Shown here: piece by piece, positions 1 to 64,000 of the stretch
Layout: each line of letters begins with the position of its first letter
How positions within the stretch are numbered: position 1 is the stretch's first letter
Assembly (NCBI RefSeq): GCF_002944315.1
Contig: NZ_CP024311.1
Span: 1,154,501-1,218,500, forward strand
Length of the DNA stretch: 64,000 bases
Direction: 5' to 3'
Source: Rhizobium sp. NXC24
GTDB taxonomy: Bacteria > Pseudomonadota > Alphaproteobacteria > Rhizobiales > Rhizobiaceae
Program-made: the position numbers and the translations under genes
The notes under the pieces: model-generated
The model's database searches: none
Told to the model about the DNA's origin: nothing
The model's input: the letters and a program-made list of their open reading frames with translations, nothing else

Positions 1-60
1 GATCGGCTGCGTCAGCGGGCGCTCAACCTTTACGAAAGCTATCTCGCCGTGACGCACTGA
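1..60 (+). CDS. C-terminal fragment of a protein cut by the window edge
   Basis: The first 60 bases read in frame 1 as 19 codons (DRLRQRALNLYESYLAVTH) followed by TGA. The tail is rich in charged and helix-forming residues, but it is too short to assign to a family. It may be the end of a gene that begins before the window. Nothing else supports it beyond the open frame and sensible codon use. Confidence 0.4.
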   Translation, partial: DRLRQRALNLYESYLAVTH

Positions 61-145
61 CTAGCGTGTTCAACTTATAAGGGTTTCGGGGATTAACCTG
101 CCCGCTTGGGAAAGTTGCCCGGGAGAAGCTCGCAGCATCAAGGGC

Positions 146-352
146 TCAGAGCGTCTTATGCTCCCGCAAGGCGGCCAGTAGTCTTTCGGAGGTATTATAG
201 CCGGATTGAAACAGGCCGAGCGCCGCCGTTGCCGCGAACTGGGCCTCGGCGCTTTTGATATCTATCCGCTTCTCCAGGCACCATTTATCCAACGCGCCGC
301 GCAGCACGATAATGTCCTCCGGGGAGAAGAACGAATTGGTCGTCGCTGACAT
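146..352 (-). CDS. small conserved-type hypothetical protein, 68 aa
   Basis: An ATG preceded by a GAGGG ribosome-binding site about six bases upstream opens a 68-residue frame. The product is soluble and mostly helical: an acidic N-terminus, then a segment with WCLEKRIDI and a C-terminal LLAALREHKTL. I see no signal peptide or membrane segment. Codon use is like that of the neighbouring genes. I do not recognise the family; it has the look of a small rhizobial protein of unknown function. It is a single gene with an AT-rich region upstream. Confidence 0.6.
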   Translation of the reverse strand: MSATTNSFFSPEDIIVLRGALDKWCLEKRIDIKSAEAQFAATAALGLFQSGYNTSERLLAALREHKTL

Positions 353-733
353 TGCCCGCCCTCAGGTTGCCCCCTTTACAATACGTCAAATTTTCGTTGC
401 CGCAAATAATATTTGCATGACACTTTTCTGCAACGCTCGCATCTGACCGGCTACCGCGAATAAAAGATATTTTTTACCTAAGAGCATGATTTCACAATAT
501 TTTACTGCTCAAATGATTCTAGAGATTTTTACATCGCATATGAAACCAAATCCGCCCTCCCAGCGTTAGAAGATCACGGCGCCGCGAAAGCCGAGGGAGT
601 GCCAAAGCAAGCCGCGGCAATGATTAGCATTCTGTTAACTACAGTATGTCTCAATTCGGGTGATAACGGCGATTTGCAGAGTTTAGTCGCATGATTATTC
701 GCATGGCCGCCACAGTTGGGCGTCCATGTCACG
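353..733. other. AT-rich intergenic region
   Basis: About 380 bases of lower GC content lie between the 68-residue gene and the small genes that follow. I find no convincing gene here. On the minus strand a very short frame ending at 574 encodes 18 residues that read like a signal peptide (MLIIAAACFG..SAFAAP) and then stops, which may be a gene remnant. The region probably holds the promoter of the minus-strand gene at 146-352. Confidence 0.4.
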
Positions 734-877
734 GTGTCTGGGGAATGCCGTGAGAATGGCGTGAATGCCCTGTTGTCAGAGCCGCAGGAGGCGGCGAAGA
801 TTTTGGGGAGCGCCAGCCCGCTTGGGAATAGCGGGCAGGATGAAATTAATCGCAAGTTCATCCGTCTCGGGCCGTAA
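734..877 (+). CDS. possible small ORF, 47 aa, abutting the next gene
   Basis: A frame starting with GTG at 734 (a TTG at 713 is also in frame) runs to a TAA at 875-877. The next base begins an ATG that is in frame with the following small gene. The product reads like a soluble peptide (LLSEPQEAAKIL, then DEINRKFIRLGP). No clear ribosome-binding site is visible, so this may be chance. The stop-start contact with the next gene would permit translational coupling. Confidence 0.28.
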   Translation: MSGECRENGVNALLSEPQEAAKILGSASPLGNSGQDEINRKFIRLGP

Positions 878-889
878 ATGGAGACGAGA

Positions 890-1057
890 ATGGCAGAGAT
901 CATATCCCTTTTGGATCGAAGATCGCGGTTGCCGCTGCGGGCTCAGAAGGAGCCGGTGGAGGCGAAGATTCTTCTGTTCACCGGCGTCCGCTACGAGCGC
1001 CTCGACGTCAGCTCCCATCGTCCCGGAACGGGACCAAAGCGGGCGAAGGGCAAGTAG
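890..1057 (+). CDS. small basic hypothetical protein, 55 aa
   Basis: An ATG at 890 lies six bases after a GGAG ribosome-binding site, and the frame ends with TAG at 1055-1057. An in-frame ATG at 878 is an alternative start that would abut the upstream stop. The protein begins MAEIISLLDRRSRLP, has a central KILLFTGVRYERLDV strand-like segment and ends in a Lys/Gly/Pro-rich basic tail. It has no membrane segment. Codon use is clearly coding, and I believe proteins of this type are widespread but uncharacterised in rhizobia. Function unknown. Confidence 0.6.
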   Translation: MAEIISLLDRRSRLPLRAQKEPVEAKILLFTGVRYERLDVSSHRPGTGPKRAKGK

Positions 1058-1111
1058 TTCGGCACTATGCCGGCGAGATGCGCCGGCACGACCCCTTCGG
1101 GGCGACTTCGA

Positions 1112-1135
1112 TATCGTGGCCCGTGAGCCACGATA
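1112..1135. repeat. perfect 9-bp inverted repeat (hairpin)
   Basis: TATCGTGGC and GCCACGATA are separated by six bases. A second small hairpin, CCCC-TTCG-GGGG-like, lies just before it. They sit between the end of the 55-residue gene and the end of the convergent DUF1254 gene, so they could act as a terminator, but no T-run follows on either strand. Confidence 0.4.
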
Positions 1136-1194
1136 CGGATGCAATCCACTCGCCGGTTCTTAACTGAAACGGCATCCAGCTTCGCGATTAGATC

Positions 1195-1743
1195 TTACCG
1201 TCCATCAAACACGTCGCAGCCGGCTTCCGAGAGGAAGTTCCGTGCGGCGGCGTCAAAGCTTGCTTGTGGCGCCATTGTGCGCAGCACGACATAGCCCTGC
1301 GCGCGCGGCGCTTCGACCAGGATCGATTGTGCGAGCGACGGCGGCAATGCCTTGCGGATCCCCGTGAGCTGGATCGGCGAGGCAAGCAGCAAATCCAGCA
1401 CGCCGCCGACCGAAGTGCGGTCGCTCATGCTGAAGACCTCGTTCGATGCGGCGTCATAAACGGACAGCGACCAGAACGGCACCTTTCCCTTGGCCGTCAG
1501 CCGGATTGGCTGAGTTCCGATGTCGAAGGCACAAACGGCCGTACGAATGTAGGGGTCGCTATTGGAAAGCCCTGAATCGTCATCCTTGTCGTCCAGCGTA
1601 TAGAAGTGGTTTTCATCGCCCTCACCCTCGACACGGGTATAGGCGTCGCGATCGGAAAAATGCGGCAGGGAGAGGATGATGATGACATGCAGGAGCGTGG
1701 CGCCAAGCAGGCCAGTCAGAATGGCGAAGACGACCCTAAACAT
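1195..1743 (-). CDS. DUF1254-like membrane-anchored protein, 182 aa
   Basis: The reading frame is open further upstream, but the natural start is the ATG at 1743 (MFRVVFAILTGLLG). It is followed by one hydrophobic segment at about residues 3-25, typical of an uncleaved signal anchor. The body contains PFWSLSVYDAASNEVFS, resembling the domain of unknown function found with DUF1214. The start overlaps the stop of the upstream DUF1214 gene by eight bases, so the two are translationally coupled and likely act together at the envelope. No enzymatic role is established. Confidence 0.75.
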   Translation of the reverse strand: MFRVVFAILTGLLGATLLHVIIILSLPHFSDRDAYTRVEGEGDENHFYTLDDKDDDSGLSNSDPYIRTAVCAFDIGTQPIRLTAKGKVPFWSLSVYDAASNEVFSMSDRTSVGGVLDLLLASPIQLTGIRKALPPSLAQSILVEAPRAQGYVVLRTMAPQASFDAAARNFLSEAGCDVFDGR

Positions 1744-2323
1744 GACCGCACCTGATTTTCTCGAGCTTCGGCATGGACAGATCGATAAGGCCGGAATTGC
1801 CTGCCGCAGGCGAATCCAGCAGCGTCCACACCAGGCGGAAGTTGCCGGAAGCGGGCAGCGCCAGCCAATTGCCCGCCTGTGCGTCCGGCGAAACGGTAAT
1901 GGTGAAGCTCGAATCCGGATTGCGCAGTATAATCCAGGAATTGAGCGCAGACGGCCGGCCAGGAGATCCGCCAAGCGGCTCGCCGTCATTGCCCGCGATG
2001 AACAGCGTCCATAGCCGCGCCGGCGGCGTCTGGCCGCTGATGCGATAGCTGCAGCCCGCCGTCAGCCGCGCGCCGGTATCGTCATCGGAGGCGGTGAACG
2101 TCAGCCCCTCCGCCGTGCCATAGAGCAATCGTCCCGCACGGGCGCGATGCGATTTCGCGTAAGGATCGGCGTCGACCGTGTGCATTTCCGGAAATGCCTG
2201 CCAGGTGCCGAGCTTGATTGCGCCGAAACCGGAGGTCGCATCCAGCGCAAAAAGCGTGAATAGAATCCCCCCGCCAAAGGCGATTATCAGCGAAAGCGCA
2301 ACAAGAAGGGGAACCCGGAACAC
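1736..2323 (-). CDS. DUF1214 domain-containing protein, 195 aa
   Basis: This is the first gene of a two-gene minus-strand operon. An N-terminal hydrophobic segment (about residues 5-27) is followed by an extracytoplasmic domain. The C-terminal part carries SPDAQAGNWLALP and then FRLVWTLLD, the characteristic ending of DUF1214 domains. It overlaps the following DUF1254-like gene by eight bases. The pair resembles the two halves of larger DUF1254-DUF1214 proteins, which suggests they form a heteromer. Substrate and role are unknown. Confidence 0.8.
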   Translation of the reverse strand: MFRVPLLVALSLIIAFGGGILFTLFALDATSGFGAIKLGTWQAFPEMHTVDADPYAKSHRARAGRLLYGTAEGLTFTASDDDTGARLTAGCSYRISGQTPPARLWTLFIAGNDGEPLGGSPGRPSALNSWIILRNPDSSFTITVSPDAQAGNWLALPASGNFRLVWTLLDSPAAGNSGLIDLSMPKLEKIRCGHV

Positions 2324-2484
2324 TCTAAGATCGTCCTCGTGACCAACTAGAGGCCTGATTTATCCCTGATTCGAAGGGGTGGGGGAAGTGCGGGCAGCTG
2401 CTTGCCGATCTTGCCTCACCAAAAGAAGCGGCGGCAACAGGTCGGTTCGGGGTTGGCAAGCATGAAGCCGCGGGCAGCCTGATT

Positions 2485-4680
2485 TTACTCCGCCGCTGCC
2501 ATTTTCTGTGCGGCGAGTGGCGCTGCCGCCTTCAGCTTCTCGCCGATATCGCGCAGGATTTTCGTGGAATCCACCGACAGCGAGCGCGGCCGAACGAGCG
2601 GGGGCAGGGCGTTGTCATCGGGCGCCTGGGCTTTCTTGGCAGCCACGGTCTGCGGCTTTTGCACCGGGAAGGGATTGTCGATGCCGGGGATTGGCTTCAG
2701 CACGATGCCCTGGTGGGCATAGTCCATGATCTTCTTGAAGGTCATGGCCGGCAGCGTGCCGCCCGTCATGTTGTTGGTCGAGGTGTAGTCGTCGTTGCCG
2801 AACCAGACGGCGCAGGTGTAGTTGCCGGTGAAGCCGATGAACCAGGCATCGCGATAGGCCTGCGTCGTACCCGTCTTGCCGCCGACGAGGATGCCGTGGT
2901 CGAGCGCTGCCTTGCGCCCGGTGCCGATGATCGGGATCTGGGTCAGCATCTGGTTCATGTAGGAATTGGCTTTTTCGGAAAGCACGCGTTTGGCCGGCGG
3001 CTCGTCACGCGCGAAATCGTAGAGCACCTTGCCGTCATAGCCCATGATTTGCGCAATGCCGTGCCGGCGTGACTGCATGCCGTCCGCCGGGAAAACCGAA
3101 TAGGCCGTCGCCTGGTCGAGTACGGTCACTTCCGACGTGCCGATCGGAATGGTCTTGTCGTTGCGGATCGGCGTCTCCACACCCAAGGCCTTGGCCATGT
3201 CGCGGATCGGCTGGATGCCGAATTTCTCCTTGGCGAGACGAACTGGAATGGTGTTGATGGACTGCGCGATCGCCTGCGTCAGTGTCACCTTGCCTTCATA
3301 GCGGTTTTCATAATTGTGCGGGCTCCAATTGCCCCAACTGATCGGCGCGTCGACGATGGTCGACGTCGGCGTCATGCCGTTCTCCATGGCAACGGAATAA
3401 GTGTAGATCTTAAAGGACGAGCCTGGCTGACGCAGGGCTTTGGTGGCGCGGTTGAACTGGCTTTCGCCGTAATCCCGGCCGCCCACCATGGCGCGTACCG
3501 CCCCGCCGTTTTCGATCATGACGCTCGCACCCTGCGAGGCGTGATAGCGTTCGCCATATTCCATCAGGCTGGACTCGATGGAATCCTCCGCTGCCTTCTG
3601 CAGGCCCATGTCGATCGTCGTGCGGACGATCAGCGAACGCTCGGGGAAGTGGACAGCCAGTCGCTGCACCTCGTCGAAGGCCCAATCGAGGAAGAAATCC
3701 GGTGATTCGATCTGGGCGCGATCGACGACCGAGGCGGGATTGCGCCTGGCGGCAATGACTTGCCCTTCGGTCATTAGACCGCTTTGCACGAGGTTGGTGA
3801 GGACATCGTTGGCGCGGGCGCGCGCTGCCGGCAAGTTCACATGCGGCGCATATTTCGCCGGCGCCTTGAATAGACCCGCAAGCATCGCCGCCTCGGCCAG
3901 GTTGACGTCGCTGATGCTCTTGCCGAAATAGAACTGCGCCGCCGCGGCAGCACCGAAGGTTCCGCCGCCCATATAGGTGCGATCGAGATAGAGGCTCAAG
4001 ATCTCCTTCTTGGAAAGATTGGCCTCCAGCCAGATCGCCAGGAAGGCTTCCTTGATCTTGCGGTCTATCGAGCGCTCGTTACTGAGGAAGATATTCTTGG
4101 CAAGCTGTTGCGTCAGCGTCGAGCCACCTTGGACGACGCCGCCAGCCTGCGCATTGACGGTCAGCGCCCGGAACAGGCCGAAGACATCAATGCCGAAATG
4201 GTCGAAGAAGCGACGATCCTCCGTCGCCAATACCGCCTTGATGAAATAGTCCGGCAACTGGTCCACCGGCACGGAATTCTCATGAATGATGCCGCGATGA
4301 CCGATGACGCTGCCGTAACGATCGAGGAAGGTGACGGCGAAGTTGCCGCGGTTGCGCCAGTCTCCTTGCGTGGCTTCGAAGGCCGGCATGGCGAGCATCA
4401 GCATGACGATGGAACCGGCGGTGCCGAGCGTCAGCCCTTCGCCAAGCAGTTCGAACAGGATGCGTTTCCAGCCGCGGGCGCGAAAACGGCGGAAGAAAAT
4501 GGTAACATCTTCCCAGAGTTCGGCGAGGCGGAATCCGGCATTCCACAGGGTAGAGTCGATCCATGAATCGATACGCAGGAAAAAATGCCGCTTCCGGCGT
4601 GGCCGCTGCTCCGCTTGGCCCTCCGGCTGTGCATCGGGCTTGGTCTCAGGCCCGTTTTCTGGGTTGGATGGGTCTTCCAC
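2485..4680 (-). CDS. class A penicillin-binding protein (transglycosylase/transpeptidase), 731 aa
   Basis: This bifunctional peptidoglycan synthase is anchored in the inner membrane. A basic cytoplasmic N-terminus is followed by one membrane segment near residues 76-100. The GT51 glycosyltransferase domain shows ATEDRRFF (catalytic Glu near 154) and GGSTLTQQLAKN near 185. The transpeptidase domain shows the SxxK box in PGSSFK, the SxN box in QSINT and the KTGT box in GGKTGTT. The C-terminal tail is short and Ala-rich. Length and motif order fit PBP1A/1B-type enzymes; I cannot tell which paralogue. It is monocistronic, divergent from the YcgN-type gene. Confidence 0.93.
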   Translation of the reverse strand: MEDPSNPENGPETKPDAQPEGQAEQRPRRKRHFFLRIDSWIDSTLWNAGFRLAELWEDVTIFFRRFRARGWKRILFELLGEGLTLGTAGSIVMLMLAMPAFEATQGDWRNRGNFAVTFLDRYGSVIGHRGIIHENSVPVDQLPDYFIKAVLATEDRRFFDHFGIDVFGLFRALTVNAQAGGVVQGGSTLTQQLAKNIFLSNERSIDRKIKEAFLAIWLEANLSKKEILSLYLDRTYMGGGTFGAAAAAQFYFGKSISDVNLAEAAMLAGLFKAPAKYAPHVNLPAARARANDVLTNLVQSGLMTEGQVIAARRNPASVVDRAQIESPDFFLDWAFDEVQRLAVHFPERSLIVRTTIDMGLQKAAEDSIESSLMEYGERYHASQGASVMIENGGAVRAMVGGRDYGESQFNRATKALRQPGSSFKIYTYSVAMENGMTPTSTIVDAPISWGNWSPHNYENRYEGKVTLTQAIAQSINTIPVRLAKEKFGIQPIRDMAKALGVETPIRNDKTIPIGTSEVTVLDQATAYSVFPADGMQSRRHGIAQIMGYDGKVLYDFARDEPPAKRVLSEKANSYMNQMLTQIPIIGTGRKAALDHGILVGGKTGTTQAYRDAWFIGFTGNYTCAVWFGNDDYTSTNNMTGGTLPAMTFKKIMDYAHQGIVLKPIPGIDNPFPVQKPQTVAAKKAQAPDDNALPPLVRPRSLSVDSTKILRDIGEKLKAAAPLAAQKMAAAE

Positions 4681-4844
4681 GCTCTACTTCCCGACCACAA
4701 TGCCTCAGTGCGTATTCCCTTGGGGCACGCAAAGCCTACCTCTCATAGACCGGTGAATTGAATAATTGGTTGATTTAGGGAAAAGAACAAGAGACATGCA
4801 TGCCGCAGCCCGCATTTCCCTCGCGAGCGGCGAGGAAGACGACG

Positions 4845-5330
4845 ATGGACGACATACCTTTTTGGAAGAGCAAGACGCTGACGGAGATGAGCACACCCGA
4901 ATGGGAAAGCCTGTGTGACGGCTGCGGCCTCTGTTGTCTCAACAAGATCGAGGAGTGGGATACGGGCGACGTCTATTTCACCTCGATCCGCTGCAAGTTG
5001 ATGGACGGCGAAAGCTGTCGCTGCACCAGCTACCCGAACCGCTGGGATTTCGTGCCTGATTGCGTGCAACTGACGCCGGAGAAAGTTCCGGAGCTGGAAT
5101 GGTTGCCGCCTACCTGTGCCTATCGCCTCGTCAACGAGGGGCGCGACCTCTACTGGTGGCATCCGCTGATATCGGGCGATCCGGAAACGGTTCACATAGC
5201 CGGCGTCTCCGCCCGCGGTCGCACGGTCAGCGAAAGCGATGTCGATCTCGACGATTTCGAAGACTACATCGTCGATTGGCCGTTGACGGTGGAAGACGAC
5301 ATGGAGGCTAGTCCTCCGGCAAGGCCATAG
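4845..5330 (+). CDS. YcgN-type (UPF0260) cysteine cluster protein, 161 aa
   Basis: The family is a small cytosolic protein with conserved cysteines that may bind a metal or an Fe-S cluster. Here CDGCGLCC lies near residue 25, with further cysteines in [20 protein letters not shown] and PTCAYR. The C-terminus is acidic. An upstream in-frame ATG at 4800 exists, but the ATG at 4845 has a good AGGAAG site six bases before it and gives the usual family length. Its end overlaps the convergent YjbR gene by 23 bases. Function is unknown in the family. Confidence 0.85.
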
Positions 5331-5637
5331 ATTTCGGCGCCACATTGCGCCATGCCTGCCGCACGAGCGCGTGTATCGTGTCGTCATCCAGGACATGATG
5401 GAAAAGCCGCGTCCAGCCCTTGAGCCCCCAGGCGCCCGGCACGGCGAGGACGTGTTCCGAGACGGTTGCCAGCACCATCTGCTGCTGATCGGGCGTCAGC
5501 TTGACAACACAGAATTCAGGGTGCGGAAGCGTCAGATAAATTTTCCCGCGAACGCGAAAATCCCGATTCCCAAAATGCGAGCTCTCCACCGTTTCCGGTA
5601 GGCCATGCGCAAAGGAAATGAGGTCGTCGTCGGTCAT
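5308..5637 (-). CDS. MmcQ/YjbR family protein, 109 aa
   Basis: This is a single-domain protein of the YjbR DNA-binding-like fold. It starts [15 protein letters not shown] and contains [14 protein letters not shown] near residue 20 and the ending [14 protein letters not shown], both typical of the family. The frame is open further upstream, but this ATG gives the family's usual length. The family name reflects a double-wing fold; biochemical function is not established. It converges on the YcgN-type gene with a short overlap. Confidence 0.82.
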
Positions 5638-5796
5638 GAGCGGAAGATTAGCATGGAAGCCGAGTGCACCGCAGCCGTCCGCTTTTCTCTGCCTCGTGCG
5701 ACGAAAGGGCCGCCCCACCGAGGCCGCTCCTCGTTGAAATAACCGAATACGCATGATATCGCGCGGTGCCTTCGCAAATGCATAGGGAGCCTCCGC

Positions 5797-6105
5797 GTGA
5801 TCCGTCATATCGTCTTCTTCACCGTTCCCGATCGCGCCAATCTTGAAGCCGTACGGTCCGGCCTGTCGATCCTGACGGCTATTCCGCATGCGCGCCTGCT
5901 GGAGATCGGAACGAACGTGAAGACCGACCAGCTCGGCACCGATGTCGATCTTGTGGTCTATGGCGAATTCGACGACGAAGCGGCTTTGGCAGCCTACAAG
6001 GCGCATCCGAACTATCAGCTTTCCATCGAACGCGTCCGCCCGTTGCGCGAAATGCGGATCGCGGCGGACTATGAGAGCACGACGGCGGTGCGGAAGCCGG
6101 TCTAG
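5797..6105 (+). CDS. Dabb (stress-responsive alpha/beta barrel) domain protein, 102 aa
   Basis: The start MIRHIVFFTV, a GTNVKTDQLG segment and a VVYGEFDDEAALAAYKAHPNY block are the hallmarks of the Dabb ferredoxin-like fold. In this family the His near the N-terminus and the YxxHP region are conserved. Members form dimeric barrels. Some are enzymes (for example olivetolic acid cyclase in plants), but bacterial members are mostly uncharacterised. The gene stands alone and is followed by a 600-base non-coding stretch. Confidence 0.85.
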   Translation: MIRHIVFFTVPDRANLEAVRSGLSILTAIPHARLLEIGTNVKTDQLGTDVDLVVYGEFDDEAALAAYKAHPNYQLSIERVRPLREMRIAADYESTTAVRKPV

Positions 6106-6704
6106 TATGGTCCTTCGCTGAAGGGACAGCTATTCGCCAATCTTTTCAAAAGCCTGGATAGCCTCGCGGAATCAAGTTCGCCGCATTCGCATGCATCGCG
6201 CGAAGCTTTTGACTCAACTTCTCACGCCTTGGAAGCAATGCTCGAAAACATGGCGCGAAGCGATTCAAAAGACTCAAGGAAACCCAAGTGTTTTACGTGG
6301 GTAAAACACTTGAAGGCCGGTCGTATCGGCCGATTAGGCACCCCCGATCACGGGCGTGCTTATGCGTTGATGATAATCAAGATAGATTAAAAATGACTGA
6401 CTTTTGCGGTTTACGGCGGAAACCGGTGCCGTGAGCAATTGCGATGCCGATATGCTGCACGCGCAATTTGCCGTGTGCGTCATCGATAGGGGGTCGGCGG
6501 CTGAGATTTGGAACGTTTGGCGGGCCGCCGCCTTCCCATCGTTGATATCGCCACTGTCGGGTCGAATTAGCGCAAGATCTTAGATGGGATGGGACGTCCG
6601 ACCGCACGTTCTGCGCGTGGAAAATTACGCCCCATTCATTTGCCATTCAGACGCGTTTGGGTAAATATTTGCTCAAGTTAATGTCCCCGTGGGAAGTCTG
6701 GAGC
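6106..6704. other. intergenic region upstream of feuN
   Basis: About 600 bases hold no gene I can support. A frame from an ATG at about 6238 encodes some 50 residues, but its ribosome-binding site is poorly placed and a strong palindrome cuts across it. Two imperfect direct repeats (a GCGCGAAGC motif followed by a CTCAA motif) lie at about 6190-6280. The right end must contain the promoter of the feu genes. Confidence 0.4.
6285..6312. repeat. perfect 12-bp inverted repeat with 4-base loop
   Basis: CAAGTGTTTTAC, GTGG, GTAAAACACTTG form a fully paired hairpin. No T-run follows on either strand, so a standard intrinsic terminator is not indicated. It could be a protein-binding site or an RNA processing signal between the Dabb gene and feuN. 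Confidence 0.6.
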
Positions 6705-6953
6705 ATGGCATCATTTCTGAGCATAGCAGCAGCGGCCGCCATCATGGCCGGCTCGGCTGTTCTGCCGACGCCGACGCCGACCCTGGTGGCGCGTGCGAAC
6801 AGCGACTGCAGCGAGGCGGCCGCCGAGGTGGTTGCAAAGACGGGGGGACAGCTCCTTTCCGCACAGCCGTCAGGCGATAGCTGTGTCATCACCGTTCTCG
6901 TCCAGGGTAATGGCCAGCGGCCGCGCAAGGTAACCATGAAGGTGCCGATGTAG
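6705..6953 (+). CDS. feuN: FeuN-like small periplasmic modulator, 82 aa
   Basis: The small protein has an N-terminal hydrophobic signal sequence (MASFLSIAAAAAIMAG) and a periplasmic domain with two cysteines, at SDCSEAA and GDSCVIT, and a PepSY-like strand pattern ending RPRKVTMKVPM. It sits just upstream of a feuP/feuQ pair. In Sinorhizobium meliloti that position holds FeuN, a periplasmic inhibitor of the FeuQ kinase. The ATG at 6705 has a GGAAG site nine bases upstream; ATG 6681 and TTG 6657 are less likely starts. The identity rests mainly on position, size and export signal. Confidence 0.72.
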   Translation: MASFLSIAAAAAIMAGSAVLPTPTPTLVARANSDCSEAAAEVVAKTGGQLLSAQPSGDSCVITVLVQGNGQRPRKVTMKVPM

Positions 6954-7090
6954 GTGGAAACACTTTCACGCCGCCGCGCAAAGGACTCTCTAACGCTTTG
7001 AATCTCACGCAAAATCTTTAATGGCCGAGTGATTCCACGCGAGCCTCATTTGCAGTACTATTTCTCAAACCAGGGAAATTGGGTCGGAAG

Positions 7091-7762
7091 ATGCGCATTC
7101 TTATAGTCGAAGATGATATCAACTTGAATCGGCAGCTTGCCGAAGCCTTGAAAGAGGCGGGCTATGTGGTCGATACCGCCTTCGACGGCGAGGAGGGGCA
7201 TTTCCTGGGTGAGACCGAGCCCTACGACGCCATCATCCTCGATATCGGCCTGCCGGAAATGGACGGGATCACGGTACTGGAGAAGTGGCGCGGTGCGGGG
7301 CGGGGGACGCCCGTATTGATCCTGACGGCTCGCGATCGCTGGAGCGACAAGGTCGCCGGCATCGATGCGGGCGCCGACGATTATGTCGCCAAGCCTTTTC
7401 ACGTAGAAGAGGTACTGGCCCGAATCCGGGCGCTGATCCGTCGCGCCGCTGGCCATTCGTCATCGGAAATCATCTGCGGCCCGGTGCGCCTCGACACCAA
7501 GAGCTCGAAGGCCACGGTCGACGGCAAGCCGCTGAAGCTCACCTCGCACGAGTACAGGCTGCTTGCCTATCTCATGCATCACAAGGGCGAAGTTGTCTCG
7601 CGCACGGAGCTGGTCGAGCATATGTACGACCAGGATTTCGACCGCGATTCCAATACGATCGAAGTTTTCGTCGGCCGTCTGCGCAAGAAGATGGGTGTCG
7701 ACCTGATCGAAACAGTGCGGGGTCTCGGCTATCGTATCCAAGCGCCGACCAATGCGAATTAA
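7091..7762 (+). CDS. feuP: OmpR-family response regulator FeuP, 223 aa
   Basis: The N-terminal receiver domain has acidic residues EDD at 7-9, the phospho-acceptor Asp51 in LDIGLPEMDG and the conserved Lys in AKPFHVEE. A C-terminal winged-helix domain contains LTSHEYRLLAYLM and ends GLGYRIQ. It overlaps feuQ by 11 bases. In rhizobia FeuP was first linked to iron uptake; in S. meliloti it controls ndvA and hypo-osmotic adaptation through cyclic glucan export. The start is ATG 7091; a TTG at 7079 is in frame. Confidence 0.88.
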   Translation: MRILIVEDDINLNRQLAEALKEAGYVVDTAFDGEEGHFLGETEPYDAIILDIGLPEMDGITVLEKWRGAGRGTPVLILTARDRWSDKVAGIDAGADDYVAKPFHVEEVLARIRALIRRAAGHSSSEIICGPVRLDTKSSKATVDGKPLKLTSHEYRLLAYLMHHKGEVVSRTELVEHMYDQDFDRDSNTIEVFVGRLRKKMGVDLIETVRGLGYRIQAPTNAN

Positions 7763-9149
7763 GTCACTCACCGCCCGCGTTCTGCTGTTGACCACACTCT
7801 GGTCCGCCGTGGCGCTGGTGGTGATCGGCCTCGTCATTTCCAATATCTATCGCAAGAGCGCCGAACGCGGTTTTCAGGACCTGCTGAGAGCGCAGCTCTA
7901 TAACGTCATCAACTCCGTGACGATCGGTGACCAAGGGGCGTTGTCGGGCAGCCCGCAGCTCGGCGACCTGCGTTTCGCTCAGCCGAAGACAGGCTGGTAC
8001 TGGATGGTCGAACCGCTCGGCACCTATACGGCGACGCCATTGGTTTCGCCCTCCCTCGGCGCGTCGAGCTTGCCCGTTCTCTCGGTTCTGGAAGCGCCTT
8101 TCGATAAGAATTATGAGCGCTACTACATCGTCACCGACGCCTTTGGAAACCAGGTACAGGTTGCCGAGACCGAAGTCGTGCTCGATACCGACGGACGCGC
8201 CGCGCGCTTTCGCGTCACCGGCAATGTCGCGGTGGTGGAGGACGATGTCCGCAATTTTTCCCATAGCCTCTATTTCGCACTCGTCGGCTTCGGCGTCGGC
8301 AGTCTCGTCGTCAACGCTCTCGCCATTCTCTATGGCCTGATGCCGCTCGATAAGGCGCGCGGGGCGCTGGAGCGCATCCGCGCCGGCGAGAGCGAGCGAT
8401 TGCATGGGGATTTCCCGCGTGAGATCCTGCCGCTCGCCAACGAGGTCAATGCCCTCATCGACAGCAACCGCCGCATTGTGGAGCGAGCGCGCATGCAGGT
8501 CGGCAACCTCGCCCATTCGCTGAAGACGCCGATCGCGGTTTTGTTGAACGAGTCCCGCGTGCTGGAACGCTCGCACGGCGATCTCGTCAAGAACCAGGCC
8601 GAGGTCATGCAGGGGCAGGTGCAATCCTACCTCAACCGTGCCCGCATCGCCGCCCAGCGCGAATCCGTGCTGGCCCGCACCGACGCGGAGCCGGCGCTGG
8701 AGCGGCTGGTGCGCGTCATGCGGCGGCTCAATGCCGATAAGGAATTCGAGCTTTCCGTTTCGCCGCACCTGTCGCTTGCCATGGAGCAGCAGGATCTGGA
8801 GGAGACGGTCGGCAATCTCCTGGAAAATGCCGCGCGTTTTGCCGAACGCAAGGTGCGCGTCGCCGCCAACGAAGCGCCAGCCGAGGTAAAGGGCATCGAT
8901 CCGGCGCGACGGCACTGGGTAGAGCTGGTGGTCGAGGACGATGGGCCGGGCCTGGAGCCGGATCAGATCCGCGAGGCGATGAAGCGTGGCCGCCGGCTGG
9001 ATGAAAGCAAGCCCGGCACCGGTCTCGGCCTGTCGATCGTCAGCGAGATCACCAACGAATATCAGGGGCGGTTCGAGCTGTCCCGTGGTTCCTGGGGCGG
9101 ACTTCGCGCCAGCCTAATTCTACCGGGGGTAACAAAGGATGTTGCGTGA
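7752..9149 (+). CDS. feuQ: sensor histidine kinase FeuQ, 465 aa
   Basis: This inner-membrane kinase is the partner of the preceding regulator. One membrane segment lies at about residues 9-31 and a second at about 175-200, enclosing a periplasmic sensor domain. These are followed by a HAMP-like linker, a dimerisation domain with the phospho-acceptor His255 in NLAHSLKTP, and a catalytic ATPase domain with N box NLLENAARFA, DDGPGLE and GTGLGLS. FeuN is expected to contact the periplasmic domain. The 11-base overlap with feuP indicates coupled translation. Confidence 0.88.
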   Translation: MRIKSLTARVLLLTTLWSAVALVVIGLVISNIYRKSAERGFQDLLRAQLYNVINSVTIGDQGALSGSPQLGDLRFAQPKTGWYWMVEPLGTYTATPLVSPSLGASSLPVLSVLEAPFDKNYERYYIVTDAFGNQVQVAETEVVLDTDGRAARFRVTGNVAVVEDDVRNFSHSLYFALVGFGVGSLVVNALAILYGLMPLDKARGALERIRAGESERLHGDFPREILPLANEVNALIDSNRRIVERARMQVGNLAHSLKTPIAVLLNESRVLERSHGDLVKNQAEVMQGQVQSYLNRARIAAQRESVLARTDAEPALERLVRVMRRLNADKEFELSVSPHLSLAMEQQDLEETVGNLLENAARFAERKVRVAANEAPAEVKGIDPARRHWVELVVEDDGPGLEPDQIREAMKRGRRLDESKPGTGLGLSIVSEITNEYQGRFELSRGSWGGLRASLILPGVTKDVA

Positions 9150-9240
9150 CGCGCGGCATGATGCCAGAAAGACGCGGTGCGCCATAGTGATGCCGCATCG
9201 CAGTACCTCTAGTTTTGCTCGTTGATACTGGTTCGGTTGT

Positions 9241-9675
9241 ATGAAGCTTCGCACTTTTTTTCTGATTGCCCCGTCCCTTCTTGCCCTTATCGCCCTTTCC
9301 GGCTGCTCGACCACGAGCGGCAAAGGCGGCGTGACGGGCTTTCTATCTTCCTCCGCTAAACCAGCCTCCTCGGCGCGCTATATCTCGGCCTTGGAGGGCG
9401 GCATCGTCGGCCGCACGGGCATCAAGCTCAGCGACAATGACAAGCAACGGGCGCTGGAAGCGGAATATCGGGCGCTGGAAACCGCGCCGCTCGGTCAGCC
9501 TGTCGCCTGGACGGGCAAGAACGTCCGTGGCGAGGTCGTGGCCGCCGCTCCCTATCAGGTCGGCTCGCAAAATTGCCGCCAATACACCCATACGATCACG
9601 GTCGACGACAAGCCGACCCAGGCGAGAGGAGCTGCCTGCCGCAACGACGACGGTACGTGGACGCCGCTGAATTAG
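9241..9675 (+). CDS. outer-membrane lipoprotein of the RT0821/Lpp0805 surface-antigen type, 144 aa
   Basis: A basic N-terminus and hydrophobic stretch end in the lipobox LSGC (Cys at about residue 22), so the protein should be lipid-modified and exported. The mature part has an SDNDKQRALEAEYRAL helix and a C-terminal domain with QNCRQYTHTITVDDK and GAACRNDDGTW. These are features of the small lipoprotein family related to the rickettsial 17-kDa antigen. It lies between feuQ and the ccm operon, with about 95 bases on each side. Confidence 0.82.
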   Translation: MKLRTFFLIAPSLLALIALSGCSTTSGKGGVTGFLSSSAKPASSARYISALEGGIVGRTGIKLSDNDKQRALEAEYRALETAPLGQPVAWTGKNVRGEVVAAAPYQVGSQNCRQYTHTITVDDKPTQARGAACRNDDGTWTPLN

Positions 9676-9770
9676 ATCCCCCGCCTGAAAATCGCGGCTA
9701 AACGCCTCAAATCTTCGTCAATGCGGCTTTGACGGTTGGAATAAGCGGCCTGTTAAAGTATTGGGCGTCT

Positions 9771-10922
9771 ATGCTGTTCTGGATTCTCGTGGCCGTTCTG
9801 ACGGCTGTTGTCGGTGCCATCCTGCTCTCCCCCCTTTTGCGTGGAGCAAAGGTGGCTGATGACGGTCGTGCCGGCGAGGCTGCCGTCTATCGCGATCAAC
9901 TTCGCGAGCTGGACCGCGATCTTGCGGGCGGCCTGATTTCGCAGGAAGAGGCCGGCTATGCCCGCGCTGAAATCGGCCGCCGTCTACTTGCCGTTTCAGG
10001 CGCCGGACCGAGTGCCGCGAAGGTGCCAGCCCGCGGCCATTACCTTTCCCAGGCCTTCATCATCGTCCTGCTGCCGGTCGTCTGTCTCTGTCTCTATCTT
10101 GTGAAGGGCAATCCCGGCCTGCCGTCGCAGCCGCTGCAAGCGCGCCTCGAACATCCCGGCAACGATCTCGCCATCTCGATCGTCAAGGTCGAGCAGCATC
10201 TGGCGCAGCAACCGGATGACGGCAAGGGTTGGGAAGTGCTCGCGCCGATCTACCTCAAGACCGGCCGCATCGGCGACGCGGAACTCGCCTATCGCAATGT
10301 CATCCGTCTGCTCGGTCCCAATGCCGAGCGGCTTGGCAATCTGGGCGAAGTTCTGATCATGAAGGCCGATGGCATCGTGACGGCGGAGGCGCGCAGCTCG
10401 TTGCAGCAATCCCTTGCGCTTGATGCCGACAATCCCCGAGCGCTCTTCTATCTCGCTTTGGCGCTGGAGCAGGATGGCAAGGCGGAGCAAGCAAAGACGG
10501 CCTTCGAGGCGCTGGCGAAGCAATCGCCCCCCGATGCGCCCTGGATGGCTGCCGTCAACGATCATATCGTCAAGAACGGCGGCGCGGCCGATACCGCCAC
10601 GGCAGATTCGGCAAATGCCAATGCGCCCGGAAATCCGACCAGCGAGCAGGTTGCCGCCGCAGATGCGATGAACAGCGGCGACCGTCAGCAGATGATCCGC
10701 GGCATGGTCGAGAGCCTCGACGCCAAGCTCAAGGATGATCCCAGGAATTTCGAAGGCTGGATGCGGCTGATCCGCTCCTATGCCGTGCTGAAGGACACGG
10801 ACCGCGCGGTGGATGCGCTGAAGCGGAGCCTGAAGACTTTCCCGGCCGACGGCGGCGAAGGCAAGCAGCTTCTGGCATTGGCGAAGGAGCTCGGACTGCC
10901 GACGGAGGTGACGCAGCAATGA
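9771..10922 (+). CDS. ccmI: cytochrome c maturation protein CcmI (CycH), 383 aa
   Basis: CcmI holds the apocytochrome c C-terminus and presents it to the CcmF/H haem ligation complex. The ATG at 9771 begins a membrane segment ([16 protein letters not shown]). [15 protein letters not shown] cytoplasmic loop follows, then a second membrane segment near residues 95-112, then periplasmic TPR-like helices ([28 protein letters not shown]). First gene of ccmI-ccmE-ccmF-ccmH; it overlaps ccmE by four bases. Confidence 0.92.
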
Positions 10923-11368
10923 CCCGCAAGCAGAAACGTCTGGCTGTCATTGCCGGCGGCATGGGCTTCATCGCCGCCGCAGTGCTGCTCGTTCTCTTCG
11001 CCTTCAGCCAGTCGGTCGCCTATTTCTATATGCCGGCCGACCTCGCCAAGAATCCGGTCAACGCCGGTACGCTGATCCGCCTCGGCGGTCTCGTCGGCCA
11101 GGGCAGCGTGGTGCGCGGCGACGGAACGCAGGTGCAGTTTTCCGTCACTGACGGTACGGATGCGATCAAGGTCAAATATAATGGTATCCTGCCGGATCTC
11201 TTCCGCGAAGGGCAGGGTGTGGTCACGGAAGGCAGGTTCGAGCCGGGCAGCGACATCTTCGTTGCCGACAGCGTGCTTGCCAAGCATGATGAGCGCTATA
11301 TGCCGAAAGAAGTCGCCGACAAGCTGAAGGCGGACGGCGTCTGGAAGGGCGAGGAAGCCAGCCAATGA
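10919..11368 (+). CDS. ccmE: haem chaperone CcmE (CycJ), 149 aa
   Basis: CcmE binds haem covalently in the periplasm and passes it to CcmF for attachment to apocytochrome c. It starts with a basic segment and one membrane anchor (about residues 9-30), followed by an OB-fold. The haem-binding His123 is in [10 protein letters not shown], with the conserved Tyr four residues later. Length is usual. It overlaps both neighbours by four bases, a tightly coupled operon. Confidence 0.95.
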
Positions 11369-13353
11369 TCATTGAGCTCGGACACTATGCGCTGGTGTTG
11401 GCGCTTGCGACCGCGATCATCCTCTCGATCATCCCGGTCATCGGCGCACGGCGAGGCGACTTGTCGATGATGGACATTGCGCCGGTCGGCGCCGTCGTCT
11501 TGTTCGCACTGGTCGCCTTTTCCTTCGGCGTTTTGACTTATGCCTATGTCGCCTCCGATTTTTCGGTGCTGAACGTCTGGGAAAATTCCCATTCGCTGAT
11601 GCCGCTGATCTTCAAGATCTCCGGCGTCTGGGGCAATCACGAAGGATCGATGATGCTCTGGTTGCTGATCCTGGCACTGTTCAGCGCCCTGGTGGCGCTG
11701 TTCGGGCGCAACCTGCCGGACACGCTGCGCGCCAATGTGCTTGCCGTGCAGTCCTGGATCTCGGCCGCCTTTTTGATCTTCATCCTTTTGACCTCCAACC
11801 CGTTTCTCCGTATCAATCCGGCCCCGGCTGAGGGCAAGGACCTCAATCCGGTGCTGCAGGATATCGGCCTGGCCGTTCATCCGCCGCTGCTTTATCTTGG
11901 CTATGTCGGCTTCTCCGTCTGTTTCTCCTTCGCCGTCGCCGCTCTGCTCGAAGGCCGCATCGACGCCGCATGGGCGCGCTGGGTTCGCCCCTGGACGCTG
12001 GCTGCCTGGACCTTTCTGACGCTCGGCATCGCCATGGGCTCCTATTGGGCCTATTACGAGCTTGGCTGGGGCGGCTGGTGGTTCTGGGACCCGGTGGAGA
12101 ACGCCTCCTTCATGCCCTGGCTCGCCGGCACCGCGCTCCTGCATTCCGCGCTCGTCATGGAGAAGCGCGATGCGCTGAAGATCTGGACGATACTCCTGGC
12201 GATCCTGACATTCTCGCTGTCGCTGCTCGGCACCTTCCTGGTGCGCTCCGGCGTGCTGACCTCGGTGCATTCCTTCGCCAGCGATCCGACGCGCGGCATC
12301 TTCATTCTGTGCATCCTTTTGATCTTCATCGGCGGGGCGTTGTCGCTTTTCGCCCTGCGCGCCCCGAAGCTTGCCGCCGGCGGCCTGTTCGCGCCGATCT
12401 CGCGCGAGGGGTCGCTGGTGTTGAACAACCTCATTCTGACGGTTGCCTGCGGCACGGTGCTGACGGGTACGCTTTATCCGCTGGCGCTGGAAACGCTCAC
12501 AGGCGACAAGATTTCAGTCGGCCCGCCCTTCTTCAACATGACCTTCGGCCTGCTGATGACGCCGATCCTGATCGCGGTTCCTTTCGGGCCGCTGCTTGCC
12601 TGGAAACGCGGTGATCTGCTCGGCGTGCTGCAGCGGCTCTATGTCGCCGCAGGCCTTGCCCTGATCGCGGGTCTCGCCCTGTTCTACGTCCGCCATGGCG
12701 GACCGGTGCTTGCCGTTTTCGGCCTGGCCGCCGGTTTTTTTCTGGTTTTCGGCGCAGTGGCTGATCTCTGGTACCGCGCCGGTATCGGCAAGATGGCGGG
12801 GAATATCGCGTGGCGGCGTTTGGTCGGTTTGCCGCGTTCGGCTTTCGGAACGGCGCTCGCTCATGCCGGGCTCGGCATCACCGTGCTTGGCATCGTCGCG
12901 GTGACGACATTCCAGTCCGAAAACATCACCGAGATGAAGCCGGGCGGCGCGGCCGAGCTTGGCGGCTATACGCTGCACTTCGAAGGCATCCAGCCCGGCG
13001 TCGGCCCGAACTACACCGAGGATCGCGCCCGGTTTACGGTCAGCCGCGGCGGCGTCGCCGTCGCCAACATCTCGTCCTCCAAACGACTTTTCACCGCCGG
13101 CCGCACCGCCACGACCGAGGCCGGCATTCTGACGCTTGGCCTCAGCCAGCTTTATGTCTCGCTCGGTGATCCGACCAATGATGGTGGCATGGTCGTGCGC
13201 ATCTGGTGGAAGCCCTTCATCATCTGCATCTGGGGCGGCGCCATCGTCATGGCGCTCGGCGGCTTCGTTTCCCTAAGCGACCGCCGCCTGCGCGTCGGCG
13301 CGCCGAGCCGCAAGGCAAAGCCGGTCCGTCCGGCGATGGAGCCGGCGGAATGA
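11365..13353 (+). CDS. ccmF: haem lyase subunit CcmF (CycK), 662 aa
   Basis: This polytopic membrane protein is the core of the haem ligation complex. The tryptophan-rich WWD motif is present as [19 protein letters not shown] around residue 233, and conserved periplasmic histidines flank it (for example in [11 protein letters not shown] and [12 protein letters not shown]). Many hydrophobic segments run through its length, with a periplasmic domain before the last one. It starts four bases before the ccmE stop. Confidence 0.95.
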
Positions 13354-13373
13354 GGCGCGTGCGGCTAATTCCG

Positions 13374-13394
13374 CTTCTCCCCGTGGGGGAGAAG
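13374..13394. repeat. palindromic element inside the ccm operon
   Basis: CTTCTCCCC, GTG, GGGGAGAAG is a perfect 9-bp stem of a type that recurs in rhizobial intergenic DNA. It lies between the end of ccmF and the likely start of ccmH. Its right arm supplies the purine-rich sequence (GGGGAGAAGG) that could serve as the ccmH ribosome-binding site. Confidence 0.6.
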
Positions 13395-13406
13395 GTAAAA
13401 GCGCTT

Positions 13407-13853
13407 ATGCGTCTGCTCCTTATTGTTCTACTTCTTGCTCCCACCGCCGCCTTCGCAGTCAATCCCGACGAAGTTCTTCCCGATCCGGCCCTTGAGGCCC
13501 GGGCGCGGACGATTTCGGCCGAATTGCGCTGCATGGTCTGCCAGAACCAGTCGATCGACGATTCCAATGCCGATCTTGCCCGTGACCTGCGCCTCCTGGT
13601 GCGCAAGCGCCTCGTCGCCGGCGATAGCGACAAGCAGGTGCTGGACTATGTCGTTTCCCGCTATGGTGAGTTCGTGCTGCTGAAGCCGCGCCTCAGCGAA
13701 AAGACGTTGTTGCTCTGGGGTGCGCCGGCCGCTCTGTTCGTTCTCGGTGGCCTCGCTCTTGTCATCTATGCCTGGCGCCGCGTAGGTAAGCCGACGGGCA
13801 CCCAGCTAACGGCAGAAGAAGAAGCGCGTCTGAACGACATTCTCGGCAAGTGA
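13407..13853 (+). CDS. ccmH: cytochrome c maturation protein CcmH (CycL), 148 aa
   Basis: CcmH is a membrane-anchored periplasmic thiol protein that reduces apocytochrome c for haem attachment. ATG 13407 opens a clear signal sequence ([17 protein letters not shown]). The redox motif C42-M-V-C45 lies in [10 protein letters not shown], followed by an alpha-helical domain and a C-terminal membrane anchor at about residues 103-125. An in-frame ATG at 13350 overlaps the ccmF stop but would put about 19 extra residues, encoded through the palindrome, ahead of the signal sequence. I prefer 13407. Confidence 0.93.
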
Positions 13854-14027
13854 CATTGCACGACAAGTTGTCTTTACCGCATCGAAAACATTTCGCTACA
13901 TTACGAATTTTTCATTGGTCGGACAGTTCGCTGTAAGGTCGGAAGGCCTATATCTTGCCCATGACCCATCACCGCCGGTTCCATCGGCAAAGAGAAATCG
14001 GACGAGAGAAGAAAAGGTAACTCGCAT

Positions 14028-15581
14028 ATGTTCAGGAATATCAAGGACGCTTTGTCCCGTAGCACGGCTATGAAAGCTTCCGTCGTCGCCGGCCTCGCTG
14101 TCGCTGCTCTCGCCACTGGCGTTCCCGCTGAAATCAGCCGCTCCTATGCCGATGCCGTCAATGTCCAGGCCCCGCAGGTCCCGAGCTTCGCCAATGTCGT
14201 CGACGCCGTATCTCCGGCAGTCGTGTCCGTTCGCGTCGAATCCCGCGTCAATCCGGTCGCTGATGAAGACGATTCCTTCGGCCTCGGCCGTGGCTTCGAC
14301 GAACTGCCGGATGATCATCCGCTGAAGAAGTTCTTCAAGCAGTTCGAACAGCAGCAGGGGCATAACCAGCAACAGGGCCAGCAGAAAGGCCAGCCGGACA
14401 ATAAGGGCCGCCTGCGCCCGGTTGCCCAGGGCTCCGGCTTCTTCATTTCCGAAGACGGATATCTCGTCACCAACAACCACGTTGTTTCCGATGGCGCGGC
14501 TTTCGTCGTCGTCCTCAATGACGGCACCGAACTCGACGCCAAGCTGATCGGCAAGGACCCGCGCACCGACCTCGCGGTGCTGAAGGTCGATGGCAAGGGC
14601 AAGAAGTTTACCTATGTCAACTGGGCCGATGACAACAAGGTTCGCGTCGGCGATTGGGTCGTTGCCGTCGGCAACCCCTTCGGTCTTGGCGGCACGGTCA
14701 CAGCCGGCATCGTCTCGGCCCGCGGCCGCGATATCGGCTCCGGTCCCTATGATGACTTCATCCAGGTCGACGCAGCCGTAAACCGCGGCAACTCGGGCGG
14801 CCCGACCTTCAACCTCAACGGCCAGGTCGTCGGTATCAACACCGCCATCTTCTCGCCGTCGGGCGGCAGTGTCGGCATCGCCTTCGCAATCCCCGCCGAT
14901 ACCGCAAAGAACGTTGTCACCGATTTGATCAAGAGCGGTACCGTATCGCGTGGCTGGCTTGGCGTGCAGATCCAGCCGGTAACCAAGGATATCGCCGAAT
15001 CCCTCGGCCTGTCCGAGCCGAACGGCGCGCTCGTCGTATCCCCGCAGGATGGCTCTCCGGGCCAGAAGGCAGGCATCAAGAACGGCGACGTCGTGACGGC
15101 CGTTAACGGCGACCCGGTCAAGGACCCGCGCGATCTCGCCCGCCGTATCGGCGCGATGCAGCCGGGCTCCAAGGTCGATGTTTCGCTATGGCGTAACGGC
15201 AAGGCTCAGTCGGTCACCGTCGAACTCGGCACGCTGCCGGCCGACCAGAACCAGGCTTCGAACGACGACAATTCGCAGCAGCCCCAGCCGCAGCAGCCGT
15301 CCTCGGAAAAGGCGCTTGCCGATCTCGGCCTCACCGTCGGTCCGTCCGATGACGGTAAGGGTGTCGCGATCACCGGCGTCGATCCGGACTCCGACGCCGC
15401 CGACAAGGGCGTGAAGGAAGGCGAGAAGATCACCTCGGTCAACAACCAGCAGGTCTCCAATGCCGGAGACATTGCCAAGGTCATCGATCAGGCGAAGAAG
15501 GACGGCCGCACCCGCGCGCTGTTCCAGATCCAGTCCAACGACGGCAGCCGCTTCGTCGCTCTGCCGATCACTGCGGGCTGA
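14028..15581 (+). CDS. degP: periplasmic Do-family serine protease DegP, 517 aa
   Basis: This quality-control protease and chaperone acts on misfolded envelope proteins. An N-terminal export signal (about residues 1-43) is followed by a trypsin-like domain with catalytic His151 (NNHVVSDG), Asp181 (RTDLAVL) and Ser256 (GNSGGP). A Gln-rich insertion lies before the domain near residues 105-125. Two PDZ domains follow (starting near 300 and near 425), separated by a Gln/Pro/Ser-rich linker. A strong terminator lies 25 bases downstream. It is followed by a two-component system, a common rhizobial arrangement. Confidence 0.94.
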   Translation: MFRNIKDALSRSTAMKASVVAGLAVAALATGVPAEISRSYADAVNVQAPQVPSFANVVDAVSPAVVSVRVESRVNPVADEDDSFGLGRGFDELPDDHPLKKFFKQFEQQQGHNQQQGQQKGQPDNKGRLRPVAQGSGFFISEDGYLVTNNHVVSDGAAFVVVLNDGTELDAKLIGKDPRTDLAVLKVDGKGKKFTYVNWADDNKVRVGDWVVAVGNPFGLGGTVTAGIVSARGRDIGSGPYDDFIQVDAAVNRGNSGGPTFNLNGQVVGINTAIFSPSGGSVGIAFAIPADTAKNVVTDLIKSGTVSRGWLGVQIQPVTKDIAESLGLSEPNGALVVSPQDGSPGQKAGIKNGDVVTAVNGDPVKDPRDLARRIGAMQPGSKVDVSLWRNGKAQSVTVELGTLPADQNQASNDDNSQQPQPQQPSSEKALADLGLTVGPSDDGKGVAITGVDPDSDAADKGVKEGEKITSVNNQQVSNAGDIAKVIDQAKKDGRTRALFQIQSNDGSRFVALPITAG

Positions 15582-15604
15582 TTTTCGGCCAATTGAATGC
15601 ATTG

Positions 15605-15643
15605 GGAGCCGCGCAGGCCACGGCTTGCGCGGCTCCTTTGTTT
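15605..15643 (+). terminator. intrinsic terminator of degP
   Basis: GGAGCCGCGCA pairs with TGCGCGGCTCC across a ten-base loop and is followed by TTTGTTT. It begins 24 bases after the degP stop. Confidence 0.85.
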
Positions 15644-15801
15644 CCAGGGCATGGTTTCCAACATGCGCGATCGTGCAGGACCATGGCTTATCGACGAACG
15701 GCTTTCAGGGCAGGTAGAAGATGACAACCGCTGGCCAACATACTGTGAACTTTTCCGATTCCGGTTGTGCTGAGGCATCGCCGGCGGGTAATGTTGCCCA
15801 C

Positions 15802-16479
15802 ATGAAGATTTTGATTATCGAAGACGATCTCGAGGCTGCCGCCTATCTCACCAAGGCGTTTCGCGAGGCCGGCATTGTCGCCGACCATGCGAGCGACGGT
15901 GAGAGCGGCCTGTTCATGGGCACGGAGAACGCTTACGATGTCGCCATCATCGATCGCATGCTGCCCCGCCGCGACGGTCTTTCCGTCATCAGCGAGCTGC
16001 GTCGCAAAGGCGTGCATACACCTGTTCTCATTCTCTCCGCTCTCGGCCAGGTCGACGACCGCGTAACCGGCCTTCGTGCCGGCGGCGACGACTACCTGCC
16101 GAAGCCATACGCCTTCAGCGAATTGCTCGCCCGCGTCGAAGTACTCGGCCGCCGCAAGGGCACGCCGGAACAGGATGTTCTTTACCGTGTCGGCGATCTG
16201 GAGCTCGACCGGCTGTCGCATGAAGTTCGCCGCGGCGGCAAGGAGATCCTTCTCCAGCCGCGCGAATTCCGCCTGCTTGAATATCTGATGAAAAATGCCG
16301 GCCAGGTGGTGACGCGCACCATGCTTCTCGAAAACGTCTGGGATTACCATTTCGATCCCCAGACGAACGTGATCGACGTACACGTCTCGCGCCTGCGTTC
16401 GAAGATCGAAAAGGACTTCAGCCAGCCGCTGCTGAAGACGATCCGCGGCGCCGGCTACATGATCAAGGACGAGGGATGA
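15802..16479 (+). CDS. OmpR-family response regulator, 225 aa
   Basis: The receiver domain has EDD at residues 7-9, phospho-acceptor Asp51 in IIDRMLPRRDG and Lys in LPKPYAF. The winged-helix output domain has LQPREFRLLEYLM and ends IRGAGYMIK. The ATG at 15802 gives the family's usual N-terminus. An in-frame ATG at 15721 would add 27 residues without a known domain, although it has a moderate ribosome-binding site. It overlaps the kinase gene by four bases. The signal sensed is unknown; proximity to degP hints at envelope stress. Confidence 0.9.
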   Translation: MKILIIEDDLEAAAYLTKAFREAGIVADHASDGESGLFMGTENAYDVAIIDRMLPRRDGLSVISELRRKGVHTPVLILSALGQVDDRVTGLRAGGDDYLPKPYAFSELLARVEVLGRRKGTPEQDVLYRVGDLELDRLSHEVRRGGKEILLQPREFRLLEYLMKNAGQVVTRTMLLENVWDYHFDPQTNVIDVHVSRLRSKIEKDFSQPLLKTIRGAGYMIKDEG

Positions 16480-17891
16480 GCCGCTTTCGCGTTCTCTTCA
16501 AGTCTACCGCAGTCCGCCTGTCCGCCCTTTACATCCTTCTTTTTGCGCTCTGCGCCGCCACGCTCGTCTTCTACGTAACGGCCATGTCGGAGCGGTTGCT
16601 GACCGGGCAAATCCGCGATGCCGTGCAGCAGGAGGTCAATCAGGTCAAGCGCGCCTACGATGTCGGCGGGCTGAACCTGTTGCTGCGCACGATGGAGCGT
16701 CGCGCGCGCCAGCCGGGCGCCAATCTCTATGTCATCGCCAGCCCCTCCGGCGATATCCTGGCCGGCAATGTCGCCTCGGTGCAGCCAGGCGTCCTCGGCG
16801 AAGCCGGCTGGACGGAATTGCCCTTCATCTATGAGCGCTATACCGACACCGGCACCGACCCTGAACGACGGCACCTGGCGATCGCCAATATCTTCCTTCT
16901 CGACAACGGCCTGCGCATTCTGATCGGTCGCGACCTTGGTGAACCGGAGCGGTTCCGGGTGCTGGTGCGGCAAGCCTTGATGCTGGCGCTGGCGATCATG
17001 GGCCTCGGCGCGCTGGTCATCTGGTTCGGTATCGGCCGCAACGCGCTGAAGCGCATCGACCGCATGACCGATGCCAGCCGCAAGATCATGGCCGGCGATC
17101 TCTCACAGCGGCTGCCGGTCGGCGGCTCCGGCGATGAATTCGACCGCATGTCGGCATCGCTGAACGCCATGCTGGAGCGCATCGAGAAACTGAACGAAGG
17201 CTTGCGGCAGGTCTCCGACAACATCGCCCATGATTTGAAGACGCCGCTGACACGGCTGCGCAACAAGGCCGCGGGCGCGCTCGACAATGCCGACAGCGAA
17301 GGGCGCCGTGTCGCGCTTGAGGGCATTATCGGCGAGTCCGACCAATTGATCCGCACCTTCAATGCGCTGCTGATGATCTCTCGCGTCGAGGCCGGTTCCG
17401 TGGCCGCCGAGATGACCGGCATCGACCTTTCCTCCATCGTTGCGGACACGGCCGAGCTTTATGAGCCGGTAGCCGAAGAAGCGGGTCTGGCGCTGACGAC
17501 CGAGATCGAGCCCGATGTCGAGGTGCAGGGCAATCGCGAGCTGATCGGCCAGGCGATTTTCAATCTGATCGACAACGCCGTCAAATATGCCTCGGGCTGT
17601 CCGGGCAAACAGACGGTCGTGTTGAAACTCTCGCGTACGCCGGGTGCCGTAAACCTCGCCGTCGCGGATCATGGTCCGGGCATTCCTGCCCATCAGCGGG
17701 CGGATGTGGTCAAACGCTTCTTCCGTCTGGACGAGAGCCGCTCCAAGCCTGGCACCGGCCTTGGTCTTGCTCTGGTGGAAGCGGTGATGGAGCTGCATGG
17801 TGGACGGCTCGAACTTTCCGATACCGACCCGGCCAGTGCAAACGCGCGCGGTCTGACGGTAACCATGATCTTCCCCACGCAGGAACAATAG
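16476..17891 (+). CDS. HAMP-domain sensor histidine kinase, 471 aa
   Basis: This is the inner-membrane kinase paired with the preceding regulator. A membrane segment at about residues 14-36 and another at about 165-188 flank a periplasmic domain. They are followed by HAMP, a dimerisation helix with phospho-acceptor His252 in NIAHDLKTPL, N box NLIDNAVKYA, ADHGPGIP and GTGLGLALV. The layout is that of PhoQ/EnvZ-class kinases. No direct clue to its stimulus is visible. Confidence 0.9.
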   Translation: MSRFRVLFKSTAVRLSALYILLFALCAATLVFYVTAMSERLLTGQIRDAVQQEVNQVKRAYDVGGLNLLLRTMERRARQPGANLYVIASPSGDILAGNVASVQPGVLGEAGWTELPFIYERYTDTGTDPERRHLAIANIFLLDNGLRILIGRDLGEPERFRVLVRQALMLALAIMGLGALVIWFGIGRNALKRIDRMTDASRKIMAGDLSQRLPVGGSGDEFDRMSASLNAMLERIEKLNEGLRQVSDNIAHDLKTPLTRLRNKAAGALDNADSEGRRVALEGIIGESDQLIRTFNALLMISRVEAGSVAAEMTGIDLSSIVADTAELYEPVAEEAGLALTTEIEPDVEVQGNRELIGQAIFNLIDNAVKYASGCPGKQTVVLKLSRTPGAVNLAVADHGPGIPAHQRADVVKRFFRLDESRSKPGTGLGLALVEAVMELHGGRLELSDTDPASANARGLTVTMIFPTQEQ

Positions 17892-18029
17892 ATTAATCCT
17901 GCCCTACCGGATTGCTTCATACAGGGTCTCCATATCGGCTTCCGATCCTGGAGATCACGCAGGATTCAAGATGTTACTGCGTGCCTAGCACGTCCGCTCG
18001 GACGCGCGGCGCAGTAGGAGGAGAGCTGC

Positions 18030-20990
18030 ATGACGATGACGGAAAGCGATTTTCTGCAGGATGTTCCGCCCGGGCGGCTTCGCCCGCTCAACCAGACGGA
18101 GCTGAAAGCGACGCTCGCCGACCTCAAAGATATCGCCACATCGGAACCTGCCATCGCCGCTCTTCTCGGGAGTGACAGCCCGTTGCGCGACTTCATCTTC
18201 GCCGCGTTGACGCTCTCGCCCCATCTCCGCGAAATGGCCAATCTCGACCCGGCGCTCCTCGTCGCAGCCATCAGCAAGCCGTTGTCGCCGCAGATCGAGG
18301 TCCTGGTAGCCGAGGCTCGCCGCGCCTGGCTGCCGGCGCAAGATGGCGCACCGTCGCCTTCGGAATCCGAGGTCATGAGCCGCCTGCGCATCGCCAAACG
18401 CCGCGCCTCATTCCTGATCGCGCTCGCCGATCTCGCCCGCATTTTCGACGGAAGAACGACGACGCGCTGGCTGAGCGCCCTTGCCGAGGCCTCGATTTCG
18501 GCAGCGATCGATCATTTGCTCTTATCGTCGCACGAGGTCGGCAAGATCGCGGTTCGCGATCCTTCCACGCCGAGCCGTGGCTCCGGCCTCATCGTGCTCG
18601 GCATGGGCAAGCTCGGCGCCGAAGAGCTGAATTATTCCTCCGATATAGACCTCGTTATTTTCTTCGACGAAATGGCGGGTGTCGTTGCCAATCCCGACGA
18701 TGCGATCGACATTTTCCCGCGGCTGATGCGCCGCCTGGTGCGTATCCTGCAGGAGCGCACTGCCGACGGCTACGTCTTTCGCACCGATCTCCGCCTGCGT
18801 CCCGATCCGGGGTCTACGCCGCTTGCCATTCCCGTCGATGCGGCGATGATCTACTACGAGGGCAGGGGACAGAACTGGGAGCGCGCCGCCTTCATCAAGG
18901 CGCGTGCCGTCGGCGGCGACATTGCCGCCGGCCAGGCCTTCATCCACGACCTCGTGCCCTTCGTCTTCCGCAAATATCTCGATTACGCGGCGATATCGGA
19001 CATCCACTCCATCAAGCGGCAGATCCATGCGCACAAGGGTCATGGGGCGATTGCCGTCAAGGGTCACAATGTCAAGCTTGGCCGCGGCGGCATCCGCGAG
19101 ATCGAGTTCTTCGTGCAGACGCAGCAGTTGATCGCCGGCGGCCGCATGCCGGCACTGCGCTGCCGCGCCACCGAGGAAACATTGGGGGAACTGACCAGGG
19201 CGAAATGGATAGATGCGGAAACGCGCGACGAACTGACGGAAGCCTATTGGTTTCTGCGCGATGTCGAGCATCGCATCCAGATGGTGCGCGACGAGCAGAC
19301 GCATCTGCTTCCCGAAACGGATGTCGAGTTGAAGCGTATCGCCTTCATGATGGGCTTTTCCGATCTGTCCGGCTTTTCCGAGGCGCTGGTTGCCACGCTA
19401 AAGACGGTGGAGCGGCGCTATGCCCGTCTATTCGAGCAGGAGACCAAGCTTTCGACCGAAACCGGCAACCTCGTGTTCACCGGTCAGGGCGACGATCCCG
19501 ATACGCTGAAGACGTTGCGCCGCCTCGGCTTCGAGCGCTCCTCCGATATCTCCCATGTCATCCGGACATGGCACTATGGCCGCTATCGCGCCACGCAATC
19601 GGTCGAGGCGCGCGAGCGATTGACTGAATTGACGCCGGAATTGCTGCGCGTGTTCGGTGAGAGCAAGCGGGCAGATGAGGCGCTGCTGCGTTTCGACAGT
19701 TTCATCTCCGGCCTGCCGGCAGGCATCCAGCTTTTCTCGCTGCTCAGCACAAATCCGGCGCTGCTTTCGCTCATCGTCAATATCATGTCGTCGGCGCCGC
19801 GGCTTGCCGAAATCATCGCCGCCAAGCCGCATGTCTTCGATGGCATGTTGGACCCCGGCCTGATGGCGGAGCTGCCGACGCGCGACTATCTGGCCGAGCG
19901 GATCAAAAGCTTTCTGGCGCCTGCGGTACACTACGAGGAGGTGCTGGACCGGCTGCGCATCTTCGCCTCGGAGCAGCGCTTCCTGATTGGCATCCGTCTC
20001 CTGACAGGCGCGATCGCTGGCACCATGGCCGCCCGTGCCTTCACCTATCTTGCCGATCTGATCGTGGAAGCGGCATTGAACGCGGTGATGAAGGAAATCC
20101 AGGCGGCCCATGGCGATTATCCAGGCGGTCGCGTTGCCATCGTCGGCATGGGCAAGCTCGGCAGTTTCGAGCTCACCGCGGGTTCAGACATCGATATCAT
20201 CCTGCTTTACGACTATGACGATGAAGCCGGCGAATCCACCGGGCCGAAGCCGCTCGATGCGACGCGCTATTTCACCCGCATCACCCAACGGCTGATGGCT
20301 GCGCTCTCCGCGCCGACGGCGGAGGGCGTGCTCTATGAAGTCGACATGCGCCTGCGTCCGTCCGGCAACAAGGGCCCGGTCGCGACGCGCATCAATTCCT
20401 TCGAGAAATATCAGCGCGGAGAGGCCTGGACCTGGGAGCATATGGCGCTCTCCCGTGCGCGCCTGATCTGCGGCGACGCGGATCTCGTGCTGAATGCGGA
20501 GCGGATCATCGGCGAGGTGCTTTCGGCAAGGCGCGATGTTCCCAAGATCGCCAAGGATGTCGCCGAGATGCGGGGGCTGATCGAACAGGAAAAGCCGCCC
20601 GTGAGCATCTGGCACCTGAAGCTCATACCCGGCGGCCTGATCGATATCGAATTCATCGCGCAATATCTGCGGCTGATCGCACCCGCCCGGGGCGTCGGGA
20701 TCGACGCCAATGGCCTCAGCACCGGCGAGGCGCTAAAGCTGCTGGGCGGCAGCCTGATGGACCGCAACGATCTCGACCTCTGCCTGGAGGCGTTGCATCT
20801 TTATACTGAATTGTCGCAGTTGATCCGGCTTTGTGTCGATGGACCGTTCGATCCGGACAAGGCGCCTTCCGGCCTGATCGAGCTGGTTTGCCGCGCTGGC
20901 GATTGCCCCGACATCAAGACGCTGGAAGCGGAACTGAAGCGACTTTCGAAAGCGGTGCGGAAAGTCTTCCAGTCGGTAGTGAGAGCCTAA
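18030..20990 (+). CDS. glnE: bifunctional glutamine synthetase adenylyltransferase/deadenylase, 986 aa
   Basis: GlnE adds and removes AMP on glutamine synthetase in response to PII and glutamine. Two nucleotidyltransferase domains are visible: the N-terminal one with YSSDIDLVIFF near residue 203 (deadenylase) and the C-terminal one with AGSDIDIILLYDYD near 718 (adenylylase). Each is followed by a helical domain. Length is typical. The start is preceded by a very strong AGGAGGAG site. It ends against a repeat element that separates it from the convergent PleC-like kinase gene. Confidence 0.96.
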   Translation: MTMTESDFLQDVPPGRLRPLNQTELKATLADLKDIATSEPAIAALLGSDSPLRDFIFAALTLSPHLREMANLDPALLVAAISKPLSPQIEVLVAEARRAWLPAQDGAPSPSESEVMSRLRIAKRRASFLIALADLARIFDGRTTTRWLSALAEASISAAIDHLLLSSHEVGKIAVRDPSTPSRGSGLIVLGMGKLGAEELNYSSDIDLVIFFDEMAGVVANPDDAIDIFPRLMRRLVRILQERTADGYVFRTDLRLRPDPGSTPLAIPVDAAMIYYEGRGQNWERAAFIKARAVGGDIAAGQAFIHDLVPFVFRKYLDYAAISDIHSIKRQIHAHKGHGAIAVKGHNVKLGRGGIREIEFFVQTQQLIAGGRMPALRCRATEETLGELTRAKWIDAETRDELTEAYWFLRDVEHRIQMVRDEQTHLLPETDVELKRIAFMMGFSDLSGFSEALVATLKTVERRYARLFEQETKLSTETGNLVFTGQGDDPDTLKTLRRLGFERSSDISHVIRTWHYGRYRATQSVEARERLTELTPELLRVFGESKRADEALLRFDSFISGLPAGIQLFSLLSTNPALLSLIVNIMSSAPRLAEIIAAKPHVFDGMLDPGLMAELPTRDYLAERIKSFLAPAVHYEEVLDRLRIFASEQRFLIGIRLLTGAIAGTMAARAFTYLADLIVEAALNAVMKEIQAAHGDYPGGRVAIVGMGKLGSFELTAGSDIDIILLYDYDDEAGESTGPKPLDATRYFTRITQRLMAALSAPTAEGVLYEVDMRLRPSGNKGPVATRINSFEKYQRGEAWTWEHMALSRARLICGDADLVLNAERIIGEVLSARRDVPKIAKDVAEMRGLIEQEKPPVSIWHLKLIPGGLIDIEFIAQYLRLIAPARGVGIDANGLSTGEALKLLGGSLMDRNDLDLCLEALHLYTELSQLIRLCVDGPFDPDKAPSGLIELVCRAGDCPDIKTLEAELKRLSKAVRKVFQSVVRA

Positions 20991-20991
20991 A

Positions 20992-21058
20992 GCATGTCGC
21001 GCAAAAGCGCGCAGCGGTTTTGCGCTAACGACATGCGCAAAATCAACGCTTAAAGCGC
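20992..21058. repeat. palindromic intergenic repeat, copy 1
   Basis: GCATGTCG..GCAAAA pairs imperfectly with TTTTGCG..CGACATGC around the loop GCGCGCAGCGG, followed by a GCGCAAAATCAACG..TAAAGCGC tail. The same loop and tail pattern occurs with different stem sequences at 50827-50925, and in reverse at 33334-33357. Confidence 0.6.
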
Positions 21059-21094
21059 AAGGAGTGAATCCCAGAGATCGCGATGCGCTTTAGC

Positions 21095-23410
21095 TCAGCC
21101 GTGATCGGGAATGCGAATGGCAATCAAGGTGCCGATGCCTTCGCGTGAGCGGATGCGCATGCGGCCGTGATGCAGTGTCGTCAGCGACCGGGAAATGGCG
21201 AGGCCAAGGCCCGAGCCTCCCTTGCTCTTGGCATATTGGTTCTGCACTTGCTCGAACGGCTGACCGATCTTGCTCAGCGCCGACTTCGGGATGCCGATGC
21301 CGGTGTCGGCGATCGTTAACATCACCGCGTCCCCGACCTTGCGCGTGCGCACCGCGATGCGGCCGCCGTCATTGGTGAACTTGACGGCATTGGAAAGAAG
21401 ATTGAGCAGGATTTGCTTCATGGCGCGGCGATCTGCCGTCAGCTTGATGCCGGAGGAGATACGCTGTTCGACAAGGATGTTTTTGTAGGCAGCCGGAATG
21501 GAGGTGAAGCGCAGGCACTCCTCGATCAACGGCGCAAGATCGATCCGCTCGCAGGAGAGCTTGAGGTGCCCCGCCTCGATCTTCGACATGTCGAGAATGT
21601 CGTTGATGACGTTCAGCAGATGCTTGCCGCTGTCGTGGATATCCTTGGCATATTCATTGTATTTCGCCGAGCCCAGCGGACCGAACATCTGATCCTGCAG
21701 GATTTCGGAGAAGCCGAGAATGGCGTTGAGCGGCGTGCGCAGTTCGTGCGACATGTTCGCGAGGAATTCCGATTTGGCCTTATTGGCGGCTTCGGCGCGT
21801 TCCTTTTCTGCGAGGTAATTGGTGTTGGCGGTCGAAAGCTCCGCCTTTTGCCGCTCGAGGATCTGTCGCGAGGCGGAAAGATCGTTGATCGTCGCCATCA
21901 ACCGGCGTTCGGAATCGCGCAGGCGCTCCTGGTTGCGCTTCAACTGGGTGATGTCGGTGCCGACGGAAACGAGGCCGCCGTCGCGGGTGCGGCGTTCGTT
22001 GATCTGCAGCCAGCGCTCGTCGGCAAGCTGCACTTCCGTCGTTTGCGAGTGGCTGGAGCGGCCGGGATCGACAATGCGCCGCTCGATGACCGGGCGGGCC
22101 GCGGCTGCGTTGACCACGGCGCGTTCGGTGCCCGGCACCAGCACATTGTCCGGAAGACCGTAAGCTTGCTGGAAATGGGCGTTGCACATGACTAGGCGGT
22201 CGTTCTTGTCCCAAAGCACGAAAGCTTCCGAAGTGCATTCGATCGCATCGGCCAGACGTTGGTCGGCCTCGGCATAGCGCTGCGCCAGCCGATGTTGTTC
22301 GGTGACGTCCATGGCGATGCCGATCATGTGGACATGACCGGAATTGGTGCGGATGACCTGGGCGCGGGCACGCATCCAGACATAATGTCCTTTGGCATGA
22401 CGAATGCGCAGGATCTGATCCACCTGGCCGGCAGTGCCGCGGGTGACCGATCGGGCCAGCACATGCAGGCTGTTATCATCGGGGTGCATCATCCGGGCCG
22501 CGTCGGTGAAGGAGAGCGGCCGGTCGGCGGCCGGCAGGCCGAGCATGTCGTACATCGATCGCGACCAGAAGAATTCGCGGCTGGCGAAATCAAAATCCCA
22601 GAGACCGCAGCGCCCGCGTGACAGCGCGGTCTCGACGCGCAGATTGGACTCGAGGAAGATCTCGTCGGCATCGCGTGCCCGTTTCACCTGGGTGTAATAG
22701 GCATAGAGGATGACGAGCAGGATCGAGGAAATGCCGGCAAAAAGCGTGACATTCAGCGTCAGCTCATCGCGCCAGAGCTTGTCGATCTGCTCCATCGAGG
22801 CGGCCGACAGGACGAAATCGCCCTTGTCTCCGATCAAGGAAATCGCCGCGTAGAAGGGCGCTCCGTCGATCATCGTCTCGATCACGCCGGCATGGTCGCC
22901 GAAACTTCGGATGGCTGACACTTCGGGGAAGAAATCGGAGATGGTCAAGCCGATATAGGCGGAGCCGGCGGCAGACGACCCGAAGACACGGCCGCTCGCC
23001 TGCACGAGAAGGACGAATGCGCCGGTGTCGAGCCGGTCCTGCGGAAGGTAAGTCGCAAGTTTCTTTTCCGCGCCGCTTCGGTCGCCGATCTGGAACAGGC
23101 TGGCATCGTTGGAAAAGGCCGCCGAAGCGGCGGCGATGGAAAGCGATGTCGCCCGGCGCGCAGCCGCGGTCATCCGCCCATGCTCCATCATCATGCCGAA
23201 GAAATGCGACGCGGCGACCACCATCAGAAAGGAGACGATGAGGACGGGAATTACCCGTTTCAGGATATGTTCGGCCTTCGGAAAACGGCGCGAAACCGTT
23301 TCCGCCCGTACGCCCGCTCGATCGGTAACACCGCTATGCCAGGATTTCAGACCGTCGAAATTAACACGCAGCCGCCCATCGGCCGCGGTTGCCCGCCGCA
23401 CGTCCACCAT
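21095..23410 (-). CDS. pleC: PleC-like PAS-domain sensor histidine kinase, 771 aa
   Basis: A membrane segment at about residues 51-73 and a second near 205-225 enclose a periplasmic domain. Two PAS regions follow (about 270-390 and 395-510), then a coiled coil. The HisKA domain has FLANMSHELRTPLNAILGF and the ATPase domain has NLLSNAVKFT and KGGSGLGLAIS. This HisKA sequence is the PleC/DivJ/PdhS class whose partner is the cell-cycle regulator DivK. As I recall, pleC lies beside glnE in S. meliloti, which supports the symbol. A related kinase such as PdhS is the alternative. Confidence 0.72.
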   Translation of the reverse strand: MVDVRRATAADGRLRVNFDGLKSWHSGVTDRAGVRAETVSRRFPKAEHILKRVIPVLIVSFLMVVAASHFFGMMMEHGRMTAAARRATSLSIAAASAAFSNDASLFQIGDRSGAEKKLATYLPQDRLDTGAFVLLVQASGRVFGSSAAGSAYIGLTISDFFPEVSAIRSFGDHAGVIETMIDGAPFYAAISLIGDKGDFVLSAASMEQIDKLWRDELTLNVTLFAGISSILLVILYAYYTQVKRARDADEIFLESNLRVETALSRGRCGLWDFDFASREFFWSRSMYDMLGLPAADRPLSFTDAARMMHPDDNSLHVLARSVTRGTAGQVDQILRIRHAKGHYVWMRARAQVIRTNSGHVHMIGIAMDVTEQHRLAQRYAEADQRLADAIECTSEAFVLWDKNDRLVMCNAHFQQAYGLPDNVLVPGTERAVVNAAAARPVIERRIVDPGRSSHSQTTEVQLADERWLQINERRTRDGGLVSVGTDITQLKRNQERLRDSERRLMATINDLSASRQILERQKAELSTANTNYLAEKERAEAANKAKSEFLANMSHELRTPLNAILGFSEILQDQMFGPLGSAKYNEYAKDIHDSGKHLLNVINDILDMSKIEAGHLKLSCERIDLAPLIEECLRFTSIPAAYKNILVEQRISSGIKLTADRRAMKQILLNLLSNAVKFTNDGGRIAVRTRKVGDAVMLTIADTGIGIPKSALSKIGQPFEQVQNQYAKSKGGSGLGLAISRSLTTLHHGRMRIRSREGIGTLIAIRIPDHG

Positions 23411-23589
23411 CGCTCTAGCCTTGTCCCTCGTGTGATTCGCTGCGCCGCTCGCCCGAATCTGCCTTAATGAATCACTCGTGATTCGCCTTGTCCAGAGGGG
23501 AGGGTAAAACTTTCTTAACCATATGCGATTTCGAGGCTTTTTGCACTCGCAATGGTAAGGCGACGGCGCGCGGGACTCGTTCCGGCTGA

Positions 23590-23617
23590 AAAAAGCGGGC
23601 TCAAATCACCCGCTTTG
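23590..23617 (-). terminator. intrinsic terminator of pepN
   Basis: On the minus strand AAAGCGGG pairs with CCCGCTTT over a nine-base loop, followed by TTTTTTC. It begins 23 bases after the pepN stop. Confidence 0.85.
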
Positions 23618-23639
23618 ATCTCGGACAAGCAAGTGAAAT

Positions 23640-26288
23640 TCACTCCTTGAGGATGCGATCCACAATATCGCGAACATCCGTCGAAAGGTTGGCGGCGCGT
23701 TCGATTTGCATCAGAGCGGAGCGGGCGTGATCGGCACGAACGGGTTCCAGCAAGCGCCAGGAACGCATGGAGGTCAGAATGCGTGCCGCCAACTGAGGGT
23801 TGCGCTGGTCGATATCGAGGATTTGCTCTGCGAGGAAGCGATAGCCGGCTCCATCCGCACGACCGAAGCCGGTCGGATTGGCAAAGGCGAAGGTGCCGAC
23901 GAGAGCGCGCATGCGGTTGGGATTGGTGCGCTTGAAAAGCGGCGTTTCCATCAGGCCCTGGATGCGCTCCAAGGTCGCCGCGCCCGGAATAGCCGCCTGG
24001 ATGGCGAACCATTTGTCGATGACCAGCGCGTTTCCGGTGAAGCGATCATGGAAGGTCTCGAGCGCCGCCTTGGCCTCCGCCGTCTCCGGAAACCGGTGGG
24101 CGAGGATCGTCAGGGCGGCACTGAGATCGGTCATGTTGTTCGCCGCATCAAAGGCCGCTTTGGCGCGAGCCGGCGCATTGTCCGACTGCGACAGATAGGT
24201 GAGCGCGGCATTCCGCAATGCTCTGCGTCCGGCGCTTGCGGCATCCGGGCTGAAGGGTCCCGGTGTCTGCATGTTGTCATAGAGTGAAGCGAAGATTTCT
24301 TTTCCGGCTTCGGCGACCAGCGCGAGGATCGCCTGACGGCCGGTATGGATTGCGTCCGGATCGTTATTGCCGCCAAGTTCGCGGGCAATGTCGGCTTCGC
24401 TCGGCAAAGCCAGCGCCTGAGCGCGGAAGGCTGGCTCCAGGCTCTCGTCGCTTGCCGCCGCCAGAAGCGCATCGATGAATGCGGCGTCGCAAGTGACAGG
24501 GATGCCTTGGCGTGTATCGCGGGCGGCCTGCAGCAGGTTCGGCAGGCCAAGGTCGATCAGCGCCTGCCAGCGTGCGAAATGGTCGGTTTCATAATGAGCG
24601 ATCAGCGCCAAGTCCTTGGCGCTCTGGCTGAATTGCAGATTGATCGGTGTCGAGAAGCTGCGGTTCAACGACAGCACCGGCCGCGAGGGAATGCCGTGGA
24701 AGACTGCCGTCTGCGCCCGCGTAGTCAGGTGCAGGACGTCGTCGGTCAGTTCCGCTCCGGTCACCGATGTCGGCGTCAACAACGTCCCATCCGCGGCGAA
24801 AAGCGCCGTGCGCAGCGGGATATGCATGGGTTCCTTGTTCGGCTGGCCGGGAGTGGCCGGCACCATCTGTTCAAGCGACAGTGCGAAGGTCTTGGCGCCG
24901 GCGTCGTAGGTGCCGGAGGCGGTTACCAGCGGCGTGCCGGCCTGATGGTACCAGAGCGAGAACTGCGTCAGGTCGCGGCCGCTCGCATCTTCGAAACATT
25001 TGATGAAATCCTCGATCGTCACCGCCTGGCCGTCGTGACGGTCGAAATAGAGGTCCATTCCCTTCTTGAACAGATCGCGGCCGAGGAGGGTGGCGATCAT
25101 GCGGGTGACTTCGCTGCCCTTCTCGTAGACTGTCGTCGTGTAGAAGTTGTTGATCTCACGATATTTGGTCGGGCGAACCGGATGGGCAAGCGGGCCGCTG
25201 TCCTCCGGAAACTGCTCCGATTTCAGATGACGGACTTCGGCGATGCGCTTGACCGGCCGCGAGCGCTGATCGGCGGAATATTCGTGATCGCGATAGACCG
25301 TCAGGCCTTCCTTGAGGCAGAGCTGGAACCAGTCGCGGCAGGTGATGCGATTGCCGGTCCAATTGTGGAAATATTCATGCGCGATGATCGCCTCGATATT
25401 GGCATAGTCGGCATCGGTGGCGATTTCCGGATCGGCCAGCACGTATTTGTCGTTGAAGACGTTGAGGCCCTTGTTCTCCATCGCCCCCATGTTGAAATCG
25501 GAGACGGCGACGATCATGAAAATGTCGAGATCGTATTCGCGACCGAACCGCTCCTCATCCCATTTCATCGAGCGCTTCAGCGCATCCATGGCATAGGCCG
25601 CGCGTGGCTCTTTGCCATGCTCGACATAGATCTTCAGCGCCACTTCACGGCCGGACATCGTGACGAACGTATCCTCGACCACGCCGAGATCGCCGGCGAC
25701 AAGTGCGAAGAGATAGCTGGGCTTCGGATGCGGATCAAACCAGGCGGCGAAATGCTTGCCTTCGCCATAACCGGCCCCGCCGAGAAAATTGCCGTTCGAC
25801 AACAGCAGCGGATTGGCCGCTTTATCCGCGATGATGTTGACCGTATAGGGAGCAAGTACGTCGGGGCGATCCGGGAAATAGGTGATGCGGCGGAAGCCCT
25901 CGGCCTCGCATTGGGTGCAATAGATGCCGCCTGTGCGGTAAAGTCCCATCAACTGCGTGTTGGCTTCGGGGTTGATGACCGTCGTGATCGTCAGCTCGAA
26001 AGGCACGCTTTCCGGCAGGTCGCGGACAGTCAGGCTTTCCGCCGTCGCCTCGAATTGCCCGGCCGGAACTTCGATCTGGTCGAGCAGCAGTCCCGAAAGG
26101 GTGAGCTCGTCGCCGTCGAGCACTAGCGGCGCCTTGGTGTCGGTGCCCTCGCGGCGATGAAAGATCAGCCGCGCTTCGACCTTGGTTTCGGTCGGGTGTA
26201 GATCGAAGGTGAGGTCCACGCGTTCCAGAACGAAGTCGGTGGGACGGTAATCTGCCAGATGGACGATCTGGCCGGTGTCTGTTCGCAT
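23640..26288 (-). CDS. pepN: aminopeptidase N (M1 zinc metallopeptidase), 882 aa
   Basis: PepN is a cytosolic enzyme removing N-terminal residues from peptides. The substrate motif GAMENKGLNVF and the zinc site H304-E-Y-F-H308, with the second Glu in LKEGLTVYRD, are intact. The C-terminal half is the all-helical domain of the E. coli-type PepN. Length is near the family's usual 870-885. Monocistronic, with its own terminator. Confidence 0.96.
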   Translation of the reverse strand: MRTDTGQIVHLADYRPTDFVLERVDLTFDLHPTETKVEARLIFHRREGTDTKAPLVLDGDELTLSGLLLDQIEVPAGQFEATAESLTVRDLPESVPFELTITTVINPEANTQLMGLYRTGGIYCTQCEAEGFRRITYFPDRPDVLAPYTVNIIADKAANPLLLSNGNFLGGAGYGEGKHFAAWFDPHPKPSYLFALVAGDLGVVEDTFVTMSGREVALKIYVEHGKEPRAAYAMDALKRSMKWDEERFGREYDLDIFMIVAVSDFNMGAMENKGLNVFNDKYVLADPEIATDADYANIEAIIAHEYFHNWTGNRITCRDWFQLCLKEGLTVYRDHEYSADQRSRPVKRIAEVRHLKSEQFPEDSGPLAHPVRPTKYREINNFYTTTVYEKGSEVTRMIATLLGRDLFKKGMDLYFDRHDGQAVTIEDFIKCFEDASGRDLTQFSLWYHQAGTPLVTASGTYDAGAKTFALSLEQMVPATPGQPNKEPMHIPLRTALFAADGTLLTPTSVTGAELTDDVLHLTTRAQTAVFHGIPSRPVLSLNRSFSTPINLQFSQSAKDLALIAHYETDHFARWQALIDLGLPNLLQAARDTRQGIPVTCDAAFIDALLAAASDESLEPAFRAQALALPSEADIARELGGNNDPDAIHTGRQAILALVAEAGKEIFASLYDNMQTPGPFSPDAASAGRRALRNAALTYLSQSDNAPARAKAAFDAANNMTDLSAALTILAHRFPETAEAKAALETFHDRFTGNALVIDKWFAIQAAIPGAATLERIQGLMETPLFKRTNPNRMRALVGTFAFANPTGFGRADGAGYRFLAEQILDIDQRNPQLAARILTSMRSWRLLEPVRADHARSALMQIERAANLSTDVRDIVDRILKE

Positions 26289-26461
26289 GGTCTATCCTGA
26301 TCAGGCTCATACTGCGGCGGGCGGCGTTGATCCGAAGCAGCGCTTCGGAGGCAAATCCGCGCGCATCATTACATCGAAATCTGAACCAAAGTTAAAGTCA
26401 TATCACCGCGCCACTACGATTTGTGATGGCGAGGGAAGTATTTGATCAGGAAGGCCACATC

Positions 26462-27571
26462 TCATTTCAGATTGAAGGCCGCCTTGATCGCATCGTCGGC
26501 TTCCGTTTGCTGCACGACGACACCATACCATCCAAGTCCATCATAGTCTTCATAGCCGAGGGTCTTTGCGTAAGCGACGATGGCGCCATTATTGTCGTAA
26601 TAGCTGCCCCGCGTCATGCCCTCGGGATTGGCGAGCGCGAAATGCGAGAACATCAATTTCGGATCGCTGCAGGCGATGACGCGTTTCTTGCCGTCGAGCA
26701 GCATCACCACGGTCTTTTCGGCGACCTGTGGCGGTAGGTTGGCCTCCTTGTCGACAATCGCCTGTCCCTGGTTCTGCCAGTCGAAATAGACGCCCAGCGT
26801 GCCGATCTGTCGGCCATCTGTTCGTCCGCCTTCCCGAATGCCGGTAGCGTAGACGAGCACATTGCGCCGGTCGTGCAACTCGCTGGGTTTGACTTCGTCG
26901 ACGATATAGTCGTCACCCGATTGGCAGGCGACGGCTGCCCTGAACCAGGGATCCGCGGCGAGATTGGCGCCCGCGAGCTTGCGCTGGTAGGCGGGATTGG
27001 CCGAGGCGATGACCTGTCCCTTCATGTCGGTCACGACCAGATCGAGATAGACCGTATAGAAGCGGTTGATGACGCCCAGACGTTCGGCGGCGAAGGCCAG
27101 GCGTTGCGGCTGCGGGTCCTGAAGCGCCTCCCACAGCGCAGTGTCGGTCGCCCACCAGCGGACGTCGGCGGTGCGCTCGAAGAGATTGCGGACGATGAGC
27201 TGCACCAGCGTCTGGGCAAGATCGGTCAACCGAACGCCTTCCATCTCCCCGACCAGCGCTTCGGCCATGCCGCGGGTGACACCGATACGGCCGAGAACGT
27301 TATCTTCAAATTTACTCGCGATGTCGGTTGCGATCTGCGCCAGGCGCTGAACCTCGTTGGCGACCACCGCGAAGCCCTTGCCGGTTTCGCCGGCGCGGGC
27401 CGCCTCGATAAGCGCGTTGATCGCAAGAAGCTTGATCTGCTTGACGACATTGGTGTTGTCGGTGCTGAAGCGCTCCAGATCCTTGCCGATGCCTTCGGTG
27501 ACGACCCGCATCGAGCGCGGTGTTACCGCACGCTGCTCAGGGCGCCGCTCCATCGATTGGGCTGCTGTCAT
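26462..27571 (-). CDS. soluble chemoreceptor-like protein with C-terminal Cache-type domain, 369 aa
   Basis: The N-terminal 80 residues contain the highly conserved tip of the methyl-accepting signalling hairpin ([17 protein letters not shown], then [15 protein letters not shown], residues about 46-77), which contacts CheW and CheA in receptors. A helical linker follows, then a domain with [25 protein letters not shown] and GTLGVYFDW, typical of Cache sensor domains. There is no membrane segment, so the protein should be cytosolic. The order is the reverse of standard receptors. ATG 27571 has a GAGG site; the frame is open 23 codons further upstream. Confidence 0.8.
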
Positions 27572-27762
27572 CGAATGAAAACCTCGGAAATAGTAAAGGC
27601 TGAAGTAGGCGTTTGAAAATACATGCCGCGCCGCAGGCATTATTGACTGCGGTGAAATTAAATTGAAGTGCTTATGGTTTTTAAAAGGTTAATGCGGCCG
27701 TCAGTTCGGAAACTATACCGTTTTTAGCCCAAAAAAGGTCCCGACGGGCGGCTTCAACGCGG

Positions 27763-29001
27763 TCAGTCGGCTGTAGACTGCATCCGGCGCCCCGTCGGTT
27801 CGCCGCCCCGGACGGGCAGGGGTATAGACTGGAAGTCCGTCTTTTCGATGCGTCCTTCGTTCGGCTTGCGCATGGCGATGCGCCACCCCGCATAGCCGGC
27901 ATAGAGCGCAAAGGCGAGGGCCAGGAACCAGAGAAGGCCGGATGGGCCGGCGAGTTGCATCATCGCGCCGCCGACCAGCGGTCCGGAGACCGTGCCCAGT
28001 CCGTAGAGCAGCATGATACCGCTGGAAATGGTGACATATTCATCCGGCGCCGCACGGTCGTTGGCATGAGCGACATTGAGTGCGTAGATCGGATAGAGCA
28101 CGGTGCCGATGAAGAAGCCGGCGACATAGAGCGTCAATTGCCCATGCGCGTTGAACAACGTCATGGTGACGCAGGCAAGGATGCCGATAACACCGCAGAC
28201 GATCATTACGTAGCGGCGGTCCATCTGGTCTGATATGCGGCCGATCGGCATTTGCGACACGGCACCGCCGGCGAGCACGCAGGCGAGCAACGTCGCACCC
28301 TCGGCCGTGTTCATGCCGACATTCTGGGTATAGACGCCGCCAAGGCTGCTCCAGGTGCCGGAGAGGGCGCCCGACAGCAGCGAGCCGACGAAGGCGATCG
28401 GCGACAGCCGGTAAAGTTTCGGCAGGTCGAACTTGGCCTGATGGATCGGCGTCGGCGATTTCGCGGTCGATAACGCCGTCGGCAGCATCGCCAGCGCGAA
28501 AATAACGCCGCACAGGATGAAGAGGGAGGTATTGCTGGGATCGCCGAGCGGTACCAGATATTGTCCACCGATCGAGCCGACCAGGCAGGTGATCATATAG
28601 ACCGAGAAGATGGTCGCGCGGTTATCGTTGGTGACCCGCTCGTTCAACCAGCTTTCGATGATGAGATAGGCGCCGGCGATGCCGAAGCCGCTGATGCAGC
28701 GGAAGGCCAGCCAGGCGCGCCAATCGACCATCAATGCGCACAGCAGAATGCCGATACTGAGCAGCGAGATCAAGGCGCCGAATACGCGCACATGTCCGAC
28801 CCGCTGCACGAAACGCGGTGTGATGATGCAGGATATGGTGAAGCCGAAAGTGTAGCCGGTGGCGATCACCGAAATGGTGAAGGTCGACCAGCCTTCCGCC
28901 ACGGAGCGGATCGGCACGACGAAGTTCATCAAGCCATAGCCGAACATCATCAACAGCGTTGACAACATCAGACTGGCGATCGAGACGAGGCTGGCCAGCA
29001 T
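27763..29001 (-). CDS. MFS transporter, YcaD-like, 412 aa
   Basis: Twelve hydrophobic segments are visible, starting directly after the ATG at 29001 (SLVSIASLMLSTLLMMFGYG). Between segments 2 and 3 is TPRFVQRVGHVRVFG, the loop typical of the superfamily. The middle loop carries SPTPIHQAKFDLPKLY, and GRISDQMDRRYVM follows segment 8. An alternative ATG at 29055 would add 18 polar residues. Substrate is not evident. It is divergent from the regulator-like gene at 29341. Confidence 0.86.
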   Translation of the reverse strand: MLASLVSIASLMLSTLLMMFGYGLMNFVVPIRSVAEGWSTFTISVIATGYTFGFTISCIITPRFVQRVGHVRVFGALISLLSIGILLCALMVDWRAWLAFRCISGFGIAGAYLIIESWLNERVTNDNRATIFSVYMITCLVGSIGGQYLVPLGDPSNTSLFILCGVIFALAMLPTALSTAKSPTPIHQAKFDLPKLYRLSPIAFVGSLLSGALSGTWSSLGGVYTQNVGMNTAEGATLLACVLAGGAVSQMPIGRISDQMDRRYVMIVCGVIGILACVTMTLFNAHGQLTLYVAGFFIGTVLYPIYALNVAHANDRAAPDEYVTISSGIMLLYGLGTVSGPLVGGAMMQLAGPSGLLWFLALAFALYAGYAGWRIAMRKPNEGRIEKTDFQSIPLPVRGGEPTGRRMQSTAD

Positions 29002-29340
29002 TGGAGCGGGATTCCGGTCGATTGGTTGAAGCAGATGCGCATCGCAAAAACGCATCTTGCTCTATCCCAGCAATGATGCGCGATCAATCGCGACGGCACA
29101 TGACGCGGGTGGTTGATCTGTGGCCCCTCGTCTTGAATGGTCATTGAAAAAGATGATGGCGAAAGAATGGTTTTAAACTTAAATTATTTGTTTAACTTCT
29201 TGCGATATCAGTGTTTTCAGATAACTATAGCATGCTATCGGATATCTGGGGCTTCGATCTGTGACGGCAGGTTTAATCAAAAAATATGAGAACTATTCCT
29301 TCCGTTTTGTATTTTAGAAGGGCGCCATAAGGAGGCCCGA
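29002..29340. promoter_or_regulatory. divergent promoter region with a 12-bp palindrome and a strong Shine-Dalgarno
   Basis: This AT-rich 340-base gap separates the MFS gene from the gene at 29341. ATAGCATGCTAT at 29227-29238 is a perfect palindrome, with GATATC-containing half-sites nearby (about 29213 and 29241). AAGGAGG at 29329-29335 lies five bases before the TTG start at 29341 and fixes that unusual start. The palindrome is a candidate operator. Confidence 0.5.
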
Positions 29341-30216
29341 TTGAGCTTTTCCGTCGAGCAACTTGCTTGCCATCCCGAATTCGTCCCCTCCCTGCGTTTC
29401 CTGGCCCAGGCTTTGCGGGATCGCTACGACAGCGGCCCGCGGATCGCACGCCTGTTGGCCTCGCATCAGCGCTGGCTTTTGACCCAGACGGCCTATGCTC
29501 TTCATCTCGAATATGATCCGGCCATACCCGGCTCTGGTCTGACCGTCGTCAAGCTTCGCGATGTCATCACGCAATACCGCGTCGCAAGCCGCAACACCGT
29601 GCTGAGCTATATCGAGGAACTGCTGACCTATCGCTTCCTCATGCCCGCCCCTGGCGTTGTCCGGCGTCCCCGCCGCTATGCGCCGGCCGAGGTCAGCCAC
29701 ACCGCAATGATCAGCTGGTATCTCGCCAATCTCGCCGCGCTTGACCTACTCGACAATGGGAACCGCGCCGCGACGCTTGCCGCCCATCCGGTACTGGTCG
29801 ACGTGGCGCAGCCGCGCATGGCGCGCCGCTGTCTGGAGACGACCGCCTGGCGCGAGCCGCCGGAGCGTGTCGGCTTGTTTCTCTGGACGGAAGCAGGGGG
29901 GCTGGTGATGGACCATCTCGTCTCTCGGGTGGACCTGGGTACGGAAGTAGACGGACGCGTCAATCTCGGCCGCATCGATACGCGGGCAATCGCTGCGCAG
30001 TTCATGATGTCGCGCACCCATTTGCAGCGCCTTTTGCGCAAGGCTGCCGATGGCGGCAGTCTGGGCTGGTATGACGAACCGAAAAAGACGCGCCTTTGGA
30101 TGTCTCGCGACTTCCTGGACGAATATTGCCGCTGGCAGGCAGTGAAACTGGCTGCCGTGGATGAAGCTTTTGCGTGGGCGCAATGGATGGCGGCGCAGGC
30201 GGTTTCGGAACAATGA
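29341..30216 (+). CDS. unrecognised protein with two HTH-like regions, 291 aa, TTG start
   Basis: I do not recognise the family. Translation starts at TTG, set by a perfect AAGGAGG five bases upstream. Residues about 65-105 (VVKLRDVITQYRVASRNTV, then YIEELLTYRFL) look like a winged-helix. Residues about 212-240 (IDTRAIAAQFMMSRTHLQR, LLRKAADGG) look like a second helix-turn-helix, followed by a wing-like GWYDEPKKTRLWM. The protein is soluble. These features and the divergent MFS gene suggest a transcription regulator, which is inference only. Confidence 0.75.
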   Translation: MSFSVEQLACHPEFVPSLRFLAQALRDRYDSGPRIARLLASHQRWLLTQTAYALHLEYDPAIPGSGLTVVKLRDVITQYRVASRNTVLSYIEELLTYRFLMPAPGVVRRPRRYAPAEVSHTAMISWYLANLAALDLLDNGNRAATLAAHPVLVDVAQPRMARRCLETTAWREPPERVGLFLWTEAGGLVMDHLVSRVDLGTEVDGRVNLGRIDTRAIAAQFMMSRTHLQRLLRKAADGGSLGWYDEPKKTRLWMSRDFLDEYCRWQAVKLAAVDEAFAWAQWMAAQAVSEQ

Positions 30217-30221
30217 ACCGC

Positions 30222-30247
30222 AAAAAAACGCCGGGCTAGGCCCGGCG
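30222..30247 (-). terminator. strong minus-strand terminator
   Basis: CGCCGGGC and GCCCGGCG with a three-base loop are followed on the minus strand by seven T residues. It lies only six bases past the stop of the plus-strand gene, but its T-run shows it serves transcripts arriving from the right. Confidence 0.8.
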
Positions 30248-30280
30248 CTGCTCTTCATGAAAATCTATTATGAAAATCCG

Positions 30281-30312
30281 AAAAAAGAGCGGGATCATCG
30301 ACCTCGCTCTTT
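30281..30312 (-). terminator. minus-strand terminator of the 54-residue gene
   Basis: AAAGAGCG and CGCTCTTT over a 13-base loop, followed on the minus strand by TTTTTT. It starts seven bases after the stop of the small gene at 30319-30483. Confidence 0.75.
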
Positions 30313-30318
30313 CCAAAC

Positions 30319-30483
30319 CTATAGGGGGATGCTTGCAGCCACTGTACGTGCGGGGCTCAGCTCGCGCTGATCGGCCTTGCGCAGGCTGCGGGAGCGCTCG
30401 AATTCCTCTGCTGCGCGCACCGCGGAGCCGATATGTCCCACGGAATCGAGAAGAGTGAAAAAAGAACGCAAACCTAAAGACAC
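30319..30483 (-). CDS. small hypothetical protein, 54 aa, GTG start
   Basis: A GTG at 30483 preceded by an AGGGG-type site opens a frame that ends seven bases before an intrinsic terminator. The product (MSLGLRSFFTLLDSVGHIG..., then AAEEFERSRSLRKADQREL) is predicted to be amphipathic-helical and soluble, with charged C-terminal half. Third-position GC content is typical of real genes here. Family and function are not recognised. The adjacent terminator is the best support. Confidence 0.6.
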   Translation of the reverse strand: MSLGLRSFFTLLDSVGHIGSAVRAAEEFERSRSLRKADQRELSPARTVAASIPL

Positions 30484-30612
30484 GATGTCACCCCTGAAAC
30501 AAAATCATACACGATGCTGTCGCGAATTTCGCGGAACTTCATACTCGCTTTGGAATATCAAGCATCTGCAAATGACAAGGCGAAGCCTTGATTTGCCTCA
30601 GCTTTTCATTGG

Positions 30613-30804
30613 TTAGCACTCGCGGAAATCGGCGAATATAGCGGTCGGACGAGCAACCCGAGCGGAGATACCGGTGCCGCGAGCAGTCATCTGCTCATTG
30701 GCGGCAATGCCGAGGCTGCGATGGCCACTGGTGGCGCGCACGGGTACGATGACGCGGCGCAGGGTATCAAATCCGCTATGGATAGGACGGAAACGAGCAG
30801 TCAT
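30613..30804 (-). CDS. small hypothetical protein, 63 aa
   Basis: ATG 30804 follows an AAAGGAA site eight bases upstream. The product is basic and Arg-rich (MTARFRPIHSGFDTLRRVI..., SGHRSLGIAANEQ) with one Cys at the end and no membrane segment. It may be cotranscribed with the 54-residue gene 129 bases downstream. No family recognised. The frame is open 25 codons further upstream, but the ribosome-binding site favours this start. Confidence 0.5.
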   Translation of the reverse strand: MTARFRPIHSGFDTLRRVIVPVRATSGHRSLGIAANEQMTARGTGISARVARPTAIFADFREC

Positions 30805-30946
30805 GGCCTTGGTTCCTTTCAAATTTCCTCCCAAGACACACCGGATATATTGCAATGCAGCATTGATTCCGCAATGCACACGACTGGAAGACTGCCATGC
30901 AAAGAATGCATAACAAGTTTCATCTTCCGTTAATATTGGTGAAAAA

Positions 30947-31837
30947 TTAGTCCGAATCTCCGGCGTCGATCCGACTTTTGAAGGTCAAAAGATCGTTCCA
31001 AGCCAAGCGCTTATTGATCGGCGCAGTCAACAGTTCCTGGGGGTGGAGGCTGGCGATTGCCGGTATCGTCCGGCCGGCTATCGTCACTTCCCGCCATTGT
31101 CCGCGCAGGCCGTGAATAGTTTCGTTGCTTTCGAAGAAGTGACGAGCGGTGAAATTGCCGAGCAGCAGCAGGGCTTTCGGCTCCGCGAGCGCGATCTGCC
31201 GCTCGATGAAGGGGCGGCATATCTCGACTTCCGGCGCCGACGGCGCACGGTTGCCTGGCGGCCGCCACGGAATGACATTGGTGAGCAGGATGCCGTCGCG
31301 CTGCAGACCGATGGCGCCCAGCATCTTGTCAAGCAATTGTCCGGTTCGTCCGGCAAAGGGCAGGCCTTCGCGGTCGTCGTCGGCGCTGGGCATCGGGCCG
31401 ATCACCATGACCCGGCCTTCGGCACTGCCGCTGGCGAAGATGGTCGAGCGTGCGCTGTTTTTCAGATTGCAGCTATTGAACGCTTCCAGCGCGGTCTTGA
31501 GTTCGTTCAATGACCGGGCGCTTTCGGCGGCGAACCGGGCCTGTTCGACGGCCTGCTCGTCGGGGATGGCGGGTGCGCTTCGCGGCGACATCGGTGCAGC
31601 GACAGGCTGCGCGGCCTGGCGACGTTCCGGCTGCGCCGCGGGTCGTGTCGCAGGCGGTGGTGTCTCGGCACGCGGCTGGGCTGCTGGCCGGGTGCCTTGG
31701 CGAGCGGCCTTCATCGCCGCGAATTCGGCAAAGCGATCAACGGCCTCCTCTTCGAGCAGCCATTCGACGCCGGCATCCGCATGAAAATGCAGAAGGGCGG
31801 CAAGTTCAGCCGGAGTGAGGTCGTTGGCGGAGATCAT
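30947..31837 (-). CDS. divergent family-4-type uracil-DNA glycosylase, 296 aa
   Basis: The C-terminal domain (about 110-290) is of the family 4/5 uracil-DNA glycosylase type: DDDREGLPFAGRTGQLLD (about 153-170), a TNV..RPPGNRAP block (187-199) and SLHPQELL (263-270). Residues about 47-95 are a Pro/Ala/Arg-rich linker after a short helical N-terminus. Of the four cysteines that hold the [4Fe-4S] cluster in this family only C123 and C207 remain; the others are K126 and W191. Motif A, normally GEAPG, is GPMPS. It probably removes uracil from DNA without a cluster. It may belong to a separate alphaproteobacterial lineage. Confidence 0.82.
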   Translation of the reverse strand: MISANDLTPAELAALLHFHADAGVEWLLEEEAVDRFAEFAAMKAARQGTRPAAQPRAETPPPATRPAAQPERRQAAQPVAAPMSPRSAPAIPDEQAVEQARFAAESARSLNELKTALEAFNSCNLKNSARSTIFASGSAEGRVMVIGPMPSADDDREGLPFAGRTGQLLDKMLGAIGLQRDGILLTNVIPWRPPGNRAPSAPEVEICRPFIERQIALAEPKALLLLGNFTARHFFESNETIHGLRGQWREVTIAGRTIPAIASLHPQELLTAPINKRLAWNDLLTFKSRIDAGDSD

Positions 31838-31892
31838 GGACGAACTCTAACCAAAGCGGCGGAAGAACGAAAGGGGAGGGTGTTCTCTACCC

Positions 31893-33182
31893 TCACGCCG
31901 TCCACTGGCTGATGTCATCGCGCTCGCCGATCAAGGCAAGGCCGTGGGCGATCGACAGCAGCTCGCCGCCGGTTTCGATCCGTTCCTGACCGAAGCGTTC
32001 GGTAAAGATGCGGCGCACCGCCGGCACGAAAGAGGTGCCGCCGGTGAGGAACACCTTGTCGATGCTCCCCGGCAATGTGTTGGTGGTCGCCAGCACGTCA
32101 TCCAGCGCGCCTTCGATGCGGGAGAGATCGTCGGCGATCCAGCTTTCGAAATCGCTGCGGCGCACGGTCCTGCGGCCGGCCTTGCCGAGCGGCGGGAAGT
32201 TGAATTCCGCTTCCTCTTCCGCCGAAAGCGCCATCTTCGTCGCCGACACGGCCTGATAGAGCGGATAGCCCTCATCGTGTTCGACGAGCTCGATAAAGGT
32301 CTCGAGCTTTTCCGGCTCCAGGCTGCTGCGCACCAGCGTCTTCAGATCGGCATATTCGCGCGAGGTCTTGAAGATCGATAGCTGGTTCCAGCGGCCGAAA
32401 TTGGCGTAATAGGAAGTGGGCACTTCCAGCAGCTTGTCGAAGCTTTTGAAGAGGCTGCCTTTGCCGATCGCCGGCGAAACGATGTTGTCGATCATCCGGA
32501 AGTCGAAGTGATCGCCGGCAATGCCGACGCCGGAATGGCCGATCGGGGTCGCCGTCAGCTTTCCGCCATGGGTCTCGAAGCGGATCAGCGAATAGTCGGT
32601 GGTGCCGCCGCCGAAATCGGCCACCAGCACGGTCGCATCCGTTTTCAGATGCTGGGCGAAATAGAAAGCCGCGGCCACAGGTTCGTAGACGTAATGGATT
32701 TCAGGAAAGCCGAAGCGCGCCAGTGCCGCGTTATATCGGGCAGTGGCGAGGGATGCATCCGGGTTGGCGCCAGCAAAATGCACCGGCCGTCCTGTGACGA
32801 TGCGGCCGACATCCGTCGGCCAAGCATCGCCGGCATAGGCGCGCAGCCGGCGCACGAAGATCTCCATCAGATCCTCGAAGGTGTGGCGCTTGGCAAAGAC
32901 CAGCGTGCCCTGGAAAAGCGCACTGGCCGCAAAGGTTTTGATGGATTGCAGAAAGCGGCAATCGCCGGGATTGTCGATGAACTGCCGGATGGCAGCATGC
33001 CCAGCCTCGACCTTCAGCGCCGCAGCACCCAGTCCCGGATCCTTCATGAAGGACAGGGCCGTGCGCATGCTGTCGGCGGTGCCGGCGACACTGGTGAAGG
33101 CGACCGATTGTGTCGCCGGGCCATCGGCGAGCGCCAAAACCGTGTTCGTTGTGCCGAAGTCGAAACCAAGCGCTCGAGCCAT
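31893..33182 (-). CDS. Hsp70-family protein of the YegD type, 429 aa
   Basis: The protein is essentially only the actin-like ATPase half of an Hsp70. DFGTTNTVLALADG at residues 6-19 is phosphate loop 1, VADFGGGTTDYSL is phosphate loop 2, and LTGGTSFVPAVRRIF is the adenosine-binding motif. The substrate-binding beta domain and lid of DnaK are missing, as in E. coli YegD. Client and co-chaperones are unknown. It starts with ATG at 33182 and ends 55 bases before the glycosylase gene, so the two may be cotranscribed. Confidence 0.87.
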   Translation of the reverse strand: MARALGFDFGTTNTVLALADGPATQSVAFTSVAGTADSMRTALSFMKDPGLGAAALKVEAGHAAIRQFIDNPGDCRFLQSIKTFAASALFQGTLVFAKRHTFEDLMEIFVRRLRAYAGDAWPTDVGRIVTGRPVHFAGANPDASLATARYNAALARFGFPEIHYVYEPVAAAFYFAQHLKTDATVLVADFGGGTTDYSLIRFETHGGKLTATPIGHSGVGIAGDHFDFRMIDNIVSPAIGKGSLFKSFDKLLEVPTSYYANFGRWNQLSIFKTSREYADLKTLVRSSLEPEKLETFIELVEHDEGYPLYQAVSATKMALSAEEEAEFNFPPLGKAGRRTVRRSDFESWIADDLSRIEGALDDVLATTNTLPGSIDKVFLTGGTSFVPAVRRIFTERFGQERIETGGELLSIAHGLALIGERDDISQWTA

Positions 33183-33333
33183 GCCCGCACTCCCTTCTGC
33201 TGAAATTTTTCGGAATGGGGCAACGCCCCTTATGGAACGCGAGACGCGCCCTTGTCGTAAAGAGGGCGCGTCATGGCATGGCTGAATTGTAAGCGCAAGA
33301 CGTGAGAGAGCATTTGTTTCGCAATGACCTTAT

Positions 33334-33357
33334 CCGAAAATCGCTTCGCAGTTTTCG
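33334..33357 (-). repeat. degenerate palindromic repeat, copy 3 (reverse orientation)
   Basis: On the minus strand CGAAAA, CTGCGAAGCGA, TTTTCGG matches the loop plus inner stem of the repeats at 20992 and 50827. Outer pairing is reduced to GACC/GGTC. Confidence 0.4.
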
Positions 33358-33391
33358 CTGCGCGGTCTCGGGTTTTGGATCACGCCAAAGT

Positions 33392-33416
33392 AAAACGGGC
33401 GCCGCGAGGCGCCCGT
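33392..33416 (-). terminator. intrinsic terminator of the RND efflux operon
   Basis: ACGGGCGCC and GGCGCCCGT around a four-base loop, followed on the minus strand by TTTTAC; it begins seven bases after the permease stop. Confidence 0.8.
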
Positions 33417-33422
33417 CTGGTA

Positions 33423-36400
33423 TCATTCGGCCGCGATTGCGGTCGGCGTTTCTTCTTCGTGCTGATGCTTTTCCTTGCGCTTGCCAAGACGACCGACGAA
33501 GTCGTTCAGACGGTTCATTTCGAGGAAGATGACCGGCGTGATGAACAGCGTCAGGATCTGCGAGACGACAAGGCCGCCGACGACGGCAATACCGAGCGGT
33601 TGGCGCAGTTCCGAGCTGGCGCCGCCACCGACGGCGATCGGCAGCGCGCCGAGCAGGGCGCAGAAGGTCGTCATCATGATCGGACGGAAACGGCGCACGC
33701 AGGCTTCATGGATCGCTTCCGCCGGCGATATGCCGGGGGTCGATCGAAGCGTTTCCAGCGCCACGTCGATCATCATGATCGCGTTTTTCTTGACGATACC
33801 GATCAGCATCAGCAAGCCGATGAGCGCGATGATCGACAGGTCGAAGCCGAAAACTTTCAGGGCAAGCAGGGCGCCGAGAGCGGCGGCCGGCAGGCCGGAA
33901 AGAATGGTCAGCGGATGGATGAAGCTCTCGTAGAGAACGCCGAGAACCACATAGATCGTCAGCACGGCGGCAAGGATCAGGTAAGGCGTGCTGCCCTGCG
34001 ACTGCTGGAAGATCTGGGCGGTACCGCCGTAGGACGTGAAGACGTCCGCCGGCATGTTGAGATCCTTCTTGATCTGCTCGATCTGCGCCGTTGCGTCGCC
34101 GAGTGCTTCGCCGGCTGGCAGGTTGAAGGAAACAGTGGTCGAAACGAGCTGGCCGGTCTGGTTGATGGTGACGGGGCCGGTCGTGCGCTGGACATGGGCG
34201 AAGTTCGATAGGGGCACCAGGGCTCCGCTTGCGGAAGCAATCTGGATTTCCTGTAGCTTCTGGTCGTCCCAGGGCTTGCTGGTATCGAACTCGACAATCA
34301 CGTCATAGCTGTCGCCGGTCGACTGGATCTGTGCCGCGGTATAACCGCCGAAGCCTTCTTCCAGCGACGTGCGCAACTGATTGTTGTTGATCCCGTATTG
34401 CGCTGCCTTTTCGGTATCGACGACGATATTGGCCTGCAATGCATTGTTCTGCTCGTCCGAGGCGACGTCCGTGAAGCGCGGGTCGCGGCGCATCGCATCC
34501 TCGATCTTATTGGCCCAGAGATTGGTCTGGTCGGCGCTGAGCGCCTGGACGACGAGCTGATACTGGCTGGCGGTCTGACGGCCACCGAAGCGGAGGCTTT
34601 GCTGGGGCGTGATATAGGCCTTCAGGCCGGCAATCTTGCTGATGCTGGCGCGCAGCTCCCGTAGGGTATTGTCCAGCGGCTCCCGCTGATCCTTTGCCTT
34701 CAGCTCGACATACATCGTGCCGTTATTAAGCGGCTGACGCGCATTGCCGCCGACGATCGACATGACGTGAGCGACGGCCGGATTCTGTTTTACGAGTGCT
34801 GCAGCCTGGTTCTGCAGGTCCTGCATCGCCGGATAGGAAATATCCTGGCGGGCCTGCGTCGAGATCGTCAGGCGGCCGATATCTTCCGTCGGGAAGAAGC
34901 TCGCCGGCAGGACCATGAAGAGGTATGCCGAGAGGGCAACCGAGCCGAGGAAGCTCAGGAGCACCGTGCCGCGGTGGCGAAGACACCAGGCGACGCCTTT
35001 GTCGTAGCCGCGCTGGGTCCAGTCGAAGCCGGCGTTGAAGAGACGCACCGGATAGGGGGGCTCTCCATGGCCCGCCGACAGGCGCGAGCTGAGCATGGGG
35101 GTGACGGTGAGCGATACGATCGCGGAAGACACGATGGCGATGGCGACGACCATGCCGAACTCGTTGAAGATACGGCCGACGACGCCGCCCATCAGCAGGA
35201 TCGGAATGAACACGGCGATTAGCGAAATCGACATCGATATGATCGTGTAGCTGACTTCCGCCGAGCCCTTGAGCGCCGCCTGCAGCACCGGCATGCCCTC
35301 TTCGACATGTCGCAATATGTTCTCGAGCATGACGATGGCGTCGTCCACCACGAGACCGACCGCGAGTGTCAATCCGAGCAGCGAGATATTATCGATGCTG
35401 TATCCGAGAATATACATCATGCCGAAGGTCGCGATCAGCGACAGCGGCACGGCGAGGCCGGGTATGATCGTTGCCGTAACGTGACCGGTGAAGAGATAGA
35501 TGACCAGCACGACGAGGCCGATCGTCAGCATCAGCGTGAATTTGACGTCTGAAATCGCGTCGCGGATCGGCTGAGCCGAATCGTTCATAACGGTCGTCTT
35601 CACCGAGGCCGGGATTTCCGCGTGTAGTTGCGGCAGTTTGGCGTTGATGGCGTCGACCACATCGACCGTATTGGCATCCGGCTGGCGCTGGATGGCAAGA
35701 ATGATCGCCCGCTTGCCGTCATACCAGGAGCCGGCATTGGTATTTTCCACGCTGTCCTGAACGTCCGCGACATCGCTGAGATGGATCGGCGCGCCGTTCG
35801 GGTTGGCGATGACAAGCGAACGGAACTCCGCAGCATTGGTGCGCTGCGTATCGGAGTTGATGGTCATGCTCTGCGAATTGTTCTGCAGAGTGCCCACCGG
35901 AACCTGGCTGTTGGCGTTGACCAGCGCATTGTTGACAGTATCGATGCCGATGCTGCGGTCCTGCAGCTTGGCGGGATCGACTTCGACGCGCACGGCATAG
36001 GTTTGGGCGCCGAACACCGTCACTTCCGCCACGCCGGGAAGAGTGGACAGCGACGGCGAGATGATGTCTTCGGCGATTTCATCAAGCTTGCTGCGCGGCA
36101 TCGTATCGCTCTGCACCGCCAGCAGCATGACCGGCGCATCGGCCGGGTTGGTCTTGCGATAGCTCGGCGGCACGGTCAGGTTATCGGGCAATTGCCGAGT
36201 CGCGTGCGAGATTGCCGCCTGAACGTCAGCCGCAGCCGCGTCGATATCGCGGTTCAGGTCGAATTGCAGCACGATGCTGGTGTTGCCGAGCGAGTTCGTC
36301 GAGGAGATTTCGCTGATGCCCGGGATGGTCTCGAACTGCTTGATCAGCGGCGTCGAAACCGAAGTCGCCATGGTCTGCGGCGAAGCACCTGTTAGCTGCG

Positions 36401-36542
36401 CAGTGACGTTGATGGTCGGAAAGTCGACCTGCGGCAAGGCGGCAACGGGCACGAGGCGATAGCCCGCCCAGCCTGCCATGACCACCCCCAAGGCCAGAAG
36501 CGTCGTCGCGACCGGCCGGCTGATGCAGAAGCTGGGGATCAT
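33423..36542 (-). CDS. RND multidrug efflux permease (MdtB/MdtC-like), 1039 aa
   Basis: This proton-driven inner-membrane exporter forms a tripartite pump with the adaptor encoded just upstream. It starts MIPSFCISRPVATTLLALGVV and has the typical twelve membrane segments with two large periplasmic loops. Proton-relay acidic residues are in GLVVDDAIVMLENI (segment 4). The IGIVKKNAIMMID motif of segment 10-11 is that of the HAE1 group with Mdt-type sequence. The start codon overlaps the adaptor stop (ATGA). No outer-membrane channel gene is adjacent. Confidence 0.92.
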   Translation of the reverse strand: MIPSFCISRPVATTLLALGVVMAGWAGYRLVPVAALPQVDFPTINVTAQLTGASPQTMATSVSTPLIKQFETIPGISEISSTNSLGNTSIVLQFDLNRDIDAAAADVQAAISHATRQLPDNLTVPPSYRKTNPADAPVMLLAVQSDTMPRSKLDEIAEDIISPSLSTLPGVAEVTVFGAQTYAVRVEVDPAKLQDRSIGIDTVNNALVNANSQVPVGTLQNNSQSMTINSDTQRTNAAEFRSLVIANPNGAPIHLSDVADVQDSVENTNAGSWYDGKRAIILAIQRQPDANTVDVVDAINAKLPQLHAEIPASVKTTVMNDSAQPIRDAISDVKFTLMLTIGLVVLVIYLFTGHVTATIIPGLAVPLSLIATFGMMYILGYSIDNISLLGLTLAVGLVVDDAIVMLENILRHVEEGMPVLQAALKGSAEVSYTIISMSISLIAVFIPILLMGGVVGRIFNEFGMVVAIAIVSSAIVSLTVTPMLSSRLSAGHGEPPYPVRLFNAGFDWTQRGYDKGVAWCLRHRGTVLLSFLGSVALSAYLFMVLPASFFPTEDIGRLTISTQARQDISYPAMQDLQNQAAALVKQNPAVAHVMSIVGGNARQPLNNGTMYVELKAKDQREPLDNTLRELRASISKIAGLKAYITPQQSLRFGGRQTASQYQLVVQALSADQTNLWANKIEDAMRRDPRFTDVASDEQNNALQANIVVDTEKAAQYGINNNQLRTSLEEGFGGYTAAQIQSTGDSYDVIVEFDTSKPWDDQKLQEIQIASASGALVPLSNFAHVQRTTGPVTINQTGQLVSTTVSFNLPAGEALGDATAQIEQIKKDLNMPADVFTSYGGTAQIFQQSQGSTPYLILAAVLTIYVVLGVLYESFIHPLTILSGLPAAALGALLALKVFGFDLSIIALIGLLMLIGIVKKNAIMMIDVALETLRSTPGISPAEAIHEACVRRFRPIMMTTFCALLGALPIAVGGGASSELRQPLGIAVVGGLVVSQILTLFITPVIFLEMNRLNDFVGRLGKRKEKHQHEEETPTAIAAE

Positions 36543-37783
36543 TGCTGCGCTCCGACAGAAATCGTTTCGGTTTTCTGACCCGACTGATCGTCAGCCGAGG
36601 CGACTTTCTGCGGCGTGGCATCGCTGAATTGCTCGTTCACGCTCTGGCCATCGTTCAACTGCACCTGTCCCTCGGTCACGACATGGTCGCCCTCCGAAAG
36701 GCCCTTGGCGATCGCAGTGTACCCGCCGTTCTGGCGCGCGACGGTGACCGGCGTCATGTGCACCTTGTTGTCCTTGACGACAAAGGCAAAGAAGCCATCG
36801 GGGCCGGGGCTGATCGCAACCGTCGGCGTGACGAGAACAGGCTGGTTGTCGTTGAAGTGTACGACGATGTTGACCGACTGGCCGGGCCAGATGGCGCCGT
36901 TGGCATTGTTGAACTTCGCCTTGGCGAGGATCGTGCCGGATGCGGCATCGACCTGGTTGTCATAGAAGCTCATGGCGCCTTGGCGCGACTTGCCCTCAGC
37001 CGACCGGGGCACGGTGCTGACGGGAACGGTCCCGGCCTTCATCGCTTCCTCCAGTTCGCGCAAATGGCTCTCCTGCAGGTGGAACTTGACGTAGATCGGA
37101 TCGTATTGGGCGATCGATACGATGGCCGTGCCGGGGCTCACATAAGCACCGACGCTGAGGGTGACATCGCCGAGACGGCCATCATAGGGCGCGCGGATTT
37201 CGGTGTGTTCGAGCAGCACCTGATCGGATGCGAGCTGTGCCTTGTCGCCATTGACCGTTGCGGCGGCCGTGTCGCGCGCCGCGACGGCCTGGTCTACCGT
37301 CTGCTGCGTGCCGGCTCCGTTGAGAAGGGTCTTGGCCCGCGTCAGGGCCGCTTCGGTTTCCGTGAGCGTCGCCTGGTCCTTGATAAGGTTTGCCTGGTCC
37401 TTATCGACGGAGGCCTGGGCCGTGCGCGGATCGAGCTTTGCGATCAGGTCGCCGGCCTTGATCATGGCGCCATCCTGAGCTTCAATCGAGGTGATGATAC
37501 CGGATTCCTGCGCGGCAATCGTCGTCGTGTCCTGCGCATCAGCCCAGCCGGTGGCGGTTACGTCGTTGGGGAGCGTCGTTTTCGTGACTGCCACGGTCTT
37601 GACCACCTGGGGCGCGATCTGACGCTTGCCGTGGCCGCCGGCATCCGCTGCCTTGCTGCTATCCTCGGTCTTGGCGGATGCTTTGTCGACCAAAGCGGAC
37701 ATAAAGGGGATACGGTCACGGTAGCTCCAGACTGCAAGAGCTGCGACAACGAGAAGGCCGAGAGAGAGCCAAAATTTCTTCAT
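36539..37783 (-). CDS. RND efflux periplasmic adaptor (MdtA-like), 414 aa
   Basis: The membrane-fusion subunit links the permease to an outer-membrane channel. ATG 37783 starts a signal anchor (MKKFWLSLGLLVVAALAVW). A lipoyl-like half-motif (AQESGIITSIEAQDGAMIKAG) is followed by a coiled-coil hairpin of Ala/Gln/Lys-rich helices (about 120-185), the second lipoyl half (IRAPYDGRLGDVTLSVG), and beta-barrel and membrane-proximal domains. The frame is open 23 codons upstream, but those residues are not signal-like. It overlaps the permease gene by four bases. Confidence 0.9.
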   Translation of the reverse strand: MKKFWLSLGLLVVAALAVWSYRDRIPFMSALVDKASAKTEDSSKAADAGGHGKRQIAPQVVKTVAVTKTTLPNDVTATGWADAQDTTTIAAQESGIITSIEAQDGAMIKAGDLIAKLDPRTAQASVDKDQANLIKDQATLTETEAALTRAKTLLNGAGTQQTVDQAVAARDTAAATVNGDKAQLASDQVLLEHTEIRAPYDGRLGDVTLSVGAYVSPGTAIVSIAQYDPIYVKFHLQESHLRELEEAMKAGTVPVSTVPRSAEGKSRQGAMSFYDNQVDAASGTILAKAKFNNANGAIWPGQSVNIVVHFNDNQPVLVTPTVAISPGPDGFFAFVVKDNKVHMTPVTVARQNGGYTAIAKGLSEGDHVVTEGQVQLNDGQSVNEQFSDATPQKVASADDQSGQKTETISVGAQQ

Positions 37784-38214
37784 ATTTAAAAACCGGTCGA
37801 GGCGAGTTGCAGGAAAATGCGGTGACCTCGAGGCGGGTTTGTTGCAACGCACAAAAGACGCGTTCTGCCATCACCCATCACATCGCCGTTACCGCTAACG
37901 TTCGGTATTCTGTCCCTATAACGTGTATTGATGAACGCTAGTTCGCAGTAACCTACCACCTGTTCGACAGGGTGAAAAATTAACAGTTGGAAAGCTTTGC
38001 CGGTATGCTTTCGTTTGCAGTGCAATAAATGGCCGAAATGACTATTTTTTGATTGCCGTTCTGTAATAAAAGCGCGGCAATGCTGATCTTTTGCCCTTAC
38101 CCACCCGGAAACGGGAGGGTTGAAGCCCAATATTAGCCTATCTGTTTCTCACGTAATTGTGTTCGGGCGGACCGCGCCTCCAAAGGCGAAGTCCCTCGTT
38201 CGCCGCTTTTGTCC
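37784..38214. promoter_or_regulatory. upstream region of the efflux operon
   Basis: About 430 bases without a supported gene. CGTTA-CCGC-TAACG at 37887-37900 is a short inverted repeat about 100 bases upstream of the adaptor start and could be an operator. An ATTGCCG/CGGCAAT inverted repeat lies near 38052-38082. No regulator gene is adjacent. The right end is the 3' side of the frameshifted SDR gene. Confidence 0.4.
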
Positions 38215-39004
38215 TCAGAGCGAGCGCGCCGCGCCGCCGTCGCAGCGGATCATCGAACCCGTGACATAGCTTGCAGGTTCGCTGCAAAGAAAGGCGGCCG
38301 TCGCCGCGAATTCTTCGATCGAGCCGTAGCGGCCGGCGGGAATGCGTTGTTGCCGCTCGGCTTGGATGTCCTCCAGGTTTTTGCCGGTACGTTTGGCCGC
38401 TGCGCTGTCAAGGTCGGCCAGCCGGTCGGTGGCGATGCTGCCCGGCAACAGCATATTCACGGTAATGCCATGCGCCGCTACCTCTGCCCGCCAATGTCTT
38501 GCTCCAACCGGCAAGCGCGGGACGCAGCGTATTGGAAAGTGCCAGATTAGGGATCGGTTCGATGATGCCGGAGGAGGCAACGGTCAGGATGCGTCCCCAA
38601 CCTTGTGCCTTCATGCCGGGAAGCAGCGCATTGGTCAGTGTGATGACCCGCGCCACCATCGATAGGAAATAGGTTTCCAGCCGGTCGGCGGTCATATCTT
38701 CCGACGTTCCCGGGGTTGGCCCGCCGGTATTGTTGACGAGGATGTCGAGGCCGCCGAGCTTGTCGGTCACGGCCTTGCTGACGGTCTCGACGAACATCTC
38801 GTCGTTGAGATCGGCCCAGATCCAATCGGCCCGACCTTTCCCTTCGGCGTTGATGGCCTTGCAATTGCTCTCCAGCCTCTCGCCGCTACGGCCGCAAAGC
38901 AGGACATTCGCCCCCTCGCGTGCCAGCGCCATGGCAATGCCGTGGCCAAGCCCCTTGGACGAAGCCAGAACCAGTGCCCGCTTTCCTTTGATGCCGAGAT
39001 CCAT
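38215..39004 (-). pseudogene. SDR-family oxidoreductase gene broken by a one-base frameshift
   Basis: Two frames together make a complete short-chain dehydrogenase. The first part runs from ATG 39004 (SD AAAGGA) through LVLASSKGLGHGIA, the NNTGG motif and SSGIIEPIPNLALSNTL to TLA. The rest continues one frame away with EVAAHGITVNMLLPGSIATDRL to MIRCDGGAARSL. An extra C in the CCC run at 38487-38489 explains the shift. The usual catalytic Tyr/Lys region reads LSNTLRPAL, as in an SDR subgroup that lacks the canonical Tyr. It is either a recent pseudogene or a base-calling error; the remaining sequence is undamaged. Confidence 0.85.
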
Positions 39005-39289
39005 CTTGTTCATCCTTTACGCTGACCGAATATTTCCATGGGTTTTATAGAATGCCGGGAACGCTTTTTGAAAGCCGATAAACGGCAAGCGAAAGCAGCT
39101 AGATATTGACGTTGACGTAAGGGGAATATAATTTCCGGGCCGGTTGTGCGAATTGGAGGATCGGCTGTCGCTTCCCGGCTCGACAATCCTCTCCCGTTTT
39201 GACAAGAGATAGCCGAAACGGGAAGACGTCCAAAAAGGGACAAGGCCGCGCGCCACCAATCGGAGCCTGGCCAATGGGAGACAGAGTGA

Positions 39290-40954
39290 ATGACCGACGC
39301 TAGCGAGCTGCCAGAACGGGAAAGCATGGAATTCGACGTGGTGATCGTCGGAGCGGGGCCGGCTGGTCTTGCGGCGGCGATCCGTCTGAAGCAGGTCAAT
39401 CCCGATCTGACCGTCGTCGTGCTCGAGAAGGGCGCGGAAGTCGGCGCCCATATCCTGTCGGGTGCCGTTGTCGATCCCATCGGCATCGACCGCCTGCTGC
39501 CCGGCTGGCGCCAAGAAGACGGCCATCCTTTCAAGACCAAGGTGACGGACGATCATTTCCTGGTGCTCGGACCGGCCGGCTCCGTCCGCCTGCCGAACGC
39601 GCTGATGCCGCCGCTGATGAACAATCACGGCAATTATATCGTCTCGCTCGGCAACGTCTGTCGCTGGCTCGCCGAAAAGGCGGAGGCCCTCGGTGTCGAG
39701 ATCTATCCCGGCTTTGCCGCCACCGAAGTGCTTTACAATGACGAAGGTGCCGTCATCGGTGTTGCCACTGGCGACATGGGTATCGAAAAGAACGGCGAGC
39801 CCGGCCCGAACTATACCCGCGGCATGGCGCTGCTCGGCAAATACGTGCTGATCGGCGAAGGCGTGCGCGGTTCGCTTGCCAAGCAGCTCATTGCCAGGTT
39901 CAAGCTCGATGAGGGACGTGACGTACCGAAGTTCGGCATCGGCCTCAAGGAACTCTGGCAGGTCAAGCCCGAGCACCACAAACAGGGCCTGGTGCAGCAC
40001 TCCTTCGGCTGGCCTTTGGGCATGAAGACCGGCGGCGGCTCGTTCCTCTATCACCTCGAAGACAATCTCGTCGCCGTCGGCTTCGTCGTGCACCTCAATT
40101 ACAAGAACCCCTATCTCTATCCCTTCGAGGAATTCCAGCGCTTCAAGACGCACCCGGCGATCCGCTCCACCTTCGAGGGCGGCAAACGCCTCTCCTATGG
40201 GGCGCGCGCCATCACCGAAGGCGGTTACCAGTCGGTGCCGAAGCTTTCCTTCCCCGGCGGGGCGCTGATCGGCTGTTCGGCCGGTTTCGTCAACGTGCCG
40301 CGCATCAAGGGCAGCCACAATGCGGTGCTGTCGGGCATGCTGGCGGCCGACAAGATCGCCGCAGCAATTGCCGCCGGCCGCGCCAATGACGAGGTGATCG
40401 AGATCGAGAACGAATGGCGCCAGACGGATATCGGCCGCGACCTGAAGAAGGTCCGCAACGTCAAGCCGCTGTGGTCGAAGTTCGGCACGGCGATAGGCGT
40501 GGCGCTTGGCGGTCTCGACATGTGGACGAACACGCTGTTCGGCTTTTCCTTCTTCGGCACGCTGAAACACGGCAAGACCGATGCGCAGTCACTGGAGCCG
40601 GCCGCCCAGCACAAGCCGATCGCCTATCCAAAGCCGGATGGCGTTCTGACCTTCGATCGTCTCTCGTCGGTGTTCCTGTCGAACACCAATCATGAGGAAG
40701 ACCAGCCGGTGCATCTCAAGGTCAAGGACATGGACCTGCAGAAGCGCTCGGAGCACGACATCTATGCCGGCCCGTCGACGCGCTACTGTCCGGCCGGCGT
40801 CTATGAATGGGTGGAAAAGGACGGCAAGGACATCTTCGTCATCAACGCCCAGAACTGCGTGCACTGCAAGACCTGCGACATCAAGGACCCCAACCAGAAC
40901 ATCAACTGGGTGCCGCCGCAGGGCGGCGAGGGGCCAGTCTATCCGAATATGTGA
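39290..40954 (+). CDS. electron-transfer flavoprotein-ubiquinone oxidoreductase, 554 aa
   Basis: This membrane-associated enzyme passes electrons from ETF (fatty-acid and amino-acid oxidation) to ubiquinone. The N-terminal FAD motif is VVIVGAGPAGLAAAIRL. The C-terminal [4Fe-4S] ligands are in RYCPAGVYEW and NAQNCVHCKTCDIKDP, and the protein ends PPQGGEGPVYPNM, a near-invariant family ending. Length is standard. ATG 39290 has a GGGAG site. Its stop overlaps the start of the acetyltransferase gene by one base. Confidence 0.95.
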   Translation: MTDASELPERESMEFDVVIVGAGPAGLAAAIRLKQVNPDLTVVVLEKGAEVGAHILSGAVVDPIGIDRLLPGWRQEDGHPFKTKVTDDHFLVLGPAGSVRLPNALMPPLMNNHGNYIVSLGNVCRWLAEKAEALGVEIYPGFAATEVLYNDEGAVIGVATGDMGIEKNGEPGPNYTRGMALLGKYVLIGEGVRGSLAKQLIARFKLDEGRDVPKFGIGLKELWQVKPEHHKQGLVQHSFGWPLGMKTGGGSFLYHLEDNLVAVGFVVHLNYKNPYLYPFEEFQRFKTHPAIRSTFEGGKRLSYGARAITEGGYQSVPKLSFPGGALIGCSAGFVNVPRIKGSHNAVLSGMLAADKIAAAIAAGRANDEVIEIENEWRQTDIGRDLKKVRNVKPLWSKFGTAIGVALGGLDMWTNTLFGFSFFGTLKHGKTDAQSLEPAAQHKPIAYPKPDGVLTFDRLSSVFLSNTNHEEDQPVHLKVKDMDLQKRSEHDIYAGPSTRYCPAGVYEWVEKDGKDIFVINAQNCVHCKTCDIKDPNQNINWVPPQGGEGPVYPNM

Positions 40955-41487
40955 TGACCATGGGAGAGATCGGGCGAGACGCATACGCAATCCGCCTCGC
41001 CCGCTCTGCTGACCTGGAGTGTATGGCGGAAATCGAGATCGATGCCTTCGCAACCCTCGGGCGTGCGCTCGGCAGGGAGGATGATGGCAGGACCGTGCCG
41101 CGCCAGAAGCTGGAGACGTCGCTCGATGCGAAGCTGCTGTTCGTGGCGGTGGACCATCTGGACCAACCCTTCGCCTTCGCCGCCGGGGCCGAGCTTTATG
41201 ACACAGTCTATGTCATGGAGATCGACGTCATGCAGCGTTGGCAGCGAAAGGGCGTCGGGCGGCGCCTGATGCTGGGCATGATCGAGGCGGCGCGGATGCG
41301 GGGCGCATCAGGTGTCACACTGACGACAGATCGTTATGTGCCGTTCAACGCGCCGTTTTACACCTCGCTTGGATTTCGAGTGCTGGATGAGCCTGAGATG
41401 CCGGCGGGGCTTTTTGAGATTCTAAAATTCGAGATCGACCATGGCGGCGATCCCGAAAGGCGGGTCGCCATGGCGCTGTGGTTCTGA
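40954..41487 (+). CDS. GNAT-family N-acetyltransferase, 177 aa
   Basis: The acetyl-CoA-binding motif A is present as MEIDVMQRWQRKGVGRRLML (Q/RxxGxG/A form) around residues 88-107. It is followed by ASGVTLTTDRYVPFNAPFYTSLGF, the usual GNAT C-terminal motif. The acceptor is not evident. ATG 40954 shares its A with the TGA of the upstream ETF-QO gene, so the two are translationally coupled; this fixes the start although the frame is open further upstream. Confidence 0.87.
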   Translation: MTMGEIGRDAYAIRLARSADLECMAEIEIDAFATLGRALGREDDGRTVPRQKLETSLDAKLLFVAVDHLDQPFAFAAGAELYDTVYVMEIDVMQRWQRKGVGRRLMLGMIEAARMRGASGVTLTTDRYVPFNAPFYTSLGFRVLDEPEMPAGLFEILKFEIDHGGDPERRVAMALWF

Positions 41488-41502
41488 GCAGGGCTTTTCC
41501 GG

Positions 41503-41868
41503 CTACAACAACGCGGCAATCCTGAGATTTTCGGCAACGCGCTGTAGCCGCTTGTCGCGCGTCCAGAGATAGGTGCCAGGTGTCAATATTGCCGCCGCCG
41601 CCAGGTGAGCATCGACATAGCCAATGCCCATACCTTGTAATCTATTGCTCCGGATAAAATAAAGAACGTCATCATCTGGCGCCTTTGAAATCTGATACAA
41701 CCGGCTCAGACTTCTCATAACAAGATCATATTGCCTCAGGTTTCCGAGGCTGATCTCACCGATCACGAAGGGATGGATGAGAACCTGTTTCTGCTCCAAT
41801 AAAGACTGAAGTTTAGCGTCCAGCGAATGAAAATGATCGATCCAAATCGACGTATCGACCAAGATCAT
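41503..41868 (-). CDS. vapC: VapC-type PIN-domain ribonuclease toxin, 121 aa
   Basis: The PIN nuclease carries acidic residues Asp5 (MILVDTS), Glu38 (IGEIS), Asp86 (YVDAHL) and Asp105 (WTRDKRL), the set expected for Mg2+-dependent RNA cleavage. Its start overlaps the antitoxin stop by four bases, the normal order antitoxin then toxin. Relatives cleave tRNA or rRNA; the target here is unknown. Confidence 0.9.
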   Translation of the reverse strand: MILVDTSIWIDHFHSLDAKLQSLLEQKQVLIHPFVIGEISLGNLRQYDLVMRSLSRLYQISKAPDDDVLYFIRSNRLQGMGIGYVDAHLAAAAILTPGTYLWTRDKRLQRVAENLRIAALL

Positions 41869-42062
41869 TCGACACCAAACCGACGACGAGGAGGGGCCGC
41901 AATATCTGGTTCCGTGCCGCCAAGGCGTATAAGCGTTCTGGCAGCTTCTCGCTCGATAAGCGCTTTCAACGCCTCGCGCACGATCGCTGAGGTCTCAGCC
42001 AATTCCGTGACTTCGCGCGCATCCGCGAGCAATTTGTCATCAATGGTTACTGTGGTCCGCAT
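41865..42062 (-). CDS. vapB: VapB-type antitoxin, 65 aa
   Basis: The N-terminus MRTTVTIDDKLLADA is a ribbon-helix-helix DNA-binding domain, and the C-terminal tail (EPDIAAPPRRRFGVE) is the flexible toxin-binding part. The ATG at 42062 lies seven bases after AAAGGAGC; an ATG at 42068 overlaps that site and is unlikely. It should repress its own promoter in complex with VapC. Confidence 0.87.
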   Translation of the reverse strand: MRTTVTIDDKLLADAREVTELAETSAIVREALKALIEREAARTLIRLGGTEPDIAAPPRRRFGVE

Positions 42063-42116
42063 TAACATGCTCCTTTGTCATCAAAATTAGCATCAGATGA
42101 TGCCGCTATCAACGCG

Positions 42117-42140
42117 GAAGGCTGCCCGAGGGCAGCCTTC
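42117..42140 (-). terminator. strong hairpin after the DMT transporter gene
   Basis: GAAGGCTGCCC and GGGCAGCCTTC pair fully around two bases. It lies 25 bases after the stop of the minus-strand transporter gene and upstream of vapB. No T-run follows, so termination is probable, not certain. Confidence 0.5.
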
Positions 42141-42164
42141 AATTCATCGTCCTGATCGCCGTAT

Positions 42165-43067
42165 TCACTTCCTCGACAAAACTCCCGTCGAAAGCGCGAC
42201 GCCCATACCCGTGACAACCGCCGCTGCAATTTCAGCAGCACCGATCGGTTCGCCAAGCAGCAGCCCGCCGCCGAAGGTGGCGAGAACGGGCGTGATGGCG
42301 GTGAAGGCTGCAGCTTGTGTGCCGCCAAGAGCCTGGACGGCGAGACCGTAGGCGAGCGTGGCGGCGAGGCCGGAAAGCAGGCCCTGGCTGACGACCTGCA
42401 GGCCGATTTCCGGCAGCGGGATAGAGGCGAGCGAGCTGCCGAAGATCAGAGCCAGGCCGACATGAATAAGGAACGACCAGATGGCGATGATGGCGCTTGC
42501 CTGGATGGCGTTCAGGCCGGAGCGGCGGAACGCGTGGGTGTAGCCGGCCCAGAGCAAAGCGCCGAGCGGCAGAAGTGTGAAGCTGATCCAGGACATCTCC
42601 ACGCCGGAAAGACTGCGCGCCAGGAGGATGACGACGCCGGCGACAATACCGCCGAGGCCGAGCCAGCGGGTGATGTCGGGCCGCTCGCGAAACAGCAACA
42701 CGCCAATAAGCGCAGCCGCCAGCGGCATGGAGCCGCCAAGCAGAATACCGGCCGAAGCGGCGGGCGTGGAGTGGATTGCGAAGGTCGTCAACTGGAAGAA
42801 GAGCGCGCCGGCGCCGCAGACCATCAGTGCCAATAGCTTCAGCGACACGCCCTTGGGCAGCAGCCCGGTCCGCAGCCAGACGGGAGAAAGCACCAATGCC
42901 GGAATACCATAGCGGATCAGGCCGAGGTCGATCGTGCCCATCTGCGTTTCCGCGGTGTGGCGGGTGGCAAGAATCCAGTTGGCCCAGATCAAGACCGTAA
43001 CGATGGCGCCTGCATAACCGATTGTGGCAGGCATCGTTTTGCGGGAGGAGAGTGTCAAAGCAGTCAT
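42165..43067 (-). CDS. EamA/DMT-family exporter, 300 aa
   Basis: Ten hydrophobic segments in two EamA repeats are visible: the first begins TIGYAGAIVTVLIWANWI and the second SWISFTLLPLGALLWAGYT. Proteins of this family export amino acids or other metabolites. ATG 43067 lies seven bases after AAAGGA. The divergent Lrp-type regulator gene 145 bases away suggests an amino-acid-related substrate under its control. Confidence 0.88.
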   Translation of the reverse strand: MTALTLSSRKTMPATIGYAGAIVTVLIWANWILATRHTAETQMGTIDLGLIRYGIPALVLSPVWLRTGLLPKGVSLKLLALMVCGAGALFFQLTTFAIHSTPAASAGILLGGSMPLAAALIGVLLFRERPDITRWLGLGGIVAGVVILLARSLSGVEMSWISFTLLPLGALLWAGYTHAFRRSGLNAIQASAIIAIWSFLIHVGLALIFGSSLASIPLPEIGLQVVSQGLLSGLAATLAYGLAVQALGGTQAAAFTAITPVLATFGGGLLLGEPIGAAEIAAAVVTGMGVALSTGVLSRK

Positions 43068-43212
43068 CGACGTATCCTTTCGAACCGTCCGGATCATCAT
43101 CCGGTTGAAGAAAAGATAGCGCCGAAAGCCGAGGCACGTCCTTGCTAGTTATGGCTCGTAGAACATGCTATGAGCAATAATCTGCCAATCTGGAATATAA
43201 AGCTTCGCAAAA

Positions 43213-43686
43213 ATGCCAAAACTGGATAAATTTGATATTGCCATCCTCAACTGCCTGCAGGAGGATGCGCGCGCCACCAATGTCGAGATTGCCGAGCGCG
43301 TGAATCTCTCGCCATCACCCTGTTTGAGGCGCATTCGCAATCTGGAAAAATCGGGGCTGCTGCGCGGCTATCGCGCCGATATCGACCGCAAGGAGGCTGG
43401 CCTCGGGCTGACGGTTTTCGTCGAGCTCAAGGTTGGGCATCACTCCAAGGAAAATTCGGAGGCGCAGCAGGCAGCGCTGCTCGCTATTCCCGAAATCGTC
43501 TCCTGCCACTTGATTTCGGGAGCAGCGGATTTTCTGGCGGAAGTTGTCGTCGCGGATCTGGCCGCCTATGAGAAGGTGATGTCGGAAAAGCTTCTGACGC
43601 TCCCCGGCGTCTCCGACCTGCGCTCGAATTTCGCGATCCGCAGCATCAAGACCAACGGCGCCCTCAAGCTGCCGCAGCCGGATTGA
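43213..43686 (+). CDS. Lrp/AsnC-family transcriptional regulator, 157 aa
   Basis: The N-terminal helix-turn-helix (LDKFDIAILNCLQEDARATN, then IAERVNLSPSPCLRRI) is followed by a RAM ligand-binding domain (GLTVFVELKV to LPGVSDLRSNFAIRSIK). The protein should be an octamer or dimer that responds to an amino acid. It is divergent from the DMT exporter and probably controls it. A hairpin terminator lies seven bases downstream. Confidence 0.93.
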   Translation: MPKLDKFDIAILNCLQEDARATNVEIAERVNLSPSPCLRRIRNLEKSGLLRGYRADIDRKEAGLGLTVFVELKVGHHSKENSEAQQAALLAIPEIVSCHLISGAADFLAEVVVADLAAYEKVMSEKLLTLPGVSDLRSNFAIRSIKTNGALKLPQPD

Positions 43687-43692
43687 AAATGA

Positions 43693-43714
43693 AAAGGGCC
43701 GTCGCCGGCCCTTT
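43693..43714. terminator. bidirectional terminator between the Lrp-type and mgtE genes
   Basis: AAAGGGCC and GGCCCTTT with a six-base loop lie in the 50-base gap between two convergent genes. T- and A-rich flanks are short. Confidence 0.7.
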
Positions 43715-43736
43715 CGTAGTCAAGATTTTATTGTCC

Positions 43737-45110
43737 TCAAAGCATCGTGCCACTGAGGATCAGCAGTGCGACCGAGAAATAGATCACCAGCCCGGTGACG
43801 TCGACCAGCGTTGCGACGAATGGCGCCGATGCACTGGCCGGGTCGAGGCGCAGCTTCTGTAGCGCGAAGGGCAACATGGAGCCGGCCAGCGAACCGAACA
43901 TGACGATGCCGATCAAGGCGGCGAACACGGTAACGCCGACCAACTGCCAGTGCGGGCCATAGTCGAAAAGACCGATGGTCTGCCAAAGCACGATGCGGGC
44001 GAAGCCGACGAGGCCCAGAATGGAGCCAAGCACGATGCCGGTCGGCAGTTCGCGTAAGGCGACACGCCACCAATCGGACAGCTTGAGTTCGCCGAGCGCC
44101 AATGCCCGGATGATCAGCGAGGTCGCCTGCGAGCCGGAATTGCCGCCCGAGCTCATGATCAGCGGGATGAACAGCGTCAGCACGACAGCCTTCTCCAACT
44201 CGCCTTCGAAATGCTGCATGGCGCTGGCCGTCAGCATTTCGCCGAGGAAGAGGGCGGCCAGCCAGCCGGCACGCTTGCGGATCATGCCCGCGAAGCTGAT
44301 CTTCATATAGGGCTGACCGAGGGCTTCCATACCGCCGAATTTCTGTGCGGCTTCGGTCGTATCGGCGATCATCGTATCGATGACATCGTCGACCGTCACA
44401 ATGCCGAGCATCAGGCCGTTTTCGTCGACGACCGGCAGAGCGAGCAGGTCGTGTCGGCGGATCAGCCGGGCGACATCCTCCTGCTTCATCAGCGCAGGCG
44501 CGGTGACCGGCGTACCCTTCTGTGCCACGGTCAGAATGCAGGCATCGGGCTGGCCGGTGATGAGACGGCGCAGCGTCACGACATGCAGCAGCACGTGGGT
44601 GTCGTCGTCGAGCACATAGATCGCATAGACCGTTTCGCGGGAGCGCTCGACCTGGCGCACGTGGTCGAGCGTCTGCGCAACCGTCCAGGTGGCGAACACG
44701 CTAACGAATTCCGTCGTCATGATGCCGCCGGCTGTGCGCGGCGGATAACCCATCAAGCCCTGGATTGCGACACGAACCGGCTCGTCAAGAGTGGCAAACA
44801 GCCGGGCGCGCGCGTCGCCGTCCAGTTCGAGAAGAATGTCGGCCACGCGGTCATTGGACATGCCGTGCAGCAGCCGTGCGGCATCCGCATTGGTCATGAC
44901 CTCGAGAATGGCAGCGGCGTTGCGCAGTTCCGGCCGATCGAGAATGCGAACGGCCCGCTCCTCCGGCATCTTGACCAGAATGCGTGCGGCTTCGCTGGCC
45001 TCGAGCGCGTTCAGCGACTCAACGCGTTCTGCAATGGTAAGGGCGCGATTATTATTAATAAATGCACGAGCGGCATTGCCAGCCCGCATGGGGAAGCTGT
45101 TGATATTCAT
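43737..45110 (-). CDS. mgtE: magnesium transporter MgtE, 457 aa
   Basis: This Mg2+ channel of the inner membrane closes when its cytosolic domain binds Mg2+. An N domain (about 1-135: LVKMPEERAVRILDRPELR, MSNDRVADILLELDGDARA) is followed by two CBS domains (about 140-265) and a plug helix. Five membrane segments follow, with GNSGSQATSLIIRALALGE and a final segment beginning DVTGLVIYFSVALL that carries the conserved pore Asp. A long structured leader precedes it. Confidence 0.94.
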   Translation of the reverse strand: MNINSFPMRAGNAARAFINNNRALTIAERVESLNALEASEAARILVKMPEERAVRILDRPELRNAAAILEVMTNADAARLLHGMSNDRVADILLELDGDARARLFATLDEPVRVAIQGLMGYPPRTAGGIMTTEFVSVFATWTVAQTLDHVRQVERSRETVYAIYVLDDDTHVLLHVVTLRRLITGQPDACILTVAQKGTPVTAPALMKQEDVARLIRRHDLLALPVVDENGLMLGIVTVDDVIDTMIADTTEAAQKFGGMEALGQPYMKISFAGMIRKRAGWLAALFLGEMLTASAMQHFEGELEKAVVLTLFIPLIMSSGGNSGSQATSLIIRALALGELKLSDWWRVALRELPTGIVLGSILGLVGFARIVLWQTIGLFDYGPHWQLVGVTVFAALIGIVMFGSLAGSMLPFALQKLRLDPASASAPFVATLVDVTGLVIYFSVALLILSGTML

Positions 45111-45406
45111 TATAGCTCGCCTTTCCGGTCGATCCGCCGTCGTGGCAGATCGTGGCGAGCCGACAGGAGTCGGTTACAGCACGAATGCCACTGACGGCAA
45201 AGGCAATCGACTACTACTGTCGCTAGGCATCGTAAGATGGCTCCGGTTAATCGGTATGGAAAACACGGGTTCCCCACACGGGAGAAGTCGCTCCGAAGAG
45301 CCGAAAAGTCAAGGGGCGCCGACGGCTAATGCCATAATGTCGCATGCAATTTTTCGTTTGGCGGCTAAAGGCTTGTGCGTTGCAGCAATCGCTATTGCAA
45401 AAATGT
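45111..45406 (-). promoter_or_regulatory. structured 5' leader of mgtE (candidate cis-acting RNA)
   Basis: Transcribed from the minus strand, the segment before mgtE holds CCGAC-TCCT-GTCGG (45160-45173). Next comes a long-range stem pairing GCTCGCC (45154-45160) with GGCGAGC (45115-45121), with an inner GATC/GATC-type stem. The distal arm overlaps the ribosome-binding site AAAGGCGAG just before the ATG, so folding could hide it. It does not resemble the M-box consensus I know. Promoter position is not clear. Confidence 0.4.
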
Positions 45407-45443
45407 CAAAAAAGTAGACGGCCGGGTGGTGTGCACCCGGCCG
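45407..45443 (-). terminator. intrinsic terminator of the MFS exporter gene
   Basis: CGGCCGGGTG and CACCCGGCCG with a five-base loop, followed on the minus strand by a TTTTTT run. It lies about 65 bases after the stop of the MFS gene. Confidence 0.85.
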
Positions 45444-45507
45444 ATCGATGGGAATGAGTGGGTTCAGAAGCCGGCCAGAACGACCCTTGCTTTCCATGTC
45501 GCCTGTC

Positions 45508-46725
45508 TTAGGCGTTACGGCCGTTGCGCTCCAAAGCGACTGATATTCCGAAAACGATCAGACCGAAGACAGAAAGCACCGCGCCGACATAGCCTGTCGA
45601 CGCTGCGGTGAAGCCCCAGGAGATCACCAGGCCGCCAAGCCAGGCGCCGAGCGCATTGGCGATGTTGAAGGCTGAATGGTTGGAGGCGGCGGCCAGCGTC
45701 TGCGCATCGGCCGCGACATCCATAAGACGTGTCTGCACCGCTGGGCAGGCGGCAAAACCGCAGCCGATGAGGAAGACGCAGAGGCAGAGCATCACCGGAT
45801 TGGTAGCCGTCAGCGAAAACAGCGTCATGATGACGACGTTGAAGACCATCATGCCGCCGATCGTGCCCTTTAGCGACAGGTCGCCCAAGCGCGAGCCGAC
45901 GACATTGCCGACATTCATGCCGATGCCGAAAAGCGCCAGCACGATCGGCACCATGCCCGTTCCCAAGCCGGCAACCTGCGTCGTCGTCGTCGCGACATAG
46001 CTGAAGATCGAGAACATGCCGCCGAAACCGACTGCGGCGATACCGAGCGTCAGCCACACCTGGATGCGGCGAAGGGCGCCTAGCTCGCGGGCGATGCTCG
46101 CGCCCTCCGCGACCTTGTCCTTGGGCAGGAACAGGGCAATAAGCAGCATGGTCACGAGGCCGACGCCGCCGACCATCATGAAGGCTGCCCGCCAGTTCAG
46201 AAGCTGGCCGAGGAAGGTGGCGATCGGCGTGCCGATCAGGGTGGCGATGGTGAGCCCGAGCATGACCTGACCGACGGCACGTACGCGGCGATGAACCGGT
46301 ACCATCGAGGCGGCCACAAGCGCCGCAACGCCGAAATAGGCGCCATGCGGCAGGCCGGTGATGAAACGCAGAGCCGCGAAGCTTTCGAAGGTCGGCGCCA
46401 GGGCGCTGGAAATGTTGCCGGCAGCAAAGATCGCCATCATCAGCAGAAGCAGCGTGCGCCGCGCCATCTTGGCGGCAAGGACGGCGATGATCGGCGCGCC
46501 GACAACGACGCCGAGCGCATAGGCGCTGATGACGTGGCCTGCTTCCGGAGTCGTGACGCCGAATGTATCGGCGACCTCGGGCAGCAGGCCCATGATGACG
46601 AATTCGCCCGTGCCGATGCCGAAGCTTCCGACCGCAAGCGCCAGCGTCACAAGGGCGATCGCCGTGCGCGACGGGGCTTCGAGGCTGGATGGGGAATCGA
46701 TGAGGTCGACGGCGATATCGCTCAC
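45508..46725 (-). CDS. MFS exporter of the DHA1 (AraJ/YdhP-like) group, 405 aa, GTG start
   Basis: Twelve membrane segments are visible. Typical DHA1 motifs include GTGEFVIMGLLPEVA near segment 1, ISAYALGVVVGAPIIAVLA in segment 2 and the AAKMARRTLLLLMM loop. GLPHGAYFGVAALVAASMV in segment 4 is characteristic of arabinose- or drug-efflux relatives. GTG 46725 (VSDIAVDL) is preceded by AAGGAG at six bases, which fixes the start; upstream codons in frame are not protein-like. Substrate unknown. Confidence 0.88.
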   Translation of the reverse strand: MSDIAVDLIDSPSSLEAPSRTAIALVTLALAVGSFGIGTGEFVIMGLLPEVADTFGVTTPEAGHVISAYALGVVVGAPIIAVLAAKMARRTLLLLMMAIFAAGNISSALAPTFESFAALRFITGLPHGAYFGVAALVAASMVPVHRRVRAVGQVMLGLTIATLIGTPIATFLGQLLNWRAAFMMVGGVGLVTMLLIALFLPKDKVAEGASIARELGALRRIQVWLTLGIAAVGFGGMFSIFSYVATTTTQVAGLGTGMVPIVLALFGIGMNVGNVVGSRLGDLSLKGTIGGMMVFNVVIMTLFSLTATNPVMLCLCVFLIGCGFAACPAVQTRLMDVAADAQTLAAASNHSAFNIANALGAWLGGLVISWGFTAASTGYVGAVLSVFGLIVFGISVALERNGRNA

Positions 46726-47080
46726 GAAAACTCCTTGGCGGCGATGCAGAAAGTGCCGCGAAGCGGGCAACGGGCAGGGAAAACCGGGGTTCGGCCTCGG
46801 ACACACGATGCGGAATGAAAAGACGGGAAAGACACGAACATGCCTCAATTAATACTATGAATCAGCGCGATACCGCTGTCGCGTGCATTTTTTGCAGCGC
46901 AGCATATCGCCCTGCGCATAAGTTCTGATGCGGTTATCGCGCGATCTGTAATCCGCATTGACTGCGGTAGCCGGGCCTGAAAATGCTTGAAATCGCCTTG
47001 GCCGAAACCATTTCTGGACTAACAGGTGCAGGGAGCAGATTTTTCTTGAGACAGATTCAACGAGAAAACCGGGAGCCTCG
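46726..47080. other. intergenic region between divergent genes
   Basis: About 355 bases separate the MFS exporter from the lipid kinase gene. No gene of useful length is seen on either strand. It should contain both promoters; a TTGACT sequence near 46957 points toward the kinase gene but has no good -10 partner. Confidence 0.4.
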
Positions 47081-48028
47081 ATGAAACTGATCGGCTTTTT
47101 CAATCGCGACGGCGGTACGTTCAAGACGACGGACATGGATGCCTACGAAATGAAGGCGGAGCAGGTTTTCCGGGATGCCGGCCACGATTTCGAAGGCCTG
47201 GTCGTGTCGGGCAGCGAAGTTGTTGCGGCCATGGAGCGCGCGGCGCGTCGCGACGATATCGACGGCATCGTCGCCGGCGGCGGCGACGGCACAATTTCCG
47301 CGGCCGCCGCCGTCGCTTGGAAAAACGGCGTCGCTCTCGGCGTCATTCCCGCCGGTACCATGAACCTCTTTGCGCGCTCGCTCCGACTGCCACTCGATAT
47401 CTGGCAGGTATTGGACGTGCTGGCGACAGGCGAGGTCGATCAAGTGGATATCGGCAGCGCCAACAGCCGACCCTTCATTCACCAGTTTTCCGCCGGAATG
47501 CATGCGCGCATGGTGCGTTATCGCAACGCCTATACCTATCGTTCGCGTTTCGGCAAGATGACGGCCAGCATTCGCGCTGCCTTGGGTGTCGTCTTCAACC
47601 CGCCGGAATTCGATGTCGATTTCGAAGCCGAGGGCGTTCGCGAGCGCCGGCACGTGTCGGCGATTTCCGTGTCCAACAATCCTTTTGGCCCAAACACGCT
47701 GCTGTATGCCGACGACCTGCGCGGCGGCGAACTGGGCTTTTATACGGCGCGGCCATTGCGGCCGCTCGGCGTTGCACGGCTCGCCATCGATATGCTGCGG
47801 GGCAGGTTTCGCGAGAACGCCGACGTCATGGTCATGCATGCGCGCGAAGTGCACCTGCATTTCCCGAAGCTGCGCAACCGGGCGAATTGCGTCTTGGATG
47901 GCGAGCTGCGGCCGCTGGAACGCGACATCGCGCTCAAACTTCATGCCGGCGAGCTGAAGGTGATGGTCAAGCAGGGCACGGCCGCGCGGGTTGCCGACGA
48001 AGACTCGATCAGCCGTGCGGTCGTCTGA
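47081..48028 (+). CDS. diacylglycerol/lipid kinase family protein (YegS/BmrU type), 315 aa
   Basis: The catalytic-domain motif GGGDGTISAAAA lies near residues 67-78 and the second motif GVIPAGTMNLFARSL near 88-103. The C-terminal beta-sandwich holds SNNPFGPNTLLYADDLRGGELGFY and CVLDGELRPL, as in the YegS family of ATP-dependent lipid kinases. The lipid is unknown. It ends six bases from the convergent glutamine synthetase-like gene. Confidence 0.88.
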   Translation: MKLIGFFNRDGGTFKTTDMDAYEMKAEQVFRDAGHDFEGLVVSGSEVVAAMERAARRDDIDGIVAGGGDGTISAAAAVAWKNGVALGVIPAGTMNLFARSLRLPLDIWQVLDVLATGEVDQVDIGSANSRPFIHQFSAGMHARMVRYRNAYTYRSRFGKMTASIRAALGVVFNPPEFDVDFEAEGVRERRHVSAISVSNNPFGPNTLLYADDLRGGELGFYTARPLRPLGVARLAIDMLRGRFRENADVMVMHAREVHLHFPKLRNRANCVLDGELRPLERDIALKLHAGELKVMVKQGTAARVADEDSISRAVV

Positions 48029-48034
48029 AATCCG

Positions 48035-49375
48035 TCAAAGGCGCGGCAGATACGTTCGGTAGTCGAAATCGGATACGGTGCGCAGGTAGCGGACCGCTTC
48101 CTTGTGCTTTGTATCGCCGTAGAGCTTCTGGTATCGCTCCCCGAAAATATCGGCGATGAAGGGGGATGCGCGAAAGCGCTCGACGGCGGTCAGAAAATCA
48201 TGCGTCAGGCGCGGGGCATTGGCCGGCACATGGCTTGGCGTTGTCTCTTCGCCGGGGTCGAGTTCGTTCTGCAATCCAAGCAACATGCCCCCGAGGATTG
48301 CCGCCAGCATGAGATATGGATTGGCATCGGCGCCGGCGACGCGGTGCTCGACGCGGGCACCCGGCCCGTCCTTTTCGGGGATGCGGACCGCAGTTCCACG
48401 ATGACCGTAGCCCCAGGTGAGGTCCACGGGCGCGAACGAGCCCGGCTGGAAGCGGCGATAGGAATTGGCATAGGGCGCAAAGACTAGTTGCGCATCCTGC
48501 AGGGTCTGCAGCAGACCGGCGCAGATCGATTTTAGCCGCAATGGCTCGCCGCCGGCCGCGTCGAGAATATTGCGGCCGTCTTCGTCGACGATGCTGGCGT
48601 GCACATGCAGCCCCGAGCCCGCGTGATCGGTATGGGGTTTCGCCATGCAGGTCGATTTGAGGCCATGTTTGCGCGCCGCCTGCTCAGCCAGTCGTTTCAA
48701 GGCGACGCAATCATCGGCGGCGGCGAGTGCGTCGGGGCGATGCAGCAGATTGACCTCGAACTGGCCGGGGCCGAATTCCGCCGTCGTCGCGTCTGCCGGC
48801 AGGCCCTGCGCTTTCGCATAGGCGCGCAGAGTTTCGAGATAATCGCCGAGCAGATCGACGGCATCCATATCGTAAAGCTGATAGCCGTTCGGCTCGCCAC
48901 GATACAACAGTGCCGGCGGCGGCGAGGGGACGCCGCGCTCGCGCCAGTCGCCGGCGAGAAGATAGAATTCCAGTTCGGTCGCAACGACCGGCGTCAGGCC
49001 GAGTGCCTTATAGCGGTCGACAACGGCGGTAAGAATGGCGCGCGGGTCCTGAAAGCTCGGGCTGCCGTCGAGTTCATGCATCGTGGCCAGCACCTGCTTC
49101 GATCCCGGCGGCGCCCAGGGCATATCTGCAAGAGTGCGCGTATCGGCGACGCAGGTGCCATCGGGATCGCCGATCGTCAGCGACAGCCCGGTGAGGTCGT
49201 CATTGTCGTCGCCCCAGATGTCCAGGGATTGTGTCGAGGTTGGCAGGCGTACCGCACCGGACCAGACCTTCTTTTCGGCCGCCATCGGGATCTGCTTGCC
49301 GCGCAGCCGGCCGTTCATGTCCGAGATCAGCACCTCGATGCGCGCGTTACCTTCGGTTGCGTTGTCGGTCGCCAT
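48035..49375 (-). CDS. glutamine synthetase-family enzyme (gamma-glutamylpolyamine synthetase-like), 446 aa
   Basis: The GS catalytic core is intact: ELEFYLL, PGQFEVNLLH, AKPHTDHAGSGLHVHASI, NSYRRFQPGSFAP, EHRVAGADANPYLMLA. The N-terminal beta-grasp part is short (VLISDMNGRLRGKQIP). The sequence lacks the adenylylation loop of GlnA and fits the PuuA-like branch that ligates glutamate to putrescine or another amine. ATG 49375 is a better start than the TTG at 49393. It is divergent, by 82 bases, from a polyamine-type aminotransferase gene. Confidence 0.85.
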   Translation of the reverse strand: MATDNATEGNARIEVLISDMNGRLRGKQIPMAAEKKVWSGAVRLPTSTQSLDIWGDDNDDLTGLSLTIGDPDGTCVADTRTLADMPWAPPGSKQVLATMHELDGSPSFQDPRAILTAVVDRYKALGLTPVVATELEFYLLAGDWRERGVPSPPPALLYRGEPNGYQLYDMDAVDLLGDYLETLRAYAKAQGLPADATTAEFGPGQFEVNLLHRPDALAAADDCVALKRLAEQAARKHGLKSTCMAKPHTDHAGSGLHVHASIVDEDGRNILDAAGGEPLRLKSICAGLLQTLQDAQLVFAPYANSYRRFQPGSFAPVDLTWGYGHRGTAVRIPEKDGPGARVEHRVAGADANPYLMLAAILGGMLLGLQNELDPGEETTPSHVPANAPRLTHDFLTAVERFRASPFIADIFGERYQKLYGDTKHKEAVRYLRTVSDFDYRTYLPRL

Positions 49376-49457
49376 GCTCTTGTAAATCCCCAATGCTCAC
49401 GGCATGGTCGTAAACGATCGAGGTCAGCCTTTCAATCCGACAGGGATTCTGCAAACG

Positions 49458-50825
49458 ATGTCCGACACTTCCAGCCGTTCCAATCTCGCCGCCGTCGATG
49501 CCGCTCATCATCTCCATCCCTTCGCGGATATGAAGAAGTTGAATGCCGACGGCGCCCGGATCATCCAGCGCGGCGAGGGCGTCTATATCTTCGACAGCAA
49601 CGGCAAGAAATATCTCGACGGCTTTGCCGGCCTCTGGTGCGTCAATATCGGCTATGGACGAACGGAAATCGCCGATGCCGCCATCCGCCAGATGAACGAG
49701 CTGCCCTATTACAACACCTTCTTCGGCACCACGACCACGCCGGCTACGCTTCTGTCCGAGAAGGTCTGCGCCCATGCCGGGCCGCATTTCAATCATGTCT
49801 TCTTCACCAATTCCGGCTCCGAAGCCAATGACACCTGGTTCCGCATGGCGCGCGTCTATTGGAGCGCGATGGGCAAGCCGACAAAGAAGACCGTTATCGC
49901 CCGCCGCAATGGCTATCACGGTTCCACCGTTGCCGGCGCCAGCATGGGCGGCATGAAATACATGCATGAACAGGGCGACCTGCCGATCCCCGGCGTCGTC
50001 CATATCGGCCAGCCCTATTGGTATGCCGAGGGCGGCGATCTCTCTCCAGAGGTGTTCGGCCTCAAGGCCGCTCGCGAGCTGGAAGAAAAGATCGATGAGC
50101 TGGGCGAGGACAATGTCGCCGCCTTCATCGCCGAGCCGGTCCAAGGGGCAGGCGGCGTCATCATTCCACCCTCGACCTATTGGCCGGAGATCGCCCGCAT
50201 CTGCAAGGCGAGGAATATCCTGCTCGTCTGCGACGAGGTAATCTGCGGCTTCGGAAGGCTTGGTTCATGGTTCGGTTATCAGCATTTCGGCGTCGAGCCC
50301 GATCTCGCGCCGATCGCCAAGGGCCTGTCTTCCGGCTACCTGCCGATCGGCGGCGTGCTGGTCAGCGATCCCATCGCCGATGTCCTGATCAACCAGGTGG
50401 GCGAGTTCAACCACGGCTTCACCTATTCCGGCCATCCGGTCTGCGCCGCCGCTGCGCTGGAAAATCTAAGGATCATCGAGGACGAGGGGTTGGTCGAGCG
50501 CGTTCGCGACGACATCGGGCCCTATTTCGCCAAGGCGTGGGGCAGCCTGGCGGATCACGATATGGTCGGCGAAGCTGTCAGCATCGGGCTGATGGGCGCG
50601 CTGCAACTTGCCGCCGACAAATCCACGCGCCGTCGCTTCGAGAAGCCGGATGCGGTCGGCTCTGCCGTGCGCAATCATGCTTTGACCAACGGCCTTGTGC
50701 TGCGCGCGACAGCCGACCGAATGCTGGCCTCGCCGCCGCTGATCATCAGCCATGAGGAAGTGGATGCAATGGTGCGTATCACGCGGCTGGCGCTCGACGC
50801 GGTGTGGGCGGAAATGAAGCCGTAG
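49458..50825 (+). CDS. class III PLP aminotransferase, probable putrescine/polyamine type, 455 aa
   Basis: Motifs of class III omega-aminotransferases are present: FTNSGSEANDTWFRMARVY (cofactor phosphate), RRNGYHGSTVAGASM, FIAEPVQGAGGVI, CDEVICGFGRLG, and the PLP lysine in APIAKGLSSGYLPIGG. The N-terminus HHLHPFADMKKL and overall sequence resemble putrescine-pyruvate aminotransferases such as SpuC. The divergent GS-like gene supports a polyamine-catabolic role. The upstream in-frame sequence before 49458 is not protein-like. Confidence 0.88.
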   Translation: MSDTSSRSNLAAVDAAHHLHPFADMKKLNADGARIIQRGEGVYIFDSNGKKYLDGFAGLWCVNIGYGRTEIADAAIRQMNELPYYNTFFGTTTTPATLLSEKVCAHAGPHFNHVFFTNSGSEANDTWFRMARVYWSAMGKPTKKTVIARRNGYHGSTVAGASMGGMKYMHEQGDLPIPGVVHIGQPYWYAEGGDLSPEVFGLKAARELEEKIDELGEDNVAAFIAEPVQGAGGVIIPPSTYWPEIARICKARNILLVCDEVICGFGRLGSWFGYQHFGVEPDLAPIAKGLSSGYLPIGGVLVSDPIADVLINQVGEFNHGFTYSGHPVCAAAALENLRIIEDEGLVERVRDDIGPYFAKAWGSLADHDMVGEAVSIGLMGALQLAADKSTRRRFEKPDAVGSAVRNHALTNGLVLRATADRMLASPPLIISHEEVDAMVRITRLALDAVWAEMKP

Positions 50826-50826
50826 A

Positions 50827-50925
50827 GCAATTCCAGGAAAAGTGCGCAGCGCTTTTCCGTCCGGAATGCGTAAAAACAAAGAGATAGAGCGGGAAAGCGA
50901 TTCCGTGAAATGCTGAACCGCTCTA
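50827..50925. repeat. palindromic intergenic repeat, copy 2
   Basis: GCAATTCC-GGAAAA pairs with TTTTCC-GGAATGC around the loop GTGCGCAGCGC, followed by a GCGTAAAAACAAAGAGATAGAGCGG tail-like region and a second GCGATTCC segment. Loop and tail match the repeat after glnE, while the stems differ in a compensated way. It fills the gap between convergent genes. Confidence 0.65.
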
Positions 50926-50926
50926 G

Positions 50927-51547
50927 TCAGCTCTTATCCGCTGGGGACGGCGGATCCCATTTGCCCGCCTTGTGCAAGGCTAACGTCAGCCCCGCGACGT
51001 GAATGCTCTGGATCATTTTGCCCTCCAGGGCCAGTCCGATGGCTTGCCGGATCGGAATGCGGATAAGCCGCGTGCGTTCCGTCGGATCGTCCGCGGGTTT
51101 CGTGGCGATTTCGACATTGCGGGCGAGCACGATATGGGAAAGGTTCGAGTGTGTGGCCGGATTGGGTGCAAGGGCGCCGACATACTCCCATTCGGAAGCA
51201 GAGAGGCCGGTTTCTTCCCGCAATTCGCGCGCAGCCGCCTCGATCGGGTTGGCATCGCTGGCATCCATTGCACCTCCCGGCACTTCCAATGATACGACGC
51301 CTAGAGCATGCCGATACTGTTGGAGCAGGTAGATATTATCCTCCGCATCGAGCGCCACCACCTCGACCCAATCGGGATATTCCAAGACGTAATAGGGCGC
51401 AATCTCCACGCCCTCCGCGGTGACACAGGCGTCGGCTCTGACTTTCAGCCATCGGTCGTGAAGCAGATGGGTGGAGCTTTTGACTTGCCACGGCGGAAGA
51501 TCATCGGGATCGGGCAAGATGCTCGTGCGCGTATCGGTCTGGTCCAT
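50927..51547 (-). CDS. Nudix hydrolase (ADP-ribose pyrophosphatase-like), 206 aa
   Basis: The Nudix box ends canonically with AARELREETGL, but the segment between the first Gly (PGGAMDA) and the Glu is about five residues longer than the consensus G-x5-E. The surrounding VLEYPDWVEVVALD and YLLQQYRHALGVVSLEVPGG are typical of ADP-sugar hydrolases. ATG 51547 follows GGGAG at five bases; an ATG at 51562 is less likely. Substrate not determined. Confidence 0.87.
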   Translation of the reverse strand: MDQTDTRTSILPDPDDLPPWQVKSSTHLLHDRWLKVRADACVTAEGVEIAPYYVLEYPDWVEVVALDAEDNIYLLQQYRHALGVVSLEVPGGAMDASDANPIEAAARELREETGLSASEWEYVGALAPNPATHSNLSHIVLARNVEIATKPADDPTERTRLIRIPIRQAIGLALEGKMIQSIHVAGLTLALHKAGKWDPPSPADKS

Positions 51548-51611
51548 AAGCGGCTCCCGCATTGAAAATCAAAAGATGGGCGGTGATCCCCGCAGATCGG
51601 GTGATCGGCCC

Positions 51612-53108
51612 TTATTTCGGATAGATCCAGGAATAGGCGAAAGACGCCAGGTCGCCGGGTTTGCCGTGGATGTACTGCACGTCCGCGAGCTTGATGTCCG
51701 GCGTCGCATATTGGGCGCCAAGCGTATCGTGCAGCCAGTTTGCCAAGGGTGCCGGCACGCCGGCATCGTTCTTTCCCGGCCGCCAAACGACGAGGATCGG
51801 CTTGTCGGCGCTCCATTGATAGTCCGTCTTCAGATTTCCGAAGAACAGCGACATGGCCGGCACATCAGGCAGTTGCAAATGCAGATTGCCGGCGGGCAGC
51901 CAGTTGTCCGTCAGCACCAATCCCGGCTTTTTGCGTTCCGTCGCCACGGCCTGGCTCACAAAGGCGGGGTAGGGCGTGTTGTAGTGGTCATAGGAGCCGA
52001 ACCACGTCGGGAAAATCACGCGGATCAACAGCAGCGCCGGGATGATCAGCATCATCGCCAGCGGTATATAGAAGAAGCGCTTGCCGAAATCCGACGCCTT
52101 GATGCCAGCCACTTCCATTTTCAGGCACAGATAGATCGGCAGCAGGAACAGGAAGGGCAGCAGCCAGCGGTCCCGCAGCGCCGTCATGCCGATGCCGACG
52201 ATCAGGATCAGCACCAGCACGGCGATGGCAGCAAACAGGATCTCGAAAAAGAGGGTCCATTCGTTCGACCGCCCCAGATTCTTGAAGAGGCTCTTGCCGA
52301 AGACCAATGAATAGATGACGAGCGTCGGCGCGCAGATGACGACGACCAATTTCACGAATTCCAGCGGCCCCTTCACCAGCTTGGCAAAGGCGCTTTCCGG
52401 CGCATCCTGCTCCATGATCCCCAGGGTCCGTCCCGAGGCAAGGTCGAGATTGTGGATCAGCCAGAGCCCGTGCGGCAGGAAGATCAATAGGGAGATCAGC
52501 AGGGTCAGCAGAAATCGCTTATCGAAGAGGCGCGCGCGCCCCTGCGGATGCATCAGGACGGCAATGACTGCGGCGGCGGCAAGCAGGGCGAAATTATATT
52601 TCGACAGCATGCCGAGACCGAGCGCGATGCCGGTGAACACATAGGAGCCCAGGCTCGGCGCCTTCAGCGTGCGGATTGCACCATAGAGGAAGAGATTGAT
52701 GGTCAGGAGCTGGGCGACCGTATGCGTCAGGTCGCGCTGCGCCTCCCAGAAGAGCTGCGGGATCGTCAGCAATGACAGCGTGGCGATCGCCGCGAAAACC
52801 TTATCGGACAACACCAGCTTCGCCAGCTTGTAGTAGCTGAAGAAGACCAGAAACAGCACGATGTTCTTGACGATGGAAATCGCCGCCAGCGACAGTCCGA
52901 AGACGGACACCACCAGCGCCTGCACCCAATTATAGAGCGGCGGCTGGGAATCGTAGCCGAGTGTCAGCCATTGTGAGAACAGCGCCTGCTGAGACTCGTC
53001 GTAGCGCATGCCATGCGGCATGGCGAGCCGCACCAGAAATTCCAGAGCGAAGTAACCGGCAAGCAGAAGGATGATGGTATCCGGTCGGCGGACCAGAAGC
53101 CTATGCAT
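51612..53108 (-). CDS. ArnT/PMT-like glycosyltransferase family 39 membrane protein, 498 aa
   Basis: A polytopic protein with about ten to twelve membrane segments and a C-terminal periplasmic domain. The first periplasmic loop carries the Asp-Glu pair in MRYDESQQALFSQWL, which in ArnT and protein mannosyltransferases is catalytic. Such enzymes move a sugar from a polyprenyl phosphate to lipid A, LPS core or another acceptor in the periplasm. It overlaps the upstream GT2 gene by eight bases, which would supply the lipid-linked sugar. Rhizobial Rgt-type galacturonosyl transferases belong to this group; the actual sugar is unknown. Confidence 0.86.
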   Translation of the reverse strand: MHRLLVRRPDTIILLLAGYFALEFLVRLAMPHGMRYDESQQALFSQWLTLGYDSQPPLYNWVQALVVSVFGLSLAAISIVKNIVLFLVFFSYYKLAKLVLSDKVFAAIATLSLLTIPQLFWEAQRDLTHTVAQLLTINLFLYGAIRTLKAPSLGSYVFTGIALGLGMLSKYNFALLAAAAVIAVLMHPQGRARLFDKRFLLTLLISLLIFLPHGLWLIHNLDLASGRTLGIMEQDAPESAFAKLVKGPLEFVKLVVVICAPTLVIYSLVFGKSLFKNLGRSNEWTLFFEILFAAIAVLVLILIVGIGMTALRDRWLLPFLFLLPIYLCLKMEVAGIKASDFGKRFFYIPLAMMLIIPALLLIRVIFPTWFGSYDHYNTPYPAFVSQAVATERKKPGLVLTDNWLPAGNLHLQLPDVPAMSLFFGNLKTDYQWSADKPILVVWRPGKNDAGVPAPLANWLHDTLGAQYATPDIKLADVQYIHGKPGDLASFAYSWIYPK

Positions 53109-54120
53109 CCTGACTATCCCGATCGAATATCTTGCGAACGATGTAGTTCGGCGACAGGTCGTCGCGATAATAGATGCGCGCGATCATCTCGGCCAGGATG
53201 CCCGTGGTGATCATCTGCACCGACGACAGCAGGAGCACGACGCCGACCAGCAACAGCGGCCTGTTGCCGATATCGTCGCCGAAGATGAACTTGGCGATGA
53301 AGAGCCACAGCAGGATCAGGCCAGCGAGTGCCCCGAGGCCAAGGCCGAGAGAGCCGAAGAAATGCCCCGGCCGCGCCTTGTAGCGCATGAAGAACATCAC
53401 GGACAGCAGGTCGAGGATAACGCGGAAGGTGCGCGAAATCCCGTATTTCGATGTGCCGTGCTGGCGCGCATGATGGGTAACGACCATTTCGCCGATACGC
53501 GAGCTCGGCACGACACCCGCGACCCAGGCCGGGATGAAGCGGTGCATCTCACCCATCAGCTTCACTTGCTTGATGATCGAGGCGCGGTAGATTTTCAGGC
53601 TGCAGCCATAGTCGTGCAATTTAACGCCGGTGATGCGGCCAATGAGGTAGTTGGCGCACCAGGAGGGAATCTTGCGCAGCAAAAGCCCGTCCTGGCGGTT
53701 CTTGCGCCAGCCGACGAGCAGGTCGAGCTGCCGCCGCTCCAATTCCTCGACCATCGCGGGGATATCCTTCGGATCGTTCTGCAGGTCGCCGTCCATGGTG
53801 GCGATCAGCCGGCCGGTGGCGGTGTCGATGCCGGCCTGCATTGCGGCAGTCTGGCCGAAATTGCGCTGAAGCTCGACGATGCGCAGCGTCAGTCCCTCGC
53901 GTCCGATCGAGCGGCGTGCACTGGCAAGCGTTGCATCGGTGCTGCCGTCGTCGATCAGGATCAGTTCCCAGGGCTTGGTGAAGCCCGCCATGGCGGAACA
54001 GATCCGCTCGATCAGCGGTCCGACGCTTTCTTCCTCGTTAAAGACGGGCACGACCAGCGAAAGCTCAATGGCACTTACCGTGTCGGTCAGGGGGCGGATC
54101 GACTCTGCCGTTGTCTGCAA
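53101..54120 (-). CDS. polyprenyl-phosphate glycosyltransferase (GT2, ArnC/GtrB/DPM1-like), 339 aa
   Basis: The N-terminal GT2 domain has LSLVVPVFNEEESV, LILIDDGSTDATL and TMDGDLQNDPKDIP (the DxD region). This is followed by GWRKNRQDGLLLRKIPS and the DYGCSLKIYRAS signature of ArnC/DPM1-type enzymes. Two membrane segments (about 235-260 and 270-295) lie in the C-terminal third. It should transfer a sugar from a nucleotide donor to undecaprenyl or dodecaprenyl phosphate at the inner face of the membrane. Confidence 0.9.
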   Translation of the reverse strand: MQTTAESIRPLTDTVSAIELSLVVPVFNEEESVGPLIERICSAMAGFTKPWELILIDDGSTDATLASARRSIGREGLTLRIVELQRNFGQTAAMQAGIDTATGRLIATMDGDLQNDPKDIPAMVEELERRQLDLLVGWRKNRQDGLLLRKIPSWCANYLIGRITGVKLHDYGCSLKIYRASIIKQVKLMGEMHRFIPAWVAGVVPSSRIGEMVVTHHARQHGTSKYGISRTFRVILDLLSVMFFMRYKARPGHFFGSLGLGLGALAGLILLWLFIAKFIFGDDIGNRPLLLVGVVLLLSSVQMITTGILAEMIARIYYRDDLSPNYIVRKIFDRDSQDA

Positions 54121-54214
54121 CTCTTCTTTCTCCTAAAAGACCGGCAGAACCGGCCGGACGGAACGAGCGACATGTCCGGCGTCAGCCTCCGCTCGCATTT
54201 GGTGCCTTAACTAC

Positions 54215-55177
54215 ATGAAGACTCCGATGGTTGCCAGCCGACAGAACTGGTTTATTCGCAACCGCATGACGCTGCTGACATTGGCCGTCGTCCTCGCCTA
54301 TGCCGCCTTTATCGAGTGGTTCTGGGGCTGGAGTTCGATCCTGGCGCAATGGGGCAATGTGGGTGCCCTGCCCATTCTTCTGGCAATGGCGCTCCTGACC
54401 AGCACCTACTTCCTTCGCACCTGGCGCATCTACGATTATTTCCCGAAGGAGACCGGCGGTCATTTTACCGCACTCTTCCGTGTGACGCAGGTCCATAATC
54501 TCCTCAACATCATGATGCCCTTCCGCACCGGCGAAACCAGCTTTCCAGTGCTGATGCGCTCCGAATTCGGCATTCCGCTGGCGCGCGGCACCTCGGCGCT
54601 GCTCGTCATGCGGCTGCTCGACCTGCATGCGTTGCTTGCCGCAGCAGGTGTCGGCCTGGTGCTCGCTTCGCCCTATCATGCTCTCGCCTGGGTTCTATGG
54701 CTTGCTTTCCTGCTTGTACCGGTCGCCGTTTTTGTCCTGCGCCGCCCGCTGATCAAATTCGCCGGCAAGGCATTGCCGAAGAAGGCGCAGGGACTGGTGC
54801 ATGAACTGGAACGCGGCCTGCCGGCTAATGGCACTGCCTTTGCCCGCGCCTGGCTGACAACGGTCGTCAATTGGCTGGTGAAGGTCGTGGTGCTCGCCTG
54901 GGCGCTCCGCCTGATGAATGTCACACCGCTGTCGGCGAGTTTCGGTGGTGCCGTAGGGGGCGAGCTTTCCTCTGTGCTGCCGGTGCATGCGCCCGGCGGT
55001 GTCGGCACCTATCCGGCCGGTATCACCGCCGGCGCGATCGCTTTCGGAGCTCCCGGACAAAAGGCCGCGCTCGACAATCTGGCCCAGGCAAGCATCAGCG
55101 CGCATCTCCTGATCGTCGTTTCGGCTCTGACCGGGACGGCACTCGCCTTGCTGATCTCAAGGAAGCGCCACGGATAG
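54215..55177 (+). CDS. lysylphosphatidylglycerol synthase TM-region/UPF0104 flippase-like protein, 320 aa
   Basis: Seven to eight membrane segments carry the family motifs: NIMMPFRTGETSFPVLMR near residue 98 and PVHAPGGVGTYPAGITAGA near 262. Relatives are the membrane half of MprF and free-standing YbhN-like proteins, thought to flip lipid-linked groups. It is divergent from the GT2/GT39 pair by 94 bases, so it may move their lipid-linked sugar across the membrane; that is inference. It ends two bases from the convergent sigma factor gene. Confidence 0.85.
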   Translation: MKTPMVASRQNWFIRNRMTLLTLAVVLAYAAFIEWFWGWSSILAQWGNVGALPILLAMALLTSTYFLRTWRIYDYFPKETGGHFTALFRVTQVHNLLNIMMPFRTGETSFPVLMRSEFGIPLARGTSALLVMRLLDLHALLAAAGVGLVLASPYHALAWVLWLAFLLVPVAVFVLRRPLIKFAGKALPKKAQGLVHELERGLPANGTAFARAWLTTVVNWLVKVVVLAWALRLMNVTPLSASFGGAVGGELSSVLPVHAPGGVGTYPAGITAGAIAFGAPGQKAALDNLAQASISAHLLIVVSALTGTALALLISRKRHG

Positions 55178-55179
55178 GC

Positions 55180-56427
55180 CTATCGTTCGGTTCTGTCGCC
55201 AAGCTCCGCCAGCCGCTTGCGCAGGAACGCCTGTTCGGGCGCCTGATGGCAAAACGAAAGCGCCATCTCGTAGGACCGTCGCGCTTCGTCTTTGCGGTTG
55301 AGTTGGCGCAGAAAATCGGCCTTCGCCGCATGGGCCAGATGATATCGGGCCAACCGGTCTTCGCTCAGCAGGCCATTGACGATATCAAGCGCGGCCGCCG
55401 GCCCATCGCACATTGAAACCGCGACTGCCCGATTGAGTTCGATCACGGGCGACGGATGCGCCACCAGCAGCAGATCGTAAAGCGCCACGATCCGCCGCCA
55501 GTCCGTCCGCTCCGTGGTTGCCGCGCGTGCATGCTCGGCGGCAATTGCAGCCTGCAGCGCATAGCTGCCGACGCTTTCGCCCGCCATCGCCTCGGCCGCA
55601 AAGGCCAGTCCCTCTCGGATTCTCCTGTGGTCCCAGAGCCTGCGATCCTGATCCGCCAGCAGGATGAGATCGCCGGAAGCGCTCGCCCGTGCGAGCCGCC
55701 GCGAATCCTGCAGGAGCATCATCGCCAGCAATCCGGCAACCTCCGGATCTGGCAGGAGCTTTAGGAGCAGGCGACCGAGACGGATGGCTTCGGCGGCAAG
55801 GTCGGCGCGGATGATTGTTGTGCCAGACGAGGCGGAATAGCCTTCGTTGAAGACGAGATAGATGACATGCAACACCTGCGCCAACCGCTCCGGCAGCTCC
55901 GTCTTTGCCGGAACTTCATAGGGAATTCGGGCTGTGCGAATGCGGTTCTTGGCGCGAACGATACGCTGGGCAATCGTCGGCGCGGAAATGAGGAAAGCAT
56001 GGGCGATCTCTTCCGTCGTCAGACCGCAGACCTCGCGCAGCGCCATCGCCATCTGCGCTTCCGCCGGGATGAGCGGATGGCAACAGGTGAAAATCAGCCT
56101 GAGCATATCGTCTTCGATCTCTTCGCTTTCGGCTATCTCGAGCATTTCGCCCTCCGGATACAGGCTGTCGACGATGTCGGCCTGTGAGGCATCGAAGCGC
56201 GCTCGCCGCCGGATGTGGTCGATCGCTCGAAAGCGGCCGGTCGAAACCAGCCAGGCATAGGGATTGGCCGGCAACGTCTCTTCCGTCCATTGTTGTGCCG
56301 CTGCCGCAAAGGCATCGTGAAGGGCCTCTTCCGCCCGGTCGAAATCGCCGAGCAGACGGATCAGCGTCGCAAACACGCGGCGCGATTGGCTGCGGTAGAT
56401 CTCGTCGATGGTTTCGTTCAGCGACAC
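55180..56427 (-). CDS. ECF sigma factor of the ECF42 type with long C-terminal extension, 415 aa
   Basis: Region 2 (about 10-75) has RRVFATLIRLLGDFDRAEEALHDAF and PYAWLVSTGRFRAIDHIRRR. Region 4 (about 115-165) has LREVCGLTTEEIAHAFLISA and IAQRIVRAKNRIR. The 250-residue C-terminal part is helical and TPR-like (VIYLVFNEGYSAS, LNRAVAVSMCDGPAAALDI, YHLAHAAKADFLRQL), replacing an anti-sigma partner in this group. It is the last gene of an operon with three DGPF/YCII proteins, the hallmark context of ECF42. Confidence 0.9.
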   Translation of the reverse strand: MSLNETIDEIYRSQSRRVFATLIRLLGDFDRAEEALHDAFAAAAQQWTEETLPANPYAWLVSTGRFRAIDHIRRRARFDASQADIVDSLYPEGEMLEIAESEEIEDDMLRLIFTCCHPLIPAEAQMAMALREVCGLTTEEIAHAFLISAPTIAQRIVRAKNRIRTARIPYEVPAKTELPERLAQVLHVIYLVFNEGYSASSGTTIIRADLAAEAIRLGRLLLKLLPDPEVAGLLAMMLLQDSRRLARASASGDLILLADQDRRLWDHRRIREGLAFAAEAMAGESVGSYALQAAIAAEHARAATTERTDWRRIVALYDLLLVAHPSPVIELNRAVAVSMCDGPAAALDIVNGLLSEDRLARYHLAHAAKADFLRQLNRKDEARRSYEMALSFCHQAPEQAFLRKRLAELGDRTER

Positions 56428-56448
56428 GGGCGGTCTCTTGCTCTCCTG

Positions 56449-56811
56449 TCAGGTGCCGGGAAGGGTGAGTATCCGGATCGGGCGGATTTCGATGGCGCCG
56501 TGGCGGCCGGAGGGGATGCGTCGGGCAATCTCTGTTGCGTCGGCCATATTGGCAGCCTCGACGAGATAGAAGCCGGCCAGATGCTCCTTCGTCTCGACGA
56601 AAGGGCCATCCGTTGTAGAAAGTGCCGATCCGCGTGGGCGGATGACGATGGCCTTGTCGGGCGTAGCCAGAGCATCCGAGAGGATCAGCGTGCCCTTCTT
56701 CCGCAGGCTCTCGTCATAGGCAAAGTGCTCGGCGATCAGGCTGTCGACCTCGCTGTAGGTCAAGGTGCCGTCCACGTCGGCGGACGTGTAGATCAAGCAT
56801 AGAAACCGCAT
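56449..56811 (-). CDS. YCII/DGPF-domain protein 3, 120 aa
   Basis: The family signature is present as TTDGPFVETKEHLAGFYL, and the protein starts MRFLCLIYTSADVDG. DGPF proteins have the dimeric ferredoxin-like YCII fold with a probable His/Asp active site. Their role in ECF42 loci is unknown; they have been proposed as effectors or as sensors for the sigma factor. The ATG at 56811 has GGAGG eight bases upstream; an ATG six bases earlier is possible. The sigma gene follows after 21 bases. Confidence 0.88.
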   Translation of the reverse strand: MRFLCLIYTSADVDGTLTYSEVDSLIAEHFAYDESLRKKGTLILSDALATPDKAIVIRPRGSALSTTDGPFVETKEHLAGFYLVEAANMADATEIARRIPSGRHGAIEIRPIRILTLPGT

Positions 56812-56834
56812 ATCCATGTCCTCCCACCTTATGC

Positions 56835-57197
56835 CTATTCATTCGGAAACCTGATGTCATAGGCCGCGCGGACCTCGATCATGCCATACTTGGCGACGGG
56901 GAAGGTGGCGGCGATGCGGGTTGCCTCCTCCATATCCTTCGCCTCGATCAATACGAAGCCGCCAAGATGCTCCTTCATTTCGGTAAAGGGGCCGTCGGTG
57001 ACGGTGCTCTCGCCCTTACGCACCCGCACCGTTCTCGCGGTCTCAGGCGCGCGCAATGCGTTTGCCACGACAATATGGCCGCTGTCGCGCAGCCTGTTGT
57101 CGTTGTCGATGGATTCCTGCGTCAGCCGCCGGCCTTCTTCCTCGGTGAGGGACATGATCTCGGCAGTTTCGAACCAAACCTGGCAGAGAAATTTCAT
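56835..57197 (-). CDS. YCII/DGPF-domain protein 2, 120 aa
   Basis: It has the DGPF motif in VTDGPFTEMKEHLGGFVLIEA and starts MKFLCQVWFETAEIM. It is close in sequence to the first protein of the operon (shared CQVWF start and ARTVRVRKGES-like segment), so the two are tandem duplicates that have diverged. ATG 57197 lies after a GGAGG site. No membrane or export signals. Confidence 0.88.
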   Translation of the reverse strand: MKFLCQVWFETAEIMSLTEEEGRRLTQESIDNDNRLRDSGHIVVANALRAPETARTVRVRKGESTVTDGPFTEMKEHLGGFVLIEAKDMEEATRIAATFPVAKYGMIEVRAAYDIRFPNE

Positions 57198-57207
57198 CGT
57201 CGCCTCC

Positions 57208-57567
57208 TCAAGCCTCAGGACCGAAGGAATAGATCGGCCGCACTTCGATGCTGCCGAGCTTTGCAAGCGGAATGCCTGCGGCGACGCGGATCGCGTCGTT
57301 CAGGTCCTTGGCATCGATCAGGATGAAGCCGCCGAGATATTCCTTGGTCTCGATGAAGGGGCCATCCGTGACGGATGTCTCGCCGTTGCGGACCCGTACT
57401 GTCACCGCCGAACTTGGCGATTGCAGCGCCTCGGCGTGGATCATGTGGCCGCTCGCCATCAGATCGCGGTCATAGCCGAGCGAATCCGAATCGAGCCCGT
57501 GCTTTTCCTCCTGCGTCATGGCATCGAGCTTCGTGCCGTCGAACCAGACCTGGCAAAGATATTTCAT
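57208..57567 (-). CDS. YCII/DGPF-domain protein 1, first gene of the ECF42 operon, 119 aa
   Basis: It has the DGPF motif in VTDGPFIETKEYLGGFILIDA and starts MKYLCQVWFDGTKLDAM. ATG 57567 follows GAGGAG at eight bases; the frame upstream of it is not protein-like. A TGTCGA-N17-CGTC element ends 36 bases before the start. Ten bases separate it from the second DGPF gene. Confidence 0.9.
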   Translation of the reverse strand: MKYLCQVWFDGTKLDAMTQEEKHGLDSDSLGYDRDLMASGHMIHAEALQSPSSAVTVRVRNGETSVTDGPFIETKEYLGGFILIDAKDLNDAIRVAAGIPLAKLGSIEVRPIYSFGPEA

Positions 57568-57603
57568 TGCAGCGTCTCCTCTTTCCATTTGCTGACAGCC
57601 ATA

Positions 57604-57630
57604 GACGAGTGGTCCGCAAGCAAATCGACA
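57604..57630 (-). promoter_or_regulatory. candidate ECF42 promoter of the DGPF-sigma operon
   Basis: On the minus strand TGTCGA (57630-57625) is followed after exactly 17 bases by CGTC (57607-57604). I recall TGTCGA at -35 and CGA/TC at -10 as the ECF42 signature from work on Streptomyces. The -10 lies 36 bases from the first start codon. This implies autoregulation. Confidence 0.65.
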
Positions 57631-57664
57631 TCCCGGCTGGCAGCATGACAAAAAATTTCTTCGC

Positions 57665-57692
57665 TGTCGAAAACGCCCGAGGCCACTCGACA
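57665..57692. promoter_or_regulatory. palindromic, potentially bidirectional ECF42 promoter
   Basis: On the plus strand TGTCGA (57665-57670) is followed after 17 bases by CGAC (57688-57691), ending 31 bases before the ATG at 57723. Because TGTCGA and TCGACA are inverted repeats, the minus strand reads TGTCGA-N17-CGAC as well, pointing to the DGPF operon. Confidence 0.6.
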
Positions 57693-57722
57693 AGTTCCGT
57701 CATCACCAAAGGAGAGACGGAC

Positions 57723-57953
57723 ATGCACACCTTGGAAACGGCGTTGGTGAATTACTGGACCAGAAAGACGTTGTCGGAGAAGGATCTGATGGAGACGCCC
57801 GATCTCGGCAAGGTTGTTCTCCGCACCATGGCCGGCTTTGCAGCCTTTGCGGTTCTGATCCTCTGCCTCAATTGGATGGCAACGCCGACGATCGACCGGC
57901 CGCAGGTCGCGACCGTCGATCAAATAAGGCTGATGCCGGCGGCGAAAGAATAA
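57723..57953 (+). CDS. small single-span membrane protein, 76 aa
   Basis: An ATG after AAAGGAGAG (seven bases) starts MHTLETALVNYWTRKTL, followed by an amphipathic polar stretch and one membrane segment at about residues 36-54 (GFAAFAVLILCLNW). A short tail with VDQIRLMPAAKE follows. No family recognised. A candidate ECF42 promoter precedes it directly, so it may be a regulon member working at the membrane. It is divergent from the DGPF genes. Confidence 0.72.
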   Translation: MHTLETALVNYWTRKTLSEKDLMETPDLGKVVLRTMAGFAAFAVLILCLNWMATPTIDRPQVATVDQIRLMPAAKE

Positions 57954-58031
57954 AGGGCGAGATGCCCGCCCTAACTGAAGTGCGGGATATGTGCCGCAAA
58001 ACTCCGACTTTTTGCGATCGCGGCTGTCACT

Positions 58032-58430
58032 TTATCTGGTGGCAAATCGCTTCTTTGCTTCGTCGGTACTCGGCATATAAAGCGAAACGGCATTTCCATC
58101 AGGGTCCCGAAACTGAAACGTTGTGTTGCCCCAGGGCATTGTCTTGAGTTCATGCACGAGGGGCACTTTGTCTTTGAGACGAGCATATTCGGCGTCGATA
58201 TCGTCGACCTGAAACTCCAGGATGAGACTGCGATTGGCGCAAGGTTCAGCGCTGCCTTCCTTCCAGAGCGCAACCGTTTCCGATGAACCAATCGCTAGTA
58301 CAGCGCCGGGCAAGACTATTTCGGCAAAGACCGGCGCTAGCCACTGCGCTTTCACGTTGGCGATCATCTCGTAGAAAGCGACCAGTTGCTTGATGTCCGC
58401 GGTGATGATGCGTGTCGATGCAAATTTCAT
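58032..58430 (-). CDS. VOC-superfamily (glyoxalase/bleomycin-resistance fold) protein, 132 aa
   Basis: The paired beta-alpha-beta-beta-beta modules are visible: MKFASTRIITADIKQLVAFYE at the start, LILEFQVDDIDAEYARLK in the middle and TTFQFRDPDGNAVSLYMP at the end, the last holding the usual metal-binding region of the family. ATG 58430 has AAGGAG eight bases upstream. Substrate unknown. It is divergent from a WYL-type regulator that probably controls it. Confidence 0.87.
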   Translation of the reverse strand: MKFASTRIITADIKQLVAFYEMIANVKAQWLAPVFAEIVLPGAVLAIGSSETVALWKEGSAEPCANRSLILEFQVDDIDAEYARLKDKVPLVHELKTMPWGNTTFQFRDPDGNAVSLYMPSTDEAKKRFATR

Positions 58431-58504
58431 TGTGGGCTCCTTTTGACATGATGGAGCTTGTCGCACAGCCCTGTTGCCACCATTATGGCAGCAGGAGTCA
58501 GCAC

Positions 58505-59212
58505 ATGCGTCGAGCAGATCGCCTGTTTCAGATCATTCAAATTCTGCGTCGGAATACCCGGCCGGTGACTGCCGCTAACATTGCGGAAGAACTTGAGGTC
58601 TCGAAACGTACCGTTTACCGCGACATTGGCGATCTAATTGGTCAGAGGGTGCCGATTTCAGGTGAAGCCGGCTTCGGCTATTTGCTCGATTCCGCCTACG
58701 ACATGCCGCCGCTTATGCTTACGCCAGATGAGATCGAGGCTGTGATACTGGGTGCGCAATGGGTCGCTGGCCATTCCGACACTCTCATCGCCAACGCCGC
58801 CCGCGATGTCATCGTCAAAATTGCGGCCGCCGTTCCTGAAAACTTGCGGCCGTTTATCGCCGAGCCAAGCATGGGTGTGAAGCCAGGCTCGCGCCCACCA
58901 ACGGAAATCATTGACATTGCCGACATCCGGGAAGCGATCCGTCAGAGGCGTAAATTGGCGTTGTGCTATCGGGCAGAGAACGGCGAGATAACGGACCGTA
59001 TTGTGTGGCCGGTTATCCTCGGCTACGCGGAGAGCCATCGTATGCTGGTGGCCTGGTGCGAATTACGCCAGGATTTCAGGCACTTCCGCTGCGACAGGAT
59101 CACCACGGCAATTCTGTGCGATGAAATCATTGGCCTGCGCGCCGGCGAACTTCGCCGCAAGTGGCAACAATGGAGAGCGGAACAATTCAAGCTACTCCAG
59201 AACCGCACTTAG
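58505..59212 (+). CDS. HTH/WYL-domain transcriptional regulator (YafY-like), 235 aa
   Basis: The N-terminal winged helix (MRRADRLFQIIQILRRN, VTAANIAEELEVSKRTVYRDI) is of the HTH_11 type. The WYL-like domain starts near residue 135 (DIREAIRQRRKLALCYRAEN) and reads RIVWPVILGYAESHRMLVAWC, so its Trp-Tyr-Leu-type motif is modified. ATG 58505 has CAGGAG seven bases upstream. The ligand is unknown. Divergent from the VOC gene. Confidence 0.88.
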   Translation: MRRADRLFQIIQILRRNTRPVTAANIAEELEVSKRTVYRDIGDLIGQRVPISGEAGFGYLLDSAYDMPPLMLTPDEIEAVILGAQWVAGHSDTLIANAARDVIVKIAAAVPENLRPFIAEPSMGVKPGSRPPTEIIDIADIREAIRQRRKLALCYRAENGEITDRIVWPVILGYAESHRMLVAWCELRQDFRHFRCDRITTAILCDEIIGLRAGELRRKWQQWRAEQFKLLQNRT

Positions 59213-59227
59213 GAAGTAAGAGCTGCG

Positions 59228-59554
59228 TTAAAAGCGCTGCACAAAATCCGAGATGGCAACATAAAATCTGGACACTTGATCGGCCGGCGCATCGTTTTCC
59301 GGCCAGATCGCGATTAGTTCTTCAAGATTCGTCTTGATCACATGGAAGGTGTCCAGCCCTTCTTGCTCACTGCCGATAAAAACGGTGTGGACCATATTGC
59401 CGTAGAGGCCGCAGGTAATGGCAAATGGCACGCGATCACACCTCTCAAGTGTGATGCGCGCGCCGGCGCTATGTTCTTCGTCCAAAACAATAACGCCACC
59501 TTCTGAACCCTGACGGCCGACCGTCGAACCACCATCAAAGCTCATCCACGGCAC
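59228..59554 (-). CDS. hypothetical protein, 108 aa, GTG start
   Basis: A GTG at 59554 lies five bases after GAGGAA. The product is acidic and soluble: GGVIVLDEEHSAGARITLE then PFAITCGLYGNMVHTVFIG and a helical end (TNLEELIAIWPEND, FYVAISDFVQRF). An ATG at 59545 is an alternative start. I do not recognise the family. Convergent with the WYL regulator, 15 bases apart. Confidence 0.7.
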   Translation of the reverse strand: MPWMSFDGGSTVGRQGSEGGVIVLDEEHSAGARITLERCDRVPFAITCGLYGNMVHTVFIGSEQEGLDTFHVIKTNLEELIAIWPENDAPADQVSRFYVAISDFVQRF

Positions 59555-59596
59555 TACATTTCCTCTGTCAACTGCGATTGCCGCCTTGTCGATGGG

Positions 59597-61102
59597 TCAC
59601 TGAAACGCCGTTTCGAAGAAGCTGCGCAGCTTGCGTGAATGCAGCGCTTCCGGTGGCATCGCCGCCAGCTTCTGGATGGCGCGGATGCCGATCTGCAGAT
59701 GCTGGTTCACCTGCGTGCGGTAGAAGGCGGTCGCCATACCCGGCAGTTTCAGCTCACCGTGCAGCGGCTTGTCGGAGACGCAGAGCAGCGTGCCGTAGGG
59801 AACGCGGAAACGGAAACCGTTGGCGGCGATCGTTGCCGATTCCATGTCCAGCGCCACGGCGCGGGCCTGCGACAGGCGTTTCACCGGCCCTGCCTGATCG
59901 CGCAGTTCCCAGTTGCGATTGTCGATCGTGCCGACCGTGCCCGTGCGCATGATGCGCTTCAGCTCGAAGCCTTCGTAGCCGGTGATTTCTGCCACGGCTG
60001 CTTCCAGCGCCACCTGCACTTCGGCAAGCGCCGGGATCGGCACCCACACCGGCAGGTCGTCGTCGAGAACGTGATCCTCGCGCATATAGGCATGCGCCAA
60101 CACATAGTCGCCGAGCCGCTGGCTGTTGCGCAGGCCGGCGCAGTGGCCGAGCATCAGCCAAGCATGCGGACGGAGCACCGCGACATGGTCGGTGATCGTC
60201 TTGGCGTTGGACGGGCCGACGCCGATATTGATCATGGTGATGCCGGCATGGCCCTTCTTTTTCAGATGGTAGGCCGGCATCTGCGGCAACCGTGGCGCGG
60301 TCGTGGTGCCCTCCGGTTGGCTGGCGCCAGCCAGCGTGATGATATTGCCCGGCTCGACGAAGGCGGTGTAGCCGTCGCCGCCGCCCTTGGCCATCAGATC
60401 GCGCGCCCAGTGGCAGAATTCGTCGATATAGAACTGATAGTTCGTAAAGAGCACGAAGTTCTGGAAATGGGTCGCGCTGGTCGCGGTGTAGTGGGCGAGG
60501 CGGGCGAGCGAATAGTCGATGCGTTGCGCAGTAAACGGCGCAAGGGGTGAGGGTTCGCCGGGTGGCGGAATATATTCGCCATTGGCGATCTCGTCGTCGG
60601 TGGTGTTCAGGTCCGGCGTATCGAAGATATCGCGCAGCGGAATATCGTCGAAAGCGGCGGCCGAAGCTTCGACGTGCGCGCCTTCGCCGAAGGCGAAATG
60701 CAGCGGGATCGGCGTCGTCGATTCCGACACCACGACCGGCACATTATGGCTGCGCATCAACAGGGCCAGTTGTTCTTTCAGATAATGGCGGAATAGCTGC
60801 GGACGGGTGATGGTGGTCGTGTAGACGCCGGGTGCGGTGACGTGGCCATAGGAAAGACGCGAGTCGACATGGCCGAAGCTTGTCGTCTCGATGCTGACCT
60901 GTGGATAGAAGGCGCGGTAGCGCGCCGTGATCGGCGCACCCTTGGCCAGCTTGGTGAAGCTGTCGATCAGGAACGCGGTGTTGCGCTCGTAAAGCTCAGT
61001 CAGAGCATCGACGGCCTTGGCTGGATCGTCGAAGCTCTGCGGCTGAAACGGGCTGGGTGAAGAAATATCGAGGGGTGAAAAAGGAGAGATTCGGTTGCTC
61101 AT
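59597..61102 (-). CDS. amn: AMP nucleosidase, 501 aa
   Basis: Amn splits AMP into adenine and ribose 5-phosphate to control adenylate pools. The N-terminal regulatory domain (about 1-175) precedes the nucleoside-phosphorylase-like catalytic domain with TMINIGVGPSNAKTITDHV, LGHCAGLRNSQRLGDYVLA and AVALDMESATIAANGF (the catalytic acidic region). Length is usual. It is monocistronic; its start is followed upstream by small membrane-protein genes. Confidence 0.94.
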   Translation of the reverse strand: MSNRISPFSPLDISSPSPFQPQSFDDPAKAVDALTELYERNTAFLIDSFTKLAKGAPITARYRAFYPQVSIETTSFGHVDSRLSYGHVTAPGVYTTTITRPQLFRHYLKEQLALLMRSHNVPVVVSESTTPIPLHFAFGEGAHVEASAAAFDDIPLRDIFDTPDLNTTDDEIANGEYIPPPGEPSPLAPFTAQRIDYSLARLAHYTATSATHFQNFVLFTNYQFYIDEFCHWARDLMAKGGGDGYTAFVEPGNIITLAGASQPEGTTTAPRLPQMPAYHLKKKGHAGITMINIGVGPSNAKTITDHVAVLRPHAWLMLGHCAGLRNSQRLGDYVLAHAYMREDHVLDDDLPVWVPIPALAEVQVALEAAVAEITGYEGFELKRIMRTGTVGTIDNRNWELRDQAGPVKRLSQARAVALDMESATIAANGFRFRVPYGTLLCVSDKPLHGELKLPGMATAFYRTQVNQHLQIGIRAIQKLAAMPPEALHSRKLRSFFETAFQ

Positions 61103-61220
61103 GCGCTATTATAGAGAGTCGTTTTTAACAAGCAAACGACGTTGCAACGCGCGATCTCCGATTTTCGCAGCTATTTTTAATGCCGCTTCGGCGTCCGATT
61201 CTCGAAATCGGTGACTTGCT

Positions 61221-61397
61221 CTATTGTACCGTCGTGCAATAGGGGCTGCCTGTCTGCAGGCAAGTGAAGCTTGCGCCGAAATGCGATTGCGCACCGCTGC
61301 GGCCGGTATGCTCCACCGCCACCGAAAATGTAATCGCAAAGATGGCGGCAAACAGCATGATGATGCCGAAACGCCGCGCCATGATGATCGTGTTCAT
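61221..61397 (-). CDS. small exported or membrane-anchored protein, 58 aa
   Basis: The frame from ATG 61397 to TAG at 61221-61223 encodes MNTIIMARRFGIIMLFAAIFAITFSV, a basic start plus one hydrophobic segment. A short tail with two cysteines (SFTCLQTG, PYCTTVQ) follows. A CCAGGA site precedes the ATG. The Cys pair could form a disulfide outside the membrane. Codon use is coding-like. No family recognised. Confidence 0.55.
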   Translation of the reverse strand: MNTIIMARRFGIIMLFAAIFAITFSVAVEHTGRSGAQSHFGASFTCLQTGSPYCTTVQ

Positions 61398-61579
61398 TGT
61401 CCTGGCCTACCCGTGCCCTATCCTGGACACTGTTTTGCCATGGTCAGGCTGAACAGGTGCTGAGACACTGGTTCATCCAGTGTTCAGAAATATTAGCAGG
61501 TGCATAACCTTGGACCAAAGGTCTTTCCTGAGCGAAGCACGTATTGATCGGCCCCGCCTTCGCTCGGGCGAAGTATTCT

Positions 61580-61918
61580 CTAAAGCCTCGTCCAGGTTTG
61601 CGACTTGCAGAAGATCTTGAGCACGCAGCCCTGCATCTTCACGGTTTTACCGCTGACAGTGCCGGAGCCGCTATAGGTCTTGTTGTCCTCGGGATCTGTA
61701 AGTTCGCCCGTGTAGGTTCCGTCCTTGCCCTGCATCTTGCCGATCTGGCGGCCGGCATATTTGCCGGTCTTCAGCGTTACGCAGTAGCTGTCGGCGCAGG
61801 GTGTGATGGCGGCGGTATCACCCTCCTTGGTCTTCCAGTTGCCGACGATCGGCTCGTCGGCCAAGGCCACGCCTGCGCTGAAGAGCAGCGCGGTGGTGAG
61901 AATGGTGGCACGGATCAT
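61580..61918 (-). CDS. DUF2147 domain-containing periplasmic protein, 112 aa
   Basis: A cleavable signal peptide (MIRATILTTALLFSAGVALA) is followed by GNWKTKEGDTAAITPC, KTGKYAGRQIGKM and a C-terminal KTVKMQGCVLKIFCKSQTW. These are the pattern of the small beta-barrel-like DUF2147 proteins. Cysteines may form disulfides. ATG 61918 has a GGAGGAAA site. Function in the family is unknown. Confidence 0.87.
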   Translation of the reverse strand: MIRATILTTALLFSAGVALADEPIVGNWKTKEGDTAAITPCADSYCVTLKTGKYAGRQIGKMQGKDGTYTGELTDPEDNKTYSGSGTVSGKTVKMQGCVLKIFCKSQTWTRL

Positions 61919-62377
61919 AATCTTTCCTCCCCGAATGTCCTTCGGCCCCAGCCCGGACGTGGTGACGTTATCCAATACGAACGCAAAGGCAAATACACTT
62001 TCCGGCGCGATTTTCGCCGCAGATCAGCCGCCCTGTCACATCGAAAAAATAACGCACCTTGTTTCAGCGGCTGTTTTCGTGGTGAACGAAGGGTTTAGAT
62101 CCAAATCTTAACGAGGTGTAAAGCTCGCCCAACAATCCTTAATTTGCAAGGGAAGCGATGTTTAACAAAATCCCAAGTTTACCAAGCATTTGTACTTTGT
62201 TTGCATCGAATTAAGCATGCATTTTAGCCGTTTTTTGAAAGCCGTCTGCGATAGTGAAGTCATCAAACGAGCGGGGCAAACCCGCCGACCGGAAGGATCA
62301 TCAAGCCGCGATAGACGGCAAGGTCTGGAAGGAAAAACAGGGTCGATAACGAATAAACTGAAACAGGGATTGAACCG
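61919..62377. other. intergenic region, 459 bases
   Basis: This gap lies between the DUF2147 gene (leftward) and the Sel1-like gene (rightward) and must hold both promoters. AT-rich stretches occur at about 62095-62230. I see no gene or RNA here that I can support. Confidence 0.4.
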
Positions 62378-62641
62378 ATGGCACGCTTCGAAATACCGAC
62401 ATCCGAAATGGCCATGATGGGTGGCAACAGCGCTGAGGCCCTTTGCGAGCTGGGCATAATCTATGCGACCGGCAGGGGCTGCCAGGCAGACCTCGTTGCC
62501 GCCCATAAATGGTTGAACATCGCCGCCATCAAGGGCAGCGACCGCGCCGCCGAGCTCCGCGCCGACGTCGCAGCAACGTTGACCAAGATGCAGCTCGCCG
62601 CAGCGCTCCGCGCCGCCCGCGAGTGGATGACCACGCACTGA
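62378..62641 (+). CDS. Sel1-repeat-like small protein, 87 aa
   Basis: The core NSAEALCELGIIYATGRGCQADLVAAHKWL..AA is one and a half Sel1 (TPR-like) repeats, with the AAHKWLNIAA half typical of the family. Most Sel1 proteins have several repeats, so this is a minimal form. It has no signal peptide. It is followed by a strong terminator. Partner unknown. Confidence 0.78.
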   Translation: MARFEIPTSEMAMMGGNSAEALCELGIIYATGRGCQADLVAAHKWLNIAAIKGSDRAAELRADVAATLTKMQLAAALRAAREWMTTH

Positions 62642-62720
62642 AGCGCGCCACAAAGAATACGACAATAGCCTCGAAAGAGGGGACCGGCAGCGGGCGGAGA
62701 GGCGCGCTGCCACAATCAGG

Positions 62721-62761
62721 AAAACCGCGACCGGCAGGAAACAAGGCCGGCGCGGTTTTTT
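62721..62761. terminator. bidirectional intrinsic terminator
   Basis: AAAACCGCG-CCGGC pairs with GCCGG-CGCGGTTTT over a loop, followed by TTTTTT on the plus strand and preceded by AAAA, so it can also serve the minus-strand aminotransferase gene that ends at 62775. Confidence 0.85.
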
Positions 62762-62774
62762 GATATTTTCGGTG

Positions 62775-63887
62775 TCAGCCGATCGCCTTCAACACCTTCG
62801 GCAGTGCTTCGGCCAGAAGGTCGAGATCGTGCTTCGGGCCGACGCTGATGCGAATGCAGCGATTGAGGGGCGCCACGCCGGGCATGCGGATGAAGACGCC
62901 ATGTTGGATCAGCCCATCGACGATGGCGCGCGCATAGGCACCATCGCGGCCGCAATCGACAGCAACGAAATTGGTGGCGGAGGCAAGCGGCGAAAGCCCG
63001 TTGTTGCGGGCGATCACGCCGATATGTTCCCGCGCGGCGTGGATTTTGCCGACGACTTCGGCGAGATAGGCCTGATCCTTCAGCGCCGCGAGCGCGGCTG
63101 CGGTCGCCAGCCGGTTCATGCCGAAGTGATTGCGGATCTTGTCGAAAGCCAACACTGTCTCCGGCACGCCAATGGCATAGCCGACACGCGCGCCCGCAAG
63201 GCCATAAGCCTTGGAGAAGGTGCGGGTGCGCAGCACATTCGGCAGATCGATCAGCGCGGAAATATCGGGCAAGGAGCCGGCGGGGCCGGTTTCGCTATAG
63301 GCCTCGTCGAGGATGAACAGGCAGCTTTCCGGCAAGGCGCGGGCAAAGTCGACGATCTTGTCGGCGTCCCACCAGCTTCCCATCGGATTGTCGGGGTTGG
63401 CGAAATAGACGAGCGGCGCGTTTTCGCGCTTCACCGCCTCCAGCAGCCCATCGAGATCCTCGCGATCGTTGACATAGGGCACCGTTACCAGCCGGCCGCC
63501 GAAACCGGCGACATGGAAATTGAAGGTCGGATAGCCACCGAGCGACGTGACGACGGGTGCTCCCGGCTCGACCACCATGCGTACGATGAGACCGAGCAGG
63601 CTGTCGATGCCTTCGCCGACGGCAATATTCGCGGACGTAACGCCGAGATGGGCGGCGAGCGCTGCCTTCAGGGCGAAATTTTCCGGATCGTTGTATTTCC
63701 AGATATCGCCTGCCTGCTCGCGCATGGTCTCGATGACGGAAGGGGCAGGGCCGAAGCCGTTTTCATTGGCGCCGATACGCGCCTGGACGGTCAGGCCGCG
63801 CTGACGTTCCAATGCTTCCGGGCCAACGAAGGGCACGGTGGAGGGGAGGGCGCTGATCAGCGGGGTGAAGCGCGAAAAGGCGGACAT
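62775..63887 (-). CDS. HisC-like PLP-dependent aminotransferase (class I/II), 370 aa
   Basis: Fold-type I aminotransferase related to histidinol-phosphate aminotransferase. It shows ANENGFGPAP (substrate phosphate region), YFANPDNPMGSWW, FILDEAYSE, and the PLP lysine in RTFSKAYGLAGARVGYAIG. Rhizobia carry several hisC-like genes. With no his genes next to it, this copy may act on aromatic amino acids or another substrate. It starts MSAFSRFTPLISALPS, and the remaining 113 bases of the window hold only its upstream region. Confidence 0.88.
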   Translation of the reverse strand: MSAFSRFTPLISALPSTVPFVGPEALERQRGLTVQARIGANENGFGPAPSVIETMREQAGDIWKYNDPENFALKAALAAHLGVTSANIAVGEGIDSLLGLIVRMVVEPGAPVVTSLGGYPTFNFHVAGFGGRLVTVPYVNDREDLDGLLEAVKRENAPLVYFANPDNPMGSWWDADKIVDFARALPESCLFILDEAYSETGPAGSLPDISALIDLPNVLRTRTFSKAYGLAGARVGYAIGVPETVLAFDKIRNHFGMNRLATAAALAALKDQAYLAEVVGKIHAAREHIGVIARNNGLSPLASATNFVAVDCGRDGAYARAIVDGLIQHGVFIRMPGVAPLNRCIRISVGPKHDLDLLAEALPKVLKAIG

Positions 63888-64000
63888 TCTGGCTTATCTT
63901 CCCGAATTCTGTTGCAAGGCGCAGCACAATAGGCGCTTGGCGAGCCGTTGCAAGGGCGGAAAAGCCTGGTGCCGACGGCTATTGCCGCTGGCGTTGGCCT

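Follow-up and report, generated by a model that had tools for sequence, protein, structure and literature searches.

The ECF42-type sigma factor encoded in the window (the whole 64,000-nucleotide stretch of Rhizobium sp. NXC24 DNA that was analysed) probably drives a self-amplifying circuit that comprises its own operon, a small membrane protein, and a remote MFS transporter, and that is insulated mainly by the pairing of residue 153 of the sigma factor with the − 31 base of its promoters. In this model, the sigma factor would transcribe the operon that encodes it together with three YCII proteins; it would also transcribe the gene of a small membrane protein with a single span from a divergent element and, on another contig, that of a lactate/oxalate-formate-like MFS transporter. 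Its activity would presumably be set via its DUF6596/TPR extension, with the YCII proteins as the first partner candidates and the small membrane protein as the second, the latter serving as a feedback regulator, a tether, or a transport accessory. The sigma factor would be separated from a genus-wide ECF42 sister mainly by residue 153 reading the sixth base of the − 35 box (− 31), with Ala153 corresponding to TGTCGA for the window's sigma factor and Glu153 to TGTCGG for the sister. The genes, the elements and their conservation, and the A/G and residue-base correlations presented below were established by computation.

The YCII-sigma operon and its divergent neighbor

The sigma factor gene (55180..56427, minus strand, GTG start) encodes 415 residues, in which the only sigma domains are sigma2 (PF04542, residues 11-77) and sigma4 (PF08281, residues 113-162). 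Since the sigma4 match stops near residue 164, the C-terminal extension spans approximately 250 residues; it contains DUF6596 (E 4.4e-35) and weak matches to Pfam TPR models (E 0.013-0.072, residues 365-409). Relatives give a more distinct TPR signal, for example P0134 (TPR_1, E 3.6e-08). Preceding the sigma gene on the minus strand are three tandem YCII/DGPF genes: Y1 (57208..57567, 119 aa, PF03795 E 8.4e-20), Y2 (56835..57197, 120 aa, E 8.3e-16), and Y3 (56449..56817, 122 aa, E 1.1e-20). Y1 has a relative of solved structure, Pseudomonas aeruginosa PA1349 (1s7i, E 4.8e-30), which we take to lie in an ECF42 operon of that species. The operon element, TGTCGA-N17-CGTC (57604..57630, minus strand), is situated 36 bases before the Y1 ATG at 57567, and transcription of the operon is predicted to begin from it.

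The first-pass annotation, made from the sequence without database searches, had described a sigma factor with a TPR-like extension of about 250 residues, three tandem DGPF/YCII genes upstream of it, and this same element 36 bases before the first of them, all of which were recovered here. The locus is ECF42-type, a known kind, and the annotation's matching of gene set and element to ECF42 agrees with the excerpts of a review (PMC8999054) and of the Sinorhizobium meliloti RpoE10 study (PMC6180224) through which those papers are cited throughout, as are the others given by PMC number. The review describes ECF42 members as a sigma factor with a DUF6596/TPR-like extension and YCII neighbors (PMC8999054), and the extension is needed for activity, with a partner that binds it altering the sigma factor (PMC8999054, PMC9023288). 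The absence of a classical anti-sigma factor, also claimed by the annotation, held within the Pfam scan of chosen neighbors between 51612 and 61102, which turned up none of the known anti-sigma domains; the small membrane protein, which has no Pfam family, could conceivably be an anti-sigma factor of a new type.

With Y1 as the query, 62 of 120 genomes proved to hold the locus; the genus, represented by 72 genomes, accounts for 61 of them. Promoters were compared in 59 of the 62 locus genomes (G024, G055, and G086 were left out), a set made up of 19 loci found through the small ORF and 40 from the remaining 43 genomes. All 40 of these further loci have the sigma gene together with three YCII genes, and among the 19 a single locus, L071, has only two YCII genes. 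TGTCGA-N17-CGWC precedes the first YCII gene exactly in 59/59 Rhizobium loci. Shuffled sequence would be expected to give 0.38 matches to the exact N17 pattern in the window, which has four (0/100 shuffles reach four). Three of the four lie within 57604-57692, and two of these are both strands of one quasi-palindrome; the conservation in 59/59 loci is a better argument against chance than this count.

It is a real, if lesser, possibility that the YCII proteins are enzymes of a small detoxification regulon rather than regulators and that something else binding the extension sets sigma activity: the neighbors of the sister loci include GFA and DoxX-like genes, the Pfam scan placed a VOC gene near the window locus, and two S. 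meliloti RpoE10 targets are glyoxalase-like (PMC6180224). Against this, YCII genes accompany ECF42 sigma factors in several phyla, and the excerpted review proposes YCII proteins as part of the regulation (PMC8999054). In other phyla, the YCII genes lie downstream of the sigma gene in many of the ECF42 rows compared. The enzyme and regulator roles are not mutually exclusive.

The annotation's description of the locus as compact and complete proved too narrow in two respects, the first being that a second element in the same gap faces a small membrane-protein gene. The divergent element, TGTCGA-N17-CGAC (57665..57691, plus strand), lies 31 bases before a small ORF (57723..57953, plus strand) that encodes 76 aa with one hydrophobic stretch and no Pfam family; both elements share the 155-base gap between Y1 and the small ORF. 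The divergent element is exact in 51/59 loci, and is found in 58/59 when its first base is left free and N16 or N17 is accepted. Homologues of the small ORF were found by homology search in 19 of 120 related genomes (this genome included), all of the same genus, and in 19/19 the ORF is divergent from the YCII and sigma genes with an element facing each way. Of the 40 further loci, 34 yielded a small ORF carrying one hydrophobic stretch, as did five of the remaining six, for a total of 58/59 loci; the exception, L117, is cut by a contig end. The ORF has dN/dS values of 0.10-0.45 (15 pairs, six near relatives), and an alignment search of 5.8 billion proteins returned 73 relatives, none of which has a Pfam domain and for which the names shown are hypothetical, uncharacterized, or transmembrane protein. 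The small ORF is a candidate second product of the circuit.

The plus direction of the divergent element is suggested by the AA that follows TGTCGA and by the start of the small ORF, which lies close to the element at a nearly constant spacing. In the plus reading, the conservation of AA at positions 7 and 8 is 1.00 and 0.96, resembling the transporter promoter described below (0.97 and 0.84), whereas the minus reading lacks AA; the distance to the ORF start is 31-33 bases in the 19 loci, with the exceptions of L071 (34) and alternative starts. We consider it unlikely that the element is instead a second upstream promoter or an operator of the YCII-sigma operon, with the small gene driven otherwise, since the plus strand keeps TGTCGA throughout the L059-L070 group, where among the matches listed there is no minus-strand TGTCG[AG]-N16-18-CGWC in 11/12 loci (L064 excepted); this alternative draws on the quasi-palindromic form of the element, which also matches on the minus strand (57692-57666), on L142 and L152, where the minus strand reads TGTCGA and the plus strand CGTCGA, and on L154, where the small ORF is present and the divergent element is not.

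A remote transporter promoter and the sister sigma factors

Second, the locus would not be a self-contained unit: another contig carries at least one candidate target that is conserved. The loose pattern that the annotation had proposed for a genome scan was not useful, as it yielded 425 matches in 7.3 Mb. The tighter TGTCGAWWW-N14-CGWC has 10 sites in this genome, two of which are the window's own elements, one belongs to the locus of another ECF42 sigma factor (L050), and one lies 79 bases before an MFS transporter gene (contig C4, start 11777) whose top-scoring NCBIfam models are those for L-lactate and oxalate/formate transporters, none of them reaching its cut-off. Five of the other six overlap ORFs of at least 120 aa, and L077 does not. 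Two tight sites, L076 and L081, had looked conserved and were set aside, as both coincide with the beginning of the coding frame of a single protein.

Transporter orthologues (E ≤ 1e-110) were found in 71/120 genomes, including 69/72 within the genus; at this threshold, G036, G056, and G057 of the genus had no match, and G057, which has the locus, counts against the transporter as a target. The 350 bases upstream were compared for 70 transporters, 60 from genomes with the locus and 10 from genomes without it (the two matches of G105 were left out). TGTCGA-N17-CGWC is present upstream in 58/60 genomes with the locus vs. 0/10 without, and both misses (G012 and G051) are one base away. TGTCGG-N17-CGTC is present in 9/10 genomes without the locus and in 0/60 with it; the tenth, G075, is outside the genus and has neither form. 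C or T at base six, opposite-strand matches, and the reversed pattern were each found in 0/70 upstream regions. Across the 58 transporter promoters, the boxes do not vary at any of their ten positions, spacer positions 10-23 average 53% identity, and letter shuffles give 0.055 hits per 60. These comparisons make the transporter a probable target of the window's sigma factor.

The A/G difference coincides with a difference in ECF42 content. Among the 11 genus genomes without the locus, nine have exactly one ECF42 match, which is 78-80% identical to the L049 sigma factor of this genome and has TGTCGG-N17-CGTC as its own promoter; the remaining two have, at the threshold used, neither an ECF42 nor a transporter match. 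In G027, G064, and G068, the lone L049-type sigma gene and the transporter lie approximately 13-15 kb apart on one contig. Because L049-type sigma factors occur in 69/72 genus genomes, 59/60 genomes with locus and transporter hold both sigma factors, and with both present the transporter promoter still has the A form or its one-base variant. Where the window-type sigma factor is missing, the transporter promoter, in its G form, seems to belong to the Glu-type sigma factor.

A different account would treat the locus as an ordinary ECF42 locus, with the transporter read by another Ala-type ECF42 sigma factor, such as L050, or by several, and with the A/G difference reflecting lineage drift that has no functional significance. 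The recognition helix of the window's sigma factor (residues 149-161, with Ala153) is APTIAQRIVRAKN, and the L050 sigma factor has the near-identical helix EATIAQRIVRAKR and the own element TGTCGATTT...CGTC, whose − 35 box is also near-identical, and it may serve the same promoters or engage in cross-talk; the nine G-type transporters may moreover be one clade. We nonetheless regard this account as improbable. G017 has the window-type sigma factor and a TGTCGA transporter promoter and no L050-type sigma factor at E ≤ 1e-60, the change in the transporter promoter is confined to base six, all other box positions being retained in 9/9, and the own promoter of the remaining sigma factor carries the same base six as the G-type transporter promoter. 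The tree needs two changes between A and G at base six, but grouping the G-type transporters as a single clade is not rejected and gives a higher likelihood; the switch is therefore counted as one or two events, and the handover may have been a single one. A further sister sigma factor, L048, was dropped as a candidate user of TGTCGG: its own element is TGTCAA, and the TGTCGG at this locus is oriented toward a YCII gene that runs divergently.

Residue 153 and the sixth base of the − 35 box

The relation between residue 153 and base six was followed across 193 ECF42 rows, a set that did not include the window's sigma factor or those of L054-L071. In each row, the recognition helix was set against the element closest to the first gene, and the element pattern placed no constraint on bases five and six. 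The helix was readable in 192/193 rows (L354, with a helix gap, was dropped), 127 of which have an element within 5-75 bases and 65 of which have no element by the pattern used. Counted as rows and not as independent cases, given that L049/L316 and L048/L346 are each one locus entered twice and that genomes overlap, Glu153 is accompanied by GG at bases five and six in 29/29, and GG occurs in 1/98 rows with any other residue. The Ala153 rows comprise 76 with GA, 10 with GT, and one with GG, and the 11 rows with Gly, Leu, or Ser153 all end in A. The exceptions are L296, which pairs Ala153 with TGTCGG, and ten Bradyrhizobium rows, which pair Ala153 with TGTCGT; these deviations indicate that residues besides 153 matter.

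Glutamate opposite cytosine and alanine opposite thymine are in keeping with ordinary major-groove chemistry. In solved complexes, the − 31 base of the template strand is contacted by R171 of sigmaE and K170 of SigW, and G-35 by R176 of sigmaE and R175 of SigW (PMC6713349). Residue 153 aligns with sigmaE R171, and R158, which is invariant in the ECF42 alignments, aligns with R176; the sixth base would correspond to − 31 if the G of the box is taken as G-35. Residue 153 may be the cause of the A/G preference. On a quick tree of 77 rows, Glu153 has a single origin and base six undergoes three changes, with no independent repeats of the residue-153 code and one independent pair; because Glu153 arose once, the correlation has almost no independent replication. 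The strongest form of the proposal, in which the 153/− 31 pair alone insulates two ECF42 sigma factors of one Rhizobium cell, the transporter changed masters by one base on loss of the sigma factor, and the small protein, expressed from the control region of the sigma factor itself, is the missing membrane-side regulator of an ECF group believed to lack one, appears rather unlikely to hold as a whole.

Relation to known ECF42 systems and implications

The closest described system is RpoE10 of S. meliloti, an ECF42 member that likewise has a YCII gene before the sigma gene, a TPR-type extension, no identifiable anti-sigma factor, and − 35 and − 10 boxes of the same form with N17 spacing (PMC6180224). 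It differs in having one YCII gene, in its mapped promoters, which are TGTCGG, and in its targets, which are glyoxalase-like and hydrophobic-ligand-type proteins (PMC6180224). RpoE10 probably corresponds to the L049 sigma factor of this genome and not to that of the window, since a Sinorhizobium relative shares the L049 helix and the gene order agrees, a match drawn through that relative and not from the RpoE10 sequence itself. In L234 and L235, the gene after the sigma gene, START/AHSA1-like by sequence reading, has a TGTCGG element, as does the S. meliloti gene for the hydrophobic-ligand protein SMc01149 (PMC6180224). The S. meliloti YCII-sigma operon showed no rise on overproduction of RpoE10 (PMC6180224), which argues against autoregulation in that species, and for that reason the autoregulation by which the window's sigma factor would amplify itself enters the model as an assumption. 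Since the target would be a transporter, the circuit may handle a small organic acid or a related toxic metabolite. The glyoxalase-like RpoE10 targets and the DoxX-like and GFA neighbors of the sister loci point to the same substrate class.

The Streptomyces venezuelae ECF42 sigma factors (Liu 2018 and Wu 2019, as cited in PMC8999054 and PMC9023288) resemble the window's in having YCII/DGPF neighbors and a TPR extension, which is reported to be essential for activity there, and Pseudomonas putida ECF-10 is likewise an ECF42 member (PMC8999054). Residues at key positions of ECF sigma factors are known to predict promoter bases (Todor 2020, cited in PMC10880074). In contrast to the covariation work as excerpted (PMC10880074), the difference described here separates paralogues that share a cell and belong to a single ECF group, and the target promoter follows the sigma factor that is present. 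Neither the small gene nor the transporter target is described in the excerpted literature on ECF42, YCII, and ECF specificity, a set that stops short of Liu 2018, Wu 2019, the 2021 ECF reclassification, and Todor 2020, and the A/G handover does not appear there either.

ECF42 sigma factors are widespread and few of their outputs have been named; the putative transporter target and small membrane partner, both conserved, would provide handles on both the signal and the outputs of this group. The A/G switch would offer a natural test of how duplicated sigma factors are insulated from each other and how genes may pass between them.

Genes flanking the sigma locus

The small divergent ORF that encodes a single-span membrane protein is adjoined at window positions 58032-59212 by a VOC/glyoxalase gene on the minus strand and an HTH_11-WYL regulator gene on the plus strand. 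In the flanks as read, these two genes were present beside the sigma locus in only 2 of 19 loci (this genome and the locus L057), and they therefore probably lie outside it and do not form part of it. The neighbouring genes at window 51612-55177, which encode a PMT_2-type glycosyltransferase, a family 2 glycosyltransferase, and an LPG_synthase_TM protein, showed no connection to the sigma locus.

YCII genes and ECF42 loci beyond the window

The genome contained 12 YCII matches and five DUF6596 matches. One YCII gene was located at G000:C1:2761326-2761661 (genome and contig of the window; rows L011 and L052), and no ECF42 gene was present near it in the 6 kb read. YCII genes were also found downstream of the sigma gene in many distant ECF42 loci from several phyla (L253-L270), and in these a pattern search did not find the TGTC..CGWC element ahead of the sigma gene.

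Promoter variants and further sites

Two further TGTCGG-N17-CGTC elements were found on the minus strands of the sister ECF42 loci of this genome, one preceding a YCII gene that points away from the L048 sigma operon (L048:3148-3174) and one before a DoxX-like gene behind the L049 sigma (L049:3474-3500). Judged by these elements, both genes may belong to the targets of the L049-type sigma, which carries Glu153 in its recognition helix. The rule that TGTCGG goes with Glu153 was contradicted by one row, a Caulobacteraceae ECF42 locus (L296) with TGTCGG despite Ala153. Base five was variable too, with TGTCAA and TGTCCA before the YCII genes of L048-type sigmas (L048, L350, L351). All ten Bradyrhizobium ECF42 loci counted (L295, L300, L303, L305, L306, L308, L310, L312, L314, L315) carried TGTCGT, with neither A nor G at base six, before the YCII gene, and the recognition helix in these loci read [DEGV..][AV]MAQRL[LV]RAKQ. 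TGTCGT is thus a third promoter type within the ECF42 group.
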